64,000 nt of DNA from the NCBI GenBank assembly GCA_902623495.1, contig CACNTW010000001.1, positions 62,001 through 126,000 of the forward strand, in the 5' to 3' direction. This stretch comes from an uncultured Pelagibacteraceae bacterium. Its GTDB lineage: Bacteria > Pseudomonadota > Alphaproteobacteria > Pelagibacterales > Pelagibacteraceae. The translations under genes and the position numbers were made by a program. The notes under the pieces are model-generated. The model was not told the origin of the DNA. It made no database searches and saw only the letters and a list, made by a program, of their open reading frames with translations. Shown one piece after another: positions 1 to 64,000 of this stretch. How positions within the stretch are numbered: the first letter of the stretch is position 1; each line of letters begins with the position of its first letter.

Positions 1-326
1 CTAAGCCTGATAACGTTATTACTTTTGATAAAACTAGTTCGGTTTATTTAACAGGTACAATTCATGATGATAATCAGCCAGTCCACTTAAAACTTAAAGA
101 TCCAGATTTGCCAATAAAATATACTTTAGAAAAATTTGATGAGCCTGCACAAAGATATTGTCCAGCAGGAGTTTATGAAGTTCAAGAAGTAAATTCTGTT
201 CAAAAATTTGTAATAAATGCACAAAATTGCATACATTGTAAAACTTGTGATATTAAAGAGCCATCTCAAAATATTACTTGGGTCACACCAGAAGGCGGAG
301 GTGGACCTAAATACGGAAATATGTAA
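1..326 (+). CDS. Electron transfer flavoprotein-ubiquinone oxidoreductase, C-terminal part (5' truncated by window edge)
   Basis: Frame open from base 3; C-x2-C-x2-C ferredoxin-like segment 'NCIHCKTCDIKEPSQNITWVTPEGGGGPKY' typical of the ETF-QO C-terminus. Confidence 0.9.
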   Translation, partial: KPDNVITFDKTSSVYLTGTIHDDNQPVHLKLKDPDLPIKYTLEKFDEPAQRYCPAGVYEVQEVNSVQKFVINAQNCIHCKTCDIKEPSQNITWVTPEGGGGPKYGNM

Positions 327-701
327 TTAAGATAAATCGATTGCAAACTTTTTTAAGGTTTCAATTGGAATAAGCTTTAAAGTGTTTTTATGAGTTTTTT
401 TTAAATAAATTGGACATCCTTTTCCAGCTTCTAAAGCTCGAGCATACCAGCCTGCACACACGCACCAACTATCTCCATCTTTTAAACCTGGAAAACCAAA
501 CTCAGGATGAGGTGTAATTAAATCATTGCCTGCTTCTTTACACCATTCTAAAAATTCAGTATTTACTTTTGCACAAACAGTGTGCACACCATGATCATTT
601 TCATCTGTATTGCAACATCCGTCTCTATACCATCCTGTTAAAGGATCATTTGAACATAACTCTAAGTCTTCGTCTAAAACGTTTTTTTGTTTATCAGCCA
701 T
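327..701 (-). CDS. DUF2237 family protein
   Basis: ORF 124 aa, 'NDPLTGWYRDGCCNT..D.G.HTVCA..T.EFLEW....GNDL.TP.PEFGFPGLK.GD.WC.CA.RW' pattern. Confidence 0.8.
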   Translation of the reverse strand: MADKQKNVLDEDLELCSNDPLTGWYRDGCCNTDENDHGVHTVCAKVNTEFLEWCKEAGNDLITPHPEFGFPGLKDGDSWCVCAGWYARALEAGKGCPIYLKKTHKNTLKLIPIETLKKFAIDLS

Positions 702-1302
702 GAAACAATCTTGTTAATTTTTTATCAATATCTATGTTAAAAGAAAATGATCTTCTTTCACCATCAGATTTAAATGGATATGCAGTATGCATTAAATTAT
801 TTGGGAATAAGATAAGATCACCAACTCTTGGTTTATGATTAAATATAGAATTATTTAAAAAAGATTTAGAACCATAAATAAAATCAATTGTTCCGTTAGT
901 TTTAATTTTTTTATGTCCCTTTGTTAAATTGTTTGGAATTTTTAAATAACCAACTCCAGAAACATTGCCATCATGAAAATGTACAGGGTTATAATCATTT
1001 TTAAATTGTCTTACGACCCATAAATTCTTAATTTTAATATTTTTTGACTTCTTATTAAGATTTTTTTTTAAATATTGATTTACACTTTTAAAAATAAAAC
1101 TTTTTAAATTTTTTTTAATAAATTTATTTTTTAATTCGATTTCTTGCTCAACTTGACCTACTAACTTTTTTGAGTAGTCATTTGATTTCAATTTTTTTTT
1201 ATCTTTGATAATACTTTCAACTTCATCATTAATTTTTTTTACCAAATTTAATGGAATTTTAACAACAGCAATTTTTGGTCCAAACGGACTTAAAACTTTC
1301 AT
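694..1302 (-). CDS. Putative 2OG-Fe(II) oxygenase (TIGR02466-like)
   Basis: HFHDGN ... HxAYPF.S.G.RRSFSFN motif; start moved to the internal Met (MKVLSPFGPK) because the longer ORF overlaps hisI. Confidence 0.7.
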   Translation of the reverse strand: MKVLSPFGPKIAVVKIPLNLVKKINDEVESIIKDKKKLKSNDYSKKLVGQVEQEIELKNKFIKKNLKSFIFKSVNQYLKKNLNKKSKNIKIKNLWVVRQFKNDYNPVHFHDGNVSGVGYLKIPNNLTKGHKKIKTNGTIDFIYGSKSFLNNSIFNHKPRVGDLILFPNNLMHTAYPFKSDGERRSFSFNIDIDKKLTRLFHG

Positions 1303-1309
1303 TAATTTT

Positions 1310-1798
1310 TTATATTTTTGTTGGATTAGGTTGTCCTTTATAAACAACTTCTGGATCAAATTTTTTTTCTTCTTCTTCAAATTTCATTTCGATTTGTCTT
1401 GCATTATCAATTTTACCCAAAGGAACAGATCTGTAAAAACAGGATCTGTAACCAACGTGGCAACTAGAACCTTCGCCAATATCTACAGTCATCCACACTG
1501 CATCTTGATCATCATCAATTCGAATCTCTTTTACTTTTTGAACAAACCCACTTGTTTTTCCTTTATGCCAAATTGATTGCCTTGATCTGCTCCAGTAATG
1601 TGCTTCTTTGGTTTCAATAGTTAACTTGAAGGCTTCGACATTCATATACCCATGCATTAATATTTCTTTTGTTTTTGAGCATGTTGTAATGACTGGAATC
1701 AATCCATCATTGTCGAATTTAGGAGATAAAAGCTTGCCTTCTTCTATTTCTGCTACATTTTCTCTTTTTTTAAACATATATGTGGAATTATCTAACAT
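1310..1798 (-). CDS. hisI: Phosphoribosyl-AMP cyclohydrolase
   Basis: 'YMNVEAFKLTIETKEAHYWSRSRQSIWHKGKTSGFVQ', 'GSSCHVGYRSCFYR' signature. Confidence 0.92.
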   Translation of the reverse strand: MLDNSTYMFKKRENVAEIEEGKLLSPKFDNDGLIPVITTCSKTKEILMHGYMNVEAFKLTIETKEAHYWSRSRQSIWHKGKTSGFVQKVKEIRIDDDQDAVWMTVDIGEGSSCHVGYRSCFYRSVPLGKIDNARQIEMKFEEEEKKFDPEVVYKGQPNPTKI

Positions 1799-1855
1799 AA
1801 TAATAAATATAATAAATATTTTAAAATTAAGGTTTTATATATATAAAAGCACGTC

Positions 1856-2458
1856 ATGAAATTAGTAAAAAACGAAAACGAAAAAAAAATTAACGAAGTA
1901 ACAGACAAGGAAGCTGAAGAAGCTTTCGTTAAAATTCTTAAGTGGTTAGGTGAAGATCCTACCAGAGAAGGTTTATTGGAAACTCCAAAAAGAGTAACAA
2001 AAGCATTTAAAGAATATTTCAAGGGATACAAAGAAGATCCTAAAGCAGTTTTAGATAAAACATTTGGTGATGTTGAAGGCTATAGCGATATGGTTGTTCA
2101 GAAAAATATTTCAGTTCAAAGTCATTGCGAACATCACATGGCACCAATTATAGGAATTGCTCATGTAGCATACATTCCAAATCAAAGAGTTGTAGGATTA
2201 AGTAAAATAGCAAGAGTTGTAGAAGTATTTTCTAAAAGATTACAAACACAAGAAAGATTAACTGTTCAGATCGCTAATACTTTAATGGAGTCGTTGGATG
2301 CAAAAGGAGTTGCGGTAACAATAGATTCAACTCATCAGTGTATGACTATGAGAGGTATAAAAAAAGAGCAAGCTACCACAGTTACAAATTTTTATCTTGG
2401 ACAGTTTAAAGACGATTTAAGTTATCAAAATAGATATTTGCGATTTATTGCAAAATAA
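1856..2458 (+). CDS. folE: GTP cyclohydrolase I
   Basis: 'SHCEHHMAPIIGIAHVAYIPNQRVVGLSKIARVVEVFSKRLQTQERLT' signature. Confidence 0.96.
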   Translation: MKLVKNENEKKINEVTDKEAEEAFVKILKWLGEDPTREGLLETPKRVTKAFKEYFKGYKEDPKAVLDKTFGDVEGYSDMVVQKNISVQSHCEHHMAPIIGIAHVAYIPNQRVVGLSKIARVVEVFSKRLQTQERLTVQIANTLMESLDAKGVAVTIDSTHQCMTMRGIKKEQATTVTNFYLGQFKDDLSYQNRYLRFIAK

Positions 2459-2473
2459 TATTTACTGATAAAC

Positions 2474-3475
2474 ATGGCGGACTCATTTAAAGCAGTTATA
2501 ATAAACAATCAGAACGAAAATTTTACAAGAGAAGTCAAAGAACTAAGTTTAGATCATTTTAAAGATGGTGAGGTGCTAGTTAAGATAGATTATTCCGATC
2601 TTAATTGGAAAGATGCAATGATACTAAAAGATGGTGGTAAATTAGTGAAAGAGTATCCAAGAATACCTGGTATTGATTTTTCTGGAACTGTTGCACAAGG
2701 AGATGGTGAAGAATTTAAAGAAGGAGACAGAGTTATATTAACAGGTTGTAGAGCAGGAGAACTTTTTGATGGTGGATATTCTCAATACGCAAAAGTTAAA
2801 AAAGATCATATTACAAAAACACCTGAGGGAATGACAAATAAACAAGCTATGATTTTAGGAACTGCTGGTCTTACAGGTTTGTTATGTGCCTTTGCAGTTA
2901 AAGCAAGAGAGGAACTATTGATGCAATCAAAAGTAAATGATGTATTGGTAACAGGTTCTACAGGTGGAGTTGGTATGGTAGCAGTAATGGTTCTTGCAAA
3001 GATGGGAATTAATGTAACAGCTATAACTGGTAAACCAGATAAAGCAGATTACTTAAAAGAACTTGGTGCAAAAAACGTTATAGATCGTAAAGAATTTGAG
3101 GGTGAAGCAAGATTAATAGATAAAGGAACATGGGATGGAGTTGTAGATACCGTTGGTGGTAACATTTTATCTAATGCAATAGCTCAAACTAAACCAAAAG
3201 GAATTGTTGCTATATGTGGAAATGCTAGTGGTAATAAATTAAATACATCAGTAATTCCATTTATATTAAGAGCAGTGAAATTATGGGGTGTAGACTCAGT
3301 TAACATAAGTAAAAAAAGAAAAGAGTTTGTATGGGGAGAATTTCCTGCTCTGCTAGATTTTAATATTTTAGAAAAATCAGTAAATACTATTGGGTTAGAA
3401 GAATTATTAAATATCTATCCTGATATATTAAAAGGAAATTTAAAAAATAAAATAGTAGTGGATGTAAATAAATAA
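2474..3475 (+). CDS. acuI: MDR-family quinone oxidoreductase / acrylyl-CoA reductase (AcuI/YhdH family)
   Basis: YhdH/AcuI-type sequence 'DVLVTGSTGGVGMVAVMVLAKMG', 'WDGVVDTVGG'; specific function by homology only. Confidence 0.75.
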   Translation: MADSFKAVIINNQNENFTREVKELSLDHFKDGEVLVKIDYSDLNWKDAMILKDGGKLVKEYPRIPGIDFSGTVAQGDGEEFKEGDRVILTGCRAGELFDGGYSQYAKVKKDHITKTPEGMTNKQAMILGTAGLTGLLCAFAVKAREELLMQSKVNDVLVTGSTGGVGMVAVMVLAKMGINVTAITGKPDKADYLKELGAKNVIDRKEFEGEARLIDKGTWDGVVDTVGGNILSNAIAQTKPKGIVAICGNASGNKLNTSVIPFILRAVKLWGVDSVNISKKRKEFVWGEFPALLDFNILEKSVNTIGLEELLNIYPDILKGNLKNKIVVDVNK

Positions 3476-4365
3476 TGGATTGGGATAAATTAAAGATATT
3501 TCATGCAGTTGCTGAAGCTGGCAGCTTTACAAGTGCAACAGTAATACTAAATCTAAGTCAATCTGCAATTAGTAGACAAATTCAATCTTTAGAAGAAGAT
3601 TTAAAAGTTAAATTATTTGAACGTCATGCTAGAGGTTTAACACTAACTGAAAATGGAGAATATGTATTTAAAACAGCTCACGAAGTTATCTCCAAATTAA
3701 AAGAGGTAGAAACAACTTTAGGAGATAAAAAACATAAACCATCCGGAAAACTATCAGTAACAACCGTTGTTAGTTTTGGAACAACCTGGTTAACACCAAG
3801 AATACAAGAATTTATGCAATTAAATCCAGAAATTGAAGTTGAACTCATATTTGATGATAGGGAGTTAGATTTAAGCACAAGACAAGCAGATATTGGAATA
3901 TTTATGAGAAGACCGAAACAACTTAATTATATTCAAAAAAAGCTGATTGATATCAACTATCATATCTATGGATCACCAAAATACTTAGAAAAACATGGAT
4001 ATCCTAAGACAGTTAATGACTTGAATAAGCACAACTTTATTTCATTTGGTAGAGGAGCTCCATCTCCAGTTTATAATCCAGATTGGGCATTAAAACTTGG
4101 AATGAAAGATAATAAAAAAAGAAAAACAGTAATGAGAGTGAATAGTGTTTATGGTTTACTATTAGCTGTTCAAAGCGGTGTAGGACTAGCTGCAATTCCA
4201 GATTACTTAACTGTGAAACAACCAAATATTGTTAAAGTTTTACCAAGCGTTCAAGGTCCAACTACCGAGGCACACTTTGTATATCCTCAATCACTTAAAA
4301 ATGTTGCTAGAGTTCAAGCTTTTAGAAACTTCCTTTACAGTAAAATTTCTGAGTGGGAATTTTAA
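3475..4365 (+). CDS. LysR-family transcriptional regulator
   Basis: N-terminal HTH 'MDWDKLKIFHAVAEAGSFTSATVILNLSQSAISRQIQSLEEDLKVKLFER'. Confidence 0.92.
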   Translation: MDWDKLKIFHAVAEAGSFTSATVILNLSQSAISRQIQSLEEDLKVKLFERHARGLTLTENGEYVFKTAHEVISKLKEVETTLGDKKHKPSGKLSVTTVVSFGTTWLTPRIQEFMQLNPEIEVELIFDDRELDLSTRQADIGIFMRRPKQLNYIQKKLIDINYHIYGSPKYLEKHGYPKTVNDLNKHNFISFGRGAPSPVYNPDWALKLGMKDNKKRKTVMRVNSVYGLLLAVQSGVGLAAIPDYLTVKQPNIVKVLPSVQGPTTEAHFVYPQSLKNVARVQAFRNFLYSKISEWEF

Positions 4366-4398
4366 ATAATTTAACCAAAAAACAGTACTAATTGCGAT

Positions 4399-4435
4399 TG
4401 ATTATCAATTGCGACAATATTGCAATTGATAATCA
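4399..4435. promoter_or_regulatory. 14-bp perfect inverted repeat (TGATTATCAATTGC-9 nt-GCAATTGATAATCA); candidate iron-regulator operator upstream of fbpA
   Basis: Arms 4399-4412 and 4422-4435 are exact reverse complements; GATAAT-type hexamers resemble Fur-box elements; directly upstream of the iron-binding protein gene. Confidence 0.55.
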
Positions 4436-4510
4436 TTTTCATTGAGAATAGTTATCATCCGCATTGCAGGACAAATTACGTTTAATATAAATATAAATTT
4501 AAGGAGTAGA

Positions 4511-5533
4511 ATGAGAAAATTAACAATAATTTCATTGTTTTTTGCTTTAATTTCAAGTTTTACGATTGCAGCTGAGGTCAATATTTTTAGTGCAAGACAC
4601 TATGATTCTGACATTCAATTATATGAAAAGTTCACAGCAGCAACAGGAATTAAAGTAAACGTAGTATCAGGTAAAGATAAAGCCCTGCAAAAAAGAATTA
4701 AAGAAGAGGGAGCAGACTGTGTTGGAGATTTATACATCACAGCTGATGCTGGAAGATTAGGTGCATTTGCAGCCAAAGGCATGATGCAAAACGCTGGTTG
4801 GTCAAAAGCTATTAAGGATGCTGTACCTGCACAATTTAGATCTGCTAAATGGACTGGAATAGCTAAGAGAGCAAGAATAATTTATTATTCACCTGAAAGA
4901 GTAAATGCAAATGAACTAAATGGCATGACTTACGAAGGTCTAGCTGATCCAAAATGGAAAGGTAGATTAGTAATAAGAAAATCTAACAACATTTATAACC
5001 AGTCTTTAGTTGCTTCACTAGTTAAGAATAATGGTAAAGCTAAAACTGCAGAATGGTCTAAAGCTGTTGTAGCAAACATGGCTAGAACTCCAAAAGGTAA
5101 CGACCGTGCTCAAATCATGGCTGTTGCGGCTGGAGAAGCTGATATTGCTGTTGCAAATACATATTATCATGCATTGATGTTATCTGGAAAAAAAGGTGCT
5201 GAACAACAAGAAGCGGCAAAAAAGGTAATGCCTTTTTTCCCTAATCAACAAGATAGAGGAACGCACATTAATATTAGTGGAGCTGGTATGCTTAAACATG
5301 CACCAAACAAAGCTAATGCTGTAAAATTAGTTGAGTTTTTATTATCAACAGAGGCTCAAAATCACATTGTAAATAATACGTTTGAGTATCCAATGATCGG
5401 TGGTGTAACATCTAATGATTTAGTTCCAGGCAAAGAGATGAACTTTGTAATGGACACAAAAACAAGTGTTAAGTCATACGGTGCAAAACAAGCAGATGCA
5501 TTAGAAGTAATGTTGGCTGCCGGTTGGAAGTAA
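4511..5533 (+). CDS. fbpA: Fe(3+) ABC transporter, periplasmic substrate-binding protein (FbpA/FutA type)
   Basis: ATG at 4511 preceded by AAGGAG (4501-4506); signal peptide; iron-binding SBP sequence 'VNIFSARHYDSDIQLYEKFTAATGIKVNVVSG'. The track's start at 4442 is too far upstream. Confidence 0.88.
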   Translation: MRKLTIISLFFALISSFTIAAEVNIFSARHYDSDIQLYEKFTAATGIKVNVVSGKDKALQKRIKEEGADCVGDLYITADAGRLGAFAAKGMMQNAGWSKAIKDAVPAQFRSAKWTGIAKRARIIYYSPERVNANELNGMTYEGLADPKWKGRLVIRKSNNIYNQSLVASLVKNNGKAKTAEWSKAVVANMARTPKGNDRAQIMAVAAGEADIAVANTYYHALMLSGKKGAEQQEAAKKVMPFFPNQQDRGTHINISGAGMLKHAPNKANAVKLVEFLLSTEAQNHIVNNTFEYPMIGGVTSNDLVPGKEMNFVMDTKTSVKSYGAKQADALEVMLAAGWK

Positions 5534-5707
5534 ATGATAGCTGTTAAAAAAAAATTTACTACGGAAGTTGATTATAATAAATCTTCCAAAGCCTGTCCTG
5601 CATGTGCTTCGGAGTGTGAAAAAATCAATAAACGTGTAAATAATAGAAAATTGTCTGAAATTAAAACTAAGGAGGTTCCGCATATCCTAAAAGTATTTAA
5701 TTTTTGA
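5534..5707 (+). CDS. Unannotated 57-aa Cys-motif small protein (MIAVKKKFTTEVDYNKSSKACPACASECEKINKRVNNRKLSEIKTKEVPHILKVFNF)
   Basis: ATG follows the fbpA stop directly (TAA|ATG); contains C-x2-C-x3-C; below the 60-aa cutoff of the ORF track. Confidence 0.6.
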   Translation: MIAVKKKFTTEVDYNKSSKACPACASECEKINKRVNNRKLSEIKTKEVPHILKVFNF

Positions 5708-5720
5708 TTTTCTAAAGTTT

Positions 5721-5754
5721 GTGCCTATGGTTTGGTCTCCTAAGCCATGGGCAC
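5721..5754 (+). promoter_or_regulatory. Intra-operon hairpin between fbpA/sORF and fbpB
   Basis: GTGCCTATGGTTT-GGTCTCCT-AAGCCATGGGCAC: 13-bp stem including G.U pairs; no strong T-tail. Confidence 0.75.
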
Positions 5755-5790
5755 ATTTGATTTTCATGATTATAAGGCGGATTATAATAT

Positions 5791-7401
5791 ATGAAATTTA
5801 ATTCCTGGTACCTTTCTTCATTTTTAGTTTCATTTGTTGTTGCAATTCCAATTTTAACTGTGTTTGCAAGTTTCTTCCAAGAAACAACTAATTACTTTGA
5901 TATTTTAAAAAATACATTTTTAATTGAATATATTTATAATTCCTTAATATTACTTTTAGGAGTTTTGGTTCTTACATTATTCTTAGGTGTTGGCAGTGCA
6001 TATGTAGTTTCATTTTATGATTTTCCAGGCGTTAAATTTTTTAAATGGGCTTTAATATTATCTTTTGCAGTACCTGCTTACATTTATGCTTATTCATTAA
6101 CTGCTTTTTTTGAAAACTTTGGAACACTATACTCAATATTGAAATCTTTATTTGGACCTGGTGAATATAATCAATCCATTCCAAAATTTGATGGTATGCT
6201 TGGTGCTATTTTATCTATTTCTTTTTCACTATTTGGATATGTTTACGTTTTAACTAGAGCATCTTTTCATTATCAGTCTCAAAATTTAATAGAATTAGGA
6301 CAAAATCTAGGTTTTTCAAAATATAAATCTTTCTTTAAAATCATTTTACCATCTGCAAGACCAGCTATAGTTGCGGGTTTAGCATTAGTTGCTATGGAAA
6401 CATTATCAGATTTTGGAGCAGTATCATTTTTTGGAATAGCAACTCTTACTACTGGAATATATGATTCATGGATATCTTTTGATGATTTAGCTTTTGCAAA
6501 TCAGCTCTCATTTTTTTTGCTATTATTTATATTAGGACTTTTTTTTATTGAGAATATCTCAAGGAAAAAAGCTCAATATCACTCTCCAGTTAAGGGAGGA
6601 ATTAAAGAAAAGAAGAAAATTAAATTAAACTTTTCAAAAGGTTCTTTAGCATTCGGATTTTGTTTTTTAGTTTTTTTAATCAGCTTTTTATTCCCTGTTT
6701 TACAAATGTTGTATTGGACAATAATTTTTCCAAAAAATTTATTTGATTTAAATACTTTTCAATTATTTATAAACACAATTTACTTGGTATTTTTATCAAG
6801 TGTAGTTCTAGTAATTTTTTCATTTATTTCAAATTATGGAAACAGAGTAACTAAAAGTAAATTCTTAAATTATCTTACAACATTTTCTATTACTGGTTAT
6901 GCAATTCCTGGTGTAATTTTAGCTGTAGCATTCATCACTTTTATTGCTTGGTTTGACAATACTTTTGTTAAAGCCTTTGAATTTAATTCTATTAAGAAAA
7001 TATTTATAGGATCTATTTTTGGTTTAGTGATAGTTTATTTTATAAGATTTTATTCACTAGCTTATAACGGTTTGAAAACCGGTTATGAAAGAATAAATAG
7101 GTCAATTGATGAAAGTTCTTATCTTCTTGGTTACTCGAAAATAAAAACTTTTTTAGGAATTCATGTTCCTTATTTAAAAAATTCTGTTTTTCTTATAGGG
7201 ATATTGATTACTATAGAAGTAATAAAAGAATTACCTATAACTTTGATATTGAGACCATTTAACTTTGAAACATTCGCTACAACAGCATATATTTTTGCAT
7301 CTCAAGATCTCTTAGAGGCTGCAGCAGTTCCATCATTATTCTTGATATTAATTGCAAGTACATTTATTTTGATTACGTCTAAATTTATTTTGAAAGACTA
7401 A
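5791..7401 (+). CDS. fbpB: Iron(III) ABC transporter permease (FbpB type, two fused permease domains)
   Basis: 536 aa, many TM helices, two BPD_transp motifs; between SBP and ATPase genes. Confidence 0.87.
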   Translation: MKFNSWYLSSFLVSFVVAIPILTVFASFFQETTNYFDILKNTFLIEYIYNSLILLLGVLVLTLFLGVGSAYVVSFYDFPGVKFFKWALILSFAVPAYIYAYSLTAFFENFGTLYSILKSLFGPGEYNQSIPKFDGMLGAILSISFSLFGYVYVLTRASFHYQSQNLIELGQNLGFSKYKSFFKIILPSARPAIVAGLALVAMETLSDFGAVSFFGIATLTTGIYDSWISFDDLAFANQLSFFLLLFILGLFFIENISRKKAQYHSPVKGGIKEKKKIKLNFSKGSLAFGFCFLVFLISFLFPVLQMLYWTIIFPKNLFDLNTFQLFINTIYLVFLSSVVLVIFSFISNYGNRVTKSKFLNYLTTFSITGYAIPGVILAVAFITFIAWFDNTFVKAFEFNSIKKIFIGSIFGLVIVYFIRFYSLAYNGLKTGYERINRSIDESSYLLGYSKIKTFLGIHVPYLKNSVFLIGILITIEVIKELPITLILRPFNFETFATTAYIFASQDLLEAAAVPSLFLILIASTFILITSKFILKD

Positions 7402-8456
7402 TGGCTAATAATTTTTTTGAAATTGAAAATGTATCTTTTGCTGCTGGCGGGAAAAATAAAGTAAATAACGTTTCTTTAAAAATTGAAAATGAAGGTGAAA
7501 TTGTATGTTTACTTGGCCCCTCAGGCATAGGTAAAACCACAATATTAAGAACTATTGCAGGTTTAGAAAAAATTAATAAAGGTAAAATTAATCTAAAAGG
7601 CAGAACAATTTCTTCTGAAAATATTCATATCGAACCAGAAAATCGTAATATTGCTCTATCATTTCAAGAGAACAGCTTATTTCCTCATTACAATATAGAA
7701 AAAAATATTAATCTTGGCTCAGATAGAGTGAAAGATGATAAAAAAATACAAACTAAAGATGTAATTAATTTTTTAAACTTAAACAAAATATTAAATAAAT
7801 TTCCGCATGAGATAAGTGCTGGCGAAGCCCAAAGAGCATCTCTAGCAAGATCTTTAGTTTCTCAACCTGATTTATTAATGCTTGATGAGCCATTATCTAA
7901 TGTAGATCAAAGTTTTAAGGAGGAAATTCAAGTCGAATTAAAGCAAATTTTAACAAATTCTAAAATAACAACAATAATTGTAACACACGATTCTTATGAA
8001 GCTTTTTATCTAGGCAGTAAATGTGGAATAATATTAGATGGTGAATTAAAGCAATATGATGATCCATATAATGTTTATCATTTACCAAATTCAGAAGAAG
8101 TAGTTAATTTTTTAAATAGAGGTACATTAATACCAGCAGAAGTTACCAGTCCAAAAAGTCTTGAAAATGAAGATTTAGGCACAATAACTGGAAATTTCGC
8201 TAGACCGTTCCCAATAGGATCTAAAGTAAAACTATTAATACAACCAGAGGACTTACAGCATGATGATGCGAGCAATCTAAAACTGGAAGTCGTAGATAGA
8301 AAATTCAGAGGATCAAATTTTATTTATACGTTAAAAACATCAAGTAACAAATTAATACCAGTTTTTGTTCATTCACATCATATTCATCAACATGAAGTTG
8401 ATGAAAAATTTGGTATAAAAAGACCCATCCATATCGATCATATTGTCTGCTTTTAA
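7401..8456 (+). CDS. fbpC: Iron(III) ABC transporter ATP-binding protein
   Basis: Walker A 'LLGPSGIGKTT', signature 'ISAGEAQRASLARSL', Walker B 'LLMLDEPLSNVD'; C-terminal TOBE-like region. Confidence 0.92.
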   Translation: MANNFFEIENVSFAAGGKNKVNNVSLKIENEGEIVCLLGPSGIGKTTILRTIAGLEKINKGKINLKGRTISSENIHIEPENRNIALSFQENSLFPHYNIEKNINLGSDRVKDDKKIQTKDVINFLNLNKILNKFPHEISAGEAQRASLARSLVSQPDLLMLDEPLSNVDQSFKEEIQVELKQILTNSKITTIIVTHDSYEAFYLGSKCGIILDGELKQYDDPYNVYHLPNSEEVVNFLNRGTLIPAEVTSPKSLENEDLGTITGNFARPFPIGSKVKLLIQPEDLQHDDASNLKLEVVDRKFRGSNFIYTLKTSSNKLIPVFVHSHHIHQHEVDEKFGIKRPIHIDHIVCF

Positions 8457-8482
8457 ATTTAATTGTATAAATCTCATTAAGT

Positions 8483-10951
8483 ATGAAGGAGTTACCAAAA
8501 AGTACTAAGGTAGTAGTTATAGGCGGAGGTGTTGCAGGAACATCTTGCGCTTATCATTTAGCTAAATTTGGATGGAAAGATGTAATATTACTTGAAAGAG
8601 ATCAATTAACATCAGGAACTACTTGGCACGCCGCAGGTCTTCTAGGTCAATTAGGTGCATCATCTACAATTACCAAAATTAGAAAATACTCTTTAGATCT
8701 TTATAAAGAATTAGAAAAGACTACAGGATTATCAACTGGAATGAAGCAAAATGGTGCAATCACAGTTGCATCTACCAAAGAAAGAATGCAAGAATTGTTA
8801 AGACAAGCAACCACGGCTCAATTGTCTGACGTTGAAGTAGAAGTTCTAGATCATAAAAGACTAAAAGAATTATATCCAGTAATCCATAGCGAAGATCTTG
8901 TAGGTGGCGTTTACATGCCAAAAGATGGACAAGCAGATCCTGTTGGAGTTACTAACGTTCTTGCAAAAGCTGCAAGAATGGAAGGTGCTCAAATTTTTGA
9001 AAAAACTCCTGTTAACAAAATACTTACAAAGAATTCAAGAATAAGTGGAGTAGAGACAGAAAAAGGTATTATAGATTGTGAGTATGTAGTTATGGCCACA
9101 GGAATGTGGTCTAGACAATTAGGCGAAGAAATTAATGTTAGCGTTCCTTTATACCCAAATGAACATTTTTATATAATCACTGAGCCAATGAAAGATTTAC
9201 CTCAAAATCTTCCAGTTTTGAGAGATTATAATGCTTGTTTATATTTGAAAGAAGATGCAGGGAAAATGCTTGTTGGAATCTTTGAACCAAATGCAAAACC
9301 AGCATTTAAGGAGACTGGAAGAGTGCCCGATGATTTTTCTTTTGGCGAACTTCCTGATGATTTTGATCATTTTGAACCGTATTTAGAAAAGTCATTTCAT
9401 AGATTACCAATGTTAGAAAGTGCAGGAATTAGAAAATTTTTCTCAGGCCCAGAGTCTTTCACCCCAGATACGCAATATTTATTAGGAGAAACTCCTGAAG
9501 TAAAAAATTTATATACATGTTGTGGTTTTAATAGCATAGGAATTGCTAGCTCAGGAGGAGCGGGTAGAGTAACAGCTGAATGGATGATGAACGGACATAT
9601 AAATGAGGATTTATTTTCATTAGATATTAAAAGGTTTCAAAAATTTCACTCTTCAAAAAACTTTATTATGGAAAGGGTAACAGAAACACTAGGTGATTTG
9701 TATGGAATGCATTGGCCATTTAAACAGCACAATACATCAAGAAATCAAAAGCTTTTACCTTATCACGAGGAATTAAAAAATGCTGGAGCTTGTTTTGGAG
9801 TTGCAGGAGGATTTGAAAGACCAATGTGGTATTCATTAAATGGTAAAGAACCTAAGTATGAATATAGTTTTAATTATCAAAATTGGTACCCATCAGCAAA
9901 GCATGAAACTTTAAATGCAAGAAAAAATGTTGGACTTTTTGATTTTTCAACTTTTTCAAAGTTTGACTTAAAAGGGAAAAAAACTCATCAAGAACTTCAA
10001 AAGTTATGTACCGCTAACATTAAAAATGAAATTGGTAAAACAACATATACTCATATGCTGAATGAAGATGGAGGAATAGAAACAGATTTAACTGTTGTAT
10101 GTATGGATAATAATTATTTTAGAATTGTGAGTTCAGCAGCAACAAGAGAACATGATAAATATCATATATTAAAATATTTAGACAAAGATGTAGAATTCTC
10201 TGATGTTACAGAGGAATTCTGTTGCTTAGGATTATTTGGTCCAAAGAGCAGAGAAATGATTTCTAAAATTTGCAAATATGATTTCAGTAATGAAAATTTT
10301 AAATTTGGAACAGGAAAATTCATAACTATATTTGATTCAAATACTCCTTGGGGAAAACCAAAAGAGATTAAAGTATGGGCTCAAAGATTATCTTATGTTG
10401 GTGAGATAGGCTTTGAACTTTATGTTGATAGTAGCTCTGCTAAGGATTTATATGAAATTCTGATTGAAGAAGGAAAAAACTTTGAACTATCTCATTGTGG
10501 AATGCATGCAATGGATATTATGAGAATGGAAAGTGGATTTGTTCACTGGGGACATGATATTTCACCAGAAGAAAATCAATATCAAGCAGGTTTAAAATTT
10601 GCAATTAGTTATAAGAAAAATATAAACTTTATTGGAAAACACGCTCTATTAAAAATTAAAGACCAAAAATTAGATAAAAGTATGATGATGTTTACTCTTA
10701 AAGACAGCAAACCTGGTGAGCCTCTTTTATTACATGAAGAACCTATCTATATGGATGATAAAATTATTGGTAGAACAACTTCAGGAAACTATTCTTTTTG
10801 TTATGATAAAAATCTTTCTTTTGGATATGTCAATTCTGGAAATACAGTTGAAACATTAAAAGACAAAAATATATATATTGAAGTTGAAAAACAAAAATAT
10901 CCAGTTGAGGTATTAAAAAAACCCTTAAATGATAAAGATTTTAAGAACTAA
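8483..10951 (+). CDS. FAD-dependent oxidoreductase/aminomethyltransferase (dimethylglycine/sarcosine dehydrogenase-like, DAO + GcvT domains)
   Basis: N-terminal 'VVVIGGGVAGTSCAYHLAKFGWKDVILLERDQLTSGTTWHAAGLLGQL'; C-terminal GcvT domain. Confidence 0.88.
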   Translation: MKELPKSTKVVVIGGGVAGTSCAYHLAKFGWKDVILLERDQLTSGTTWHAAGLLGQLGASSTITKIRKYSLDLYKELEKTTGLSTGMKQNGAITVASTKERMQELLRQATTAQLSDVEVEVLDHKRLKELYPVIHSEDLVGGVYMPKDGQADPVGVTNVLAKAARMEGAQIFEKTPVNKILTKNSRISGVETEKGIIDCEYVVMATGMWSRQLGEEINVSVPLYPNEHFYIITEPMKDLPQNLPVLRDYNACLYLKEDAGKMLVGIFEPNAKPAFKETGRVPDDFSFGELPDDFDHFEPYLEKSFHRLPMLESAGIRKFFSGPESFTPDTQYLLGETPEVKNLYTCCGFNSIGIASSGGAGRVTAEWMMNGHINEDLFSLDIKRFQKFHSSKNFIMERVTETLGDLYGMHWPFKQHNTSRNQKLLPYHEELKNAGACFGVAGGFERPMWYSLNGKEPKYEYSFNYQNWYPSAKHETLNARKNVGLFDFSTFSKFDLKGKKTHQELQKLCTANIKNEIGKTTYTHMLNEDGGIETDLTVVCMDNNYFRIVSSAATREHDKYHILKYLDKDVEFSDVTEEFCCLGLFGPKSREMISKICKYDFSNENFKFGTGKFITIFDSNTPWGKPKEIKVWAQRLSYVGEIGFELYVDSSSAKDLYEILIEEGKNFELSHCGMHAMDIMRMESGFVHWGHDISPEENQYQAGLKFAISYKKNINFIGKHALLKIKDQKLDKSMMMFTLKDSKPGEPLLLHEEPIYMDDKIIGRTTSGNYSFCYDKNLSFGYVNSGNTVETLKDKNIYIEVEKQKYPVEVLKKPLNDKDFKN

Positions 10952-11822
10952 TTTTCTTTTTTCTACTTTCAGCCTGAACAAATAAAACTCCAAAAACTAT
11001 TATTCCAATAACTCCAAAAGTCTTATTAAAATCAAAAGGTACTCCAAATATGTAAAAATTTATTAATGTTGACCAAATTAACTGTGAATATTGAAAATTA
11101 GTAACAAAAGATAAATTTGATAGCTGAATTGCAAATATAATTAAAAGATGACTAGTAAAACCTAATACCCCTAGAAATACTAACCAAATCCACAAACTCT
11201 TATTATCAATTGGTGTCCAGTCAAACATTACATAAATAGAGAAAACAATGGCCCCTACAACAGCAGCATAAAATAACGCTACTAAAGGATCATTATTACC
11301 AGAAATAAATTTTGTAAAAAATTGATATAAAGCCCAACATACTGGTGGTACCAAAGGAAAAATTAAGTCTAAACTTAAAACCTTCATGCTTGGACTCATT
11401 GAATAAATTATACACCCAAAGCTTAACAACATTAAAATTATACCTTTGGGTGAAAGAATATCTTTTAAAAATAATGCTGTGAGAATTGATACTATTAAAG
11501 GAGCTGAGAAGAAAACTACATAGATATCTACAAGGTCAAATTTTTGTAAAGAATGAATGAAAAAAAAAGTAGCAAAAACCATGAGGATCGATCTAATGAT
11601 ATTAATATTGAAATTTCTTTTTAAGTTTAACTTAGGTTTTAATATTGCAAATAAAATTAAAATAATAACAAAGTGAAAAAAAAATCTACCCCAAATTACT
11701 TGATTTAATGGCATCAATGTTCCAAGATATTTTGCTGTAGAGTCTTGGCAAACTAAAATAAAAAATCCTGATATAGATAAAATTATAACTTTAGTAATAG
11801 ATTTATTTTTTAATAAATTCAT
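10941..11822 (-). CDS. DMT-family (EamA) transporter
   Basis: 293 aa, about 10 TM helices, EamA-like repeat. Confidence 0.8.
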   Translation of the reverse strand: MNLLKNKSITKVIILSISGFFILVCQDSTAKYLGTLMPLNQVIWGRFFFHFVIILILFAILKPKLNLKRNFNINIIRSILMVFATFFFIHSLQKFDLVDIYVVFFSAPLIVSILTALFLKDILSPKGIILMLLSFGCIIYSMSPSMKVLSLDLIFPLVPPVCWALYQFFTKFISGNNDPLVALFYAAVVGAIVFSIYVMFDWTPIDNKSLWIWLVFLGVLGFTSHLLIIFAIQLSNLSFVTNFQYSQLIWSTLINFYIFGVPFDFNKTFGVIGIIVFGVLFVQAESRKKKISS

Positions 11823-11837
11823 AGTTTTGATTAAATT

Positions 11838-12911
11838 TTAGACTGAACTAAGATTGTCTAAAATTTTTTTTGAACACTGTTCTGTATTAATTGAGCCTTG
11901 AAGATCTTTTGTTCGACTGTCTTTATCTTTAAGAGTTAATTCAATAGATTTTACTATTCTATCAGAAGCTTCTTTTTCACCTAAGTAATCCAACATCATT
12001 GCAGCTGACCAAATTTGTCCCACTGGATTAGCTATCCCTTGTCCCGCAATATCTGGCGCAGATCCATGTACAGGTTCAAATAATGATGGATACTTATTCG
12101 TAGGATTTATATTTCCTGACGGTGCAATTCCAATTGTTCCAGTACAAGCCGGTCCAAGATCTGATAAAATATCTCCAAAAAGGTTCGATGCAACTATCAC
12201 ATCAAAGCGTTCAGGACTTAAAACAAATCTAGCTGCTAATATATCAATATGGTACTGATCAGTTTCTACATCAGAGTAATTTTTCTTATTCTCGTTAAAT
12301 CTCTCATCCCAATAAGGCATTGTTATTGATATCCCATTGGACTTCGTAGCACTTGTTAGTTTTTTTCTTTTTCTTTTTTTAGCTAATTCAAAAGCAAATT
12401 GTTGAACTCTATCTATTCCATATTTTGACATTACTGTTTCTTGAATAACAACCTCTCTATCAGTTCCCTGATACATTCTTCCACCAACTGATGAGTACTC
12501 TCCTTCAGTATTTTCTCTAACAATTATCATGTCAATATCACCAGGTTTTTTATTAGCTAATGGTGCATTTACACCTTCAAAAAGTTTTACAGGTCTTAAG
12601 TTAATAAATTGATCAAACTCTCTTCTAAATTTTAACAATGATCCCCAAAGTGTTATATGGTCAGGGTATTTATCTGGCATGCCAACAGCACCAAAAAAAA
12701 TTGCATCGTGTTTAGTTAATTTATCTTTCCAGTCATCTGGCATCATTTTACCATGCTTTTCATAATAATCACATGATGCAAAATCATAATCTTCTATATT
12801 TAATTTAAATTGATGTTGCTGAGAAATTTCTTTTAATATTTTTTGTGCTTCAGGAACGACTTCTTTACCAATGCCGTCACCAGCAATAGAAGCAATAGAA
12901 TATTCTTTCAT
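11838..12911 (-). CDS. Isocitrate/isopropylmalate dehydrogenase family protein, tartrate dehydrogenase-like
   Basis: 'IAGDGIGKEVVPEA', 'VRENTEGEYSSVGGRMYQGTDREVVIQE', 'NLFGDILSDLG'. Confidence 0.85.
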   Translation of the reverse strand: MKEYSIASIAGDGIGKEVVPEAQKILKEISQQHQFKLNIEDYDFASCDYYEKHGKMMPDDWKDKLTKHDAIFFGAVGMPDKYPDHITLWGSLLKFRREFDQFINLRPVKLFEGVNAPLANKKPGDIDMIIVRENTEGEYSSVGGRMYQGTDREVVIQETVMSKYGIDRVQQFAFELAKKRKRKKLTSATKSNGISITMPYWDERFNENKKNYSDVETDQYHIDILAARFVLSPERFDVIVASNLFGDILSDLGPACTGTIGIAPSGNINPTNKYPSLFEPVHGSAPDIAGQGIANPVGQIWSAAMMLDYLGEKEASDRIVKSIELTLKDKDSRTKDLQGSINTEQCSKKILDNLSSV

Positions 12912-13964
12912 TTATTTAGTGAATGTATCGTTAAATTGCTTAGTAACTCTGACAAAAGTTGTGCACTTACTTAATTGTTTTAAAGAGGGTGCACCAACAT
13001 ATGTACAACTGCTTCTCACACCACCTAAAATATTTAAAATGGTATCATTAATTTTACCACGGTACTTAACTCTTACTGTTCTGCCTTCGCTACTTCTGTA
13101 GTCTGATAGTCCACCATAATGTTTGTTATTTGCAGTTTCAGAACTAGATCCATAAAATTCAACATACCTTGAGCCATTAGATTTTACTAATTTTCCTTTA
13201 CCTTCATCATGACCTGCAAACATTCCTCCAAGCATAACAAAATCAGCTCCTCCACCAAATGCTTTAGCAACGTCACCTGGACATGTACATCCACCATCTG
13301 CAATGATATGCGCACCTAATCCATGAGCAGCATCAGCGCATTCTATCACTGCACTTAACTGAGGATAGCCAACTCCAGTTTGTATTCGTGTAGTACAGAC
13401 ACTACCTGGTCCAATTCCAACTTTAACAATATCTGCACCTGATAAAATTAATTCTTGAGTCATGTCAGCAGTAACAACGTTACCTGCTATGATTGTTTTC
13501 GTTGGATATTTATCTCTAACAGATTTTAAAAATTTACTAAAATGCTCTGAGTAACCGTTTGCAACATCAATGCATATAAATTTAATGAAACTAAATTCTT
13601 TTAAAACTTTATCTAAATTTTGAAAATCTTCTTTTTTTGTTCCAATACTTAAAGCTACATTTGGATATATTGATTTAATTTTTTTAAACTGTTTTATTTT
13701 TTTAACATCGTGCTGTTTTGTTAAGCATGTAATCATTCCGTATTCAGATAATTTTTCTGCAACACCAAGGACACCCACTCCATCCATATTAGCTGCCATT
13801 ATAGGAATTCCAGACCATTCGTTTTTGCTATATTTAAAACGATAGGTTCTTTTTAAATTAACATCTTTTCTACTTTTAAGAGTGCTTCTTTTAGGTCTAA
13901 AAAGTACGTCGGAATAATCTAGTTTTAGCTCTTCTTCAATTCTCACAAAAATGAAGATATACAT
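12912..13964 (-). CDS. guaC: GMP reductase (IMPDH/GMPR family); true start possibly GTG at 13946
   Basis: 'LDYSDVLFRPKRSTLKSR', 'GPGSVCTTRIQTGVGYPQLSA', 'DGGCTCPGDVAKAFGGGADFVMLGGMFAGHDE'. Confidence 0.88.
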   Translation of the reverse strand: MYIFIFVRIEEELKLDYSDVLFRPKRSTLKSRKDVNLKRTYRFKYSKNEWSGIPIMAANMDGVGVLGVAEKLSEYGMITCLTKQHDVKKIKQFKKIKSIYPNVALSIGTKKEDFQNLDKVLKEFSFIKFICIDVANGYSEHFSKFLKSVRDKYPTKTIIAGNVVTADMTQELILSGADIVKVGIGPGSVCTTRIQTGVGYPQLSAVIECADAAHGLGAHIIADGGCTCPGDVAKAFGGGADFVMLGGMFAGHDEGKGKLVKSNGSRYVEFYGSSSETANNKHYGGLSDYRSSEGRTVRVKYRGKINDTILNILGGVRSSCTYVGAPSLKQLSKCTTFVRVTKQFNDTFTK

Positions 13965-14029
13965 TCAATGAATGATAATTCAATTTAATAATTTAGTTTA
14001 TTAACGTTGTTTTATAACAAATTTAAAAG

Positions 14030-14839
14030 TTATAATTTTACAGAAATATTTACTTGTGGAGGGGGCCTGTAATTTGGATCTGATGCATCTGCTTTACTAG
14101 CGTGAATATCTTTCCAACCAAGTCCAATAATTCCAAGTGTATGAAAAAAGTTATGTGCAGTCATCCAGGGACCATGAATATCATTGCCAAAAGGTCCCGC
14201 TGAGTGATGAGGAAATGAATACTCTTCAATGCCATTTAATGTTTGTATTTTATGATCTTTATATTTTTTTGAAACAGTATTACCGTCAACTATTTTAAAA
14301 GAATTGTAGTTTCCCAAAACTACAAGAGAAGGAAAAATCTCAACATTATGAGCCTCAGCTGAAATATAAGTTGGAATTATTTTATTTTCCAAAAGCTTTT
14401 TTAAAATTTTGTGGTCATAGTGTTCAACATCTATCTTTATATAAAATGGATCTCCATATTTTTTTACAATACTAATTATGTTTTTTGCTGGTAAAGATAT
14501 TTCATCAAATTCACCAATGTTTAATGGTTTTGGATACTGGCTTAGAACATGATTGCTATGATTAACGTAGAAGGGCACTTCAGTCTCATCATCTAGGATC
14601 GTGACTACACAATTTTCAACTATTAGTTTCTTATTCTCAATTTCAGTTTTAAATCTATCTTGAATAATCTCACATAATTTTGGGTTTGCCTCTATTGCAA
14701 TTACTAGATCAGACTTCTTTAGATAATATTCAATATCATCACCATTATTAGCGCCTACATCATATATAATTTTTTTATTATTCACTTTATTTTTTGAGAA
14801 GATAAAAATTAACACAATAACATTTTGTGTCAAAGACAA
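14030..14839 (-). CDS. FkbM-family methyltransferase
   Basis: 'YDVGANNGDDIEYYLKKSDLVIAIEANPKLCE', 'PFYIKIDVEHYDHKILK'. Confidence 0.75.
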   Translation of the reverse strand: MSLTQNVIVLIFIFSKNKVNNKKIIYDVGANNGDDIEYYLKKSDLVIAIEANPKLCEIIQDRFKTEIENKKLIVENCVVTILDDETEVPFYVNHSNHVLSQYPKPLNIGEFDEISLPAKNIISIVKKYGDPFYIKIDVEHYDHKILKKLLENKIIPTYISAEAHNVEIFPSLVVLGNYNSFKIVDGNTVSKKYKDHKIQTLNGIEEYSFPHHSAGPFGNDIHGPWMTAHNFFHTLGIIGLGWKDIHASKADASDPNYRPPPQVNISVKL

Positions 14840-14881
14840 ATAGCAAATGTTCTAAAAAATTTGTATAACAACTATTAATTA

Positions 14882-15757
14882 ATGTTTAAAAATTTCAAAA
14901 GTAGATTTATAGAAGTTAAAAAAGGCAAAGTCTTTTGCAAAATCAAAGGAGATGGGCCGCCTTTATTATTACTTCATGGATATCCCCAAACTCATTTGAT
15001 GTGGCATAAAACAGCCCCCGAGTTATCTAAAAGTTTCACAGTTGTTGCTGCTGATCTTAGAGGTTATGGAAATAGTTTAGCGCCACCATCTGATAATAAA
15101 CATCTAAATTATTCAAAACGAGAAATGGCGAGTGACATGAAACAAATGATGTTAAAATTGGGATACCCCAAATTTTTTGTTGCAGGCCATGATAGAGGTG
15201 GAAGAGTTGCTCATAGATTGGCAAGAGACCACAGAAAAAATGTGCTTGCTCTCAGTGTTTTAGATATTTGTCCAACATTAGATATGTATGAACTAACTAC
15301 TAGAAATTTTGCAAAAGCTTACTTCCATTGGTTTTTCTTAATTCAACCAAAGTGGCTACCAGAAAGAATGATAATGAGCGATCCTAGAAAATGGATGAAG
15401 AATTGCTTAGATAAATGGTCCGGGAATCATAAATTTGGAAAAGTTGAAGAGGGTTATCTAAAGTGCTTTAAGCAACCAAAGAGAATACATGGATCATGTG
15501 AGGATTATAGAGCATCTGCTACTATTGATCTTGATCATGACAGACATGATCGAAAGAAAAAATTAAATATTCCTGTTCAAGTTTTATGGGGAAAAAATGG
15601 TGTTATAGGTAAACAATTTAAACCAATTAAAATTTGGCAAAAATATTCAAATAAAAAAGTTATTGGAGTTGCTGTTAAATCAGGACATTTTATACCAGAG
15701 CAGAATCCCAAAGAAACGATTAAACATTTAAAAAGTTTCTTTTTAAAAAATGCTTAA
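14882..15757 (+). CDS. Alpha/beta hydrolase, haloacetate/fluoroacetate dehalogenase-like
   Basis: 'LLLLHGYPQTHLMWH', 'VAADLRGYGNS', 'VAGHDRGGRVAHRLARDH', 'YFHWFFLIQP'. Confidence 0.75.
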   Translation: MFKNFKSRFIEVKKGKVFCKIKGDGPPLLLLHGYPQTHLMWHKTAPELSKSFTVVAADLRGYGNSLAPPSDNKHLNYSKREMASDMKQMMLKLGYPKFFVAGHDRGGRVAHRLARDHRKNVLALSVLDICPTLDMYELTTRNFAKAYFHWFFLIQPKWLPERMIMSDPRKWMKNCLDKWSGNHKFGKVEEGYLKCFKQPKRIHGSCEDYRASATIDLDHDRHDRKKKLNIPVQVLWGKNGVIGKQFKPIKIWQKYSNKKVIGVAVKSGHFIPEQNPKETIKHLKSFFLKNA

Positions 15758-16538
15758 AATTATTCCTAATAAAAAAAATATAGGTGCAGAATTAGTCTGT
15801 GATTTAAATAAAATTAACAATTCGTCTTTAAAAAAAATAAAATCTGCTCTTTCAAAATATGGGATGATTTATTTTAGAAACCAAAAATTAAATTCTGATC
15901 ATTATGTAAAATTTGCAAAAAAATTTGGAAAACTTGCAAACTATCCAAGACTTAAAGGATTGAATAAAAAATATCCTCAAATAACCGTTGTTCAAAGAAA
16001 ATCTACTGATAAAGGGCCTAGTTTTGGTGAACAATTTCATACAGATTCAATTTATACCAAAAAGCCACCTAGATTTACAATGTTACTATCTAAGTTAGTT
16101 CCAAAAAAAGGTAAGGCAAACACTGATTTCTGTTCTCAATATTTAGCTTACGAAAAGCTACCAGCCAATTTTAAAAGAAAGTTTAAAAATGAAAAATGCA
16201 TATTTTCATCAGAAGGACCTATTTCAGTAACAAGATTGGAAAGAGAGAAAGAAAAGGGAAAAAAAGCCAAAGAACTTATTTCAAAGCATAAATTGATAAG
16301 AAAAATAAACAGTAAATACACTTTATATTGTAGTCCAGGACACTTTATTCGTTTTAATAACAGTAAAATTGATAAAAAATTAAAAACTTATTTATTTAAA
16401 CACCAATTAAAAAAAAGTTTTCAATATTCTTTAGAGTGGGAAAAGAACCAACTAGCCATTTGGGATAATAGATCTATGCTTCATCAAGCAACAGCTTTTA
16501 AAGGTAATAGAATTATGCATAGAATTACTGTCCAATAA
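15750..16538 (+). CDS. TauD/TfdA-family Fe(II)/2OG dioxygenase
   Basis: 'FHTDSIYTKKPPRFTML' (HxD) and 'LAIWDNRSMLHQA' distal His motif. Confidence 0.85.
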   Translation: MLKIIPNKKNIGAELVCDLNKINNSSLKKIKSALSKYGMIYFRNQKLNSDHYVKFAKKFGKLANYPRLKGLNKKYPQITVVQRKSTDKGPSFGEQFHTDSIYTKKPPRFTMLLSKLVPKKGKANTDFCSQYLAYEKLPANFKRKFKNEKCIFSSEGPISVTRLEREKEKGKKAKELISKHKLIRKINSKYTLYCSPGHFIRFNNSKIDKKLKTYLFKHQLKKSFQYSLEWEKNQLAIWDNRSMLHQATAFKGNRIMHRITVQ

Positions 16539-17461
16539 TGTTTCAGGTATTTCTAGGTTTAACTCCATTTATAGGTATTACTCTTATTGGTTATCTTTTA
16601 GGATATATTAAGATATTTGATTTACAGAAGGCTAGAATATTTAATTTATTTTCATTTTATATAGCGGTACCAGCTTTAATCATAAAACTTGTTGCACAAA
16701 GTGATGTTGGTGAAATAGACGTGTCTCAAATTTCATCATATTTTTTAATGCAATTAACGAGTGGAATATTTGCTTTCTTATTAACTAAAAATACTTTTAA
16801 AAGATCAATACAAGAATCTATTATTTGGGCCCTAACAGTTGCTTTATCCAATCACGTAATATTAGTTTTACCTATTGCAGAAATATTCTTTAAAGGAAGT
16901 ACAATAACTCAAATATCAGGTATTATTTTAATGGATAGTGTAGTTTTATTATCCATAGTTAGTTTCTTTTTAGAGCTTACTGTAAAAAAAAGAATTAAAT
17001 TATTTCAGTTTTTAAGAAATTTAATATTAAATCCTATGATATTAGCAATATTAATTGGATTGATAATAAGAATTTTAAAAATAAATATAGACGAAACCCC
17101 ATTTGAGTATATTCTTCAAAGATTGGCAGCATGTGTAATGCCAGTTGGTTTATTTGCAATTGGCATCATTCTATCTTTTTACTCAAAAAAAGTTTTTAAT
17201 AATTTAACCATTACAATTTCAATATTAAAGTTAATTATATCTCCTTTGATACTATTAATTTTAGGATATACTTTCTTCAATTTATCCAATCCAGTTAATT
17301 TTGCTGGAGCTTTATTGGTCAGTGTTGGTCCTTGTGGTGCCACCTCAATTGTTATGTGTTCTGCATACAATGTAAGCCCAGAAAATATCATAAAAGCAAT
17401 ATTTATTTCGACATTTGCTTCAGTATTCACTTTTTTATTTACTATAAATTTATTAAGTTAA
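16538..17461 (+). CDS. AEC-family transporter
   Basis: 307 aa membrane protein, auxin-efflux-carrier-like pattern. Confidence 0.8.
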   Translation: MFQVFLGLTPFIGITLIGYLLGYIKIFDLQKARIFNLFSFYIAVPALIIKLVAQSDVGEIDVSQISSYFLMQLTSGIFAFLLTKNTFKRSIQESIIWALTVALSNHVILVLPIAEIFFKGSTITQISGIILMDSVVLLSIVSFFLELTVKKRIKLFQFLRNLILNPMILAILIGLIIRILKINIDETPFEYILQRLAACVMPVGLFAIGIILSFYSKKVFNNLTITISILKLIISPLILLILGYTFFNLSNPVNFAGALLVSVGPCGATSIVMCSAYNVSPENIIKAIFISTFASVFTFLFTINLLS

Positions 17462-17465
17462 TTAA

Positions 17466-17579
17466 ATGTCAAAAAGGTATAGTGGAAAATCATTTAAAGA
17501 TTCCAGTGTAACGAAAAAACCCAAACTTTCATTTAAAGAAAAGAGAAAACTAAAAAAAGAGCGCAAAAATAAAAAGTAA
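17466..17579 (+). CDS. Candidate 37-aa Lys/Arg-rich small protein (MSKRYSGKSFKDSSVTKKPKLSFKEKRKLKKERKNKK)
   Basis: ATG 4 nt after the preceding stop; intact ORF ending TAA; missing from the track because of length. Confidence 0.45.
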   Translation: MSKRYSGKSFKDSSVTKKPKLSFKEKRKLKKERKNKK

Positions 17580-17586
17580 ATTTTAT

Positions 17587-18366
17587 TTAAAAATCAACTT
17601 TAATATGTCTGATTTCAAACAAAGCATTATTTCTAAAGTTTTTGTATACTTCTTCATCTGAGATAACCTTGTAACTAAAGTTATTTATACCATCATTTAA
17701 ATAATTTTGATCATCTTTCCAATTTTCATTAAAAGTTTTTTGATTATTCATATGATATTCAGATGGAACAACTTGTTTCTCTTCATTCATGTCGTAACCT
17801 AAATTATCATGAATCAGTGGCTGATAAAAACCATCTCTATAATCTATTTTGATATTATTTGTATCTAGCCTTTTTTTCATGTCGGTATCTTCAAATCCCC
17901 ATCCCCAATACGAATTTGAGTAGCCATTTACTTTTTTGAAAATATTTTTTGGTATTAAAATTGAGCCTAAAAAAACATTCTCTCTTTTAGGAGATTTGAC
18001 AATTAATCTACGATCTTTTGAAGGTACAATTGGGAGATTATTATAACCATGTTTAATGAGTAGCATTGGACTTTCAGAATAGCTGTAGTCAGTTATCATA
18101 GGTAAAAAATCAACATTATTTATAACTATGTAATCAAGATAATTTTCATTGATTAGAAAACCTGCGTTGTTAAGAGAGCCTAGATTAAATGGTTTATCAT
18201 TTGCTTGTTCTAAAAAACATAGTTTTAAATTTAAATATTTATCTAATTTATCTTCATTAAAATATATCTTTGAATGAAAAAGAAAAATTTCATATTGTTT
18301 TGGCCTATTTCTATAAGGCACTACTATTGTTAACTTTTTATTTAATTTATTGCTAAACTGGGTCAT
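17587..18366 (-). CDS. Glycosyltransferase resembling the beta-1,4-galactosyltransferase (GT7) family
   Basis: 'IVVPYRNRPKQ', 'FNLGSLNNAGF', 'NNVDFLP', 'GYSNSYWGWGFEDTDMKKRL' parallel GT7 motifs. Confidence 0.7.
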   Translation of the reverse strand: MTQFSNKLNKKLTIVVPYRNRPKQYEIFLFHSKIYFNEDKLDKYLNLKLCFLEQANDKPFNLGSLNNAGFLINENYLDYIVINNVDFLPMITDYSYSESPMLLIKHGYNNLPIVPSKDRRLIVKSPKRENVFLGSILIPKNIFKKVNGYSNSYWGWGFEDTDMKKRLDTNNIKIDYRDGFYQPLIHDNLGYDMNEEKQVVPSEYHMNNQKTFNENWKDDQNYLNDGINNFSYKVISDEEVYKNFRNNALFEIRHIKVDF

Positions 18367-18430
18367 AAAAATAATATTATTATTTATATTGTATATTCAA
18401 ACCAAATTTATATAAATTACTAAATTTATT

Positions 18431-18479
18431 GGCGGGGTAGCTCAGTTGGTTAGAGCGCGGGACTCATAAGCCCGAGGTC
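18431..18479 (+). pseudogene. 5' fragment (49 nt) of tRNA-Met/Ile2 (CAU), lacking T-arm and 3' acceptor strand
   Basis: Identical to 19671-19719 of the intact tRNA, diverging exactly after GAGGTC. Confidence 0.92.
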
Positions 18480-18480
18480 T

Positions 18481-18506
18481 ATTGTTTAAGAGCCCTCATA
18501 AACAAT
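18481..18506 (+). other. Hairpin directly abutting the truncated tRNA
   Basis: ATTGTTTA-AGAGCCCTCA-TAAACAAT, 8-bp perfect stem. Confidence 0.7.
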
Positions 18507-18568
18507 CATTATTTACAATTAATAAAATATTGATCACAAATAGATCATAGTGGTAGAATCTATTTGTT

Positions 18569-18910
18569 ATGAAAAATAATTGGATCACAAAACTTTTAGT
18601 CGTTGTAGTTTTAAGTTTATTGCTCAGCAATGTTGGATTTGCATTATCTGATAATATTAAAAATAATATTATTAATGCTATAGAAAGTAATGCAGTGGTA
18701 ACTAAAGCTAAATTTGGTCATGATGAGGTTGGAGGGGATCCTAATTACAAAATTTTTTGGATATGGATGCCTGATGTGTCTGGTAAAAACTATAATGCTA
18801 TTGCTGAATACTTCTGTCCAGTTTTTAAAGTGAACGGATTAAGTAAAATAGTTGTATCTATAAAAAAAAATGGCTCATACAGCACATTAGGTAGAGGTTA
18901 TTGCAGATAA
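18569..18910 (+). CDS. Small exported hypothetical protein (island cargo)
   Basis: 113 aa with signal-peptide-like N-terminus; overlaps next start (TAATG). Confidence 0.6.
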   Translation: MKNNWITKLLVVVVLSLLLSNVGFALSDNIKNNIINAIESNAVVTKAKFGHDEVGGDPNYKIFWIWMPDVSGKNYNAIAEYFCPVFKVNGLSKIVVSIKKNGSYSTLGRGYCR

Positions 18911-19167
18911 TGGAAGGTATAGCTTTTTTATTATTTCTTATCTTGAACCATCTAATACATAATTCGTTTAAAGATTGTTATGCATTTTATCTACAAAAAT
19001 ATTTAAAAATTCCAAAAGGTTTCTTTACTTTTATCTCAACTTATCTTTTATCGATATTAATACTATACATATGCGTAGGTATATTTTTGATGATTTTCAC
19101 AAAAGGTATGAGTTTCGAATATTTTTTTAGTCCACGTTATTACTTTAGAGAATTATTAAATTTTTAA
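18910..19167 (+). CDS. Small membrane hypothetical protein (island cargo)
   Basis: ATG at 18910 overlaps the preceding stop; 2-3 hydrophobic segments. Confidence 0.5.
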   Translation: MEGIAFLLFLILNHLIHNSFKDCYAFYLQKYLKIPKGFFTFISTYLLSILILYICVGIFLMIFTKGMSFEYFFSPRYYFRELLNF

Positions 19168-19168
19168 T

Positions 19169-19529
19169 ATGAAAAAAACTTTTAGGGATCGTGGTTCTGG
19201 GTTTATTTTTGAGTAGCAAAACTTTTGCTCAAAGTAATTGTTTAAAAATGTTAAATAGCTATGTACCCGATGATGATGCAATAAAAGTTGCTCATTTGAC
19301 TGATAAGTCATTAACTCTATACATTAATAATATTAGGAATATGAAAGATGTAGATATCGTTGTGTTTGGTTTTGATAAGTCTATGGCAGATTTAATGCAA
19401 AAAGAATATCATTGTCCAAAAACAAAATTTATAAAAGCTTATGATAATTATGGAATACCAAAGCCTATTAAGGTAAATGGAAAACTCCTTAAAGATTATA
19501 GCAATCAAGTTATATTAACAGAAAAATAA
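19169..19529 (+). pseudogene. Small exported hypothetical protein with apparent +1 frameshift in an A7 tract after the start codon
   Basis: ATG 19169 + A7 leads to a stop at 19214-19216; one A fewer gives MKKLLGIVVLGLFLSSKTFAQSN... continuous with the 19191-19529 ORF. Confidence 0.55.
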
Positions 19530-19670
19530 TTTAAATAATTTTAGACGCGGGACAAAAATCAAATTTTACCTTTAAAAAAAGGATCACAATCTGATTACAC
19601 TCAGATCAGAAATTACATAAATCTTGTTTGCATCAAAAAATAAAAGTAGTATAAACCAACAATTATTTAA

Positions 19671-19747
19671 GGCGGGGTAGCTCAGTTGGTTAGAGCGCGG
19701 GACTCATAAGCCCGAGGTCAGTGGTTCGATCCCACTTCCCGCTACCA
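19671..19747 (+). tRNA. tRNA-Met (CAU anticodon; elongator Met vs Ile2 not resolved), CCA encoded
   Basis: GGCGGGG acceptor / TCCCGCT, D-arm GCTC..GAGC, anticodon loop CTCATAA, T-arm GTGGTTCGATCCCAC, ACCA end. Confidence 0.93.
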
Positions 19748-19791
19748 TTTTTAATCCTTTTATTTGTTACATATATCTTTATAAATAATTT

Positions 19792-20640
19792 ATGAAATTT
19801 TTAGTAAAAATTCTAATATTTCAGTTGCTTTTTGTCTCAGCTTCTTTTGCTAAAGTAGATGAAGTAGTAGATAGGTTTTATTCTTCTTTGGAAAGCTTTT
19901 TAGAGGAGAATTTTGAAAATACAGATTTTTCAATAAAAAAAATTGAAAGTATTAAACCAGAAATAGGAATACAAACATTTAAGATTTTTTCAGAAGATAA
20001 TTCAGACTTATCCTTTTTTCAAGGATCTCTATTTTTACACGACAGTGACAGAGAAACATTTAATATAGGACTTGGGCAAAGATATTTATCTAATGATGAA
20101 AGCATATTATTTGGTTTAAATGCTTTTTATGATTATGAATTTGATTATGAACACCAAAGATTTAGCATAGGCGCTGAAATTAAATCTTCCATTCTAGATT
20201 TAAATTATAACCAGTATTTTGCTCAAAGCTCTAGTAAAAAAGGAAAAAATGGTAAAGACGAAGAGGCTATCGATGGATTTGATGTTGAATTAGGCGCACA
20301 TCTTCCATATGTACCATCTACGAAAGTTTATTTGAAAGCTTTCGATTTTGAAGTCTCTGGTGGAAATGATTTCCAAGGTTTAGAATTCTCTACTCAAATT
20401 AAAGTACCAAATTCTGGTTTATCATTTGAAATTGGCCACACTGATTATGATCATCACAATGATCAAAGTTTTATTAATCTTAGATATAGTAATAGTATAA
20501 AAAATCCTGGTAAGTCTTTATTTAGTAGTGAGGCCTTTGAGAGAATTTCCATGAAAGATAGAATGTACGAGAAGGTTAGAAGAGACAATATCATAAAAAA
20601 AAAAGGAACAGGTTTTACTGTTAAAGCAGGAGGATTTTAA
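19792..20640 (+). CDS. Inverse autotransporter (intimin/invasin-type) beta-domain protein with no passenger
   Basis: Signal peptide; 'FNIGLGQRYLSNDESILFGLNAFYDYEFDYEHQRFSIGAEI', 'GFDVELGAHLPYVPSTKVYLKAF'; ends after linker-like 'MYEKVRRDNIIKKKG'. Confidence 0.75.
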   Translation: MKFLVKILIFQLLFVSASFAKVDEVVDRFYSSLESFLEENFENTDFSIKKIESIKPEIGIQTFKIFSEDNSDLSFFQGSLFLHDSDRETFNIGLGQRYLSNDESILFGLNAFYDYEFDYEHQRFSIGAEIKSSILDLNYNQYFAQSSSKKGKNGKDEEAIDGFDVELGAHLPYVPSTKVYLKAFDFEVSGGNDFQGLEFSTQIKVPNSGLSFEIGHTDYDHHNDQSFINLRYSNSIKNPGKSLFSSEAFERISMKDRMYEKVRRDNIIKKKGTGFTVKAGGF

Positions 20641-21504
20641 ATGAAAAATATTAAATATTTATTTTTAATTTTATCTATAATTTTTATTTTTGAGATGTTT
20701 AACTCTAATAGGGCCGAAGCATGTACAATTAATTCTGGAGTTGTAAAACATGGAACAACTGGTGCTGATGATTCTATAGAGGATGGATGTGACACAACTC
20801 CTACTCTCTATGAAGTAGTTATTTATAAGTTATATTTATGCACATCTTCTCCAACGGAAGCTACAACTACATCGACAGTTGTTTTAACAAATTGTTCGCA
20901 AATTTTTGATAATTCAAGTGGATCAACAGCATCCGTATCGCAAGGACAAGAGATAGTTTTAGATGGCACTTACACCCGACCTCCAGAGGGAACTTATACT
21001 CATGGTTATGCTTTTATGGATAATACATTTGGTATAACTTGGGCAGGAGAGATTGCAGCATCAATGGATGGAATGACAGGAGGTTCTGGCGTTTTTTGTG
21101 GAACAGTGGCTGGCTCAGGAACACACGCAAAAGGTAGTACTCATAATAATAGTTCTGTTTGTGGTGCAAGCGCCATAACTCCAGGAAAATTTGTAGAAAC
21201 TTTAGCTCAATTTGGCGCGTCCTCGGATGCATTTTCATCAAAAGCTTTTGTTGAAAATATAAATGGAACTACAGCTGCTATCACTGGGTATTTAGTTGAT
21301 AGTAATGGTCACAGAGCCGCAAACACAGGTGAAGTAGACAAACTCGAGGGGTTAGTTGCTTTTGCAAATCCAGTAGTTATTACTTCAGATACTACATCTA
21401 TAAGTATGACATTTAATGTAGGTGAAGGAATGCACCTTGTTGATGAGAGTGGCGAATTATATATTGGAAGTGGACCTTTCCAAGCAATAATGAGCGCAAA
21501 TTAA
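20641..21504 (+). CDS. Secreted hypothetical protein, Ser/Thr/Gly-rich, translationally adjacent to the beta-domain gene
   Basis: ATG immediately follows the preceding TAA; N-terminal signal peptide ending near 'NRAEA'. Confidence 0.65.
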   Translation: MKNIKYLFLILSIIFIFEMFNSNRAEACTINSGVVKHGTTGADDSIEDGCDTTPTLYEVVIYKLYLCTSSPTEATTTSTVVLTNCSQIFDNSSGSTASVSQGQEIVLDGTYTRPPEGTYTHGYAFMDNTFGITWAGEIAASMDGMTGGSGVFCGTVAGSGTHAKGSTHNNSSVCGASAITPGKFVETLAQFGASSDAFSSKAFVENINGTTAAITGYLVDSNGHRAANTGEVDKLEGLVAFANPVVITSDTTSISMTFNVGEGMHLVDESGELYIGSGPFQAIMSAN

Positions 21505-22028
21505 TGTCCAGGAAAATCTAAAAGATTTTCAACTGGATACCCCTTTTTAACTAGATTATCTGTACCACCTAAATCAAAAAGATTTATTACAAAAATAAAT
21601 CCAGCCACTTTACTTTTTGATATCTCTATTAATTTAGCAGCTGCTTCTGCAGTACCACCAGTAGCAATTAAATCATCTATTATTAAGACTTTATCACCTT
21701 CATCGAATGAGTCCTTATGAACCTCTATTGTGGCTGTTCCATATTCAAGTTCAAAGTCTACCGAATGTACATCAGCTGGTAATTTATTTTTCTTTCTCAA
21801 CATTATGAATGGTTTATCAAGTATATAAGAAATAGCTGATGCAAAAACAAAGCCTCTAGATTCTACAGCTGCAATTTTATCAAACTGGAATTTTTTTGAT
21901 CTTTCAACAATTTGGTTAATACATTCTTTGAATGCCTTTTCATTTTTTATGAGAGTTGTGATGTCTCTAAATAGAATTCCCTTTTTAGGATAGTCTTGAA
22001 TTGATCTAATATGTTCTTTTAAATCCAT
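21501..22028 (-). CDS. apt: Adenine phosphoribosyltransferase
   Basis: 'AVESRGFVFASAISYILDKPFIMLRKKNKLP', 'VLIIDDLIATGGTAEAA' PRPP motif. Confidence 0.95.
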   Translation of the reverse strand: MDLKEHIRSIQDYPKKGILFRDITTLIKNEKAFKECINQIVERSKKFQFDKIAAVESRGFVFASAISYILDKPFIMLRKKNKLPADVHSVDFELEYGTATIEVHKDSFDEGDKVLIIDDLIATGGTAEAAAKLIEISKSKVAGFIFVINLFDLGGTDNLVKKGYPVENLLDFPGH

Positions 22029-22056
22029 AAAACTTAATTATAATCTAAAATGTATT

Positions 22057-22929
22057 ATGGCAAATAATAAATTAGCAATTATTGGTGGAAGTGGGCTTTA
22101 TGATGTTGAAGAGTTTAAAGATAGAGAAACTTTAGATTTAAACACTCCATGGGGGAAACCCTCAGATTTAATATTAAAAGTTAATTATAATAATAAAGAA
22201 ATTTATTTTTTACCAAGACATGGAAAAGGTCATTTTATTTCTCCATCAAAAATAAATTTTAGAGCAAATATTGATGCTCTTAAACAACTAGGTATCACAG
22301 ATATAGTTTCTGTTTCAGCCGTTGGATCTTTAAAAGAAGATTTGCCCCCAGGTAAATTTGTTATAGTTGATCAATTCATTGATAGAACTTTTGCAAGAAA
22401 TAAAACCTTTTTTGATGATGAAATTGTTGCGCATGTATCAATGGCACACCCAACCTCAAATGGGCTGATGAATGCTTGCGAAGATGCTATAAAAAAAGAA
22501 AATATACCTTATCAAAGAGGTGGAACTTATGTTGTAATGGAAGGTCCACAATTTTCTACATTAGCAGAGTCAAACCTATATAGATCATGGAAAGCAGATG
22601 TTATTGGAATGACAAATATGCCAGAAGCTAAGCTAGCAAGAGAAGCTGAAATCAGATATGCTTCAGTATCGATGGTAACAGATTATGATTGTTGGCATCC
22701 AGATCATGAAAATGTAGATGTTCAACAAGTTATAAAAGTACTTTTAGATAATGCAGCAAAAGCTAAAAATATGATTAAAAATTTGATAGAGAACTTTGAA
22801 AATCACATTTATCCAAATGATCCAACCAATAATTGTTTAGATGTAGCAATAATTACGGCTCCAGAAAAAAGAACTCAAAAAACTAAAGATAAATTAAAAA
22901 CAATAGCAGGAAGGGTACTTAATAAATGA
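22057..22929 (+). CDS. mtnP: S-methyl-5'-thioadenosine phosphorylase
   Basis: 'AIIGGSGLYDVEEF', 'PRHGKGHFISPSKINFRANI', 'MEGPQFSTLAESNLYRSWKADVIGMTNMPEAKLAREAE'. Confidence 0.95.
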   Translation: MANNKLAIIGGSGLYDVEEFKDRETLDLNTPWGKPSDLILKVNYNNKEIYFLPRHGKGHFISPSKINFRANIDALKQLGITDIVSVSAVGSLKEDLPPGKFVIVDQFIDRTFARNKTFFDDEIVAHVSMAHPTSNGLMNACEDAIKKENIPYQRGGTYVVMEGPQFSTLAESNLYRSWKADVIGMTNMPEAKLAREAEIRYASVSMVTDYDCWHPDHENVDVQQVIKVLLDNAAKAKNMIKNLIENFENHIYPNDPTNNCLDVAIITAPEKRTQKTKDKLKTIAGRVLNK

Positions 22930-24365
22930 AAAAAATTATAATTTTTATTATTTTATCATTGCTTTGGAATAATAATCTTATTGCAGAGGAATATCCTAAT
23001 TCATGGAAAATAGATCTTCTTTGCAAACAAGGTGGAAGTGAATGGTACGAATCTTCTTATGTTGTAAATGTTGAAAATAACAAATTTCAATTAGGACCTT
23101 TTGATAATAAGCACTGGGGTAGAAAAAATATAAAATTTGAGGGTACAATTAAAGATAAGAAGGTTTCTATTACAGAAAGTTGGAAATGGAAGTGGGGTTC
23201 AGAAAGATTAAAAATTAAAGGTGAATTTATTAATGGAAATGAAGCAAACTTAAAAGCTAGAACGCCATTTGATAAACCTTGGAGATGTAAAGGTAGGTTT
23301 TTTAAAGTTGATCGTCCACCACATTTCACTCCTTTAAAGTATTTAAGCGAGGCAACCGAAGAAATAATTAAATTTACAAGTTACAATCCAGGTATTCCTC
23401 TAGTAATCATAAATGGATCTTATGTTAACTCTCCGGTTGAAGTATCTGGGAAGTTAATTTTACCTAAAGAGGGAAAAAACTTACCAGTTGTTGTGACCGT
23501 GCATAGTAGTGGAGGGCCCAGTGAGTTTACATCTCCTAGGCAGTCTTGGCGAAATGATTTTAAAAATCAATTATTAAAAAATAACATAGGTATTTTTGAG
23601 ATAGATAATTTTACAAGCAGGGGAACAGAAAATGTTCATGAAAATCAAGGTAAAGTCTCAGTTAACGCGGGAGAATTAGATGCATTAGTTGCATATGATA
23701 TATTAGATAAACATCCTCGAGTTAATGCTACAAAATTAGGTATCACTGGTTTATCTAGAGGTGGAACAGCTTCATACATGGCAGCTGAAAAAAAATTTTC
23801 AGAGGCAGTAATTGGAAAAGATAAATTTTTTCTTGCATCATTACCAATGGCTCCAGATTGTTTTAATATGAGATTTGAAAATCCAACTCCTACAAAAACT
23901 AAATTATTATTTTTACTTGGTGGTGCAGATGATTATACACCTGCAAAATTTTGTGTAGGATATGCAGAAAGATTAAAAAAAGAAGGTGCAGATGTCGAGG
24001 TAATTGTAAAAGATGGATGGCACCATGATTTTTACAATGACGCGCCTGCAAATAAATGTAAAGGATGTGTTCATTTCAACAAATGTGAATTATATGCACC
24101 AGATGGTTGGAAATTAAATGATCAGGGTTTTATATCTGAAAGTTTATCTGATGTTATGAAAAAAGAATTTAAAATGGATATTAAAAAGTGGCGAAAAGAT
24201 TTTGAAAAAGCATCTGCTAAATCAGGAGAAGCAAATAAATTATACAGAAAATTGTATGTTAAACTTTACAAAACATGTGGTTCAAGAGGAACAACAACTG
24301 GTGGTGATAAAGGTAGAGAAACTGCTGTAATAGCCAGCAAATTTTTTATTGATAATTTAAAATAA
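22926..24365 (+). CDS. Exported dienelactone-hydrolase-like alpha/beta hydrolase
   Basis: Signal peptide; 'VVVTVHSSGGPSEF', 'GITGLSRGGTASYMAA' nucleophile elbow, C-terminal 'DGWHHDFY'. Confidence 0.7.
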   Translation: MKKIIIFIILSLLWNNNLIAEEYPNSWKIDLLCKQGGSEWYESSYVVNVENNKFQLGPFDNKHWGRKNIKFEGTIKDKKVSITESWKWKWGSERLKIKGEFINGNEANLKARTPFDKPWRCKGRFFKVDRPPHFTPLKYLSEATEEIIKFTSYNPGIPLVIINGSYVNSPVEVSGKLILPKEGKNLPVVVTVHSSGGPSEFTSPRQSWRNDFKNQLLKNNIGIFEIDNFTSRGTENVHENQGKVSVNAGELDALVAYDILDKHPRVNATKLGITGLSRGGTASYMAAEKKFSEAVIGKDKFFLASLPMAPDCFNMRFENPTPTKTKLLFLLGGADDYTPAKFCVGYAERLKKEGADVEVIVKDGWHHDFYNDAPANKCKGCVHFNKCELYAPDGWKLNDQGFISESLSDVMKKEFKMDIKKWRKDFEKASAKSGEANKLYRKLYVKLYKTCGSRGTTTGGDKGRETAVIASKFFIDNLK

Positions 24366-25441
24366 TGAAAATTAATGGTGTTGAATATAAAACAATTTGG
24401 TTTGATGAAGAAAAACAGGTTGTAAAAATAATAGATCAAACAAAGCTTCCACATAAATTTATAATAAAAGAATTAAGTTCAGTTAAAGACGCGATAAATG
24501 CTATCAAAACAATGGAAGTGAGAGGTGCTCCATTAATTGGAGGTACAGCTGCATTTGGATTGGTTTTAGCTATAAAAGAAAATAACAGTTTAGAATTTAT
24601 AAAAAAAAGTTCAGAAGAATTAGTTGCATCAAGACCAACGGCTATAAATCTTCAGTGGGCAGTTCATAGAATGAATAACAAGTTGTCATTTGTTGAACCT
24701 GAAGATTTATTTTTTGTTGCACTCAATGAAGCTAAAGAAATTTGTAAAGAGGATGAGGGATTTTGTAAAAGTATTGGTAAAAATGGATTAAATATTATTG
24801 AAGATATATATAATAAAAAGAAAGATACCGTAAATATTCTCACACATTGCAATGCAGGTTGGTTAGCTACAATAGATTGGGGAACGGCAACTTCTCCTAT
24901 TTATCATGCACATAAAAAAGGAATACCAATACATGTTTGGGTAGATGAAACTAGACCAAGAAATCAAGGAGCAAACCTTACATCATATGAACTTAATGAA
25001 GAAGAAATTCCAAATACTATAATAGCAGATAATACAGGTGGAATATTAATGCAAAGAGGACAGGTTGATATGTGTATTGTTGGAACAGATAGAACATTAT
25101 CTAACGGAGATGTGTGTAATAAAATTGGAACCTATTTAAAAGCTCTTGCAGCTCATGATAATAAGGTACCTTTTTATGTTGCTTTACCAAGTTCAACTAT
25201 AGATTGGAATTTAAAAAACTCTAAAGATATTCCAATAGAAGAAAGAGATCCAAAAGAACTTTCTCATGTGGATGGGATTAACAAAGATAATAAAGTTGAT
25301 AAAGTTTTAATATATCCTGAAAAAAGCAAATCATTAAATTTAGCTTTCGATGTAACACCTGCTAAATATGTTACCGCATTAATAACAGAAAAAGGAGTTT
25401 GCGATGCTTCGTCTGAGGGTTTAAAAAAGTTATTTTATTAA
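24365..25441 (+). CDS. mtnA: S-methyl-5-thioribose-1-phosphate isomerase
   Basis: 'MEVRGAPLIGGTAAFGL', 'LTHCNAGWLATIDWGTATSPIY', 'VDETRPRNQGANLTSYEL'. Confidence 0.93.
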   Translation: MKINGVEYKTIWFDEEKQVVKIIDQTKLPHKFIIKELSSVKDAINAIKTMEVRGAPLIGGTAAFGLVLAIKENNSLEFIKKSSEELVASRPTAINLQWAVHRMNNKLSFVEPEDLFFVALNEAKEICKEDEGFCKSIGKNGLNIIEDIYNKKKDTVNILTHCNAGWLATIDWGTATSPIYHAHKKGIPIHVWVDETRPRNQGANLTSYELNEEEIPNTIIADNTGGILMQRGQVDMCIVGTDRTLSNGDVCNKIGTYLKALAAHDNKVPFYVALPSSTIDWNLKNSKDIPIEERDPKELSHVDGINKDNKVDKVLIYPEKSKSLNLAFDVTPAKYVTALITEKGVCDASSEGLKKLFY

Positions 25442-27475
25442 TTATCTTAAAGAAGCTGCAATATTTCCACCGTCTACAGTTAGTACTGCTCCAGTTGATT
25501 TTTTTGATATCGCAAGATGATAAAAAGCTTTGGCCACATCATCTGCTTTAACTTCGCTTAACAATAGATTGCCACTCATATATTGATCCGTGGTTACTTC
25601 TCTTGCCTTTGCTCTTTGTTTAATCATTTTATCATTTAATAAACCACTTCTAATTCTATCAGCATTAACACCATTTGATCTAATACCAAGGTGTCCATAA
25701 TCAACTGCATATTGTTTACACAAATTTAAAAGAGCAGATTTAGGTAATCCATATGGTCCAAAATTTTTACCAGGATTAACTGATTGCTTTGATATATTAA
25801 ATAACAAACATCCATTTATATTTTGTTTTTTCATAATTTTTACAGCCTCTGAAGCACAATTTTGATGTGAGAAAAAATTATCTTCAAAACTTTTTCGAAG
25901 TATTTCATCATTAACTTCTGCAATTGATCCACCTATAGCAGTACCAGCATTTGATATTAAAATGTCTACACCTCCATATATTTCCAAAATTTTACTAAAT
26001 GCTTTTTTTACACTTTGTTTGTTGGTTACATCACAGTGAATACAAAGATCACTTATTTTAGTCTGCAAATCATTTATCTTACTTTTATTTATATCAAGTA
26101 AAACAACTTCAGCTCCATATTTTTTGAATAATTTATATGTTGCTTTACCAATTTCACCAGTGCTACCAGTGATTACAACAACGTTGCCTTGTAATTCTTT
26201 TTTTGCTTTATTTAATTTTGCTTGTTCCAAGGACCAATACTCAACATCAAATAAGTCTTTTTTCGATAAAAATTTATATCTGGATGTTTCCTCAACACTT
26301 GAAATTACATTGGCATTAGTTTGAGTTAAATCTCCTGCAATTTTTGCAGCTTTTAAGGTATCTCCTACTGTAAATAAACCAAAATTCTGTACTAGAATTA
26401 CTCTAGGAGATGTATCAAGCATTACCTTTTTTTCTTTAGTTTTTTTCTTATTAACTTCAAAATATTTTTTATATTTTTGCCGGTATTCTTTGAATTTCTT
26501 TTCAGCTAAATTTTTAAATTCATCCAAAGTACAGTTTACTTTTGGTGATATTACTAAAGGAAATGGTTTAACTCTTATAACATGATCAGGAGTAGCCGTT
26601 CCTTCATTTGAATACCTATTTATATCTTTACCATTAATAAAATAATCTAACTTACTATTTTTTTTAAAATTTAAGATAAATTTGTTATCATTTTTTTCAG
26701 ATAAAAGACCTCTCAATATAGGAGCTATATCTGCAGTTGAGAAATTAAATTTAGTTTTCTTTATCTGTTTTATTTTTTTCTTTTTTAGTTTAATTAAAGT
26801 TTTTTCAGCATCAGATATATACTTAATCATTAAACTGTAAGCATCTTTTGCATTATCAGCAAATGTGAAAATGCCGTGGTTTAATAAAATTAAACAATTT
26901 ATGTTCGGGTTTTTAGAATAAACTTCATTTATTTTTTGAGCTAATTTAAATCCTGGCATTACATAGGGCACTATTGCAGTTTTTTTACCAAATATTTTTT
27001 TTGATAGCATTTCTCCATTTGGTCTATTAGTGATTTTCATAATTGCATCTGAATGAGTGTGATCAACAAATTTAAATGGTAAAAATGCATGTAAAAAAGT
27101 TTCAACTGATGGATTAGGCGATTTTGTATCTATCAAATTTTTTTTTTGAAAAGCAACCATGTCATCATCAGAGAGCGTTTTCTTTTTTTTCATACTGAGC
27201 AATGGATTTAATTTAACAGCTGGTAAACCTGCCGGTTCAATTTCAGCCATATCCCATCCACTGCCTTTTACGCAAAGAACATCATAATATTTACCATCTA
27301 TATCTTTGATTTTGGTTTTGACTGAAGTATTGCCACCGCCATGCAACACCAATTCTGGATTTCTTCCTAGAAGCCTAGTTGTATAAACTCTTAAAGCCAT
27401 ATCTTCAGAATGACCTAATTTCTTATACTTTTTAATATATTTTTTAGCTTCGTTTTCTGACCAATTGTTTTTCAA
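25442..27475 (-). CDS. Bifunctional class II aldolase / short-chain dehydrogenase (RhaD aldolase-ADH-like)
   Basis: N-terminal aldolase 'ELVLHGGGNTSVKTK', 'DHTHSDAIM', 'LLNHGIFTF'; C-terminal SDR 'VVITGSTGEIGKATYKLFKKYGAEVVLLD', 'ISNAGTA', 'YGLPKSALL'. Confidence 0.9.
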   Translation of the reverse strand: MKNNWSENEAKKYIKKYKKLGHSEDMALRVYTTRLLGRNPELVLHGGGNTSVKTKIKDIDGKYYDVLCVKGSGWDMAEIEPAGLPAVKLNPLLSMKKKKTLSDDDMVAFQKKNLIDTKSPNPSVETFLHAFLPFKFVDHTHSDAIMKITNRPNGEMLSKKIFGKKTAIVPYVMPGFKLAQKINEVYSKNPNINCLILLNHGIFTFADNAKDAYSLMIKYISDAEKTLIKLKKKKIKQIKKTKFNFSTADIAPILRGLLSEKNDNKFILNFKKNSKLDYFINGKDINRYSNEGTATPDHVIRVKPFPLVISPKVNCTLDEFKNLAEKKFKEYRQKYKKYFEVNKKKTKEKKVMLDTSPRVILVQNFGLFTVGDTLKAAKIAGDLTQTNANVISSVEETSRYKFLSKKDLFDVEYWSLEQAKLNKAKKELQGNVVVITGSTGEIGKATYKLFKKYGAEVVLLDINKSKINDLQTKISDLCIHCDVTNKQSVKKAFSKILEIYGGVDILISNAGTAIGGSIAEVNDEILRKSFEDNFFSHQNCASEAVKIMKKQNINGCLLFNISKQSVNPGKNFGPYGLPKSALLNLCKQYAVDYGHLGIRSNGVNADRIRSGLLNDKMIKQRAKAREVTTDQYMSGNLLLSEVKADDVAKAFYHLAISKKSTGAVLTVDGGNIAASLR

Positions 27476-27564
27476 TGTTTATCCTCGATAAATTATTATA
27501 ATAGTTTATTGTTTGAAAGAAGTAAAAAATTTCGTTAGTTAAAAAAGATATATATTAGATTCTT

Positions 27565-28605
27565 ATGGAAAAAGTTGGGGAACATATAACACTGGATATA
27601 GTTGGAACTAAAAAGGAATATACTCCTGAATTTTATGAAAAGTTAGTTTATAAAATTGCTAAAGCAGCAAAAGTAACAGTTTTAAAAATTTCTAAATATA
27701 AATTTGAGCCACAAGGATTTACATTGGTCGCTTTGCTTGCTGAAAGCCACATTAGTTTTCATACTTTCCCAGAAAAAGAAATTGTAAGCTTTGATTTTTT
27801 TACATGTGGAAAAGTATCACCAAAAGTTTCTCTCGATATAATAAAAGACGAGATGGAACATACAAATATCATAATTAAAGAATTTAATAGAGATACTATT
27901 GATCTTTATCATGACAATTATAGTTCTCCAGGTTTAAAAAAATCATATGTTGTTAATAGAGTTTTAGAAAATTTTAAATCTAAAGTTGGTCAATATATTG
28001 AAATACTTGATTTAGAACAATTTGGAAAAGCTTTATTTATTGATAATGAGATACAAGTAGCTGAAAGTGATGAACACTTATATAGCTCAACCTTTGTAAA
28101 TTCAGGTCTTAATTTAAATTCAAACAAAGAAAAAGCTGCAATTATTGGTGGAGGTGACGGTGGTGTTGCAAGAGAATGTATTTCACAAAACTTTGGCTTT
28201 ATAGATTGGTATGAATTAGACCCTGAGGTTGTTGATGTATGTGATAAACATCTTAGCAAAATTGGTGAGAAAGCTACCGAAAAGAATTCAGTTAAATGTG
28301 TTTGGGGAGATGCTTTTGAAAGTATTAAATATGTTAAAGACAATACTTATGATCAAATATTTGTTGATCTAAATGATGATCAATTTTGTATAGATTTGGC
28401 TGCAAAAAATATGTCATCTTTAGAAAGAATTTTAAAACCTAAAGGTGTAATTACCGCTCAAGTAGGAAGCCAAGACAAAAAACCAAAACAAGTTGAAAAT
28501 TGGTTAAATGTTTTTAACAAAAATTTTGGAAACACAAAACTTTCAAGAGTTTATATACCAAGTTTCGATTGTTCTTGGAATTTTTCCTCGTCAATAAATC
28601 ATTAA
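27565..28605 (+). CDS. Fused S-adenosylmethionine decarboxylase (SpeD) - spermidine synthase (SpeE)
   Basis: N-terminal 'LAESHISFHTFPEKEIVSFDFFTCG' (AdoMetDC autoprocessing site); C-terminal 'AAIIGGGDGGVARECISQ', 'YELDPEVVDVC', 'YDQIFVDLND' spermidine synthase. Confidence 0.88.
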   Translation: MEKVGEHITLDIVGTKKEYTPEFYEKLVYKIAKAAKVTVLKISKYKFEPQGFTLVALLAESHISFHTFPEKEIVSFDFFTCGKVSPKVSLDIIKDEMEHTNIIIKEFNRDTIDLYHDNYSSPGLKKSYVVNRVLENFKSKVGQYIEILDLEQFGKALFIDNEIQVAESDEHLYSSTFVNSGLNLNSNKEKAAIIGGGDGGVARECISQNFGFIDWYELDPEVVDVCDKHLSKIGEKATEKNSVKCVWGDAFESIKYVKDNTYDQIFVDLNDDQFCIDLAAKNMSSLERILKPKGVITAQVGSQDKKPKQVENWLNVFNKNFGNTKLSRVYIPSFDCSWNFSSSINH

Positions 28606-28663
28606 TTTTTCTTTTTAAAACAATAATTTTATGAAATAATCTTCAAAATTTTTGGAGGAAAAA

Positions 28664-29491
28664 ATGAAAAAATTAAAAGTATTAGGACTTGGTATTTTAA
28701 TATCATCATTTATAACAATTTCTTCAATTGCAGATCAAATTAAAATAGGAACCGAAGGCGCATATCCACCTTGGAATTCTAAAGATTCAGCTGGAAATTT
28801 GATTGGCTTTGAAGTCGAATTAGCAAATGAATTATGCAAAATTATGAATCATGATTGTACAATTGTAGAGCAAGACTGGGATGGAATGATACCAGCTTTA
28901 GTCTCAAGAAAATTTGATGCCATCATGGCTGGAATGTCAATAACTGGTGAGAGAATGAAAACAATAAACTTTTCTCAAGGTTATGCTGATGAAGTTGCAT
29001 CATTAGCTGTTATGAAAGGATCGAAAAACGAAGGCCTTAAAACAATGTCAGCTATAAATTTATCTGACGTAAGTGCTGATGAACAAGCAACACTAGACGT
29101 TTTGACCAAAGCATTTAAAGGTAAAACTATTGGTGTTCAAACAGCAACAATTCACCAGAACTTTCTAGAGTCTGGTTTAATGGGTACTGTAAAAATTAGA
29201 ACTTACAAAACTCAAGATGAAGTAAACTTAGATTTATCTGCTGGCAGAATAGATGCAGCACTAGCTGCGGCTGTTGCTTTTACAGATTATGCAGAAAAAT
29301 CTGGTAAAGGAGTTGTATTAACTGGACCAACATTTGCAGGTGGAGATTTTGGTAATGGTGTTGGCGTAGGTATTAGAAAAGGTGACTCTAAACTTTTAAA
29401 TGATTTTAATGCAGCAATTGATAAAGCTAGAGATGATGGCATTATTAGTAAGCTTGCTATAAAACATTTTGGTTTTGACGCTTCTATGTAA
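28664..29491 (+). CDS. Amino-acid/opine-type ABC transporter substrate-binding protein
   Basis: GGAGG upstream of ATG 28664; 'IKIGTEGAYPPWNSKDSAGNLIGFEVELANELCK'. Confidence 0.9.
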   Translation: MKKLKVLGLGILISSFITISSIADQIKIGTEGAYPPWNSKDSAGNLIGFEVELANELCKIMNHDCTIVEQDWDGMIPALVSRKFDAIMAGMSITGERMKTINFSQGYADEVASLAVMKGSKNEGLKTMSAINLSDVSADEQATLDVLTKAFKGKTIGVQTATIHQNFLESGLMGTVKIRTYKTQDEVNLDLSAGRIDAALAAAVAFTDYAEKSGKGVVLTGPTFAGGDFGNGVGVGIRKGDSKLLNDFNAAIDKARDDGIISKLAIKHFGFDASM

Positions 29492-29501
29492 TAAATTATT
29501 T

Positions 29502-29527
29502 ATGGGTGGCTATAATTAGCCACCTAT
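29502..29527 (+). promoter_or_regulatory. Intra-operon hairpin between SBP and permease genes
   Basis: ATGGGTGGCTA-TAAT-TAGCCACCTAT, 11-bp stem with one G.U, ends 3 nt before the permease ATG at 29531. Confidence 0.8.
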
Positions 29528-29530
29528 ATT

Positions 29531-30223
29531 ATGGAACTTCTATATTTTGGTGATAAAGGTTGGGGAGACGAGTTATTCTTTGCAACCTTAATGACAATTG
29601 CGGTCTCAATAACTGCAATGATAATTGGCTTTATATTTGCTGCTTTATTTACTCCATTAAAATTATCTAATAATAAATTTCTTAATTCTATTGGTAATGC
29701 ATATACCACTGTTATTAGAGGTGTACCTGAGCTACTAGTAATTTATTTATTTTTCTTTGGTGGAAGTGGAGCAATCATGTTTGTTGCTTCAATATTTGGT
29801 TATAATGATTACATCGAAATTAATGCTTTTTTAACTGGTTCATTTTCAATAGGGATAATATCGGGAGCATACTCAACCGAAGTATTTAGAGGAGCCCTAC
29901 AATCAATCGATAAGGGTCAGTTCGAAGCTGCAAAAGTTTTAGGTTTTAATAAATATATTTACTTCTTTAAAATTATTTTGCCTCAAATGCTAAGACTAGC
30001 AATACCAAACTTAAGTAATGTTTGGCAAATTACATTAAAAGATACTTCTCTTATATCTGTAACAGGTTTAGTTGAAATTATGAGACAATCCTATATTGCA
30101 GCTGGCTCAACTAGAGATCCGTTATTTTTTTACTCATTCGCAGCAGTTTTATACTTAATGCTTACATTTTTAAGTATGCAATTATTAAATAGATTAGAAA
30201 CAAAATACAGCAAAGGTTATTAA
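29531..30223 (+). CDS. Polar amino-acid ABC transporter permease (HisQ/OccQ type)
   Basis: 'GVPELLVIYLFFFGG', 'GAYSTEVFRGALQSIDKGQFEAAKVLG'. Confidence 0.9.
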   Translation: MELLYFGDKGWGDELFFATLMTIAVSITAMIIGFIFAALFTPLKLSNNKFLNSIGNAYTTVIRGVPELLVIYLFFFGGSGAIMFVASIFGYNDYIEINAFLTGSFSIGIISGAYSTEVFRGALQSIDKGQFEAAKVLGFNKYIYFFKIILPQMLRLAIPNLSNVWQITLKDTSLISVTGLVEIMRQSYIAAGSTRDPLFFYSFAAVLYLMLTFLSMQLLNRLETKYSKGY

Positions 30224-30900
30224 TGGATATTGAATTAATGATTAGTAGTTTTCCTAAGTTGTTAAACGCAACTTTGATTACTCTTAAACTACTATCTGTA
30301 TCTCTAATTCTTGGTCTTTTTATTGGATTTGGTTTTGCAATCTTAAGAATGAATAATAATAAGTTGATTAATAAATTTGCTTACGGTTATTCATATATTT
30401 TTAGAGGAACACCTTTATTGGTTCAAATCTTCATAATATATTTCGGATTAGGTCAAATTGAATACTTAAGAACAACATTTTTGTGGGTAGTTTTAAAAGA
30501 ACCATATTGGTGTGCGATAATAGCATTTTCATTAAATACTGGTGCTTATACATCAGAAATATTGAGATCAGCTTTTCAAACTATAAAACCTGGATATTTA
30601 GAAGCTGGAAGAAGCCTAGGGATACCTTCAAAAATTATTTTTACAAAAATACAAATTCCTATTGCAATTAAACAATCTTTGCCAGCTTATGGTAATGAAA
30701 TTATTTTAATGCTTAAAGGTACATCCTTGGCAAGTACAGTCACACTTATGGACTTAACTGGTGTTGCTAAATATATAATTTCAACAACATTTAAGCCTGT
30801 TGAGGTATTTATTGTGGCAGGTGGTATTTACTTGTTTATGACTTTTATAATTCATAATGTAATTAAATATTTAGAAAAAAAATATGGATTTCAAACATGA
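30223..30900 (+). CDS. Polar amino-acid ABC transporter permease (HisM/OccM type)
   Basis: 'FRGTPLLVQIFIIYFGLGQ', 'NTGAYTSEILRSAFQTIKPGYLEAGRSLG'. Confidence 0.9.
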   Translation: MDIELMISSFPKLLNATLITLKLLSVSLILGLFIGFGFAILRMNNNKLINKFAYGYSYIFRGTPLLVQIFIIYFGLGQIEYLRTTFLWVVLKEPYWCAIIAFSLNTGAYTSEILRSAFQTIKPGYLEAGRSLGIPSKIIFTKIQIPIAIKQSLPAYGNEIILMLKGTSLASTVTLMDLTGVAKYIISTTFKPVEVFIVAGGIYLFMTFIIHNVIKYLEKKYGFQT

Positions 30901-31682
30901 AAATAGCTTGTATACAATTATCTAGTGGAGAAAATTATCAAAATAATTTTAAAGATATTATTAAATACGTAAATCAAGCTATAAAAAACAAATCTGATTT
31001 AATTATTACACCCGAAACCTCTTCCTTGATGTCCAGTAGTAGAGAAATACTTTTTAGATATTCATTTGAAATGAATAAAGATCCAATTTTGAAAAAAATT
31101 AAAGATGTTTCAAAAAAATATAAGAAATGGATTTTACTTGGATCAATTTGTGTTAAGGTTAAAAATAAACTCAGAAATAGATCGATACTGGTTGGACCGA
31201 ATGGAAAAATTGTCAAATATTACGACAAAATTAATATGTTTGACGTTAAAATTCCAAATAAAGAGCAACATCAAGAAAGTAAAACTTTTAAAGCGGGAAA
31301 TAAATTAGTCACTGCCAACTTACCTTGGGGCAAAATAGGATTTACAATCTGTTTTGATCTGAGATTTCCTGAACTTTATAGAAATTTATCAAAAAAAAAT
31401 TTGAGTTTTATAGCTGTTCCTTCAGCTTTCACAAAGTTTACAGGACAAAAACATTGGTTAACTCTTTTAAGAGCAAGAGCTATTGAAAATTTTTGTTATA
31501 TTTTCGCGCCAGCTCAAACTGGTAGAAATACCCCTAAAAGAGAAACATTTGGTCATACAGTAATTATTTCACCAGACGGGAAAATTTTGGCATTAAAAAA
31601 ATTAGGCAAGGGAGTGATATATTCAAAAATAAATCCTAAGCTTTCTATGGATTTAAGAAAAATAATTCCAAGTTTAATTTAA
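30897..31682 (+). CDS. Carbon-nitrogen hydrolase (nitrilase superfamily)
   Basis: Catalytic E/K/C pattern: 'ITPETSS', 'YDKINMFDV', 'GFTICFDLRFPELYR'. Confidence 0.9.
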   Translation: MKIACIQLSSGENYQNNFKDIIKYVNQAIKNKSDLIITPETSSLMSSSREILFRYSFEMNKDPILKKIKDVSKKYKKWILLGSICVKVKNKLRNRSILVGPNGKIVKYYDKINMFDVKIPNKEQHQESKTFKAGNKLVTANLPWGKIGFTICFDLRFPELYRNLSKKNLSFIAVPSAFTKFTGQKHWLTLLRARAIENFCYIFAPAQTGRNTPKRETFGHTVIISPDGKILALKKLGKGVIYSKINPKLSMDLRKIIPSLI

Positions 31683-33127
31683 TTCCTACTATCAACAATC
31701 AATGTGTCTTTAGATCCACCACCTTGAGAACTATTAACTATTGTACTACCTTTTTTTAAAGCAACTCTGGTTAATCCACCAGTTGTAACATAAGTTGATT
31801 TACCTGTTAAAATAAACGGTCTTAAATCTAAATGTCTTGGTTCAATGTTATCAGGTGTAATTGTGGGAACAGTAGAAAGAATCTCTAATGGTTGTGCAAT
31901 GTAATTTCTAGGATTTTTTTTGATATTTTTTATCATTTCTTCTTTTTCTGTTTTAGAAGCTTTAGGACCAATCATAATTCCATAGCCACCTGACGCATTT
32001 GAAGGTTTGACCACATACTTAGAAATATTATCTATAACATGTTCTCTATTTTTTTTATCTCCACAAAGAAGAGTTTCAACTTGATCAATAATTGGTTGTT
32101 CACCTAAATAGTAAATTATCATTTTATTGACATAAGAATATACTGCTTTATCATCTGCAACTCCCGTTCCTAAAGCATTAATAATTCCAACATTTCCTTT
32201 TCTCCAACATTTGAAAACACCAGGTACACCTAATAAGGATCCTTTGAAAAAAATTTTTGGATCCATAAAATTGTCATCTATTCGTCTATAAATACAATCT
32301 ACCTTTAAAGGACCTTTTACTGTTTTCATGTAAACATGATCGTTTTCAACAAATAAATCTTTACCCTCCACCAATGCTATTCCCATTTGTTCCGCTAAAA
32401 AGGAATGTTCAAAATAAGCAGAATTATAGATACCAGGTGTCAATAAAACCATGTGTGGATTGTTAGTTTTTTTCGGAATGCACTCTGTCATGCAATTATA
32501 TAACTTATTTGCATATTGATGAACTGATGAAACCTTATATCTTGTAAATAATTCTGGAAAAATATCTCTCATTACCATCCTATTTTCCAGCATGTATGAT
32601 ACTCCAGATGGAACTCTTAAATTATCTTCTAGAACCAAAAAATCTCCATCAATATTTTTTATAAGATCTATTCCAGATATATTAGACCATGCTTTGTGTT
32701 TTGGAGAGAATCCTTCACATTCTTTTAAATACAAAGGAGAATTAAAAATTAATTCTTTAGGTATTACTTTATCTTTAAATATTTTTTTTGCATTATACAC
32801 ATCATCGATAAATAAATTTAACGCCTTAACTCTTTGTGCAAGTCCTTTTGAAACCTTTAACCATTGACTTTTTGGTATAATTCTAGGTATGATATCTAAC
32901 GGCCATTTTTTCTCTTCAGCTCTATTGTTTGCAGCATATACTCTAAAATTTATTCCTCTAGCACTTATTGTACTTTGACAATTTTTTTCAATCTCTTGTA
33001 ATTTTTTTTTACCATATTTTTCAAGTATACCTGCAATGATCTTGGCATGACTTCTTAGCTTCTTCTCTTTACTGATATATCCATCAAAAGTTGATTTTGA
33101 ATCGTAATTTTTCCAAAAATCAGACAT
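31679..33127 (-). CDS. Circularly permuted ATP-grasp type 2 protein
   Basis: 'LEDNLRVPSGVSYMLENRMVMRDIFPELF', 'YSYVNKMIIYYLGEQPII', 'YVVKPSNASGGYGIMIGP', 'RHLDLRPFIL'. Confidence 0.88.
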   Translation of the reverse strand: MSDFWKNYDSKSTFDGYISKEKKLRSHAKIIAGILEKYGKKKLQEIEKNCQSTISARGINFRVYAANNRAEEKKWPLDIIPRIIPKSQWLKVSKGLAQRVKALNLFIDDVYNAKKIFKDKVIPKELIFNSPLYLKECEGFSPKHKAWSNISGIDLIKNIDGDFLVLEDNLRVPSGVSYMLENRMVMRDIFPELFTRYKVSSVHQYANKLYNCMTECIPKKTNNPHMVLLTPGIYNSAYFEHSFLAEQMGIALVEGKDLFVENDHVYMKTVKGPLKVDCIYRRIDDNFMDPKIFFKGSLLGVPGVFKCWRKGNVGIINALGTGVADDKAVYSYVNKMIIYYLGEQPIIDQVETLLCGDKKNREHVIDNISKYVVKPSNASGGYGIMIGPKASKTEKEEMIKNIKKNPRNYIAQPLEILSTVPTITPDNIEPRHLDLRPFILTGKSTYVTTGGLTRVALKKGSTIVNSSQGGGSKDTLIVDSRN

Positions 33128-33241
33128 ATTAACTTAATTTTTTTACATAAGAGTTAAATAAGCAAATGATTAAATTCGATATCTGATATGAAATAAATGG
33201 GTTTTATTGTAATCACATATAATTTAAATATTTAACTTATT

Positions 33242-33970
33242 ATGACTTATTGTATAGGCATTAAAACAGAAACAGGACTAGTTTTTGCATCAGACTCTAG
33301 AACAAATGCTGGATTAGACAATGTGAATATATATTCTAAAATGTTAACGCACGATGTTGGAGATAGAACAATAGTAATTGTTACGTCAGGAAATCTTGGA
33401 ACTTCTCAAGCGGTTTATAATTCAATAAAAAAAGATTTAAAAAGCGAAACAGGCATTATGAATTTAAATACCTGTAGTGATTTTGAGCAAATTGCTTCTT
33501 ACATTGGTTCTCTCAATATTGAACATTCCTCGCCTCAAGGAATTAATACTGATAGTGTTTTACTAGGTTCAACCTTTATTGTTGGTGGTCAAATAAAAGA
33601 TCAACCACCAGAGTTATATTTAGTTTACCCGCAAGGTAACTATATTCGTCCAGCAGATAGCAAACCATATTTAGTTATTGGAGAAGTAAAATATGGAAAA
33701 CCCATTTTAGATAGAGTAATCACACCAAGAGTCTCAATTGGTGATGCATCGAGATGTGCACTAATATCAATGGACTCGACATTAAAAAGTGATTTAACAG
33801 TTGGACCGCCAATAGACTTTGCTGTTATCAAAAAAGATGAAATTAAAATAGCATCACTTAAATGCTTAAATATGGATGACCCAGAATTTTCAAAAGTTTG
33901 TAGTCAATGGTCGCAAGGTATTTTTAAAATATTTGATTCTTTTCAAAGATTTGATTGGGAACAAAATTAA
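33242..33970 (+). CDS. Proteasome-type protease (Anbu family)
   Basis: 'MTYCIGIKTETGLVFASDSRTNAGLDNVNIYSKM', N-terminal Thr nucleophile after Met. Confidence 0.88.
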   Translation: MTYCIGIKTETGLVFASDSRTNAGLDNVNIYSKMLTHDVGDRTIVIVTSGNLGTSQAVYNSIKKDLKSETGIMNLNTCSDFEQIASYIGSLNIEHSSPQGINTDSVLLGSTFIVGGQIKDQPPELYLVYPQGNYIRPADSKPYLVIGEVKYGKPILDRVITPRVSIGDASRCALISMDSTLKSDLTVGPPIDFAVIKKDEIKIASLKCLNMDDPEFSKVCSQWSQGIFKIFDSFQRFDWEQN

Positions 33971-34356
33971 TATTTAGTGTATTCCTTAATTTCTTTTATT
34001 TTAGAACCAGTTTTATTATTTATTTCTAATTTTAATCTTGCCCTTTCATCATTTAAGAAATGAACATCTCTTGATAATTTAATAAATTTGTCACCAAAAT
34101 CAGAATTTTTTTCGCAAAGTCTTTTATCATCTTCTATTACCCAAAGCTTTGAATTAATTTCTTTTAAAGAAACGTACAAACTTTGAATTTCTTTATAATC
34201 TTTAATATTTTCACTTAATTGATTTTTCAAAATATCATATTCATCTTTTATATATTTAAGTTTTTCAGTATCTTTAATTTTTTCAGATTTAATTTCTAAA
34301 ATCGAAATTTTATCCAACAATTCACCAACTGACACTTCTACTAAAATTTTATTCAT
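33967..34356 (-). CDS. DUF6165-like protein
   Basis: 'VEVSVGELLDKISILEIKSEKI', coiled-coil-like composition. Confidence 0.6.
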   Translation of the reverse strand: MNKILVEVSVGELLDKISILEIKSEKIKDTEKLKYIKDEYDILKNQLSENIKDYKEIQSLYVSLKEINSKLWVIEDDKRLCEKNSDFGDKFIKLSRDVHFLNDERARLKLEINNKTGSKIKEIKEYTKY

Positions 34357-34388
34357 ATAAATTTATATTATGTTAAGTTGTTAAAAAT

Positions 34389-35330
34389 ATGTCTAACATA
34401 CTTATTATAAAACATGGCTCTTTAGGTGATATAGCTCAGGCAAGTGGTGCGATTCAAGATATATTTGAAAATCATAAAGAAGATGATTTATATATATTAT
34501 CAACTAAACCTTATTATGAATTATTGAGAAAAAACCCATTTATAAAAGATGTTATAATAGACAAGCGTAAATCTAGATTTAACTTAATTTATTTATATTT
34601 TTTAATGAGAAAAATAAAAAATCATAAATTTTCAAAAATTTATGATTTACAAAATTCTAGCAGATCAAGATTTTATAAAAAAATTTTACATCCGCATTCT
34701 GGTCCAGAAATTTGGTCATCTTCTATAACCACATTGCCAAAAGAAAAAACAAAAGAAGAATTTGATAAAGATCCAGTCTTATATAGATTTAATTATCAAT
34801 TAAATAAATCAGGCTTAGTAACTAAAAATGTTTTAAAACCAAATTTTGAATGGAGTTGTGAAGATATTTCAGATATTAAAAATAATTACAAACTTGAAAA
34901 ATATATAGTTTTATTTCCTTTTTCATCTGCTCATTTAACAATCAAACGATGGCCTTTTTACAATGAACTGATTCAGAAAATTAAAGAAAAATTTGAAAAT
35001 AAATATCAATTAGTTATAGCACCTGGACCAAATGAAATTAAAATTGCAAATGAAATAAACGCTAAAATAATACTTAACAACGAAAGAGCTTTAAATATTT
35101 CCCAATTATCTGCTTTGATAAAAGATAGTTCTTTTGTAGTTGCTAATGATACTGGACCAGCACACATGGCTGCTCATTTAAATGCAAAAGGGTTGGTTTT
35201 GTTTGGGTCACATACAACAGCAAAAAAAGTTAGTATTGAAAGAGAAAATTTTAGAGCAATTCAAGTTTCTGATTTGACTAAACTTTCTGCAGATAAAGTT
35301 TTTCAAAGAATGCAAGAAGCCATTAATTAG
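34389..35330 (+). CDS. Glycosyltransferase family 9 (heptosyltransferase-like)
   Basis: 'ILIIKHGSLGDIAQASGAI', 'VVANDTGPAHMAAHLNAKGLVLFG'. Confidence 0.85.
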   Translation: MSNILIIKHGSLGDIAQASGAIQDIFENHKEDDLYILSTKPYYELLRKNPFIKDVIIDKRKSRFNLIYLYFLMRKIKNHKFSKIYDLQNSSRSRFYKKILHPHSGPEIWSSSITTLPKEKTKEEFDKDPVLYRFNYQLNKSGLVTKNVLKPNFEWSCEDISDIKNNYKLEKYIVLFPFSSAHLTIKRWPFYNELIQKIKEKFENKYQLVIAPGPNEIKIANEINAKIILNNERALNISQLSALIKDSSFVVANDTGPAHMAAHLNAKGLVLFGSHTTAKKVSIERENFRAIQVSDLTKLSADKVFQRMQEAIN

Positions 35331-36402
35331 TTTTTCTAAATTTCGATAACAAAAAAGGCAAAAATAAAACTATTATGAAAATTCTTAAAAAATGATGGTA
35401 GCTAACAAAGATAGGATCAATATTGTAAGCAACACTAATAACTACCATTTCGTGAATTCCTCCAGGAGCAAAACTTAAAAAAGTTGGGATAAATTCAAAC
35501 CCTATATAAGTGAGCAAATAAGCAGTTATCATTGCAACAATTACCAAAATTGAACTAACAATAATTCCATGAAATATAAAAAATAATAATTCTTTAATTT
35601 TTAATCCATTTAATCTTGTACCCAAAGCTGTTCCAAGGAATATAAACGCAATATTTATAAAAGCATCTGGAAATCTGGCATTAACTATTTCAAAGGTGTA
35701 AAAAGTGCCAGATAAAGCCATTGCACCGACTAATGTAGGTGATGGAATTTTATAATTTTTCAAGATGTTTGCAAAAATGAAACAGATAATTAATAAAAAT
35801 AATATTTCTAAAAAATATCTTTCGTTATAGATATTTTCATAATTGTAACCAGACATTTCTGAAAAGCCTAAATTATTTATAAAAAAAATAGGAACAAAAC
35901 TTACAATAAATATTACCCTTGTAGCCTGAGGGATTAAAACTCCTTTATCATTTTTGCTTTTACCAAATTCTAATAAAGCTGCAGATATTGGAACAAATGC
36001 ACCTGGAAGAGCTGCCAAAACTGAAATGAATTTACTAAATTTGCAAACTTTAAAAAAATAATAACCGGCAAGAATTGTACTTACTATTGTACAGATTAAC
36101 ATCGCTATTGATGAAAAAATCCATAAATGAATTTTATACAATAATGTTACGTTTAAAGTTCCACCCAAAATTATACCAACAATTAAAAATATAGGATTTA
36201 ATAATTTAGTTGGAAAAACTATTTTAAAATTTGTAAATGCGAAACATAAATTTAACCCTAGGGATCCCAATAACCAGGGCAAAGGTAGGTTAATTAAAGT
36301 ACCTAAGTATCCACCAACAAGTCCTATAAATAGAGCTTTATAACTGCCAACTAATGCTAAAAAATATTCCTTTATGTTTTTGGAAAAATTATATTTGAGC
36401 AT
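35323..36402 (-). CDS. AbrB-family membrane protein (putative ammonia monooxygenase/AbrB duplication family)
   Basis: 'GLVGGYLGTLINLPLPWLLGSL', 'PTLVGAMALSGTFY', 'LSFAPGGIHEMVVISV'. Confidence 0.78.
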   Translation of the reverse strand: MLKYNFSKNIKEYFLALVGSYKALFIGLVGGYLGTLINLPLPWLLGSLGLNLCFAFTNFKIVFPTKLLNPIFLIVGIILGGTLNVTLLYKIHLWIFSSIAMLICTIVSTILAGYYFFKVCKFSKFISVLAALPGAFVPISAALLEFGKSKNDKGVLIPQATRVIFIVSFVPIFFINNLGFSEMSGYNYENIYNERYFLEILFLLIICFIFANILKNYKIPSPTLVGAMALSGTFYTFEIVNARFPDAFINIAFIFLGTALGTRLNGLKIKELLFFIFHGIIVSSILVIVAMITAYLLTYIGFEFIPTFLSFAPGGIHEMVVISVAYNIDPIFVSYHHFLRIFIIVLFLPFLLSKFRKTN

Positions 36403-36463
36403 TGACTAAAATTTATAACTTATGTTTAATGGTTGTTTCATAAATATAATAAGAGAGGAAATA

Positions 36464-37438
36464 ATGAAACTAATTAAAACTTTTATTTCAGTTTTATTCT
36501 CTGCTTTTCTTCTATTCTCATCAACAAGTTCATTTGCAGTTGAAAAATTACATTTTTTAATTGGAGGTGGTGCTGGTGGTGGTTGGGATGGAACTGCTAG
36601 AGGTACTGGAGAAGCATTAACAAAAGCTGGTTTTTTGAAAAGTGCATCATTTGAAAACATGTCAGGTGGCGGAGGTGGTAAAGCTTTAGCTTACCTAATC
36701 AATAATGCTCCAAAAGACACAGTTTTAGTTCAGTCAACACCATTGGTGTTAAGATCTATTACAAGACATAAAGGTTATGTAAAAGGTACTGGTACATTAT
36801 CTTATAAAGATGTTAAACCAATTGCAGGTGTAATTGGAGATTATGGTGCAATAGTTGTAGCAAAAAATTCACCAATCAAAAATTTCAAAGATGCAGTTGA
36901 TCAATATCAAAAAGATCCAAAATCAATAAAAATGGCTGGTGGATCTGTAAGAGGAAGCATGGACCATTTAATTGGTGCGTTAGCTTTCCAAGCAGCTGGA
37001 GCAAATCCTAACGATGTGATTTATGTTCCATATGATGCTGGTGGAAAGGCACTTGCTGGACTTTTATCTGGAGAAACTCAAATACTTTCAACGGGTTTAG
37101 GTGAAGTAATGGGTGCTAGAGATCAAGTAAGAATAATTGGTATCACTGCTCCTGAAAGAGTAGGTGATGCACCAGAAGCTCCAACATTAAAAGAGCAAGG
37201 ATACGATGTTCAGTTTGTTAACTGGAGAGGTTTCTTTGCACCAAAAAGCATGAGTATGAGTGATTATAATAAAATCTCTAAAATGCTTGGCGATGTTCAA
37301 AAAACACCAGAGTGGGAAGCTGTTAGAAAAAGAAATGCATGGGTAAATATTTATAACCCAGGTTCTAAATTTGATGCGTTCTTAGAAAAACAAACAGTTG
37401 AAATGACAGCTCTGATGAAAAAACTTGGAGTAATATAA
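36464..37438 (+). CDS. Tripartite tricarboxylate transporter substrate-binding protein (TctC/Bug family)
   Basis: ATG 36464 with AGAGAGGA upstream; 'LHFLIGGGAGGGWDGTARGTGEAL', 'GGSVRGSMDHLIG'. Confidence 0.88.
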   Translation: MKLIKTFISVLFSAFLLFSSTSSFAVEKLHFLIGGGAGGGWDGTARGTGEALTKAGFLKSASFENMSGGGGGKALAYLINNAPKDTVLVQSTPLVLRSITRHKGYVKGTGTLSYKDVKPIAGVIGDYGAIVVAKNSPIKNFKDAVDQYQKDPKSIKMAGGSVRGSMDHLIGALAFQAAGANPNDVIYVPYDAGGKALAGLLSGETQILSTGLGEVMGARDQVRIIGITAPERVGDAPEAPTLKEQGYDVQFVNWRGFFAPKSMSMSDYNKISKMLGDVQKTPEWEAVRKRNAWVNIYNPGSKFDAFLEKQTVEMTALMKKLGVI

Positions 37439-37462
37439 TCTTTATAGATTATTAAAGAATGT

Positions 37463-37509
37463 AAAGCAGTGAGAATAAGTCCCACAAAATTTATCTCACT
37501 GCTTTTTTT
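37463..37509 (+). terminator. Rho-independent terminator-like hairpin overlapping the tctB start codon
   Basis: AAAGCAGTGAGA-19 nt-TCTCACTGCTTT (12-bp perfect stem) followed by T-run to 37509; the tctB GTG start at 37469 is inside the 5' arm. Confidence 0.82.
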
Positions 37510-37939
37510 AGTTCTATCAGTCTTTTATTTATACACAGCTTACAACATTCAAGTATTTGCATTCGATGAGAACGCACCATTTAATGCTAGGACTTTTCCA
37601 ATATATTTAGGTTGGGCAGGAATAATTTTATCAAGTTTAAAAATAATTTTACCTGAGAAAATAACTACAGAGGTAAATCACAAACACTTAGATTATAAAA
37701 GTATAATCTATCTAATTATTATCTCACTAATATATGCTGCTGTAATATTAAAAATTGGATACTTTATATCAACTTCTTTATTTCTTTTTGCATCTTACTA
37801 TTTCTTAGGTGAAAGAAGATGGGGACTGATGTTTATTTTATCTTTCCCATTTGTTGCTGCATTTATGTATTTGTTGCATGGTTTACTAAATATTTATCTT
37901 CGTGACCCTTTTTTAAAATACATAGGAGTTATGGGATGA
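37469..37939 (+). CDS. Tripartite tricarboxylate transporter TctB-family small membrane subunit
   Basis: 156 aa, 4 TM helices, between TctC and TctA genes; only plausible start is GTG 37469. Confidence 0.82.
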   Translation: MRISPTKFISLLFLVLSVFYLYTAYNIQVFAFDENAPFNARTFPIYLGWAGIILSSLKIILPEKITTEVNHKHLDYKSIIYLIIISLIYAAVILKIGYFISTSLFLFASYYFLGERRWGLMFILSFPFVAAFMYLLHGLLNIYLRDPFLKYIGVMG

Positions 37940-39435
37940 TCGAAGGAATATTAATTGGATTATCAACTGCGTTATCATTAACAAATATTTTAATGGTGAT
38001 GGTTGGTTGTTTTGCTGGGACAATAATTGGAATGTTGCCTGGACTTGGTCCAATGACTGCAATTGCATTAATGATACCAATTACTTACGGCTTTGATCCA
38101 TCAACTGGTCTAATATTAATGGCAGGTGTTTATTATGGAGCAGTATTTGGAGGATCTACATCTTCTATTTTATTAAATGCACCAGGAATACCAGGAACTG
38201 TTGCTACTGCATTTGATGGCTATCCAATGGCACAACAAGGTAAAGCAGGTAAGGCTCTAGCAATAGCAGCTTATAGTTCATTTGCAGGAGGAACAATTTC
38301 TGCAATTTTTTTATTAGTTGCAGCACCTAGTTTATCAAAAGTAAGTTTAGCATTTAGATCACCTGATTATTTTGCATTAATGATCTTAGGATTAACTGCA
38401 ATTTCTGCATTTTCATCTAAAGGACAGTTTTTAAAAGCAATGATGATGGTTGTTTTAGGATTAATGTTAGCTACAGTTGGTCAGGATTCATTGTCAGATA
38501 TAACAAGATTTACCTTTAACAATATGAATTTAACTGATGGAATAAGCTTTGTATTAATTGTGATGGCGACATTTGCAATGAGTGAAGCTCTAACAATTAT
38601 TTTTAGAGGAAAAGACCCTAACAGAGCTGCAAAACAAATCTCACTAACAGAATTAGGCTCAATTAAAGTAAATAAAGAAGAAACTATAAAAATGGCCAAA
38701 ACAATACCTAGGTCCTCAATACTTGGCTTCTTAATTGGTGTTTTACCTGGCGCGGGTGCAACAATTGCGTCTTTCTTAGCTTATGGGATGGAAAGAAATT
38801 ATGTAAATGAGGAAGAAAAACAAAAATTTGGAAAAGGTAGTGTTCATGGTTTATCAGCACCTGAGACTGCAAATAATGCGGCTTGCTCTGGTTCATTTGT
38901 TCCATTACTAACATTGGGAATTCCTGGAAGTGGAACAACTGCTGTAATGCTCGGAGCTCTTTTGGGATTTGGTATTCAGCCTGGACCAAGACTTTATCAA
39001 ACAAACCCTGAAATTTTTTGGTCGGTTATTATGTCAATGTACATTGGCATGGTAGTACTTTTGATTTTAAATTTACCTTTAATACCTTATATCGCTAGAA
39101 TTTTAGCAGTGCCTAGAAATTACTTGATTCCTTTAATTTTATTTTTTTCAGTAACAGGAATATATCTAATGTCATTTAACAATTTTGATATTTTTTTAAT
39201 GATAGGTATTGCTGTAGTTGCAACTTTTTTAAGGCTCTACGATTTTCCCATGCCACCTTTAATATTAGCATTTGTGCTCGGAGGATTAATGGAGGAAACA
39301 TTGAGAAGATCACTCTTAATAAGTGATGGTTCACCAAATTTTTTATGGGATAGACCTATAACACTAATAATATTATTGATAACAGTAACAATTGTTGGTT
39401 GGCAAATATTTTCAACTTTTAGAAAAAAAAGTTAA
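37936..39435 (+). CDS. Tripartite tricarboxylate transporter TctA-family large permease
   Basis: 'GMLPGLGPMTAIALMIPITYG', 'GGSTSSILLNAPGIPGTVATAFDGYPMA', 'AAPETANNAACSGSFVPLLTLGIPGSGTTAVMLGAL' pattern. Confidence 0.95.
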   Translation: MIEGILIGLSTALSLTNILMVMVGCFAGTIIGMLPGLGPMTAIALMIPITYGFDPSTGLILMAGVYYGAVFGGSTSSILLNAPGIPGTVATAFDGYPMAQQGKAGKALAIAAYSSFAGGTISAIFLLVAAPSLSKVSLAFRSPDYFALMILGLTAISAFSSKGQFLKAMMMVVLGLMLATVGQDSLSDITRFTFNNMNLTDGISFVLIVMATFAMSEALTIIFRGKDPNRAAKQISLTELGSIKVNKEETIKMAKTIPRSSILGFLIGVLPGAGATIASFLAYGMERNYVNEEEKQKFGKGSVHGLSAPETANNAACSGSFVPLLTLGIPGSGTTAVMLGALLGFGIQPGPRLYQTNPEIFWSVIMSMYIGMVVLLILNLPLIPYIARILAVPRNYLIPLILFFSVTGIYLMSFNNFDIFLMIGIAVVATFLRLYDFPMPPLILAFVLGGLMEETLRRSLLISDGSPNFLWDRPITLIILLITVTIVGWQIFSTFRKKS

Positions 39436-39848
39436 ATATAAATTTTATCAGCTAGACCGTAGCAAAGAACTCCACTAAGCACTGTTAAAACTCCCGATGC
39501 AATGACACCTTCGCTATTTGTTTTTTCGTTATGTCCAAGCTTATTGATATAAATTGTGTATATTCCAATAAGTAAATATAAAACGTTTTGTGCAAAAATT
39601 AATGTAAAGAAACCCCATGTTCCTGCCAACCCATCTGCTTTAATTAACATTATGTACAATGCCACTAAAATTGATGCAATAAATGGTGCTCCAAAAAATC
39701 TAACCATCACAGCTGCAGAATGATCTATATTGTATTGATCTAAAAAGGACTTTGTTGCAACTACTGTTCTGAAAGCGTAAACGGCGTAAACGATAAAATG
39801 TACAATAAAAATACTTAAATAAATTATTCCATTAAATTTATCTAGCAT
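39432..39848 (-). CDS. Hypothetical membrane protein
   Basis: 138 aa, 4 predicted TM segments. Confidence 0.6.
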   Translation of the reverse strand: MLDKFNGIIYLSIFIVHFIVYAVYAFRTVVATKSFLDQYNIDHSAAVMVRFFGAPFIASILVALYIMLIKADGLAGTWGFFTLIFAQNVLYLLIGIYTIYINKLGHNEKTNSEGVIASGVLTVLSGVLCYGLADKIYI

Positions 39849-39857
39849 ATAGTAATT

Positions 39858-40940
39858 TTACAAGATTCTTTTGTAGTTTTCAATTATCTTATCCCAAAGA
39901 AAATTTTCAGAGTGTATTTTACACTCTTTTCCAAATTGAATATATTTATTACCCTCAAATAAATTATCTATACTTGAATAAATTTCATCTAAACTATTAC
40001 CATCACAAATTAATCCAGTTTGATTATGAACAATTGCATCAGAAGCACCACCATCTTTACCACCTATAGATGGAACCCCGTATTGTGCAGCCTCAATAAA
40101 AGAAATTCCAAAGCCTTCAACTGAGGTTTTGTGAATTATTGATGGCATTATAAAAATATTTGATTTTGCAATTAATGCATTTTTCAATTCATTAGATATA
40201 TCGCTTAAAAAATTTACATATTTATCAAGTTTCAATTCTATCACTAATTTTTTTAAATTTTCTTCTTCATCTCCATATCCTACGCAAGTGTATGTAATAT
40301 CAGGGTATTTCTCTTTTAAATTCCGAATAGCCATTATAACTTTTTCATGATTTTTTCTTTTATCAAATCTAGAAACAGTAATTAGTCTTTGTTTTTTTCC
40401 TTTTAGCATTTCTTCTGCTTGTTTAAGGTCGTCTTTTGGAATTTCTTCAACAGGATCTACACCTGGATTTATGACTATTAATCTTTTTTCTTCAACTCCA
40501 AGACTAATCGCTAAATTTTTCGTAAAGTTTGAGTTTGCCACCACATGGTCAACATTATTTAAAACTTCTAAAACTTTTTTGTTTAATCTAGATCCTTTAG
40601 GGTGATTAATTTCTTTAGAATGAATTAGACATATTTTCTTTTTTGGGGATTTTATAAGTTCTAAACTTTTCCAGTGATCTGCAATGATACAATTTACATT
40701 TTTATTTTCATTTAAATATTCATTTATTAGTAGAGATTTTCTATATTTTCTTAATAATTTAACTCCACTAACTCTTTCAATTGTAAATGAAACTTTATCA
40801 TCAAACTTTTTATGATCTTCGTGATAATCGGCAAAAACTTTAACCATATCAATTTTTGATAAGGATCTAGCCAATCCCCACATTAGATTTTGCATACCAC
40901 CAACATCAGGAGGAAATGTAGTTGTTATTATTAAATACAT
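39858..40940 (-). CDS. Glycosyltransferase family 4
   Basis: 'TFPPDVGGMQNLMWGLARSL', 'VEGFGISFIEAAQYGVPSIGGKDGGASDAI'. Confidence 0.9.
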   Translation of the reverse strand: MYLIITTTFPPDVGGMQNLMWGLARSLSKIDMVKVFADYHEDHKKFDDKVSFTIERVSGVKLLRKYRKSLLINEYLNENKNVNCIIADHWKSLELIKSPKKKICLIHSKEINHPKGSRLNKKVLEVLNNVDHVVANSNFTKNLAISLGVEEKRLIVINPGVDPVEEIPKDDLKQAEEMLKGKKQRLITVSRFDKRKNHEKVIMAIRNLKEKYPDITYTCVGYGDEEENLKKLVIELKLDKYVNFLSDISNELKNALIAKSNIFIMPSIIHKTSVEGFGISFIEAAQYGVPSIGGKDGGASDAIVHNQTGLICDGNSLDEIYSSIDNLFEGNKYIQFGKECKIHSENFLWDKIIENYKRIL

Positions 40941-41494
40941 TAATTAGATGACCACTTAATACCACAACCCATACTTGGGAATTGTTCTTCAGGACCTTTG
41001 CCTGTTTCTGAAACTTGTTTCATAGCTAAAAATAAATCACTATCTCCTGATCTTACAGGCTTTAATTCCCTTAACTCTCTAATTCTCCCCCTATATTGAA
41101 GACCAAAATCTTTATCATAACCAAAAAAATCTGGGGTACATACAGCATCATATTTTCTTGCAATTTCTTGGGTTTCATCAATCAGATAAGGAAAATTAAA
41201 TTTATGTTTAATTGCAAATTCAATCATTTTTTCAAATGAGTCTTCTGGATAATTGATTGGATCATTAGAGCATATTGCAACTGAATTTATTCCTAAATCA
41301 CTAAGCTTAGTACAGTCCTCCACCACATCTCTAATAATTGCTTTTACATATGGACAATGATTACAAATAAACATTACCAAAGTTCCATTTTCACCTTTGA
41401 TATCATTTAAAGATATTAATTTGTTCTCTGTAGATTGTAATTCAAAGTTTTCTGCTTTTTTTCCAAAATCACATACTGGTGTTTTAATAGGCAT
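40940..41494 (-). CDS. Thioredoxin-like/AhpC-TSA family protein
   Basis: 'GTLVMFICNHCPYVKAIIRDV', 'YDAVCTPDFFGYD'. Confidence 0.85.
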   Translation of the reverse strand: MPIKTPVCDFGKKAENFELQSTENKLISLNDIKGENGTLVMFICNHCPYVKAIIRDVVEDCTKLSDLGINSVAICSNDPINYPEDSFEKMIEFAIKHKFNFPYLIDETQEIARKYDAVCTPDFFGYDKDFGLQYRGRIRELRELKPVRSGDSDLFLAMKQVSETGKGPEEQFPSMGCGIKWSSN

Positions 41495-41514
41495 AATGTA
41501 ATAATATATAAATT

Positions 41515-42027
41515 ATGTTTTACGATTTGGAAGATAAAAAACCAAAAAACTCTGACGAAAATTGGGTAGCGCCAAATGCAACTATTATTGGAGATGTCAC
41601 ATTAGAAAAAAACTCCAGTGTTTGGTTTAATGCTGTAATTAGAGGGGATAATGAAAATATTCATGTCGGAGAAGGTTCAAATGTTCAAGATGGGAGCGTT
41701 CTACATACTGACCCAGGCTGCCCTTTAAGAATTGGTAAAGACGTAACTATCGGTCATATCGTTATGCTTCATGGATGTACAATTGGAGACAATAGTTTAA
41801 TAGGTATTGGAGCTGTCATTTTAAATAATGCAAAAGTAGGTAAAAACTGCATCATTGGTGCTAAAGCATTAATCACTGAAAATAAAGAAATCCCGGACAA
41901 TTCATTAGTTGTGGGATCACCTGGGAGAGTAGTAAGAAAACTTACAGACGAAGAGATAGGTAAAATTACAGAGAACGCAAAGCATTACCAAGATAATTGG
42001 AAAAGATACGTAAAAACTGTTTTTTAA
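41515..42027 (+). CDS. Gamma carbonic anhydrase family protein
   Basis: Left-handed beta-helix hexapeptides; 'VIRGDNENIHVGEGSNVQDGSVLHTDPG..', 'TIGHIVMLHGCTIGDNSLIGIGAVILNNAKVG'. Confidence 0.92.
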   Translation: MFYDLEDKKPKNSDENWVAPNATIIGDVTLEKNSSVWFNAVIRGDNENIHVGEGSNVQDGSVLHTDPGCPLRIGKDVTIGHIVMLHGCTIGDNSLIGIGAVILNNAKVGKNCIIGAKALITENKEIPDNSLVVGSPGRVVRKLTDEEIGKITENAKHYQDNWKRYVKTVF

Positions 42028-42028
42028 T

Positions 42029-42319
42029 ATGTCAGCAGGGTATGTAATTGCACAATTAAGAGTAACTAATCCAGAAAATTATAAGGAGTACATTGAAAAA
42101 GTTAATCCAATTGTAAAAAAATTTGATGGAGAATTTTTAGTTAGAAATGGTGAATATCAAATATTTGATGGTGAAACTAAATTTCCAAGAATCATTGTTC
42201 TTAAATTCCCTAGTTATGAAAAAGCACTAGAGTGGTATAATTCTGAAGAGTACAAACCAATAAAGCAAATAAGACTAGATAATGCTGAGGGAACAAATAT
42301 AATAATTAAAGGTATTTAA
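42029..42319 (+). CDS. DUF1330 family protein
   Basis: 'YVIAQLRVTNPENYKEYIEKV', 'FDGEFLVRNGEYQIFDGE', 'SYEKALEWYNSEEYKPIKQIR'. Confidence 0.85.
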   Translation: MSAGYVIAQLRVTNPENYKEYIEKVNPIVKKFDGEFLVRNGEYQIFDGETKFPRIIVLKFPSYEKALEWYNSEEYKPIKQIRLDNAEGTNIIIKGI

Positions 42320-42323
42320 CAAT

Positions 42324-43634
42324 ATGAAAAAAGTATTTTTAATTTTTACATTCTTAATTCTTAATGTGTTGTTCAGTGGTTATGCTTATGCAGGTGTTAA
42401 TGAGCCTGGAGTAACTTCTATTAAAGGAGAGTGTGCTGGAGCATTTAAATATAATTACAAAAAACATATAGAAAAATCACTTAAAAAAATTAAAGAAAAA
42501 AAAACAAACTTTGTTTTCTATGCTAGTTGTGATTCTGGTAGCTATTCATATGCTCATAATAAAGGTAAAGATTTAGAGAATCTTCATAAAAAAACATACA
42601 AAAAATGCATGAAATATTCTAAGAAATATACTGGTGGTAAAGAATGTTATTTGTATGCAGTAAATGAAGAAATTGTTTGGAAATATGACCAGGCTAAAGC
42701 ATCGGCCGCATTAGAAACAAAAATAGCAGAAACAAAAATGCTAAAAGAAAAAAATGCAAAGATGGATAAAAAACCAGGAAGATTTTTTGAGGATCAACCT
42801 GATGTAAATGATGATTATCAAATTCATTTCATATACATGCTGACAGCCAGTGATAAAGATCGTGAGCTAGATATAAATGGTAAAATTGAAGAATACGCTA
42901 ACAAAATGAACGCTCTTGTTGAAAAGTTTAGTAAAAAAACAAAAGGATCTTCAGGTGTAAAAAAATATAAATACGATTATCGAAAAGATGGAAAATTAGA
43001 TGTTACCTTTATAAGGTTAGATAAAAAAAGAAAAGAACTTCATAAACATATAAATAACAATTATCGTGGTTACCTTTGGTTAAATGGATTTAATAATCCA
43101 AAAAAAGTTTATTTTACCTTTGCTGATGTAACGAGTGTTGATGGTGGAGAAGGTGGTGTTGGAATGGCATCAATGTTTCTTAAAAATAAACATAATAAAA
43201 ATATAAATAATATGGTTAAAACAGCTCTTCATGAAGTGCATCATGCGATGGGGGGAGGTTTTGCTTGTGTCCCAGGTATGAATAAAAAAGCTCATTTTTC
43301 AAGCGGCCAAGATACTGATGCAAAACATATGTTTTTTGGAAAAGCTTATGTTCATGATGTTGAAGGTTGTCCAAAAGGAGAGGATACTGTTTATTTAACT
43401 CCAACATCAAAAGATCCTTATGATCCGTTTAAACTTATATGTTTAAATGAGTGGGGAAAATATAATCATAAAAAACTTGTTGAACTTAGAGAAAAACAGA
43501 TAAGCGATCTTAAAAAAGGTAAGTGGAATTATAGAAGTGGTGGATCTGGGTGTAAGTTTAATTATTGGGACAGAGCTGGTACTGGAGTTATGAAATTATT
43601 TAATAACGAACAGGCCAATAGAGCGTATAATTGA
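42324..43634 (+). CDS. Exported hypothetical protein with HExxH metalloprotease-like motif
   Basis: Signal peptide; 'ALHEVHHAMGGGFACVPG'. Confidence 0.6.
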   Translation: MKKVFLIFTFLILNVLFSGYAYAGVNEPGVTSIKGECAGAFKYNYKKHIEKSLKKIKEKKTNFVFYASCDSGSYSYAHNKGKDLENLHKKTYKKCMKYSKKYTGGKECYLYAVNEEIVWKYDQAKASAALETKIAETKMLKEKNAKMDKKPGRFFEDQPDVNDDYQIHFIYMLTASDKDRELDINGKIEEYANKMNALVEKFSKKTKGSSGVKKYKYDYRKDGKLDVTFIRLDKKRKELHKHINNNYRGYLWLNGFNNPKKVYFTFADVTSVDGGEGGVGMASMFLKNKHNKNINNMVKTALHEVHHAMGGGFACVPGMNKKAHFSSGQDTDAKHMFFGKAYVHDVEGCPKGEDTVYLTPTSKDPYDPFKLICLNEWGKYNHKKLVELREKQISDLKKGKWNYRSGGSGCKFNYWDRAGTGVMKLFNNEQANRAYN

Positions 43635-43657
43635 AATCCAAAAGGTCATTAAATAAT

Positions 43658-44053
43658 CTAATCTCTTAATGTTAATATTTTAAAAGATAATTTTAATTTA
43701 GGGAATTTTTTACTTAAAGTTAACTTAATTTTTTTAAAAGAATCCTTGTGAATTTTATTTTCAATAGTTGAATTAAATATTTTCTTTCCATTTACTATTT
43801 TAGCTGCACCACAATCTTCATGATTAATTACTATTAATTTACTTATATTATGCAACTTTATTGAAGTTGATAAATTATCCAAAAATGTTGATTGCCATTT
43901 TTTAAATTTTTTAGAAGTTACACCAATGGCTGCTCCAGCTATAGTAAATGAGCTATATTTTCCAGTTAATTTCTTTTTTTTTAAATAATTAAAAACTTTT
44001 GGCTGAAACCTTGGATCCATACATGACAAAACCATAGCTTCATATTTTTTCAT
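43658..44053 (-). CDS. Short beta-carbonic-anhydrase-like protein
   Basis: 'SCMDPRF' (CxDxR) and 'HEDCGA' (HxxC) Zn-ligand motifs; start set at MKKYEAM (44053). Confidence 0.6.
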   Translation of the reverse strand: MKKYEAMVLSCMDPRFQPKVFNYLKKKKLTGKYSSFTIAGAAIGVTSKKFKKWQSTFLDNLSTSIKLHNISKLIVINHEDCGAAKIVNGKKIFNSTIENKIHKDSFKKIKLTLSKKFPKLKLSFKILTLRD

Positions 44054-44658
44054 TACGGTACCAACCAAGTATCTTTACTATTATCAATGTCAAATCTAGC
44101 TCTTCTATGACCTTTTGCAGCTAAATATAACCACTCAATAGATTTAATTTTACACTGTATAACAGTAAAGTTTTTATATCCTTCTTCGCTTTGTTCTTTT
44201 GTGTAATCAAAATTATCTAACTCAGGTTTTAAACCAGATGTTGGAATATCAGACTCTGTACCTGGTCCATTATCTACTAAGTAACATTTTCGACTAATAT
44301 GTTGAGTTTTCTCCCAAGATTGTTTTGTTATATCATTATTGTGATTTATAATTGCTTCAACTTTTAATCTAACCTGTATTTTTTCATCTTTATCGTAGAA
44401 TAACATCGATGAATTTGGGTTTTTTTCTAATATTTTAATTTTATCAGATCTAATATCACTGTGGAATTGTACTGTATTATTTTGTTCATCTGATTTTCTA
44501 AGAACAACAATTCTACTTTCAATATTATCTTCACTTCCACACGAAAAAACAGGTATTCTAAATGGTGAAGACCTATTAGTAACTGCATCAGTTAGCATTA
44601 ACCAAATTTTCTTTTTTATTTCGGAAAAATCCTCGTAGTAGGGAACAGTGGTAGACAC
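44053..44658 (-). CDS. Pyridoxamine 5'-phosphate oxidase family (FMN-binding) protein
   Basis: 'SRIVVLRKSDEQNNTVQFHSDIRSDKIKILEKNPNSSMLFYDKDEKIQVRLKV'. Confidence 0.82.
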   Translation of the reverse strand: MSTTVPYYEDFSEIKKKIWLMLTDAVTNRSSPFRIPVFSCGSEDNIESRIVVLRKSDEQNNTVQFHSDIRSDKIKILEKNPNSSMLFYDKDEKIQVRLKVEAIINHNNDITKQSWEKTQHISRKCYLVDNGPGTESDIPTSGLKPELDNFDYTKEQSEEGYKNFTVIQCKIKSIEWLYLAAKGHRRARFDIDNSKDTWLVP

Positions 44659-44660
44659 AA

Positions 44661-45536
44661 TTACTTTTTCTTTTTTAATCTAGCTATTAAACTTGAGCTA
44701 TCCCAACGGTTTCCACCCATTTTTTGAACTTCAGCATAATAACCGTCAACAATTTCAGTTACTGGTACAGGTGAACCATTTCTTTTTGCTTCTTCAATAC
44801 ATATTTTTAAATCTTTTCTCATCCAATCCACAGCAAATCCATAATCAAATTTATCTGCCACCATAGTTTTATATCTATTTTCCATTTGCCATGACTGAGC
44901 TGCACCTTTTGAAATAGTTTCCATAACTTTATCCATATCTAAACCTGCATTAATTCCAAAATTTACTGCTTCAGATAAACCTTGAACTAAACCACCAATA
45001 CACATTTGATTAACCATCTTAGTTAATTGTCCACTGCCCGATGGTCCGATTAAAGTTACTTTTTTACTATAACAATCAATTATTGGCTCCGCTTTTTTAA
45101 AATCACTATCATCTCCACCAACCATGACAGTTAATATCCCACCTTCAGCACCTGATTGTCCTCCAGATATAGGAGCATCTAAAAAACCAAATCCTTTATC
45201 TTTTGCAGCTTTATAAAGTTCTCTAGAAATTTCAGCAGACACTGTTGAATTATCTATATATACGCATCCTTCTTTAGCATTATGAAATAACCCATTATCA
45301 CCTAAAGAAACTTGTCTTAAATCATCATCATTTCCAACACACGTAAAAATAAAATCAGCATCTTTAGCAGCTTCAGATGGTGTATCAGCCATATTACCTT
45401 TGTATTCACCAATCCATTTTTCTGCTTTTGATTTTGTTCTGTTAAAAACAGTTACATTATGTCCTGCTTTTGATATATATCCTGCCATTGGATAACCCAT
45501 TACACCAAGACCTATGAAAGCAACTTTAGAAGTCAT
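44661..45536 (-). CDS. NAD-binding beta-hydroxyacid dehydrogenase (3-hydroxyisobutyrate dehydrogenase family)
   Basis: 'VAFIGLGVMGYPMAGYISKAGHNVTVFNRT', 'FLDAPISGGQSGAEGGILTVMVGG'. Confidence 0.92.
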   Translation of the reverse strand: MTSKVAFIGLGVMGYPMAGYISKAGHNVTVFNRTKSKAEKWIGEYKGNMADTPSEAAKDADFIFTCVGNDDDLRQVSLGDNGLFHNAKEGCVYIDNSTVSAEISRELYKAAKDKGFGFLDAPISGGQSGAEGGILTVMVGGDDSDFKKAEPIIDCYSKKVTLIGPSGSGQLTKMVNQMCIGGLVQGLSEAVNFGINAGLDMDKVMETISKGAAQSWQMENRYKTMVADKFDYGFAVDWMRKDLKICIEEAKRNGSPVPVTEIVDGYYAEVQKMGGNRWDSSSLIARLKKKK

Positions 45537-45544
45537 ATTTTTTT

Positions 45545-46753
45545 ATGTTTAAAAATTTAAGTTTAAAAGTAATTGTATTTGGATTTATATTTACATTTTT
45601 TTCAAGCTTTGGACAGAGTTTTTTTCTTGGAATATTCAATACAAGTATAAGAGAGACACTATCAATAACTCATGGACAATTTGGCTCAATATATGCATCT
45701 GCAACATTGTGCAGTAGTTTATTACTTATTTGGGTTGGAAAGAAAATTGATGATATAAATATTTTCCGATTTTCAATCTATGTAACATTACTTTTATCTT
45801 TTTCTTGTTTTTTCTTTTCAAAAATTTCATCAATAGTTTTTTTATTCATTGCAATTTTTTTAATGAGATTTTCAGGTCAAGGAATGATGTCTCATACTGC
45901 AACAACAACAGTTTCAAGATATTTCACAAAATCAAGGGGTAGGGCATTAAGTATTTGCTGGTTTGGTTTATCTAGTGCTGAATTTATTTTACCTGTTTTA
46001 GTGGTATTTTTGTTGTCATTAACAACTTGGCAAAATATTTGGACAGTAATTGCTTTATTAATTTTAATATTTTTACCTATTGCATCATTCTTTTTAGTTC
46101 GAACTGTTAAACTTGATACGAGAGAAAGCACAGGAGGTGAAGAATTTAAAGAGGAAAATATCAAGCAATGGAAAAGAATTGAAGTAATAAAAGATTACAA
46201 ATTTTATATAGTAAGCATGAATATGTTAGCTATGCCCTGGATTGCAACTGGTGTATTTGTTTACCAATCATTTATTACTGAATCAAAAAACTGGGGTCCA
46301 TTTGTAATTGCTCAGTCTTTTATGTCTTATTCAGTATTTTCAGTAATTACACTTCTAATATCTGGTTTTTTAATTGATAAATTCACAAGTCGAAAACTTT
46401 TAATATTTATGAATATTCCTTTATTTCTATCGACATTTGTAATTATTTATTTTGATGCGCAATTTACTGCATTTATATTTTTAGGTTTAATTGGAATATC
46501 AAATGGTTTAGCAAACGTTTTGGGGTCTTCTACTTGGGCTGAAGTTTATGGTGTAAAGCATATTGGATCTATTAAAGCTTTGACCACTGCACTTATGGTT
46601 TTTTCAACAGCTTTTGGAACTGCTCTTTTTGGTATTTTAATTGATATCGGATTTTCAATTGAGAAAATTGCTATAATATCTGCACTTTATATACTTATTT
46701 CTTTTATTCTTCTTTTTTTAGTTAGAAAAAAATTAAATCCAATTTTAGTATAA
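45545..46753 (+). CDS. MFS transporter
   Basis: 402 aa, about 12 TM helices, MFS-like loops. Confidence 0.85.
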   Translation: MFKNLSLKVIVFGFIFTFFSSFGQSFFLGIFNTSIRETLSITHGQFGSIYASATLCSSLLLIWVGKKIDDINIFRFSIYVTLLLSFSCFFFSKISSIVFLFIAIFLMRFSGQGMMSHTATTTVSRYFTKSRGRALSICWFGLSSAEFILPVLVVFLLSLTTWQNIWTVIALLILIFLPIASFFLVRTVKLDTRESTGGEEFKEENIKQWKRIEVIKDYKFYIVSMNMLAMPWIATGVFVYQSFITESKNWGPFVIAQSFMSYSVFSVITLLISGFLIDKFTSRKLLIFMNIPLFLSTFVIIYFDAQFTAFIFLGLIGISNGLANVLGSSTWAEVYGVKHIGSIKALTTALMVFSTAFGTALFGILIDIGFSIEKIAIISALYILISFILLFLVRKKLNPILV

Positions 46754-46794
46754 AACACTTGATTTTGTTGATCCTGGAGTATATTTAATCGCTC

Positions 46795-47322
46795 ATGGCA
46801 AGAGTTACCGTTGAAGACTGTATAGACAAAGTAGATAGCCCTTATGAATTAGTTTTGGTTGCTAAAGAAAGAGCTACTCAACTGAATTCAGGAATTGAAC
46901 CTACACTAGATAGAGATAACGACAAACACACAGTTATTGCTTTAAGAGAAATAGCTGAAGAAACAATTAAAGTTCCAGATTTAACTGAAGCTGCAGTTTA
47001 CAAACTAAGAAAACATGTAGAACAAATTGATGATACTGCTGAAGAAGATGAAGATATTGGTGATGATTTTGAGAATTTATACAAAGGTGAAATCTCAAAA
47101 AGTGGTGTACCAATTCTCCCTTCTAAAAGAGCTAGAAAAATTCCTGAAAAAATTCAGGTTTCAAAAGAAGATCTTGCTGAATTATCACCATCAGCTCAAC
47201 CTGATGTTAATGTAGAAGCCCCAAGTGAAGCTGAAGAAAATGATGACGTTTCGCTAGATCAAGTTTCAGAAGCTGAAGAACAAGTTTCAGATAACGTAAG
47301 CGACGAAGAAAATAATTCTTAA
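46795..47322 (+). CDS. rpoZ: DNA-directed RNA polymerase omega subunit with long acidic C-terminal extension
   Basis: '[33 protein letters not shown]', '[15 protein letters not shown]'. Confidence 0.9.
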
Positions 47323-48480
47323 TTAAGAAAACTCTTTTAAAATTTGTTCCCTGTGTTCATCAAGATCAGGAATGTCACCTCTAGTACTTTTATCTTCGTA
47401 TGAAGACATTTTTATAGGATTGCCTGCTAATCTAAAATCACCAACTACTTTATGATAAGCTTTAACAATCATGTTTCTTGCTTCGACTTGAGGATTTTCT
47501 ACCGCTTCTTTAATATTAAATATCGGTCCACAAGGTATCCTTAATTTTTCCATCTCATTTACCCATTCAGAAGTATTTTTTGAAGAAAGTTTCTCTTCAA
47601 AAATTGATTTAAGTTCATTCATATTTTCACATCTGAGTGAATTGGTATTAAATCTTTTATCACTCACCATCTCAGGTATTCCTAATACTTCACAAAGTTT
47701 TTCATATAATTTATCGTTACCTGCAGCAATAATTATATAACTATCTTTTGTTTTAAATGCCTCAAACGGAGCGATTGAAGGATGTCTAGATCCCATCGGT
47801 TTAGGAATTTCATTTTTAGATAAATATCTTGCAATTGCATTTTCTAAAATCGCAATCTGGCAGTCTAACATTGAAACATCTATAAACATTCCTTTACCTG
47901 TTTTTTGTCTATCATACAAAGCTGCATTAATTCCAATCGCAGTGAAAAGGCCTGCTGTAATATCACCAATTGATGTTCCAACTCTTGTTGGTTCACTATT
48001 TGGATGACCTGTAACACTCATCAGTCCACCCATTCCTTGAACGACCATGTCATAAGCGGGTAATTCTTTTAAAGGGCCAGTCTGACCGAAACCAGATGCA
48101 GATGCGTATATTAATTTTGGATATTTTTTGCTTACATCTTTCCAACCATATCCCCATTTTTCTAAAGTACCTGGTTTAAAATTTTCTACTAAAATATCTG
48201 CTTTTGCTAAAATTTTATCAAAGATTTTTTTATCATCTTCATTTTTTAAATTAAGAGCAATACTTTCTTTTCCTCTGTTAAGTGACATAAAATATGCTGA
48301 ATAGTCTTTTACAAAAGGTCCAAACTTTCTTGAATCGTCACCAATTTCTGGTGCTTCTATTTTAATTACACGTGCACCGAGATCAGATAAAATCATTGTA
48401 CAATATGGACCCACTAAAACCCTAGTAAGATCAACAACTAATAAATTTTTTAAAGGACCATCCATAATTAAGTACGTCAT
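47323..48480 (-). CDS. CaiB/BaiF-family (class III) CoA-transferase
   Basis: 'LLVVDLTRVLVGPYCTMILSDLGARVIKIEAPEIGDDSR', 'YFMSLNRGKESIALNLK', 'LVENFKPGTLEKWGYG'. Confidence 0.92.
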   Translation of the reverse strand: MTYLIMDGPLKNLLVVDLTRVLVGPYCTMILSDLGARVIKIEAPEIGDDSRKFGPFVKDYSAYFMSLNRGKESIALNLKNEDDKKIFDKILAKADILVENFKPGTLEKWGYGWKDVSKKYPKLIYASASGFGQTGPLKELPAYDMVVQGMGGLMSVTGHPNSEPTRVGTSIGDITAGLFTAIGINAALYDRQKTGKGMFIDVSMLDCQIAILENAIARYLSKNEIPKPMGSRHPSIAPFEAFKTKDSYIIIAAGNDKLYEKLCEVLGIPEMVSDKRFNTNSLRCENMNELKSIFEEKLSSKNTSEWVNEMEKLRIPCGPIFNIKEAVENPQVEARNMIVKAYHKVVGDFRLAGNPIKMSSYEDKSTRGDIPDLDEHREQILKEFS

Positions 48481-48548
48481 TTCCTTATATTGACTCTTCT
48501 GCTCAAGTTCAATTTAATATCATCATTATAAATAAAAAGGGGAAAACT

Positions 48549-49559
48549 ATGTTAAGAAAAATAACATTATATTTGTCTTCAATAATTATAGCTTTTTCAA
48601 TAGTAGGATCTGCATACGCAGTTACATTAAAAGCAAGTCACCAATGGCCAGGTACACCAAGAGCTGATGGCTCTTTTGACCCACGTCATGAAATGGTACA
48701 AATTATTGCTGATGAAGTAAAAAAAGCAAACGTTGATTTAGAAATTAGAATTTATCCAGCTAAGTCACTTTACAAGCCAAAAGAACAGTGGAAACCTATG
48801 ACTACAGGTCAATTAGATATTTCTGCTTTCCCATTAGCTTATGCATCAAAATTCCATCCGGAGTTTGATGCTACATTAATGCCAGGAACTGTAAAAAATC
48901 ATGAGCATGCATTGAGATTTAATAAAGGTCCAATGATGACTGAGATTAAAAAAATAATCAGTGATGCTGGTGTTGTAGTACTATCTGATGCATGGTTAGG
49001 TGGTGGTTTCGCATCAAAAACTAAATGTATCAAAAATCCAAGTGATGCTAAAGGACAAGTGATGAGAGCTGCAGGAAAAGCTTTCAACCAAATGTTAGAA
49101 GCTGCTGGTGCAGGTATTCAAAGTATGCCATCATCTGAAATTTATACTGGATTACAAACTGGTGTGTTAACAGGTGCAAATACTAGTTCAGGAAGTTTTG
49201 TGAGTTACAAAATATATGAACAAGTAAAATGTGCAACTCCTCCAGGAAAATTTGGTTTATGGTTTATGTATGAGCCAATTTTAATGTCTAAGAAAAGCTA
49301 CAATGCATTAAATTCAAGCCAACAAGTGGCTTTAATGAAAGCAGGAAAAGTTGCTGAGAAATATATGACAGCTCAAGTAGAAAACTTAGATAAAAAGTTT
49401 GAGGAAGCATACAAAGCTGCAGGTGTTAAATTAGTGTATATGGATGCTGATGATCATGCTGCATGGGTTGATATTGCAATAAAATCATCTCACAAAGCTT
49501 TTGCTGAAAAAGTTCCAGGTGGCGATAAGCTAATGGAAATGGCTTTAGCAGTTAAATAA
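48549..49559 (+). CDS. TRAP transporter substrate-binding protein (DctP family)
   Basis: Signal peptide; 'LKASHQWPGTPRADGSFDPRHEMVQIIADEVKKANVDLEIRIYPAKSLYKPKEQWKPMTTGQLDI'. Confidence 0.9.
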   Translation: MLRKITLYLSSIIIAFSIVGSAYAVTLKASHQWPGTPRADGSFDPRHEMVQIIADEVKKANVDLEIRIYPAKSLYKPKEQWKPMTTGQLDISAFPLAYASKFHPEFDATLMPGTVKNHEHALRFNKGPMMTEIKKIISDAGVVVLSDAWLGGGFASKTKCIKNPSDAKGQVMRAAGKAFNQMLEAAGAGIQSMPSSEIYTGLQTGVLTGANTSSGSFVSYKIYEQVKCATPPGKFGLWFMYEPILMSKKSYNALNSSQQVALMKAGKVAEKYMTAQVENLDKKFEEAYKAAGVKLVYMDADDHAAWVDIAIKSSHKAFAEKVPGGDKLMEMALAVK

Positions 49560-49573
49560 AATAATATATAAAG

Positions 49574-49610
49574 AACCCCTATTTATTCTCTATAAGTAGG
49601 GGTTTTTTTT
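49574..49610 (+). terminator. Rho-independent terminator between dctP and dctQ, directly abutting the dctQ ATG
   Basis: AACCCCTA...TAGGGGTT stem followed by a T8 run; ATG at 49611 follows immediately. Confidence 0.88.
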
Positions 49611-50105
49611 ATGAAAGAAAAATACTTAAAATTCTGTGATTATGTTGCAAGAGCTTGCGGAGCTTTTGCTGTTTTAGCTTTACTCTTATCAATTCTTGTC
49701 ATTGTTGAATTAGTTTTTGAAAGATACTTTTTTCAAAGAGCAATAACGTGGCAAACTGAGCTAGTTACAATGCTCCTAGTTGCTTCAACATTTATTGGAA
49801 GTGCATATGTTTTAAGTGAGAAAGCTCATGTAAGCATGGAGTGGATTTACGATTTTTTATCAAAGAAAAATATTTTAAGACTTAAAATTTTTACATCATT
49901 AGTCAGTTTATTATTTTTCTTAATTTTATTCTATTTTGGTTTTTTAATGGTTGAGGAAGCGTTTACTAAAAATTATTCAACAGGAACAGTTTGGGACCCT
50001 CCATTGTGGGTACCATATTCTTCTATGATGATAGGTGCTGCATTAATGATTTTACAATATATAGCAGAGATTATTAAACTTACAGACGAAAGGGATGCTA
50101 ACTAA
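49611..50105 (+). CDS. TRAP transporter small permease (DctQ family)
   Basis: 164 aa, 4 TM; 'WQTELVTMLLVASTFIGSAYVLSEKAHVSM'. Confidence 0.88.
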   Translation: MKEKYLKFCDYVARACGAFAVLALLLSILVIVELVFERYFFQRAITWQTELVTMLLVASTFIGSAYVLSEKAHVSMEWIYDFLSKKNILRLKIFTSLVSLLFFLILFYFGFLMVEEAFTKNYSTGTVWDPPLWVPYSSMMIGAALMILQYIAEIIKLTDERDAN

Positions 50106-51436
50106 TGGATCCATTAATAATTGCAATAATCGTTGCCGTTTTTACTTTGATAGTTTTATTTTCGGGAATACCAATTGCTTTTGGTTTAAGCTTTGTATCA
50201 ATAGCTCTTTTAGTTGCTTTCGAAGGTTTCCAAATGCTAGATGTTTTTGCTGAAACTTTCTATGCGGGATTAAATTCGTTTGTCCTACTTTCAATACCAA
50301 TGTTTATATTAATGGGGATGGCAGTTGCTAATTCCCCAGCAGGAAAAGATTTATATACAGGATTGGACAGATGGTTATGGAGGGTACCTGGAGGTTTGGT
50401 TATTTCTAATATAGGAGCTTGCTCAATTTTTGCTGCACTAAGTGGATCAAGTCCTGCAACCTGTGCTGCAATTGGCACTATGGGAATTCCTGAAATGAGA
50501 AAAAGAGGATACTCAGATCAAATTGCAACAGGAACCATAGCAGCCGGCGGAACTTTAGGAGTATTAATTCCTCCAAGTATTGTTTTAATTGTTTATGGAA
50601 TTGCAACTGGAACATCTATTGGAAGATTATTTTTAAGCGGATTGATACCAGGATTTATGCTTGCAGGTATGTTTGCCATCTGGGCACTGATACATAGTTA
50701 TTTTATAGATAAAGATTCAGCCAAAGCTTTAAAAAATAGAACGCCTCCAACTTTCAAAGAAAAAATAGAAGTTTTACCAAGGATACTTCCATTCTTAGCA
50801 ATCATTGCTGGTGTTTTATATGTTTTATATGGTGGTGTTGCTACTCCATCAGAGGCTTCAGGAGTTGGAGCTTTTTTAGTATTTGTTTTGATTGCTGTTG
50901 TCTACAAAATTTATCAGCCAAAAAAAATATGGAACATTGTTAAAGTTTCCATGAAAGAAAGTGTGATGATAATGTTTATCATCGCAGCCTCTTATCTTTT
51001 TGCTTTCACATTATCACAACTTTATGTAACTCAATCCTTAGCTCAAAGCATGGTAGAGATGAGCTCCAATAAATGGGTGGTATTTATTTTAATAAATATA
51101 TTTCTTTTGATTGCGGGTTTCTTTTTACCACCAGTTGCTGTTATTGTTATGACTTCAGCAATATTATTACCAGTTATAACTCAACTCGGATTTGATCCGT
51201 ATTGGTTTGCAATTGTATTTACAATTAATATGGAAATTGGTCTTATTACTCCACCCGTTGGACTAAACCTTTATATAATTAAAGGCATCACACCAGATGT
51301 AAGTTTGTCAGAAATTTTAAAAGGATCTATACCATTTATGATAATTATGGCTTTAGCTATACTTATTTTGTGTATTTTTCCTGAGATTGTGACTTGGTTA
51401 CCTGACAAAATAATGGGTAAAAGTTTAGGTTTTTAA
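50105..51436 (+). CDS. TRAP transporter large permease (DctM family)
   Basis: 'LSIPMFILMGMAVANSPAGKDLY', 'AALSGSSPATCAAIGTMGIPEM', 'GTLGVLIPPSIVLIVYG'. Confidence 0.94.
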   Translation: MDPLIIAIIVAVFTLIVLFSGIPIAFGLSFVSIALLVAFEGFQMLDVFAETFYAGLNSFVLLSIPMFILMGMAVANSPAGKDLYTGLDRWLWRVPGGLVISNIGACSIFAALSGSSPATCAAIGTMGIPEMRKRGYSDQIATGTIAAGGTLGVLIPPSIVLIVYGIATGTSIGRLFLSGLIPGFMLAGMFAIWALIHSYFIDKDSAKALKNRTPPTFKEKIEVLPRILPFLAIIAGVLYVLYGGVATPSEASGVGAFLVFVLIAVVYKIYQPKKIWNIVKVSMKESVMIMFIIAASYLFAFTLSQLYVTQSLAQSMVEMSSNKWVVFILINIFLLIAGFFLPPVAVIVMTSAILLPVITQLGFDPYWFAIVFTINMEIGLITPPVGLNLYIIKGITPDVSLSEILKGSIPFMIIMALAILILCIFPEIVTWLPDKIMGKSLGF

Positions 51437-51450
51437 TATATAAAAACGCC

Positions 51451-52758
51451 ATGTTAAATATAAAAAGAATATTTGAGACGATTGCAGATGCCGGTCAAAA
51501 AATTTTAGAGAAAAAATCACTAAAAAAATTCTCTAAAAAAAGGGATTTGATTGAGCTATGTGATGATTTGTTATCATCTAAAGGAGCAGCATTTGGAATC
51601 ACATTAGCTAGAGATATTCTTTTTAGATATCATAACTTATCTCATGAAGATAAATTAAGATTCTTGCTTCAAGTAAATGAAAAATATAAACCCGATACAG
51701 CAAATATTGACAATGCTATTAAAGATTATACCGAAAATAAAAATAGTAGATCAATTTTAAATTTATCAAGAATTACATCAGGAACTAGAAAAGAATTATT
51801 TGTTAGATTAAACATGGCTCCTAATGGAACGGCTGAGATTGTTTCTTTAAGAGAAGATCTACAAATTTTTTTATTAAAAAACCCTGAATTAAAAGAATTA
51901 GATTACGATTTGATTGATATATTTAAAAATTGGTTCAATCCTGGATTTTTAAAATTAAGAAAAATTACTTGGGATACAAAAGCTGCAATATTAGAAAAAT
52001 TATTAAAATATGAAAAAGTTCATTCAATGAAAGATATGAACGAATTGAAAATTAGATTAGGAGAAAATAGAAGATTTTTTGCTTATTTTCATCCAGCATT
52101 AGAAGATGAACCAATAATTTTTGTTGAGATTGCACTAACGAAAGGTTTGGCAAAATCTATTCAAGAATTGACAAGACCTAATGATGGAAAAAATGAAAAT
52201 TATGATACAGCTACATTTTATTCAATTAGCAACTGTCAAGAGGGTCTTTCAAGAGTTACGCTTGGTAACTTCTTAATCAAGAGAGTGGTATATGAGTTAC
52301 AAGAAGAGTTACCTGATGTTAAAAATTTTGGCACCTTATCACCCATGCAAGGTTTTGCAGATTGGGTAAAATCTTCAGAAAATGAGAAAATTAGTGAAAT
52401 AGTACAAAAAGATAATTTTGTAAAAGTTGAGTTTTTAAAATCATTAGATCTTAAAATTGGAGATAGAAAATTTATTGATAATAAAGATTTACTTACAAAA
52501 CTTGCTTTAAATTACTTAGCTGTACAAAAAAATGATCTAGGTTTTCCTATAAATGATGTGTGCAGGTTTCATTTAAAAAATGGAGCTGAAATTGACGATA
52601 TCGTAGTTAATGCTAACGTTTCTGATGTAGGATTTAAAAGGTCATTTGGAATAATGGTTAATTACAAATATGAACTTGGGAAAATTGAACAAAATCATCA
52701 AGAGTATGTAAACGAAAAAAAAATTAATATATCAAGCAAACTCAAAAAATATGTCTAG
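51451..52758 (+). CDS. Malonyl-CoA decarboxylase
   Basis: 'FAYFHPALEDEPIIFVEIALTKGLAKSIQEL', 'YSISNCQEGLSRVTLGNFLIKRVVYEL', 'FGTLSPMQGF'. Confidence 0.92.
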   Translation: MLNIKRIFETIADAGQKILEKKSLKKFSKKRDLIELCDDLLSSKGAAFGITLARDILFRYHNLSHEDKLRFLLQVNEKYKPDTANIDNAIKDYTENKNSRSILNLSRITSGTRKELFVRLNMAPNGTAEIVSLREDLQIFLLKNPELKELDYDLIDIFKNWFNPGFLKLRKITWDTKAAILEKLLKYEKVHSMKDMNELKIRLGENRRFFAYFHPALEDEPIIFVEIALTKGLAKSIQELTRPNDGKNENYDTATFYSISNCQEGLSRVTLGNFLIKRVVYELQEELPDVKNFGTLSPMQGFADWVKSSENEKISEIVQKDNFVKVEFLKSLDLKIGDRKFIDNKDLLTKLALNYLAVQKNDLGFPINDVCRFHLKNGAEIDDIVVNANVSDVGFKRSFGIMVNYKYELGKIEQNHQEYVNEKKINISSKLKKYV

Positions 52759-53752
52759 TTTAAATAGAACTGTTTCTGTTGCTCCAATGATGGACTGCAC
52801 AGACAAACATGAAAGATTTTTCTTAAGACTAATTAGTAAAAACGTTCTTCTCTATACTGAAATGATTGTATCAGAAGCTATTGATAGAGGAGATAAAAAG
52901 AAACTATTAGAATTTGATATGAGAGAAAAACCTGTTGCTCTGCAACTTGGTGGTTCTTCTCCAAAACTATTAGGAAATGCAGCATATTTAGGTGAAGAAT
53001 TTGGTTATGATGAAATAAATTTGAATTTAGGCTGTCCAAGTAAAAAAGTTCAGAAAAATAGATTTGGAGCTTGTTTAATTCAAGAACCTAATCTTGTAGC
53101 TGATTGCTTAAGTTCTATGATATCAAAAACTTCACTTCCCGTGACTGTCAAAACTAGAATTGGATACGACAATGTTGATCAATATGAAAATTTATATAAT
53201 TTTATAAATATTTTGAAAGATACAGGTGTTAAAACTTTTATAATTCATGCCAGAAAGGCAATGTTAGGAAAATTTACACCTAAACAAAATTTAAATATCC
53301 CACCATTAAAATATGAATATGTAAATAAATTAAAGAAAGATTTTCAAAATTTAGAAATAATTATAAATGGTGGCATAACTTCTACTGATCAAATTAAAGA
53401 ACATTTAAATAATGTTGATGGTGTTATGATTGGAAGATCTATTTATCATTCTCCTTACATGTTAGCAGATATTGAAAATAAAATTTTTAACAATAGTGAA
53501 GTTTTGACAAGACAAGAAGTTGTTGAGAAACTAATTGAGTATGTAAAAGAAGAGATAAAAAAAGGTACAAGATTAAATCAAATTATGAGACATACCCTTG
53601 GCTTATTTCATGGCCAAACTGGTTCAAGTTTTTGGAAAAGATATTTAAGTGAAAATATGTGTGTAAGAGATGCCGATGTTAAGAAAATTGATCACATAAT
53701 GGATAAAGTAAAGTTTAATCCACATAGTATATCGGCAGGGCAAATTGAATAA
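52751..53752 (+). CDS. dusA: tRNA-dihydrouridine synthase A
   Basis: 'SVAPMMDCTDKHERFFLRLIS', 'NLNLGCPSKKVQKNRFGACLI', 'IIHARKAMLGKFTPKQNLNIPPLKYEYV'. Confidence 0.95.
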   Translation: MSSLNRTVSVAPMMDCTDKHERFFLRLISKNVLLYTEMIVSEAIDRGDKKKLLEFDMREKPVALQLGGSSPKLLGNAAYLGEEFGYDEINLNLGCPSKKVQKNRFGACLIQEPNLVADCLSSMISKTSLPVTVKTRIGYDNVDQYENLYNFINILKDTGVKTFIIHARKAMLGKFTPKQNLNIPPLKYEYVNKLKKDFQNLEIIINGGITSTDQIKEHLNNVDGVMIGRSIYHSPYMLADIENKIFNNSEVLTRQEVVEKLIEYVKEEIKKGTRLNQIMRHTLGLFHGQTGSSFWKRYLSENMCVRDADVKKIDHIMDKVKFNPHSISAGQIE

Positions 53753-54578
53753 TACCCTTTTAGAGATTAATAATATTTATTTTATTTTTTTAATGATGGC
53801 AGCCGCTGTTCCGGTTGGTTTTTTTGCAGGTTTTTTTGGTATTGGTGGAGGATTAATCTCAGTTCCATTTTTATTTTTTGTATTTGAAGCATTTAATATA
53901 GATAAAGATTATTTAATGCATTTGTCTGTAGGGACAGCTTTTTCAATAACAATTTTAACAGCTACAGCCTCAGTATTAACTCATAGAAAGTATAATGCTG
54001 TTGATTTTAATATTATTAAAAATTATGGAACATTTGTGATAATTGGAGTTTTCTCTGGAACATTGATGGCAGCATTGATGAATACTAAAACTTTATTATT
54101 CTTTTTTTCTGCCGTTGTTTTCTTTTTTGGAGCTTACTTATTGTTACAAAGTGAAAAGAAAAAAAAAATTAAGAAAAAATTTAATATTTTCCCAAGAATA
54201 ATATTTGGATTTTTGTCAGGATTAATATCTGCTCCTATGGGCATTACAGGAGCTATGATGAATGTTCCTATACTAAGATACTTTGGTTATCCTATTAACT
54301 TAGCAATAGGAAGCTCTGCAGCTATTGGATTTATAATAGCTTTGTTTGGATCAATAGGATTTTTTACATCTGGCATGATGTTAAAAGCCGATATCCCACT
54401 TAGCATTGGATTTATAAATATACCTGCATTTATAATTTTTGTCCCAATAACCACATTTATGGCAAGGATTGGAGCAAAAACAGTACAAGATTTAGATAGA
54501 GTTAAAACACAAAGGTTATTTGGTGTTTTTCTTTATGTTATTGGTACTTTATTTTTATATAGATTTTTAGTGACTTAG
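53745..54578 (+). CDS. Sulfite exporter TauE/SafE family protein
   Basis: 277 aa, 'GFFGIGGGLISVPFLFF', 'LSVGTAFSITILTATASVLTHRK', 'GITGAMMNVPILRYFG'. Confidence 0.88.
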   Translation: MNNTLLEINNIYFIFLMMAAAVPVGFFAGFFGIGGGLISVPFLFFVFEAFNIDKDYLMHLSVGTAFSITILTATASVLTHRKYNAVDFNIIKNYGTFVIIGVFSGTLMAALMNTKTLLFFFSAVVFFFGAYLLLQSEKKKKIKKKFNIFPRIIFGFLSGLISAPMGITGAMMNVPILRYFGYPINLAIGSSAAIGFIIALFGSIGFFTSGMMLKADIPLSIGFINIPAFIIFVPITTFMARIGAKTVQDLDRVKTQRLFGVFLYVIGTLFLYRFLVT

Positions 54579-54613
54579 GAGACGAGGTGGTTTCAGTCTC
54601 CCTCCGCCACCTC
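54578..54613. other. Two interleaved GC-rich stems (potential H-type pseudoknot or alternative hairpins)
   Basis: GGAGAC(54578-54583)/GTCTCC(54596-54601) interleaved with GAGGTGG(54584-54590)/CCACCTC(54607-54613). Confidence 0.65.
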
Positions 54614-54666
54614 AATTACATATTAATCGATTCTCTAAAACTTTCTTAACTCTTTATAGTTGAATT

Positions 54667-56121
54667 TTAAATTTTTTGATCGTAATCCCCAACTTTACCG
54701 GTTTTTTGAATTAAATTATCAATAAATTCAAAGATTTTTATCTTTCTTTTTTCAGAAGTTGCGCTTTCAATTACTATTACTAACGAGGGTGTATTAGAAG
54801 ATGCTCTTATTAATCCCCAGGATCCATCTTTAAAAGAAAATCTTATTCCATTTACTGTTAGTATTTCATTAATTTCCTGATCATCAATTTTAATTTTATC
54901 TTCTTTAATTTTCTTAATCTCCTCAACCAATTTATCAATAACCTCATATTTTTCGCTATCTTTACAGTATGGACCCATTGTAGGACTTTGATAAGTTATT
55001 GGTATTTCTTTGAGAATTTCGCTAATCCTTTTTTCACTTTTATTTAGTAATTTACAAACTTGGATTGCAGAATTTATTCCATCGTCGTATCCGTAACCTA
55101 GAGGTTCATTAAAAAAGAAATGTCCACTTTTTTCAAATCCAGCTAAAGCTTTTTCAGCATTTACCTTTCTTTTGATATGAGAGTGTCCTGTTTTCCAATA
55201 AATTGTTTCACAATTATTTTCTTTTAATACTTTGTCATTTGAATATAGACCTGTGGATTTTACATCAACAATAAATTTACTATTTTTATGATCTTTTGAG
55301 AGATTTCTAGCAATTAAAAGCCCTATTTTATCTGAAAAAATTTCGTTACCTTTATCGTCAATAACACCAACTCTATCTCCGTCACCATCAAATCCAAATC
55401 CTATGTCTGCATTATTATCTTTCACAGCTTTTGAAATTGCATGTAACATTTCTAAATCTTCAGGATTAGGATTGTATTTTGGAAAAGTCCAATCCAGATT
55501 GCAATCAAGTTCAACGACTTCGCAACCAATACCTCTTAAAATTTCTGGTGCAAATATCCCTGCTGTTCCGTTACCACATGCAACAACTGCTTTAATTTTT
55601 TTATTTAATCTGTTTTTTGTTATTAGATCATTTTTATATATATCCTGAAAACCATCGATTTTTTTTACGTTGCCTTCTCCATTAATAAATTTTTGATGGA
55701 GTGTAATATCTTTTAGTTCTTTCATTTCTTCTGGTGCATGAGTAAGTCCTTTTTTGATACCCATTTTTACACCCGTCCAACCATTTTCATTATGACTAGC
55801 TGTAACCATTGCAATTGCATCTGAGTCTAGATTAAATTGTGCGAAGTAAACCATAGGGGATAAAGATAATCCTACATCCTCTATATTGCATCCAGTTGAA
55901 ACTAAACCCTCTTTTAATTTTTCTTTGATATGTTCACTGTAAGACCTGTAATCTTGGCCAACTATAATTCTTGGATTGTTTTTGTTTGTATGATTAATTA
56001 TTTGAGTTCCGAGACCTTTACCGAGTTGAACGATTCCATCATCATCTATGTCTTTTTCGTATACCCATCGTGCGTCATATTCCCGAAAGCCGTATGGATC
56101 AATTTTTCCCGAATTATTCAT
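54667..56121 (-). CDS. Phosphomannomutase/phosphoglucomutase
   Basis: 'GVMVTASHNENGWTGVKMG'-type site (AMVTASHNENGWTGVKMG), 'DIGFGFDGDGDRVGVID' metal loop, 'GFEKSGHFFF'. Confidence 0.93.
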   Translation of the reverse strand: MNNSGKIDPYGFREYDARWVYEKDIDDDGIVQLGKGLGTQIINHTNKNNPRIIVGQDYRSYSEHIKEKLKEGLVSTGCNIEDVGLSLSPMVYFAQFNLDSDAIAMVTASHNENGWTGVKMGIKKGLTHAPEEMKELKDITLHQKFINGEGNVKKIDGFQDIYKNDLITKNRLNKKIKAVVACGNGTAGIFAPEILRGIGCEVVELDCNLDWTFPKYNPNPEDLEMLHAISKAVKDNNADIGFGFDGDGDRVGVIDDKGNEIFSDKIGLLIARNLSKDHKNSKFIVDVKSTGLYSNDKVLKENNCETIYWKTGHSHIKRKVNAEKALAGFEKSGHFFFNEPLGYGYDDGINSAIQVCKLLNKSEKRISEILKEIPITYQSPTMGPYCKDSEKYEVIDKLVEEIKKIKEDKIKIDDQEINEILTVNGIRFSFKDGSWGLIRASSNTPSLVIVIESATSEKRKIKIFEFIDNLIQKTGKVGDYDQKI

Positions 56122-56195
56122 GTGGATATATGTACATTTTTTTTAAATTTTTATTGATAAATATTTAATAAGTTCTATAAATGTTCTATTGATTT

Positions 56196-56240
56196 ACAAT
56201 TTATATAGTATATCAGGTAAATCTACACACTATATCTAGT
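56196..56240. promoter_or_regulatory. Two NrdR-box-like motifs 31 bp apart upstream of nrdA
   Basis: ACAATTTATATAGT (56196-56209) and ACACTATATCTAGT (56227-56240). Confidence 0.65.
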
Positions 56241-56283
56241 TATTTACTAGATTTTTTAGTATAAAGATAAAAAAGGGAGTTTA

Positions 56284-58221
56284 ATGAACAAAATATTGTC
56301 TCAGGCAATCAGGAAGGCTGTCTCTGATTATAAACCAGCGGAAAAAATCAGCAATAATGACAAAAGACCAGACTTATTTTCACTAAATAACAACACAGAG
56401 TTGTTTCAAAATTCTAAAGGGATAACTATTAAAATAGATAGATCTAGAGATAACAATTTAACAGATTTTGGAAGAGCAACACTAAGCGACAGATACCTTG
56501 GAGAAAACGAGTCTTTCCAAGATTTATTTGCAAGAGTAGCGAGTCATTATGCAGATGACAACTTACACGCGCAAAGACTTTACAACTACATAAGTAACTT
56601 ATGGTTCATGCCAGCAACACCAGTTTTATCAAATGGTGGGACAAAAAGAGGTTTACCAATTTCCTGTTTCTTAAATGAAGCAGGGGATAGCTTAACTGGA
56701 ATATTAGATCTATGGAGTGAAAATGTTTGGTTGGCTGCCAAAGGCGGAGGTATTGGAAGTTATTGGGGCAACTTAAGATCCATTGGAGAAAAAATTGGAA
56801 GAGTTGGAAAAACTTCAGGAATTATTCCTTTCATCAAAGTTATGGACTCTTTGACAATGGCGATCAGTCAAGGTTCTTTAAGAAGAGGATCAGCAGCTTG
56901 TTATCTTCCAATTGATCATCCGGAGATAGAAGAATTTATTGAAATGAGAAGACCAACAGGTGGTGATCCAAATAGAAGATCATTAAATTTACACCATGGT
57001 GTTTTAGTTTCAGATGCATTTATGAGAGCTGTTGAGTTAGACGAACAGTGGGCACTAAAAAGTCCAAAAGATCATTCAGTACAAGCTACTGTTTCAGCAA
57101 GAAATTTATGGATTAGATTATTAACTGCAAGAATTGAAACTGGAGAACCTTACATTGTTTTCATTGATACAGTTAATAGAATGATACCTCAACATCATAA
57201 GCTTGCTGGTTTAACTGTTAAGACATCTAACTTGTGTAGCGAAATAACTTTACCAACAGGAATTGATAAAGAGGGTAGAGATAGAACGGCAGTATGTTGT
57301 TTATCATCTTTAAATTTAGAAACTTATGATGAATGGAAAGACGATGAAAACTTTGTTCCAGACGTAATGAGATTTTTAGATAATGTATTAACGGACTTTA
57401 CTGAAAAAGCACCTGAGTCATTTAGTGATGCAGTTTATTCAGCATTAAAAGAGAGAAGTGTTGGTCTAGGTGTTATGGGACTTCATTCATTTTTCCAACA
57501 AAAAATGATCCCCTTCGAGTCTGTAATGAGTAAAGTTTGGAATAAAAAAATATTTGAAAACATTCAAAAACAAGTTGATCAAGCTTCAAAAGATTTGGCT
57601 AATGAAAGAGGTGCATGTCCAGATGCAGCAGATTATGGAATTAATGAAAGATTTTCAAATAAAACTGCAATAGCTCCTACTGCTTCAATTTCAATTATTT
57701 GTGGTGGAACATCCCCTGGTGTAGAGCCAATTGCTGCAAATAGCTACACACACAAAACTTTGTCTGGATCATTTAATGTTAGAAATAAATATCTAAGTAA
57801 ATTATTAGAAAAACACGGTAAAAATGATGATGAAACATGGTCAAGTATCACGACTAATCAAGGATCAGTTTCTCATCTCGATTTTTTAACTCAACAAGAA
57901 AAAGACGTGTTTAAAACTGCTTTTGAATTAGACCAGAAATGGATTGTGGAGTTAGGTGCAGATAGAACACCTCATATTTCACAAGCACAATCAATAAATA
58001 TATTTATACCTGCAGATATTCATAAAAGGGACTTACATCAAATCCACTTCCAAGCTTGGAAAAAAGGATTGAAGAGCCTTTATTACTGCAGATCTAAATC
58101 AATACAAAGAGCGGAAAACGTAAACGATGCAAATTCTACAGATGTAACTGCAAATGTTTACAAATCTAAGAAACAAGAAAATCAACAACCAGAATATGAG
58201 GAGTGTTTATCATGTCAGTAG
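56284..58221 (+). CDS. nrdA: Ribonucleoside-diphosphate reductase alpha subunit
   Basis: 'WFMPATPVLSNGGTKRGLPISCFLNEAGDSL', 'NLCSEITLP', 'APTASISIICGGTSPGVEP', C-terminal 'CLSCQ'. Confidence 0.94.
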   Translation: MNKILSQAIRKAVSDYKPAEKISNNDKRPDLFSLNNNTELFQNSKGITIKIDRSRDNNLTDFGRATLSDRYLGENESFQDLFARVASHYADDNLHAQRLYNYISNLWFMPATPVLSNGGTKRGLPISCFLNEAGDSLTGILDLWSENVWLAAKGGGIGSYWGNLRSIGEKIGRVGKTSGIIPFIKVMDSLTMAISQGSLRRGSAACYLPIDHPEIEEFIEMRRPTGGDPNRRSLNLHHGVLVSDAFMRAVELDEQWALKSPKDHSVQATVSARNLWIRLLTARIETGEPYIVFIDTVNRMIPQHHKLAGLTVKTSNLCSEITLPTGIDKEGRDRTAVCCLSSLNLETYDEWKDDENFVPDVMRFLDNVLTDFTEKAPESFSDAVYSALKERSVGLGVMGLHSFFQQKMIPFESVMSKVWNKKIFENIQKQVDQASKDLANERGACPDAADYGINERFSNKTAIAPTASISIICGGTSPGVEPIAANSYTHKTLSGSFNVRNKYLSKLLEKHGKNDDETWSSITTNQGSVSHLDFLTQQEKDVFKTAFELDQKWIVELGADRTPHISQAQSINIFIPADIHKRDLHQIHFQAWKKGLKSLYYCRSKSIQRAENVNDANSTDVTANVYKSKKQENQQPEYEECLSCQ

Positions 58222-59225
58222 AAAGTCTAAATGATACAAAACAAAAAATTATAGAACCAAAAAAAATGGGTTTATTAGTTGAGAACCCAGTTTATAAACC
58301 ATTCAGATACCCATGGTGTTATGATGCTTGGTTAACTCAACAAAGAATTCATTGGTTACCAGAGGAAGTTCCACTTGGTGATGATGTTAGAGATTGGCAA
58401 AAAAATCTTTCTGAATCAGAAAAAAATTTATTAACTCAAATTTTTAGATTTTTTACTCAAGCAGATGTTGAAGTTAACAACTGTTACTTAAGACATTATA
58501 CAACTGTATTTAAGCCAACAGAAGTTTTAATGATGATGACAGCATTTGCTTCTATGGAGACAGTCCATGTAGCAGCTTATTCACATCTATTAGATACAAT
58601 TGGAATGCCAGAATCAGAATATTCTGCTTTCATGAAATACAAAGAGATGAAAGATAAATATGATTACATGCAAAACTTTAATGTAAACTCAAAAGAGGAT
58701 ATCGCAAAAACTGTTGCAGTATTTAGTGCCTTTACAGAAGGTCTTCAATTGTTTGCAAGTTTTGCAATTTTATTAAACTTTCCAAGACACAACAAACTTA
58801 AAGGAATGGGTCAAATAGTTACTTGGTCGGTAAGAGATGAAACTCTTCATTGTAATTCTATGATTAGAATTTTTAAAGAGTTCATTAAAGAAAATCCTGA
58901 GATTTGGACACCAAAACTTAAAAAAGAACTTTATGAAGCTTGCAGAACTATAATTGAACATGAAGATGCATTTATTGATCTAGCTTTTGAAATGGGTCCA
59001 ATGCAAGGTTTAACTGCTCAAGAAGTTAAAGATTATATAAGGTTCATTGGAAACAGAAGATTAACTCAGTTAGGTCTTGAACCAATATATGATGTTCAGA
59101 AAAATCCATTAACATGGTTAGACACGATGTTAAATGCAGTAGAGCATATGAACTTCTTTGAAGGTAGAGCCACTGAATATTCAAAAGCATCTACACAAGG
59201 TAATTGGATAGACGCTTTTTCCTAG
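58212..59225 (+). CDS. nrdB: Ribonucleoside-diphosphate reductase beta subunit
   Basis: 'FASMETVHVAAYSHLL', 'FTEGLQLFASFAIL', 'RDETLH' metal-ligand and Tyr radical motifs; ATG 58212. Confidence 0.94.
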   Translation: MSVESLNDTKQKIIEPKKMGLLVENPVYKPFRYPWCYDAWLTQQRIHWLPEEVPLGDDVRDWQKNLSESEKNLLTQIFRFFTQADVEVNNCYLRHYTTVFKPTEVLMMMTAFASMETVHVAAYSHLLDTIGMPESEYSAFMKYKEMKDKYDYMQNFNVNSKEDIAKTVAVFSAFTEGLQLFASFAILLNFPRHNKLKGMGQIVTWSVRDETLHCNSMIRIFKEFIKENPEIWTPKLKKELYEACRTIIEHEDAFIDLAFEMGPMQGLTAQEVKDYIRFIGNRRLTQLGLEPIYDVQKNPLTWLDTMLNAVEHMNFFEGRATEYSKASTQGNWIDAFS

Positions 59226-59231
59226 GATTAA

Positions 59232-59486
59232 GTGATAGTAAGTCCCTGTATAAGTATTTGTAAAACTGATCCAGTATCAGGTCTATGTTATGGATGTGGA
59301 AGATCTGATGAAGAGAAAAAAATCTGGAAGGATCCCGATACAACAGATAATTGGAAAAATAATAATTTGAAAGAAATTGAGAATAGACTTTCAGGCTGGC
59401 AATTAGAAGGTTTTAAGAAATCATATAAGAATAAGGTCGAAAAGGGTATCTCATTATATAAAGAGAAACTAAAATCAAATATTTAG
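59232..59486 (+). CDS. DUF1289 family Cys-rich protein
   Basis: 'SPCISICKTDPVSGLCYGCGRSDEEKKIW'; non-ATG (GTG) start. Confidence 0.85.
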   Translation: MIVSPCISICKTDPVSGLCYGCGRSDEEKKIWKDPDTTDNWKNNNLKEIENRLSGWQLEGFKKSYKNKVEKGISLYKEKLKSNI

Positions 59487-59586
59487 TTACTTTTATTTAA
59501 TAATCGTATTTGGGTGTGGTCAAATGGTCCTTGTATTAGCAATTTCACTTTGATTATATAAATTTTAACTTTACGAGAGGAAAACA

Positions 59587-60558
59587 ATGAAAAAAACGTT
59601 AAATTTGTTACTTAGCGCTATTTTAGTAGTTACATCATTCATTGGTTTGGGAAATGTTGCCGTTGCTGACGGTCATGGTTTTCCATCTAAACCAATTGAA
59701 GTTGTTACTCACGCCGGTTTAGGTGGAGGAACTGATACAACTGCAAGAATGTTGTTAATTAGAACAAGAAAAAATCTTAAAAATAACGCTTACATCACTC
59801 CAAAAAGAGGTGATGCAGGTAATAAGGCAATGGCTTACGTAAAATCGAAGCCTAGAGATGGTCATACAGTACTAGCTATTACGCCAACTCATTTATTTAG
59901 AATGGCTAGAGGACAAGCGGAGCTGACAATTGATGATTTTGTTGGTGTTGCAAGAACTACAGTTGACCCAATTGTAATATTTGTAAATGCAAAAAGTCCT
60001 TACAAAACAATTGAAGATTTAATTAAAGCTGGTCAAAAAAAACCAATTAAATATGGTGGTACTAACGTAGGAAGTGTTGATCATATTTCAGGATTAATAT
60101 TCGCAAGGGAAGCAAAAACAAAAATTGCTTTTGTACCATTCGAAGGTGGTGGAGCGATAATGACTAGTTTAGTAGGAAATCAAATCGAAGCTGCTGGATT
60201 AAACCTAGATGAAGGTAAAGATCAATTAGATGCAGGTGAATTGAGAGTACTAGCAGTAATGGCAGATGAAAGAATGTCTGCATTACCAGATACACCAACT
60301 TTAAAAGAAAAAGGTATTAATGCATCTTTTGCTACAGTTAGAGGTGTTGTTGTGCTTAAAGGTACACCACAAAAAACTATTGATACTCTTGAAAAAGGAT
60401 TCCTTAAAGCAATGAAACATCCAGTTTACCAAAACTATTTACAAGGTGCTGGTTTGGATGCATCAAGTGTTGCTGGAGCTAAAGCTTGGGATGCTGAAAT
60501 TAAATCTATTTACAAAGAAGCAAGAGCTGCTTTAGTAAGTTTAGGTTTAGCTAAATAA
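59587..60558 (+). CDS. Tripartite tricarboxylate transporter substrate-binding protein (TctC/Bug family), second copy
   Basis: Signal peptide; 'KPIEVVTHAGLGGGTDTTARMLL', 'GGTNVGSVDHISG'. Confidence 0.88.
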   Translation: MKKTLNLLLSAILVVTSFIGLGNVAVADGHGFPSKPIEVVTHAGLGGGTDTTARMLLIRTRKNLKNNAYITPKRGDAGNKAMAYVKSKPRDGHTVLAITPTHLFRMARGQAELTIDDFVGVARTTVDPIVIFVNAKSPYKTIEDLIKAGQKKPIKYGGTNVGSVDHISGLIFAREAKTKIAFVPFEGGGAIMTSLVGNQIEAAGLNLDEGKDQLDAGELRVLAVMADERMSALPDTPTLKEKGINASFATVRGVVVLKGTPQKTIDTLEKGFLKAMKHPVYQNYLQGAGLDASSVAGAKAWDAEIKSIYKEARAALVSLGLAK

Positions 60559-60570
60559 TTTCAAATAATT

Positions 60571-60594
60571 AATGGGGGTTATACAACCCCCATT
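60571..60594 (+). promoter_or_regulatory. Intra-operon hairpin between tctC2 and tctB2
   Basis: AATGGGGGTT-ATAC-AACCCCCATT, 10-bp perfect stem, no long T-tail. Confidence 0.82.
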
Positions 60595-60603
60595 TAAATC
60601 AAA

Positions 60604-61068
60604 ATGATAAAAGATATAAAAATTCTCAGTATAATTATAATTATATCAGTCGCACTATTTGCATACACATTTACATTTGATGAAGTTCCTGAAATTTTAG
60701 CTCAGGGAATGCAACCTACAATGATGCCAAGATTAATTTTTTCTTTAATAATTTTTTTATCTATATTTCAGTTAATTCAGAATAAAAATTTAAAGTCTGA
60801 TAAAAAAGAATTAATTCGTAGAAATGCCTTTGTAACATTTGGTTATACATTATTTATAGTTTTAATAGCAGATAAACTTGGATTTTTAATTTCTATATTT
60901 TTATTCACTTTAGTTACACCCATGTTATGGCAAAGGAAAGATTATATAAAAATCTTTTTTTATTCTTTAACTATATCAATATTTGTTTTTGTTTTTTTTA
61001 CACTTGTACTTCAACTAAAATTTCCTCAAGGGATATTAGAAGAATTTATAATTAGGAATTTTTATTAA
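60604..61068 (+). CDS. Tripartite tricarboxylate transporter TctB-family subunit, second copy
   Basis: 154 aa, 4 TM, operon position. Confidence 0.8.
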   Translation: MIKDIKILSIIIIISVALFAYTFTFDEVPEILAQGMQPTMMPRLIFSLIIFLSIFQLIQNKNLKSDKKELIRRNAFVTFGYTLFIVLIADKLGFLISIFLFTLVTPMLWQRKDYIKIFFYSLTISIFVFVFFTLVLQLKFPQGILEEFIIRNFY

Positions 61069-62540
61069 TGGAAATTTTGTCAAATATCTCATTAATTTTA
61101 AATCCAACAACATTTGGTTTAATATTAGGATCTACAATTGTTGGAGTGTTGATAGGTGCTCTTCCTGGATTAAGTTCAGGAATGGCCATTGCATTGCTAC
61201 TCCCATTCACAATATATTTAGAACCCAGTCAAGCAATTGCAGCTATGGCAGCATTATATTGTGGTGGTACATTTGGAGGATCAATTACAGCTATATTAAT
61301 TAATGCACCTGGCGCTCCACCTGCTGCTGCAACAGCTTTTGATGGTTTTCCAATGGCTCAGAAGGGCCAGGCAGGTAAAGCTTTAGGGATGGCTGCAGTA
61401 TCTAGTGTAGTTGGTGGAATTATTTCTTTGGCTGTCCTAATTATTTTTGCACCAACACTAGCAAGAATTGCATATAAATTTGGACCTCCAGAATATTTTG
61501 CATTGGCAATATTTGGATTATCAATGTTAGCCTCTATAAGCTCAAAATCTCCTGTTAAAAATCTTATTGGAGGTTTGATAGGTTTATTTGTTGCAACAAT
61601 CGGAGTTCACCTTACAACTGGTATTTCAAGATTTACATTTGGGGTTGCTGAACTTTTTGAAGGGATAAGCTTTGTTCCTGTATTAATTGGTTTATTTGCA
61701 ATGTCTGAGATATTAGTCCAAGCATCAAAAAGTGAATTACTTTTAGAAAGAATTAAGTTTTCAGCAATAAAACTTCCTTCAATTTCAGAATTTAAGAGTT
61801 GTGTTAAAACAATTTTAAGATCATCGGGTATAGGAACTTTTATAGGCATTCTTCCAGCTGAAGGCGGAACAGTTAGCGCAATGATTGGTTATAACGAGGC
61901 AAGAAGATGGTCAAAAAATAAAGATAACTTTGGAAAAGGAGAAATAGAAGGTGTTGCAGCTCCAGAGTCAGCCAATAATGCCGCTACAGGTGGTGCAATG
62001 ATACCAACTCTTGCTTTAGGTATTCCAGGTTCAGCAACTACAGCAGTAATTCTTGGAGGATTTCAAATTCATGGATTAAGAGCTGGACCATATTTGTTTG
62101 AACAGCAACCAGATCTGCTTTACACAATTTTTTATGGAATGCTTTTAGCAAACTTTATCTTTTTAATTTTTGGATTGCTTGGGGCCAAAATATTCTCAAG
62201 AATTTCTTTAATACCAAGAGGCTATTTATGGCCATCTGTGTTTGTATTTTGTCTTGTTGGATCTTATGGATTATCTCAGTCCATGGTAGATGTTTACATA
62301 ATGCTAATTTCAGGTGTTGTTGGATTTTTCTTAAGACGATCAGGATTTTCTCCAGCACCAATAATTATGGGAATTGTATTAGGCGAATTAGTGGAAAATT
62401 CATTAGCTCAATCAATCATAATATTTGACCAAAATATATTTATGTTTTTCACAAGGCCAATTGTACTTGTATTTTTTACATTAACTTTTTTAAGTTTATT
62501 TTACAGACCTATTAAAAATCTAATAATGAAAGGAAAATAA
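61068..62540 (+). CDS. Tripartite tricarboxylate transporter TctA-family permease, second copy
   Basis: 'GALPGLSSGMAIALLLPFTIYLEPSQAIAAMAALYCGGTFGGSITAILINAPGAPPAAATAFDGFPMA'. Confidence 0.94.
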   Translation: MEILSNISLILNPTTFGLILGSTIVGVLIGALPGLSSGMAIALLLPFTIYLEPSQAIAAMAALYCGGTFGGSITAILINAPGAPPAAATAFDGFPMAQKGQAGKALGMAAVSSVVGGIISLAVLIIFAPTLARIAYKFGPPEYFALAIFGLSMLASISSKSPVKNLIGGLIGLFVATIGVHLTTGISRFTFGVAELFEGISFVPVLIGLFAMSEILVQASKSELLLERIKFSAIKLPSISEFKSCVKTILRSSGIGTFIGILPAEGGTVSAMIGYNEARRWSKNKDNFGKGEIEGVAAPESANNAATGGAMIPTLALGIPGSATTAVILGGFQIHGLRAGPYLFEQQPDLLYTIFYGMLLANFIFLIFGLLGAKIFSRISLIPRGYLWPSVFVFCLVGSYGLSQSMVDVYIMLISGVVGFFLRRSGFSPAPIIMGIVLGELVENSLAQSIIIFDQNIFMFFTRPIVLVFFTLTFLSLFYRPIKNLIMKGK

Positions 62541-63964
62541 TGACTAAAGCTTTTACACCTAATATTAAATCTAAAAGAGGAAAGGACTTAACAAAATACG
62601 TTGCTAACTTTGTTCATAAAACAAAATTTAAAAATATTCCAAAAGAAGTTGTTGAGTTAGCAAAAAAACATATTTTGGATGGTTTTGGTTTGGCACTATC
62701 AGGTTCAGTTGCAAGAACAGGTAATTACTTATTTGCACATATCAAAAAAAGTTCAGCAAAAGGGAAGGCAACAGTTATTGGTTCAAAAATGAAAGTTCCA
62801 ACGCACTTTGCAGCTTTGGCAAATGGTGTAGGAATACATTCTGACGATTATGATGATACACAGTTAGCCGTAGCAAAAGATAGGGTTTATGGCTTATTAA
62901 CACATCCTACAGCACCTTGCTTACCTAGCGCTTTTGCTGAGGGCGAAGTAAATAAAATTAATGGAAAAGATTTTTTAAACTCATATTTAATTGGAGTAGA
63001 TGTGGAATGCAAAATATCTGAAGCCATGTCTCCACGTCATTATCAACATGGTTTTCATTCAACAGCAACCTGTGGAACTTTTGCTTCAGCCTCTGCTGCA
63101 GCTAAAATTAGAAAATATGATCATAACAAAATTTTAAGATCTTTAGGGATTGCGGCCTCTCTTAGCGCTGGATTAAGAGAAAATTTTGGAACAATGACAA
63201 AACCACTGCACGCAGGTAGAGCGGCAGAGAGTGGAGTGATAGCTTGTGATTTAGTGAGATATGGGTGGTCTTCAACTGATAAAATTTTAGAATCTCCAAG
63301 AGGTTTCTTTCAAGCCCATGGAGGTGGATACGATATTAACGCATTAAAAGGTAAACTTGGAAGACCATGGACATTTAAGTCTCCAGGCATTTCTATTAAA
63401 CCTCATCCTTGTGGTTCTTTAACTCATCCCGGAATGACAAAGATGCTAGAATTAATTAAAAAGCATGACATTAAACCCGAGCAGATTATTAAAGTTGACG
63501 TTGGCACAAACCATAACATGCAAAATGCTTTGATACATCATCGACCAAAAAATGAGTTTCAAGCTAAATTTAGTATGGAGTATTCTATGGCAATACTTTT
63601 AATTGATAGAAGAGCATACATTCCTGAATATCAAGATAAAAGAATCAATAAATCTGATGTTCAACAAATGCTTAAAAAAGTGAATTTTTATAAAAACAAA
63701 ATAGCTGAAGCTGCAGGCTACGATAAAATGACAACCATAATAGACATCTATTTAAAAAATGGAAAAAAAATATCTGGAAGAGGTGATTTTGGAAAAGGTA
63801 GTCCCGCAATACCAATGACTTACGATGAAGTTGCAGATAAGTTTCTTGGTTGTACAGAATTTGCTAAATGGCCTTTATCTAAATCAAAAAAAATTATTGA
63901 TACAGTAAGGAATTTAGAAAAAGTTAAGGATATTAGAATATTAGGAAAGTTATTGTCTAAATAG
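62540..63964 (+). CDS. MmgE/PrpD family protein
   Basis: 'HILDGFGLALSGS', 'HSDDYDDTQ', 'HPTAPCLPSAFAEGE', 'GFHSTATCGTFASASAAAKI', 'KPLHAGRAAESGVIA'. Confidence 0.92.
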   Translation: MTKAFTPNIKSKRGKDLTKYVANFVHKTKFKNIPKEVVELAKKHILDGFGLALSGSVARTGNYLFAHIKKSSAKGKATVIGSKMKVPTHFAALANGVGIHSDDYDDTQLAVAKDRVYGLLTHPTAPCLPSAFAEGEVNKINGKDFLNSYLIGVDVECKISEAMSPRHYQHGFHSTATCGTFASASAAAKIRKYDHNKILRSLGIAASLSAGLRENFGTMTKPLHAGRAAESGVIACDLVRYGWSSTDKILESPRGFFQAHGGGYDINALKGKLGRPWTFKSPGISIKPHPCGSLTHPGMTKMLELIKKHDIKPEQIIKVDVGTNHNMQNALIHHRPKNEFQAKFSMEYSMAILLIDRRAYIPEYQDKRINKSDVQQMLKKVNFYKNKIAEAAGYDKMTTIIDIYLKNGKKISGRGDFGKGSPAIPMTYDEVADKFLGCTEFAKWPLSKSKKIIDTVRNLEKVKDIRILGKLLSK

Positions 63965-64000
63965 TTATCTTTGATTTAAAAGCATAACTTTTCGATATTT

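Follow-up and report, generated by a model that had tools for sequence, protein, structure and literature searches.

A conserved RNA hairpin merged with the start of tctB after a binding-protein gene in Pelagibacteraceae: a candidate stoichiometry element

A strong RNA hairpin, H2, was identified at the junction of the first two genes of a tctC-tctB-tctA operon in the genome of a Pelagibacteraceae bacterium (SAR11 clade). H2 is merged with the first 14 codons of tctB and hides its start codon, and probably in this way one operon supplies far more binding protein than membrane transporter. A conserved RNA structure, its overlap with the tctB start, synonymous constraint in the coding sequence and an enrichment of hairpins after binding-protein (SBP) genes were directly supported. 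The window, i.e. the whole stretch of DNA analyzed, is 64,000 nucleotides long. The operon encodes a tripartite tricarboxylate (TTT) transporter. Its first gene, tctC (36464-37438, plus strand; Pfam PF03401, E 2.1e-14), encodes the SBP, and an alternative longer reading frame for it begins at 36422 in the ORF listing. The small membrane subunit is encoded by tctB (37469-37939, plus strand; PF07331, E 3.4e-15) and the large one by tctA (37936-39435, plus strand; PF01970, E 2.1e-151). The sequence of tctB and tctA overlaps in an ATGA, where the tctA ATG is shared with the tctB stop codon, and tctA has its own Shine-Dalgarno-like AGGAG. A sub-threshold Rfam match to Ruegeria Cis8_sRNA (43 bits against a cut-off of 58) was observed antisense to tctA at 38983-39110 on the minus strand; it may merely reflect the coding conservation of tctA.

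H2 spans 37463-37505 on the plus strand. Its 5' arm AAAGCAGTGAGA (37463-37474) is the perfect reverse complement of its 3' arm TCTCACTGCTTT (37494-37505), giving a 12-bp stem, and an inner helix of five pairs (37476-37480/37489-37493) cuts the apical region from 19 nt to a loop of 8 nt. The 3' arm runs into seven T (37503-37509, plus strand), the first three of which pair with AAA of the 5' arm; the run also encodes Leu12-Phe13-Leu14, and codons 9-14 of TctB are encoded by the 3' arm and the run together. The region 37440-37530 folded at -23.6 kcal/mol, compared to -10.5 +/- 2.4 for 200 dinucleotide shuffles (z -5.4), none of which was as stable. H2 was not called by a simple terminator scanner, because the scanner limits loop length and the apical region measures 19 nt. 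A preliminary description of this DNA had placed stem, loop and T-run at exactly these positions and had assigned residues 9-14 to the 3' arm and U-tract. Its claim that one sequence serves as protein code and RNA hairpin and also encloses the tctB start agrees with both the fold and the conservation described below.

The tctB start codon GTG (37469-37471, plus strand) lies within the 5' arm of H2. Its predicted unpaired probability was 0.0, the lowest of the 63 called genes in the window, and its start region was the most stable of the 63 when folded. No in-frame ATG, GTG or TTG was found 5' of the GTG before a stop codon is reached. The GTG was kept in all 81 distinct tctB orthologues and in 80/80 named loci, and several relatives have a good Shine-Dalgarno sequence 4-7 nt 5' of it. 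For these reasons GTG 37469 is taken as the sole plausible tctB start, as had been proposed. In some genera the stem reaches over an AAGGA Shine-Dalgarno sequence.

Orthologues of tctB were collected from SAR11 genomes of several genera, with protein identities of 63-100%, and yielded 81 distinct nucleotide sequences. With the G of GTG numbered 0, all ten core pairs (-6/36 to +3/27) were standard pairs in every one of the 81. On the tree, pair -5/35 underwent three switches between A-U and G-C, each on both sides jointly; the base at 35 is the third of the Leu12 codon, where the change is silent. At pair 8/23 A-U has turned into U-A, and several pairs shift to G-U. In a fixed-structure count on 20 diverse sequences 99.6% of cells were paired and the covariation score exceeded that of all 500 shuffles; when partners were slid along the same sequences, pairing dropped to 30-66%. 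The ten core pairs were also intact in 79 of 80 further named loci, with a stem mismatch in the remaining one (L121). Among the SAR11 genomes searched, a covariance model of H2 matched the tctB site only. In the rest of the class its matches were weak, lay away from tctB and were partly ordinary intrinsic terminators, e.g. AAAAGCAGTGATTTTTCACTGCTTTTT. A wider family of the same RNA was rejected on these grounds. No viral copies of the element were found.

The coding sequence of tctB bears the mark of the same structure. At codons with conserved amino acids, third-base changes averaged 2.0 parsimony steps per codon inside the hairpin versus 8.6 outside; parsimony steps are not fully independent of one another, and 0 of 100,000 random draws gave a value as low as that inside the hairpin. 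Across codons 3-13 the wobble positions show roughly fourfold stronger conservation than in the remainder of tctB. Leu11 is CTG in 81/81 sequences, though elsewhere in the gene CTG accounts for only 1.8% of the Leu codons. Constraint on synonymous sites in codons 1-14 and compensatory changes in the stem, both named in the preliminary description as ways of checking the hairpin, were thus observed, the latter in the joint switches at -5/35.

A stable stem followed by an adjoining U-rich tract, as in intrinsic terminators, is present at H2. By the terminator d-score, the hairpin and T-run scored 25.7 in the window, and 38 of 39 distinct tctB hairpin/tail variants scored above 0, the remaining variant falling below. 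Together with the matches of the covariance model to plain terminators in the class, these scores make terminator potential plausible for H2 and favor an origin as an internal terminator, with continued partial function as one. The U-run is interrupted by C in some genera, where it reads UUCUUUGUUUU or UUCUUC. TTT usage at Phe13 and Phe14 is 0.89 and 0.94, within the range of other tctB Phe codons (0.62-1.0). As the U content of the run does not exceed that of these codons, protection of mRNA without termination is a real rival.

Hairpins were found to be a common feature behind SBP genes in this genome. Nineteen such genes (loci L188-L206) were found by Pfam, and a gene was scored as having a post-gene hairpin if one with a folding energy of at most -15 kcal/mol lay no more than 90 nt from its stop codon. 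Such a hairpin was present after 16/19 SBP genes of this genome, versus 1/35 other co-directional genes, a control made up of window genes only with crude ORF calls (Fisher p 7e-10). The single control gene with such a hairpin ends at 4365; a strong inverted repeat, TGATTATCAATTGC...GCAATTGATAATCA, was observed at about 4392-4440, between this gene and a binding-protein gene at 4442. Many of the hairpins after SBP genes end in a U-run abutting the next ATG. One of them (49574-49610, plus strand), behind a DctP-type binding-protein gene, carries U8 and directly adjoins the ATG (49611) of the following gene. The window has a second TTT operon, where another hairpin (60572-60595, plus strand), without a good U-run, separates tctC2 from tctB2. 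A third (29504-29530, plus strand) comes between a binding-protein gene of the SBP_bac_3 type and the gene that follows. H2 has the position expected of an internal stoichiometric terminator, directly 3' of a 5' SBP gene and before the membrane genes. The hairpins of L188, L194 and L205, and likewise the one in dctQ, have no U-run and d-scores below 0, so termination is not a common property of the hairpins after SBP genes.

The dctQ hairpin, TTGCGAGC...GCTCGCAATG, was found in another part of the genome, in a TRAP operon, and lies inside the coding start, in codons 4-6 and 18-20. The gene (locus L190, G000:C2, 168403-168894, minus strand) directly follows a DctP binding-protein gene. Its codons TTG, CGA, CTC and GCA are invariant in 24/24 distinct orthologues of the genus; CGA is unused elsewhere in dctQ, and CTC accounts for 1.4% there. 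The exact wobble test gave p 0.0002, on four codons only. No U-run adjoins the stem. Judged from sequence, this hairpin is a second coding-embedded element, conserved and unrelated to the one in tctB. Beside the TRAP operon (L190:2535-3520) two adjoining pilin-like genes with near-identical N-termini (MKNKGFTLIELLVVVAIIGILAAVGVVAYSGYT) were observed.

SBP transporters need their binding protein in excess of the membrane subunits. With moderate confidence, the most likely function of H2 is that of a constitutive cis-acting stoichiometry element, combining partial termination with occlusion of the tctB start. RNA polymerase leaving tctC would meet the strong hairpin and the U-rich tract, and a large share of transcripts would stop at this point as short tctC mRNAs with the stem as their 3' cap. 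In the tctCBA mRNA resulting from readthrough, the same stem is predicted by folding to bury the tctB GTG and, in some genera, the Shine-Dalgarno sequence, which would keep initiation at tctB low. Because of the ATGA overlap, synthesis of TctB and TctA may be kept low jointly, despite the AGGAG of tctA. Termination and occlusion would both act towards an excess of TctC over the membrane subunits. Such an element could have evolved by absorption of an ordinary hairpin behind an SBP gene into the 5' end of tctB, which is its probable origin. Termination and repression at H2 are both inferred.

The strongest alternative to partial termination, although a less likely one, is a protective hairpin. 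The whole operon would be transcribed, an endonuclease would cleave tctBA, and H2 would block 3'-to-5' exonucleases and stabilize tctC mRNA. A precedent for protective hairpins is malE in E. coli. The dctQ hairpin, coding-embedded and without a U-run, fits such a role, and the U-run of tctB may be no more than incidental Phe codons. In differentially decaying operons of E. coli, wobble-conserved protective hairpins embedded in coding sequence favor the upstream gene, and SBP genes of ABC transporters are among those stabilized (PMC5927463). H2 resembles them in its structure within a coding sequence and in its wobble conservation. The E. coli hairpins, however, have no U-run, as is also the case in dctQ, whereas most distinct tctB variants keep a good one straight after the stem; their mean position is also 107 nt inside the gene and not over its start (PMC5927463).

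It is less likely still that H2 is a translational repressor only, in which case the stem would lower TctB and TctA synthesis by hiding the GTG and Shine-Dalgarno sequence and the U-run would be a by-product. The low accessibility and high stability of the tctB start relative to the other called genes agree with this, as does the reach of the stem over AAGGA in some genera. The GTG is, moreover, invariant, yet stem and protein would both survive a change to ATG combined with a synonymous CTG-to-TTG change at Leu11. Most other hairpins after SBP genes in the genome, however, precede the start codon, so occlusion is not their shared property.

Regulation of H2 as a conditional attenuator or riboswitch, toggled by a ligand, a protein or a translating ribosome, is considered very unlikely. 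In per-sequence folds a small AU-rich hairpin of 5-7 bp, H1 (37435-37452, plus strand), spans the tctC stop codon. It recurs throughout the genus, though its stem sequence differs, and a ribosome terminating there could influence how the RNA folds nearby. In other genera, however, H1 is weak or missing, for which reason it was also rejected as a core part of the element, and the distance from tctC stop to tctB start varies from 18 to 31 nt across relatives. With this spacing the stem would usually begin beyond the terminating ribosome, and tight translational coupling via the tctC stop is unlikely. H1 of locus L012 has a loop of the C(UUCG)G type. No Rfam match was obtained at the H2 site, even at E values up to 1, and identity with a known RNA family was rejected accordingly. 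The H2 loop is variable and no conserved aptamer-like loop was seen in it, nor was a conserved anti-terminator evident in the folds made of the region and its relatives. The tct genes are not mentioned in the main text of a survey of structured RNAs in Pelagibacter (PMC2704228). The preliminary description had regarded H2 as an attenuator coupling readthrough and translation, which implies regulation; with no aptamer-like loop, Rfam match or evident anti-terminator, this part of it was not upheld, and a constitutive hairpin setting the protein ratio fits the data better. Chance pairing of AT-rich membrane-segment codons with the leader, for which it may be said that U-runs arise freely from Phe, Leu and Ile codons, is refuted by the z of -5.4, the compensatory wobble changes and the rare invariant codons, and is hardly credible.

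Few cells on Earth are as abundant as those of SAR11, which rely on binding-protein transporters. How SAR11 cells obtain an excess of binding protein is not obvious from their compact genomes. The analysis predicts a general rule that can be tested, namely that nearly all SBP genes are followed by a hairpin, and in two cases the hairpin shares bases with the next gene. Tentatively, hairpins serving SBP excess could have been absorbed more than once, into the starts of tctB and dctQ, with 43 nt of tctB acting as terminator, mRNA 3' cap, start lock and code, an arrangement favored by genome compaction. In such genes the codons near the start are subject to selection at the RNA level, a point to be borne in mind in annotation and in evolutionary tests based on codons. 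The two parent mechanisms have precedents, and what is new is the enclosure of the start codon, although earlier descriptions may exist; the literature search, which was thin on subscription journals, found no SAR11 RNA-seq papers on binding-protein operons.

Hairpins in mRNA that sequester a start codon or Shine-Dalgarno sequence are a general known kind, and H2, with its GTG inside a stable stem, is like them. It differs in that this stem could in addition serve as a terminator and as an mRNA 3' end. With the E. coli protective hairpins and the malE-malF intergenic structure H2 shares a presumed advantage to the upstream gene and the involvement of SBP genes; unlike the E. coli set it has a U-run and a stem covering the start codon. 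In ABC importer operons of cellulolytic Clostridia, internal intrinsic terminators after the SBP genes set SBP excess by partial termination (PMC9045158). The arrangement of these operons is similar to that of tctC-tctB-tctA, with the SBP gene first, then a stable hairpin and U-rich tract, and the membrane genes next. The operon with H2 belongs to the TTT family and to a different phylum. The stem-loops of the Clostridia are intergenic, whereas H2 takes in the start of the following gene, from its initiation codon through codon 14.
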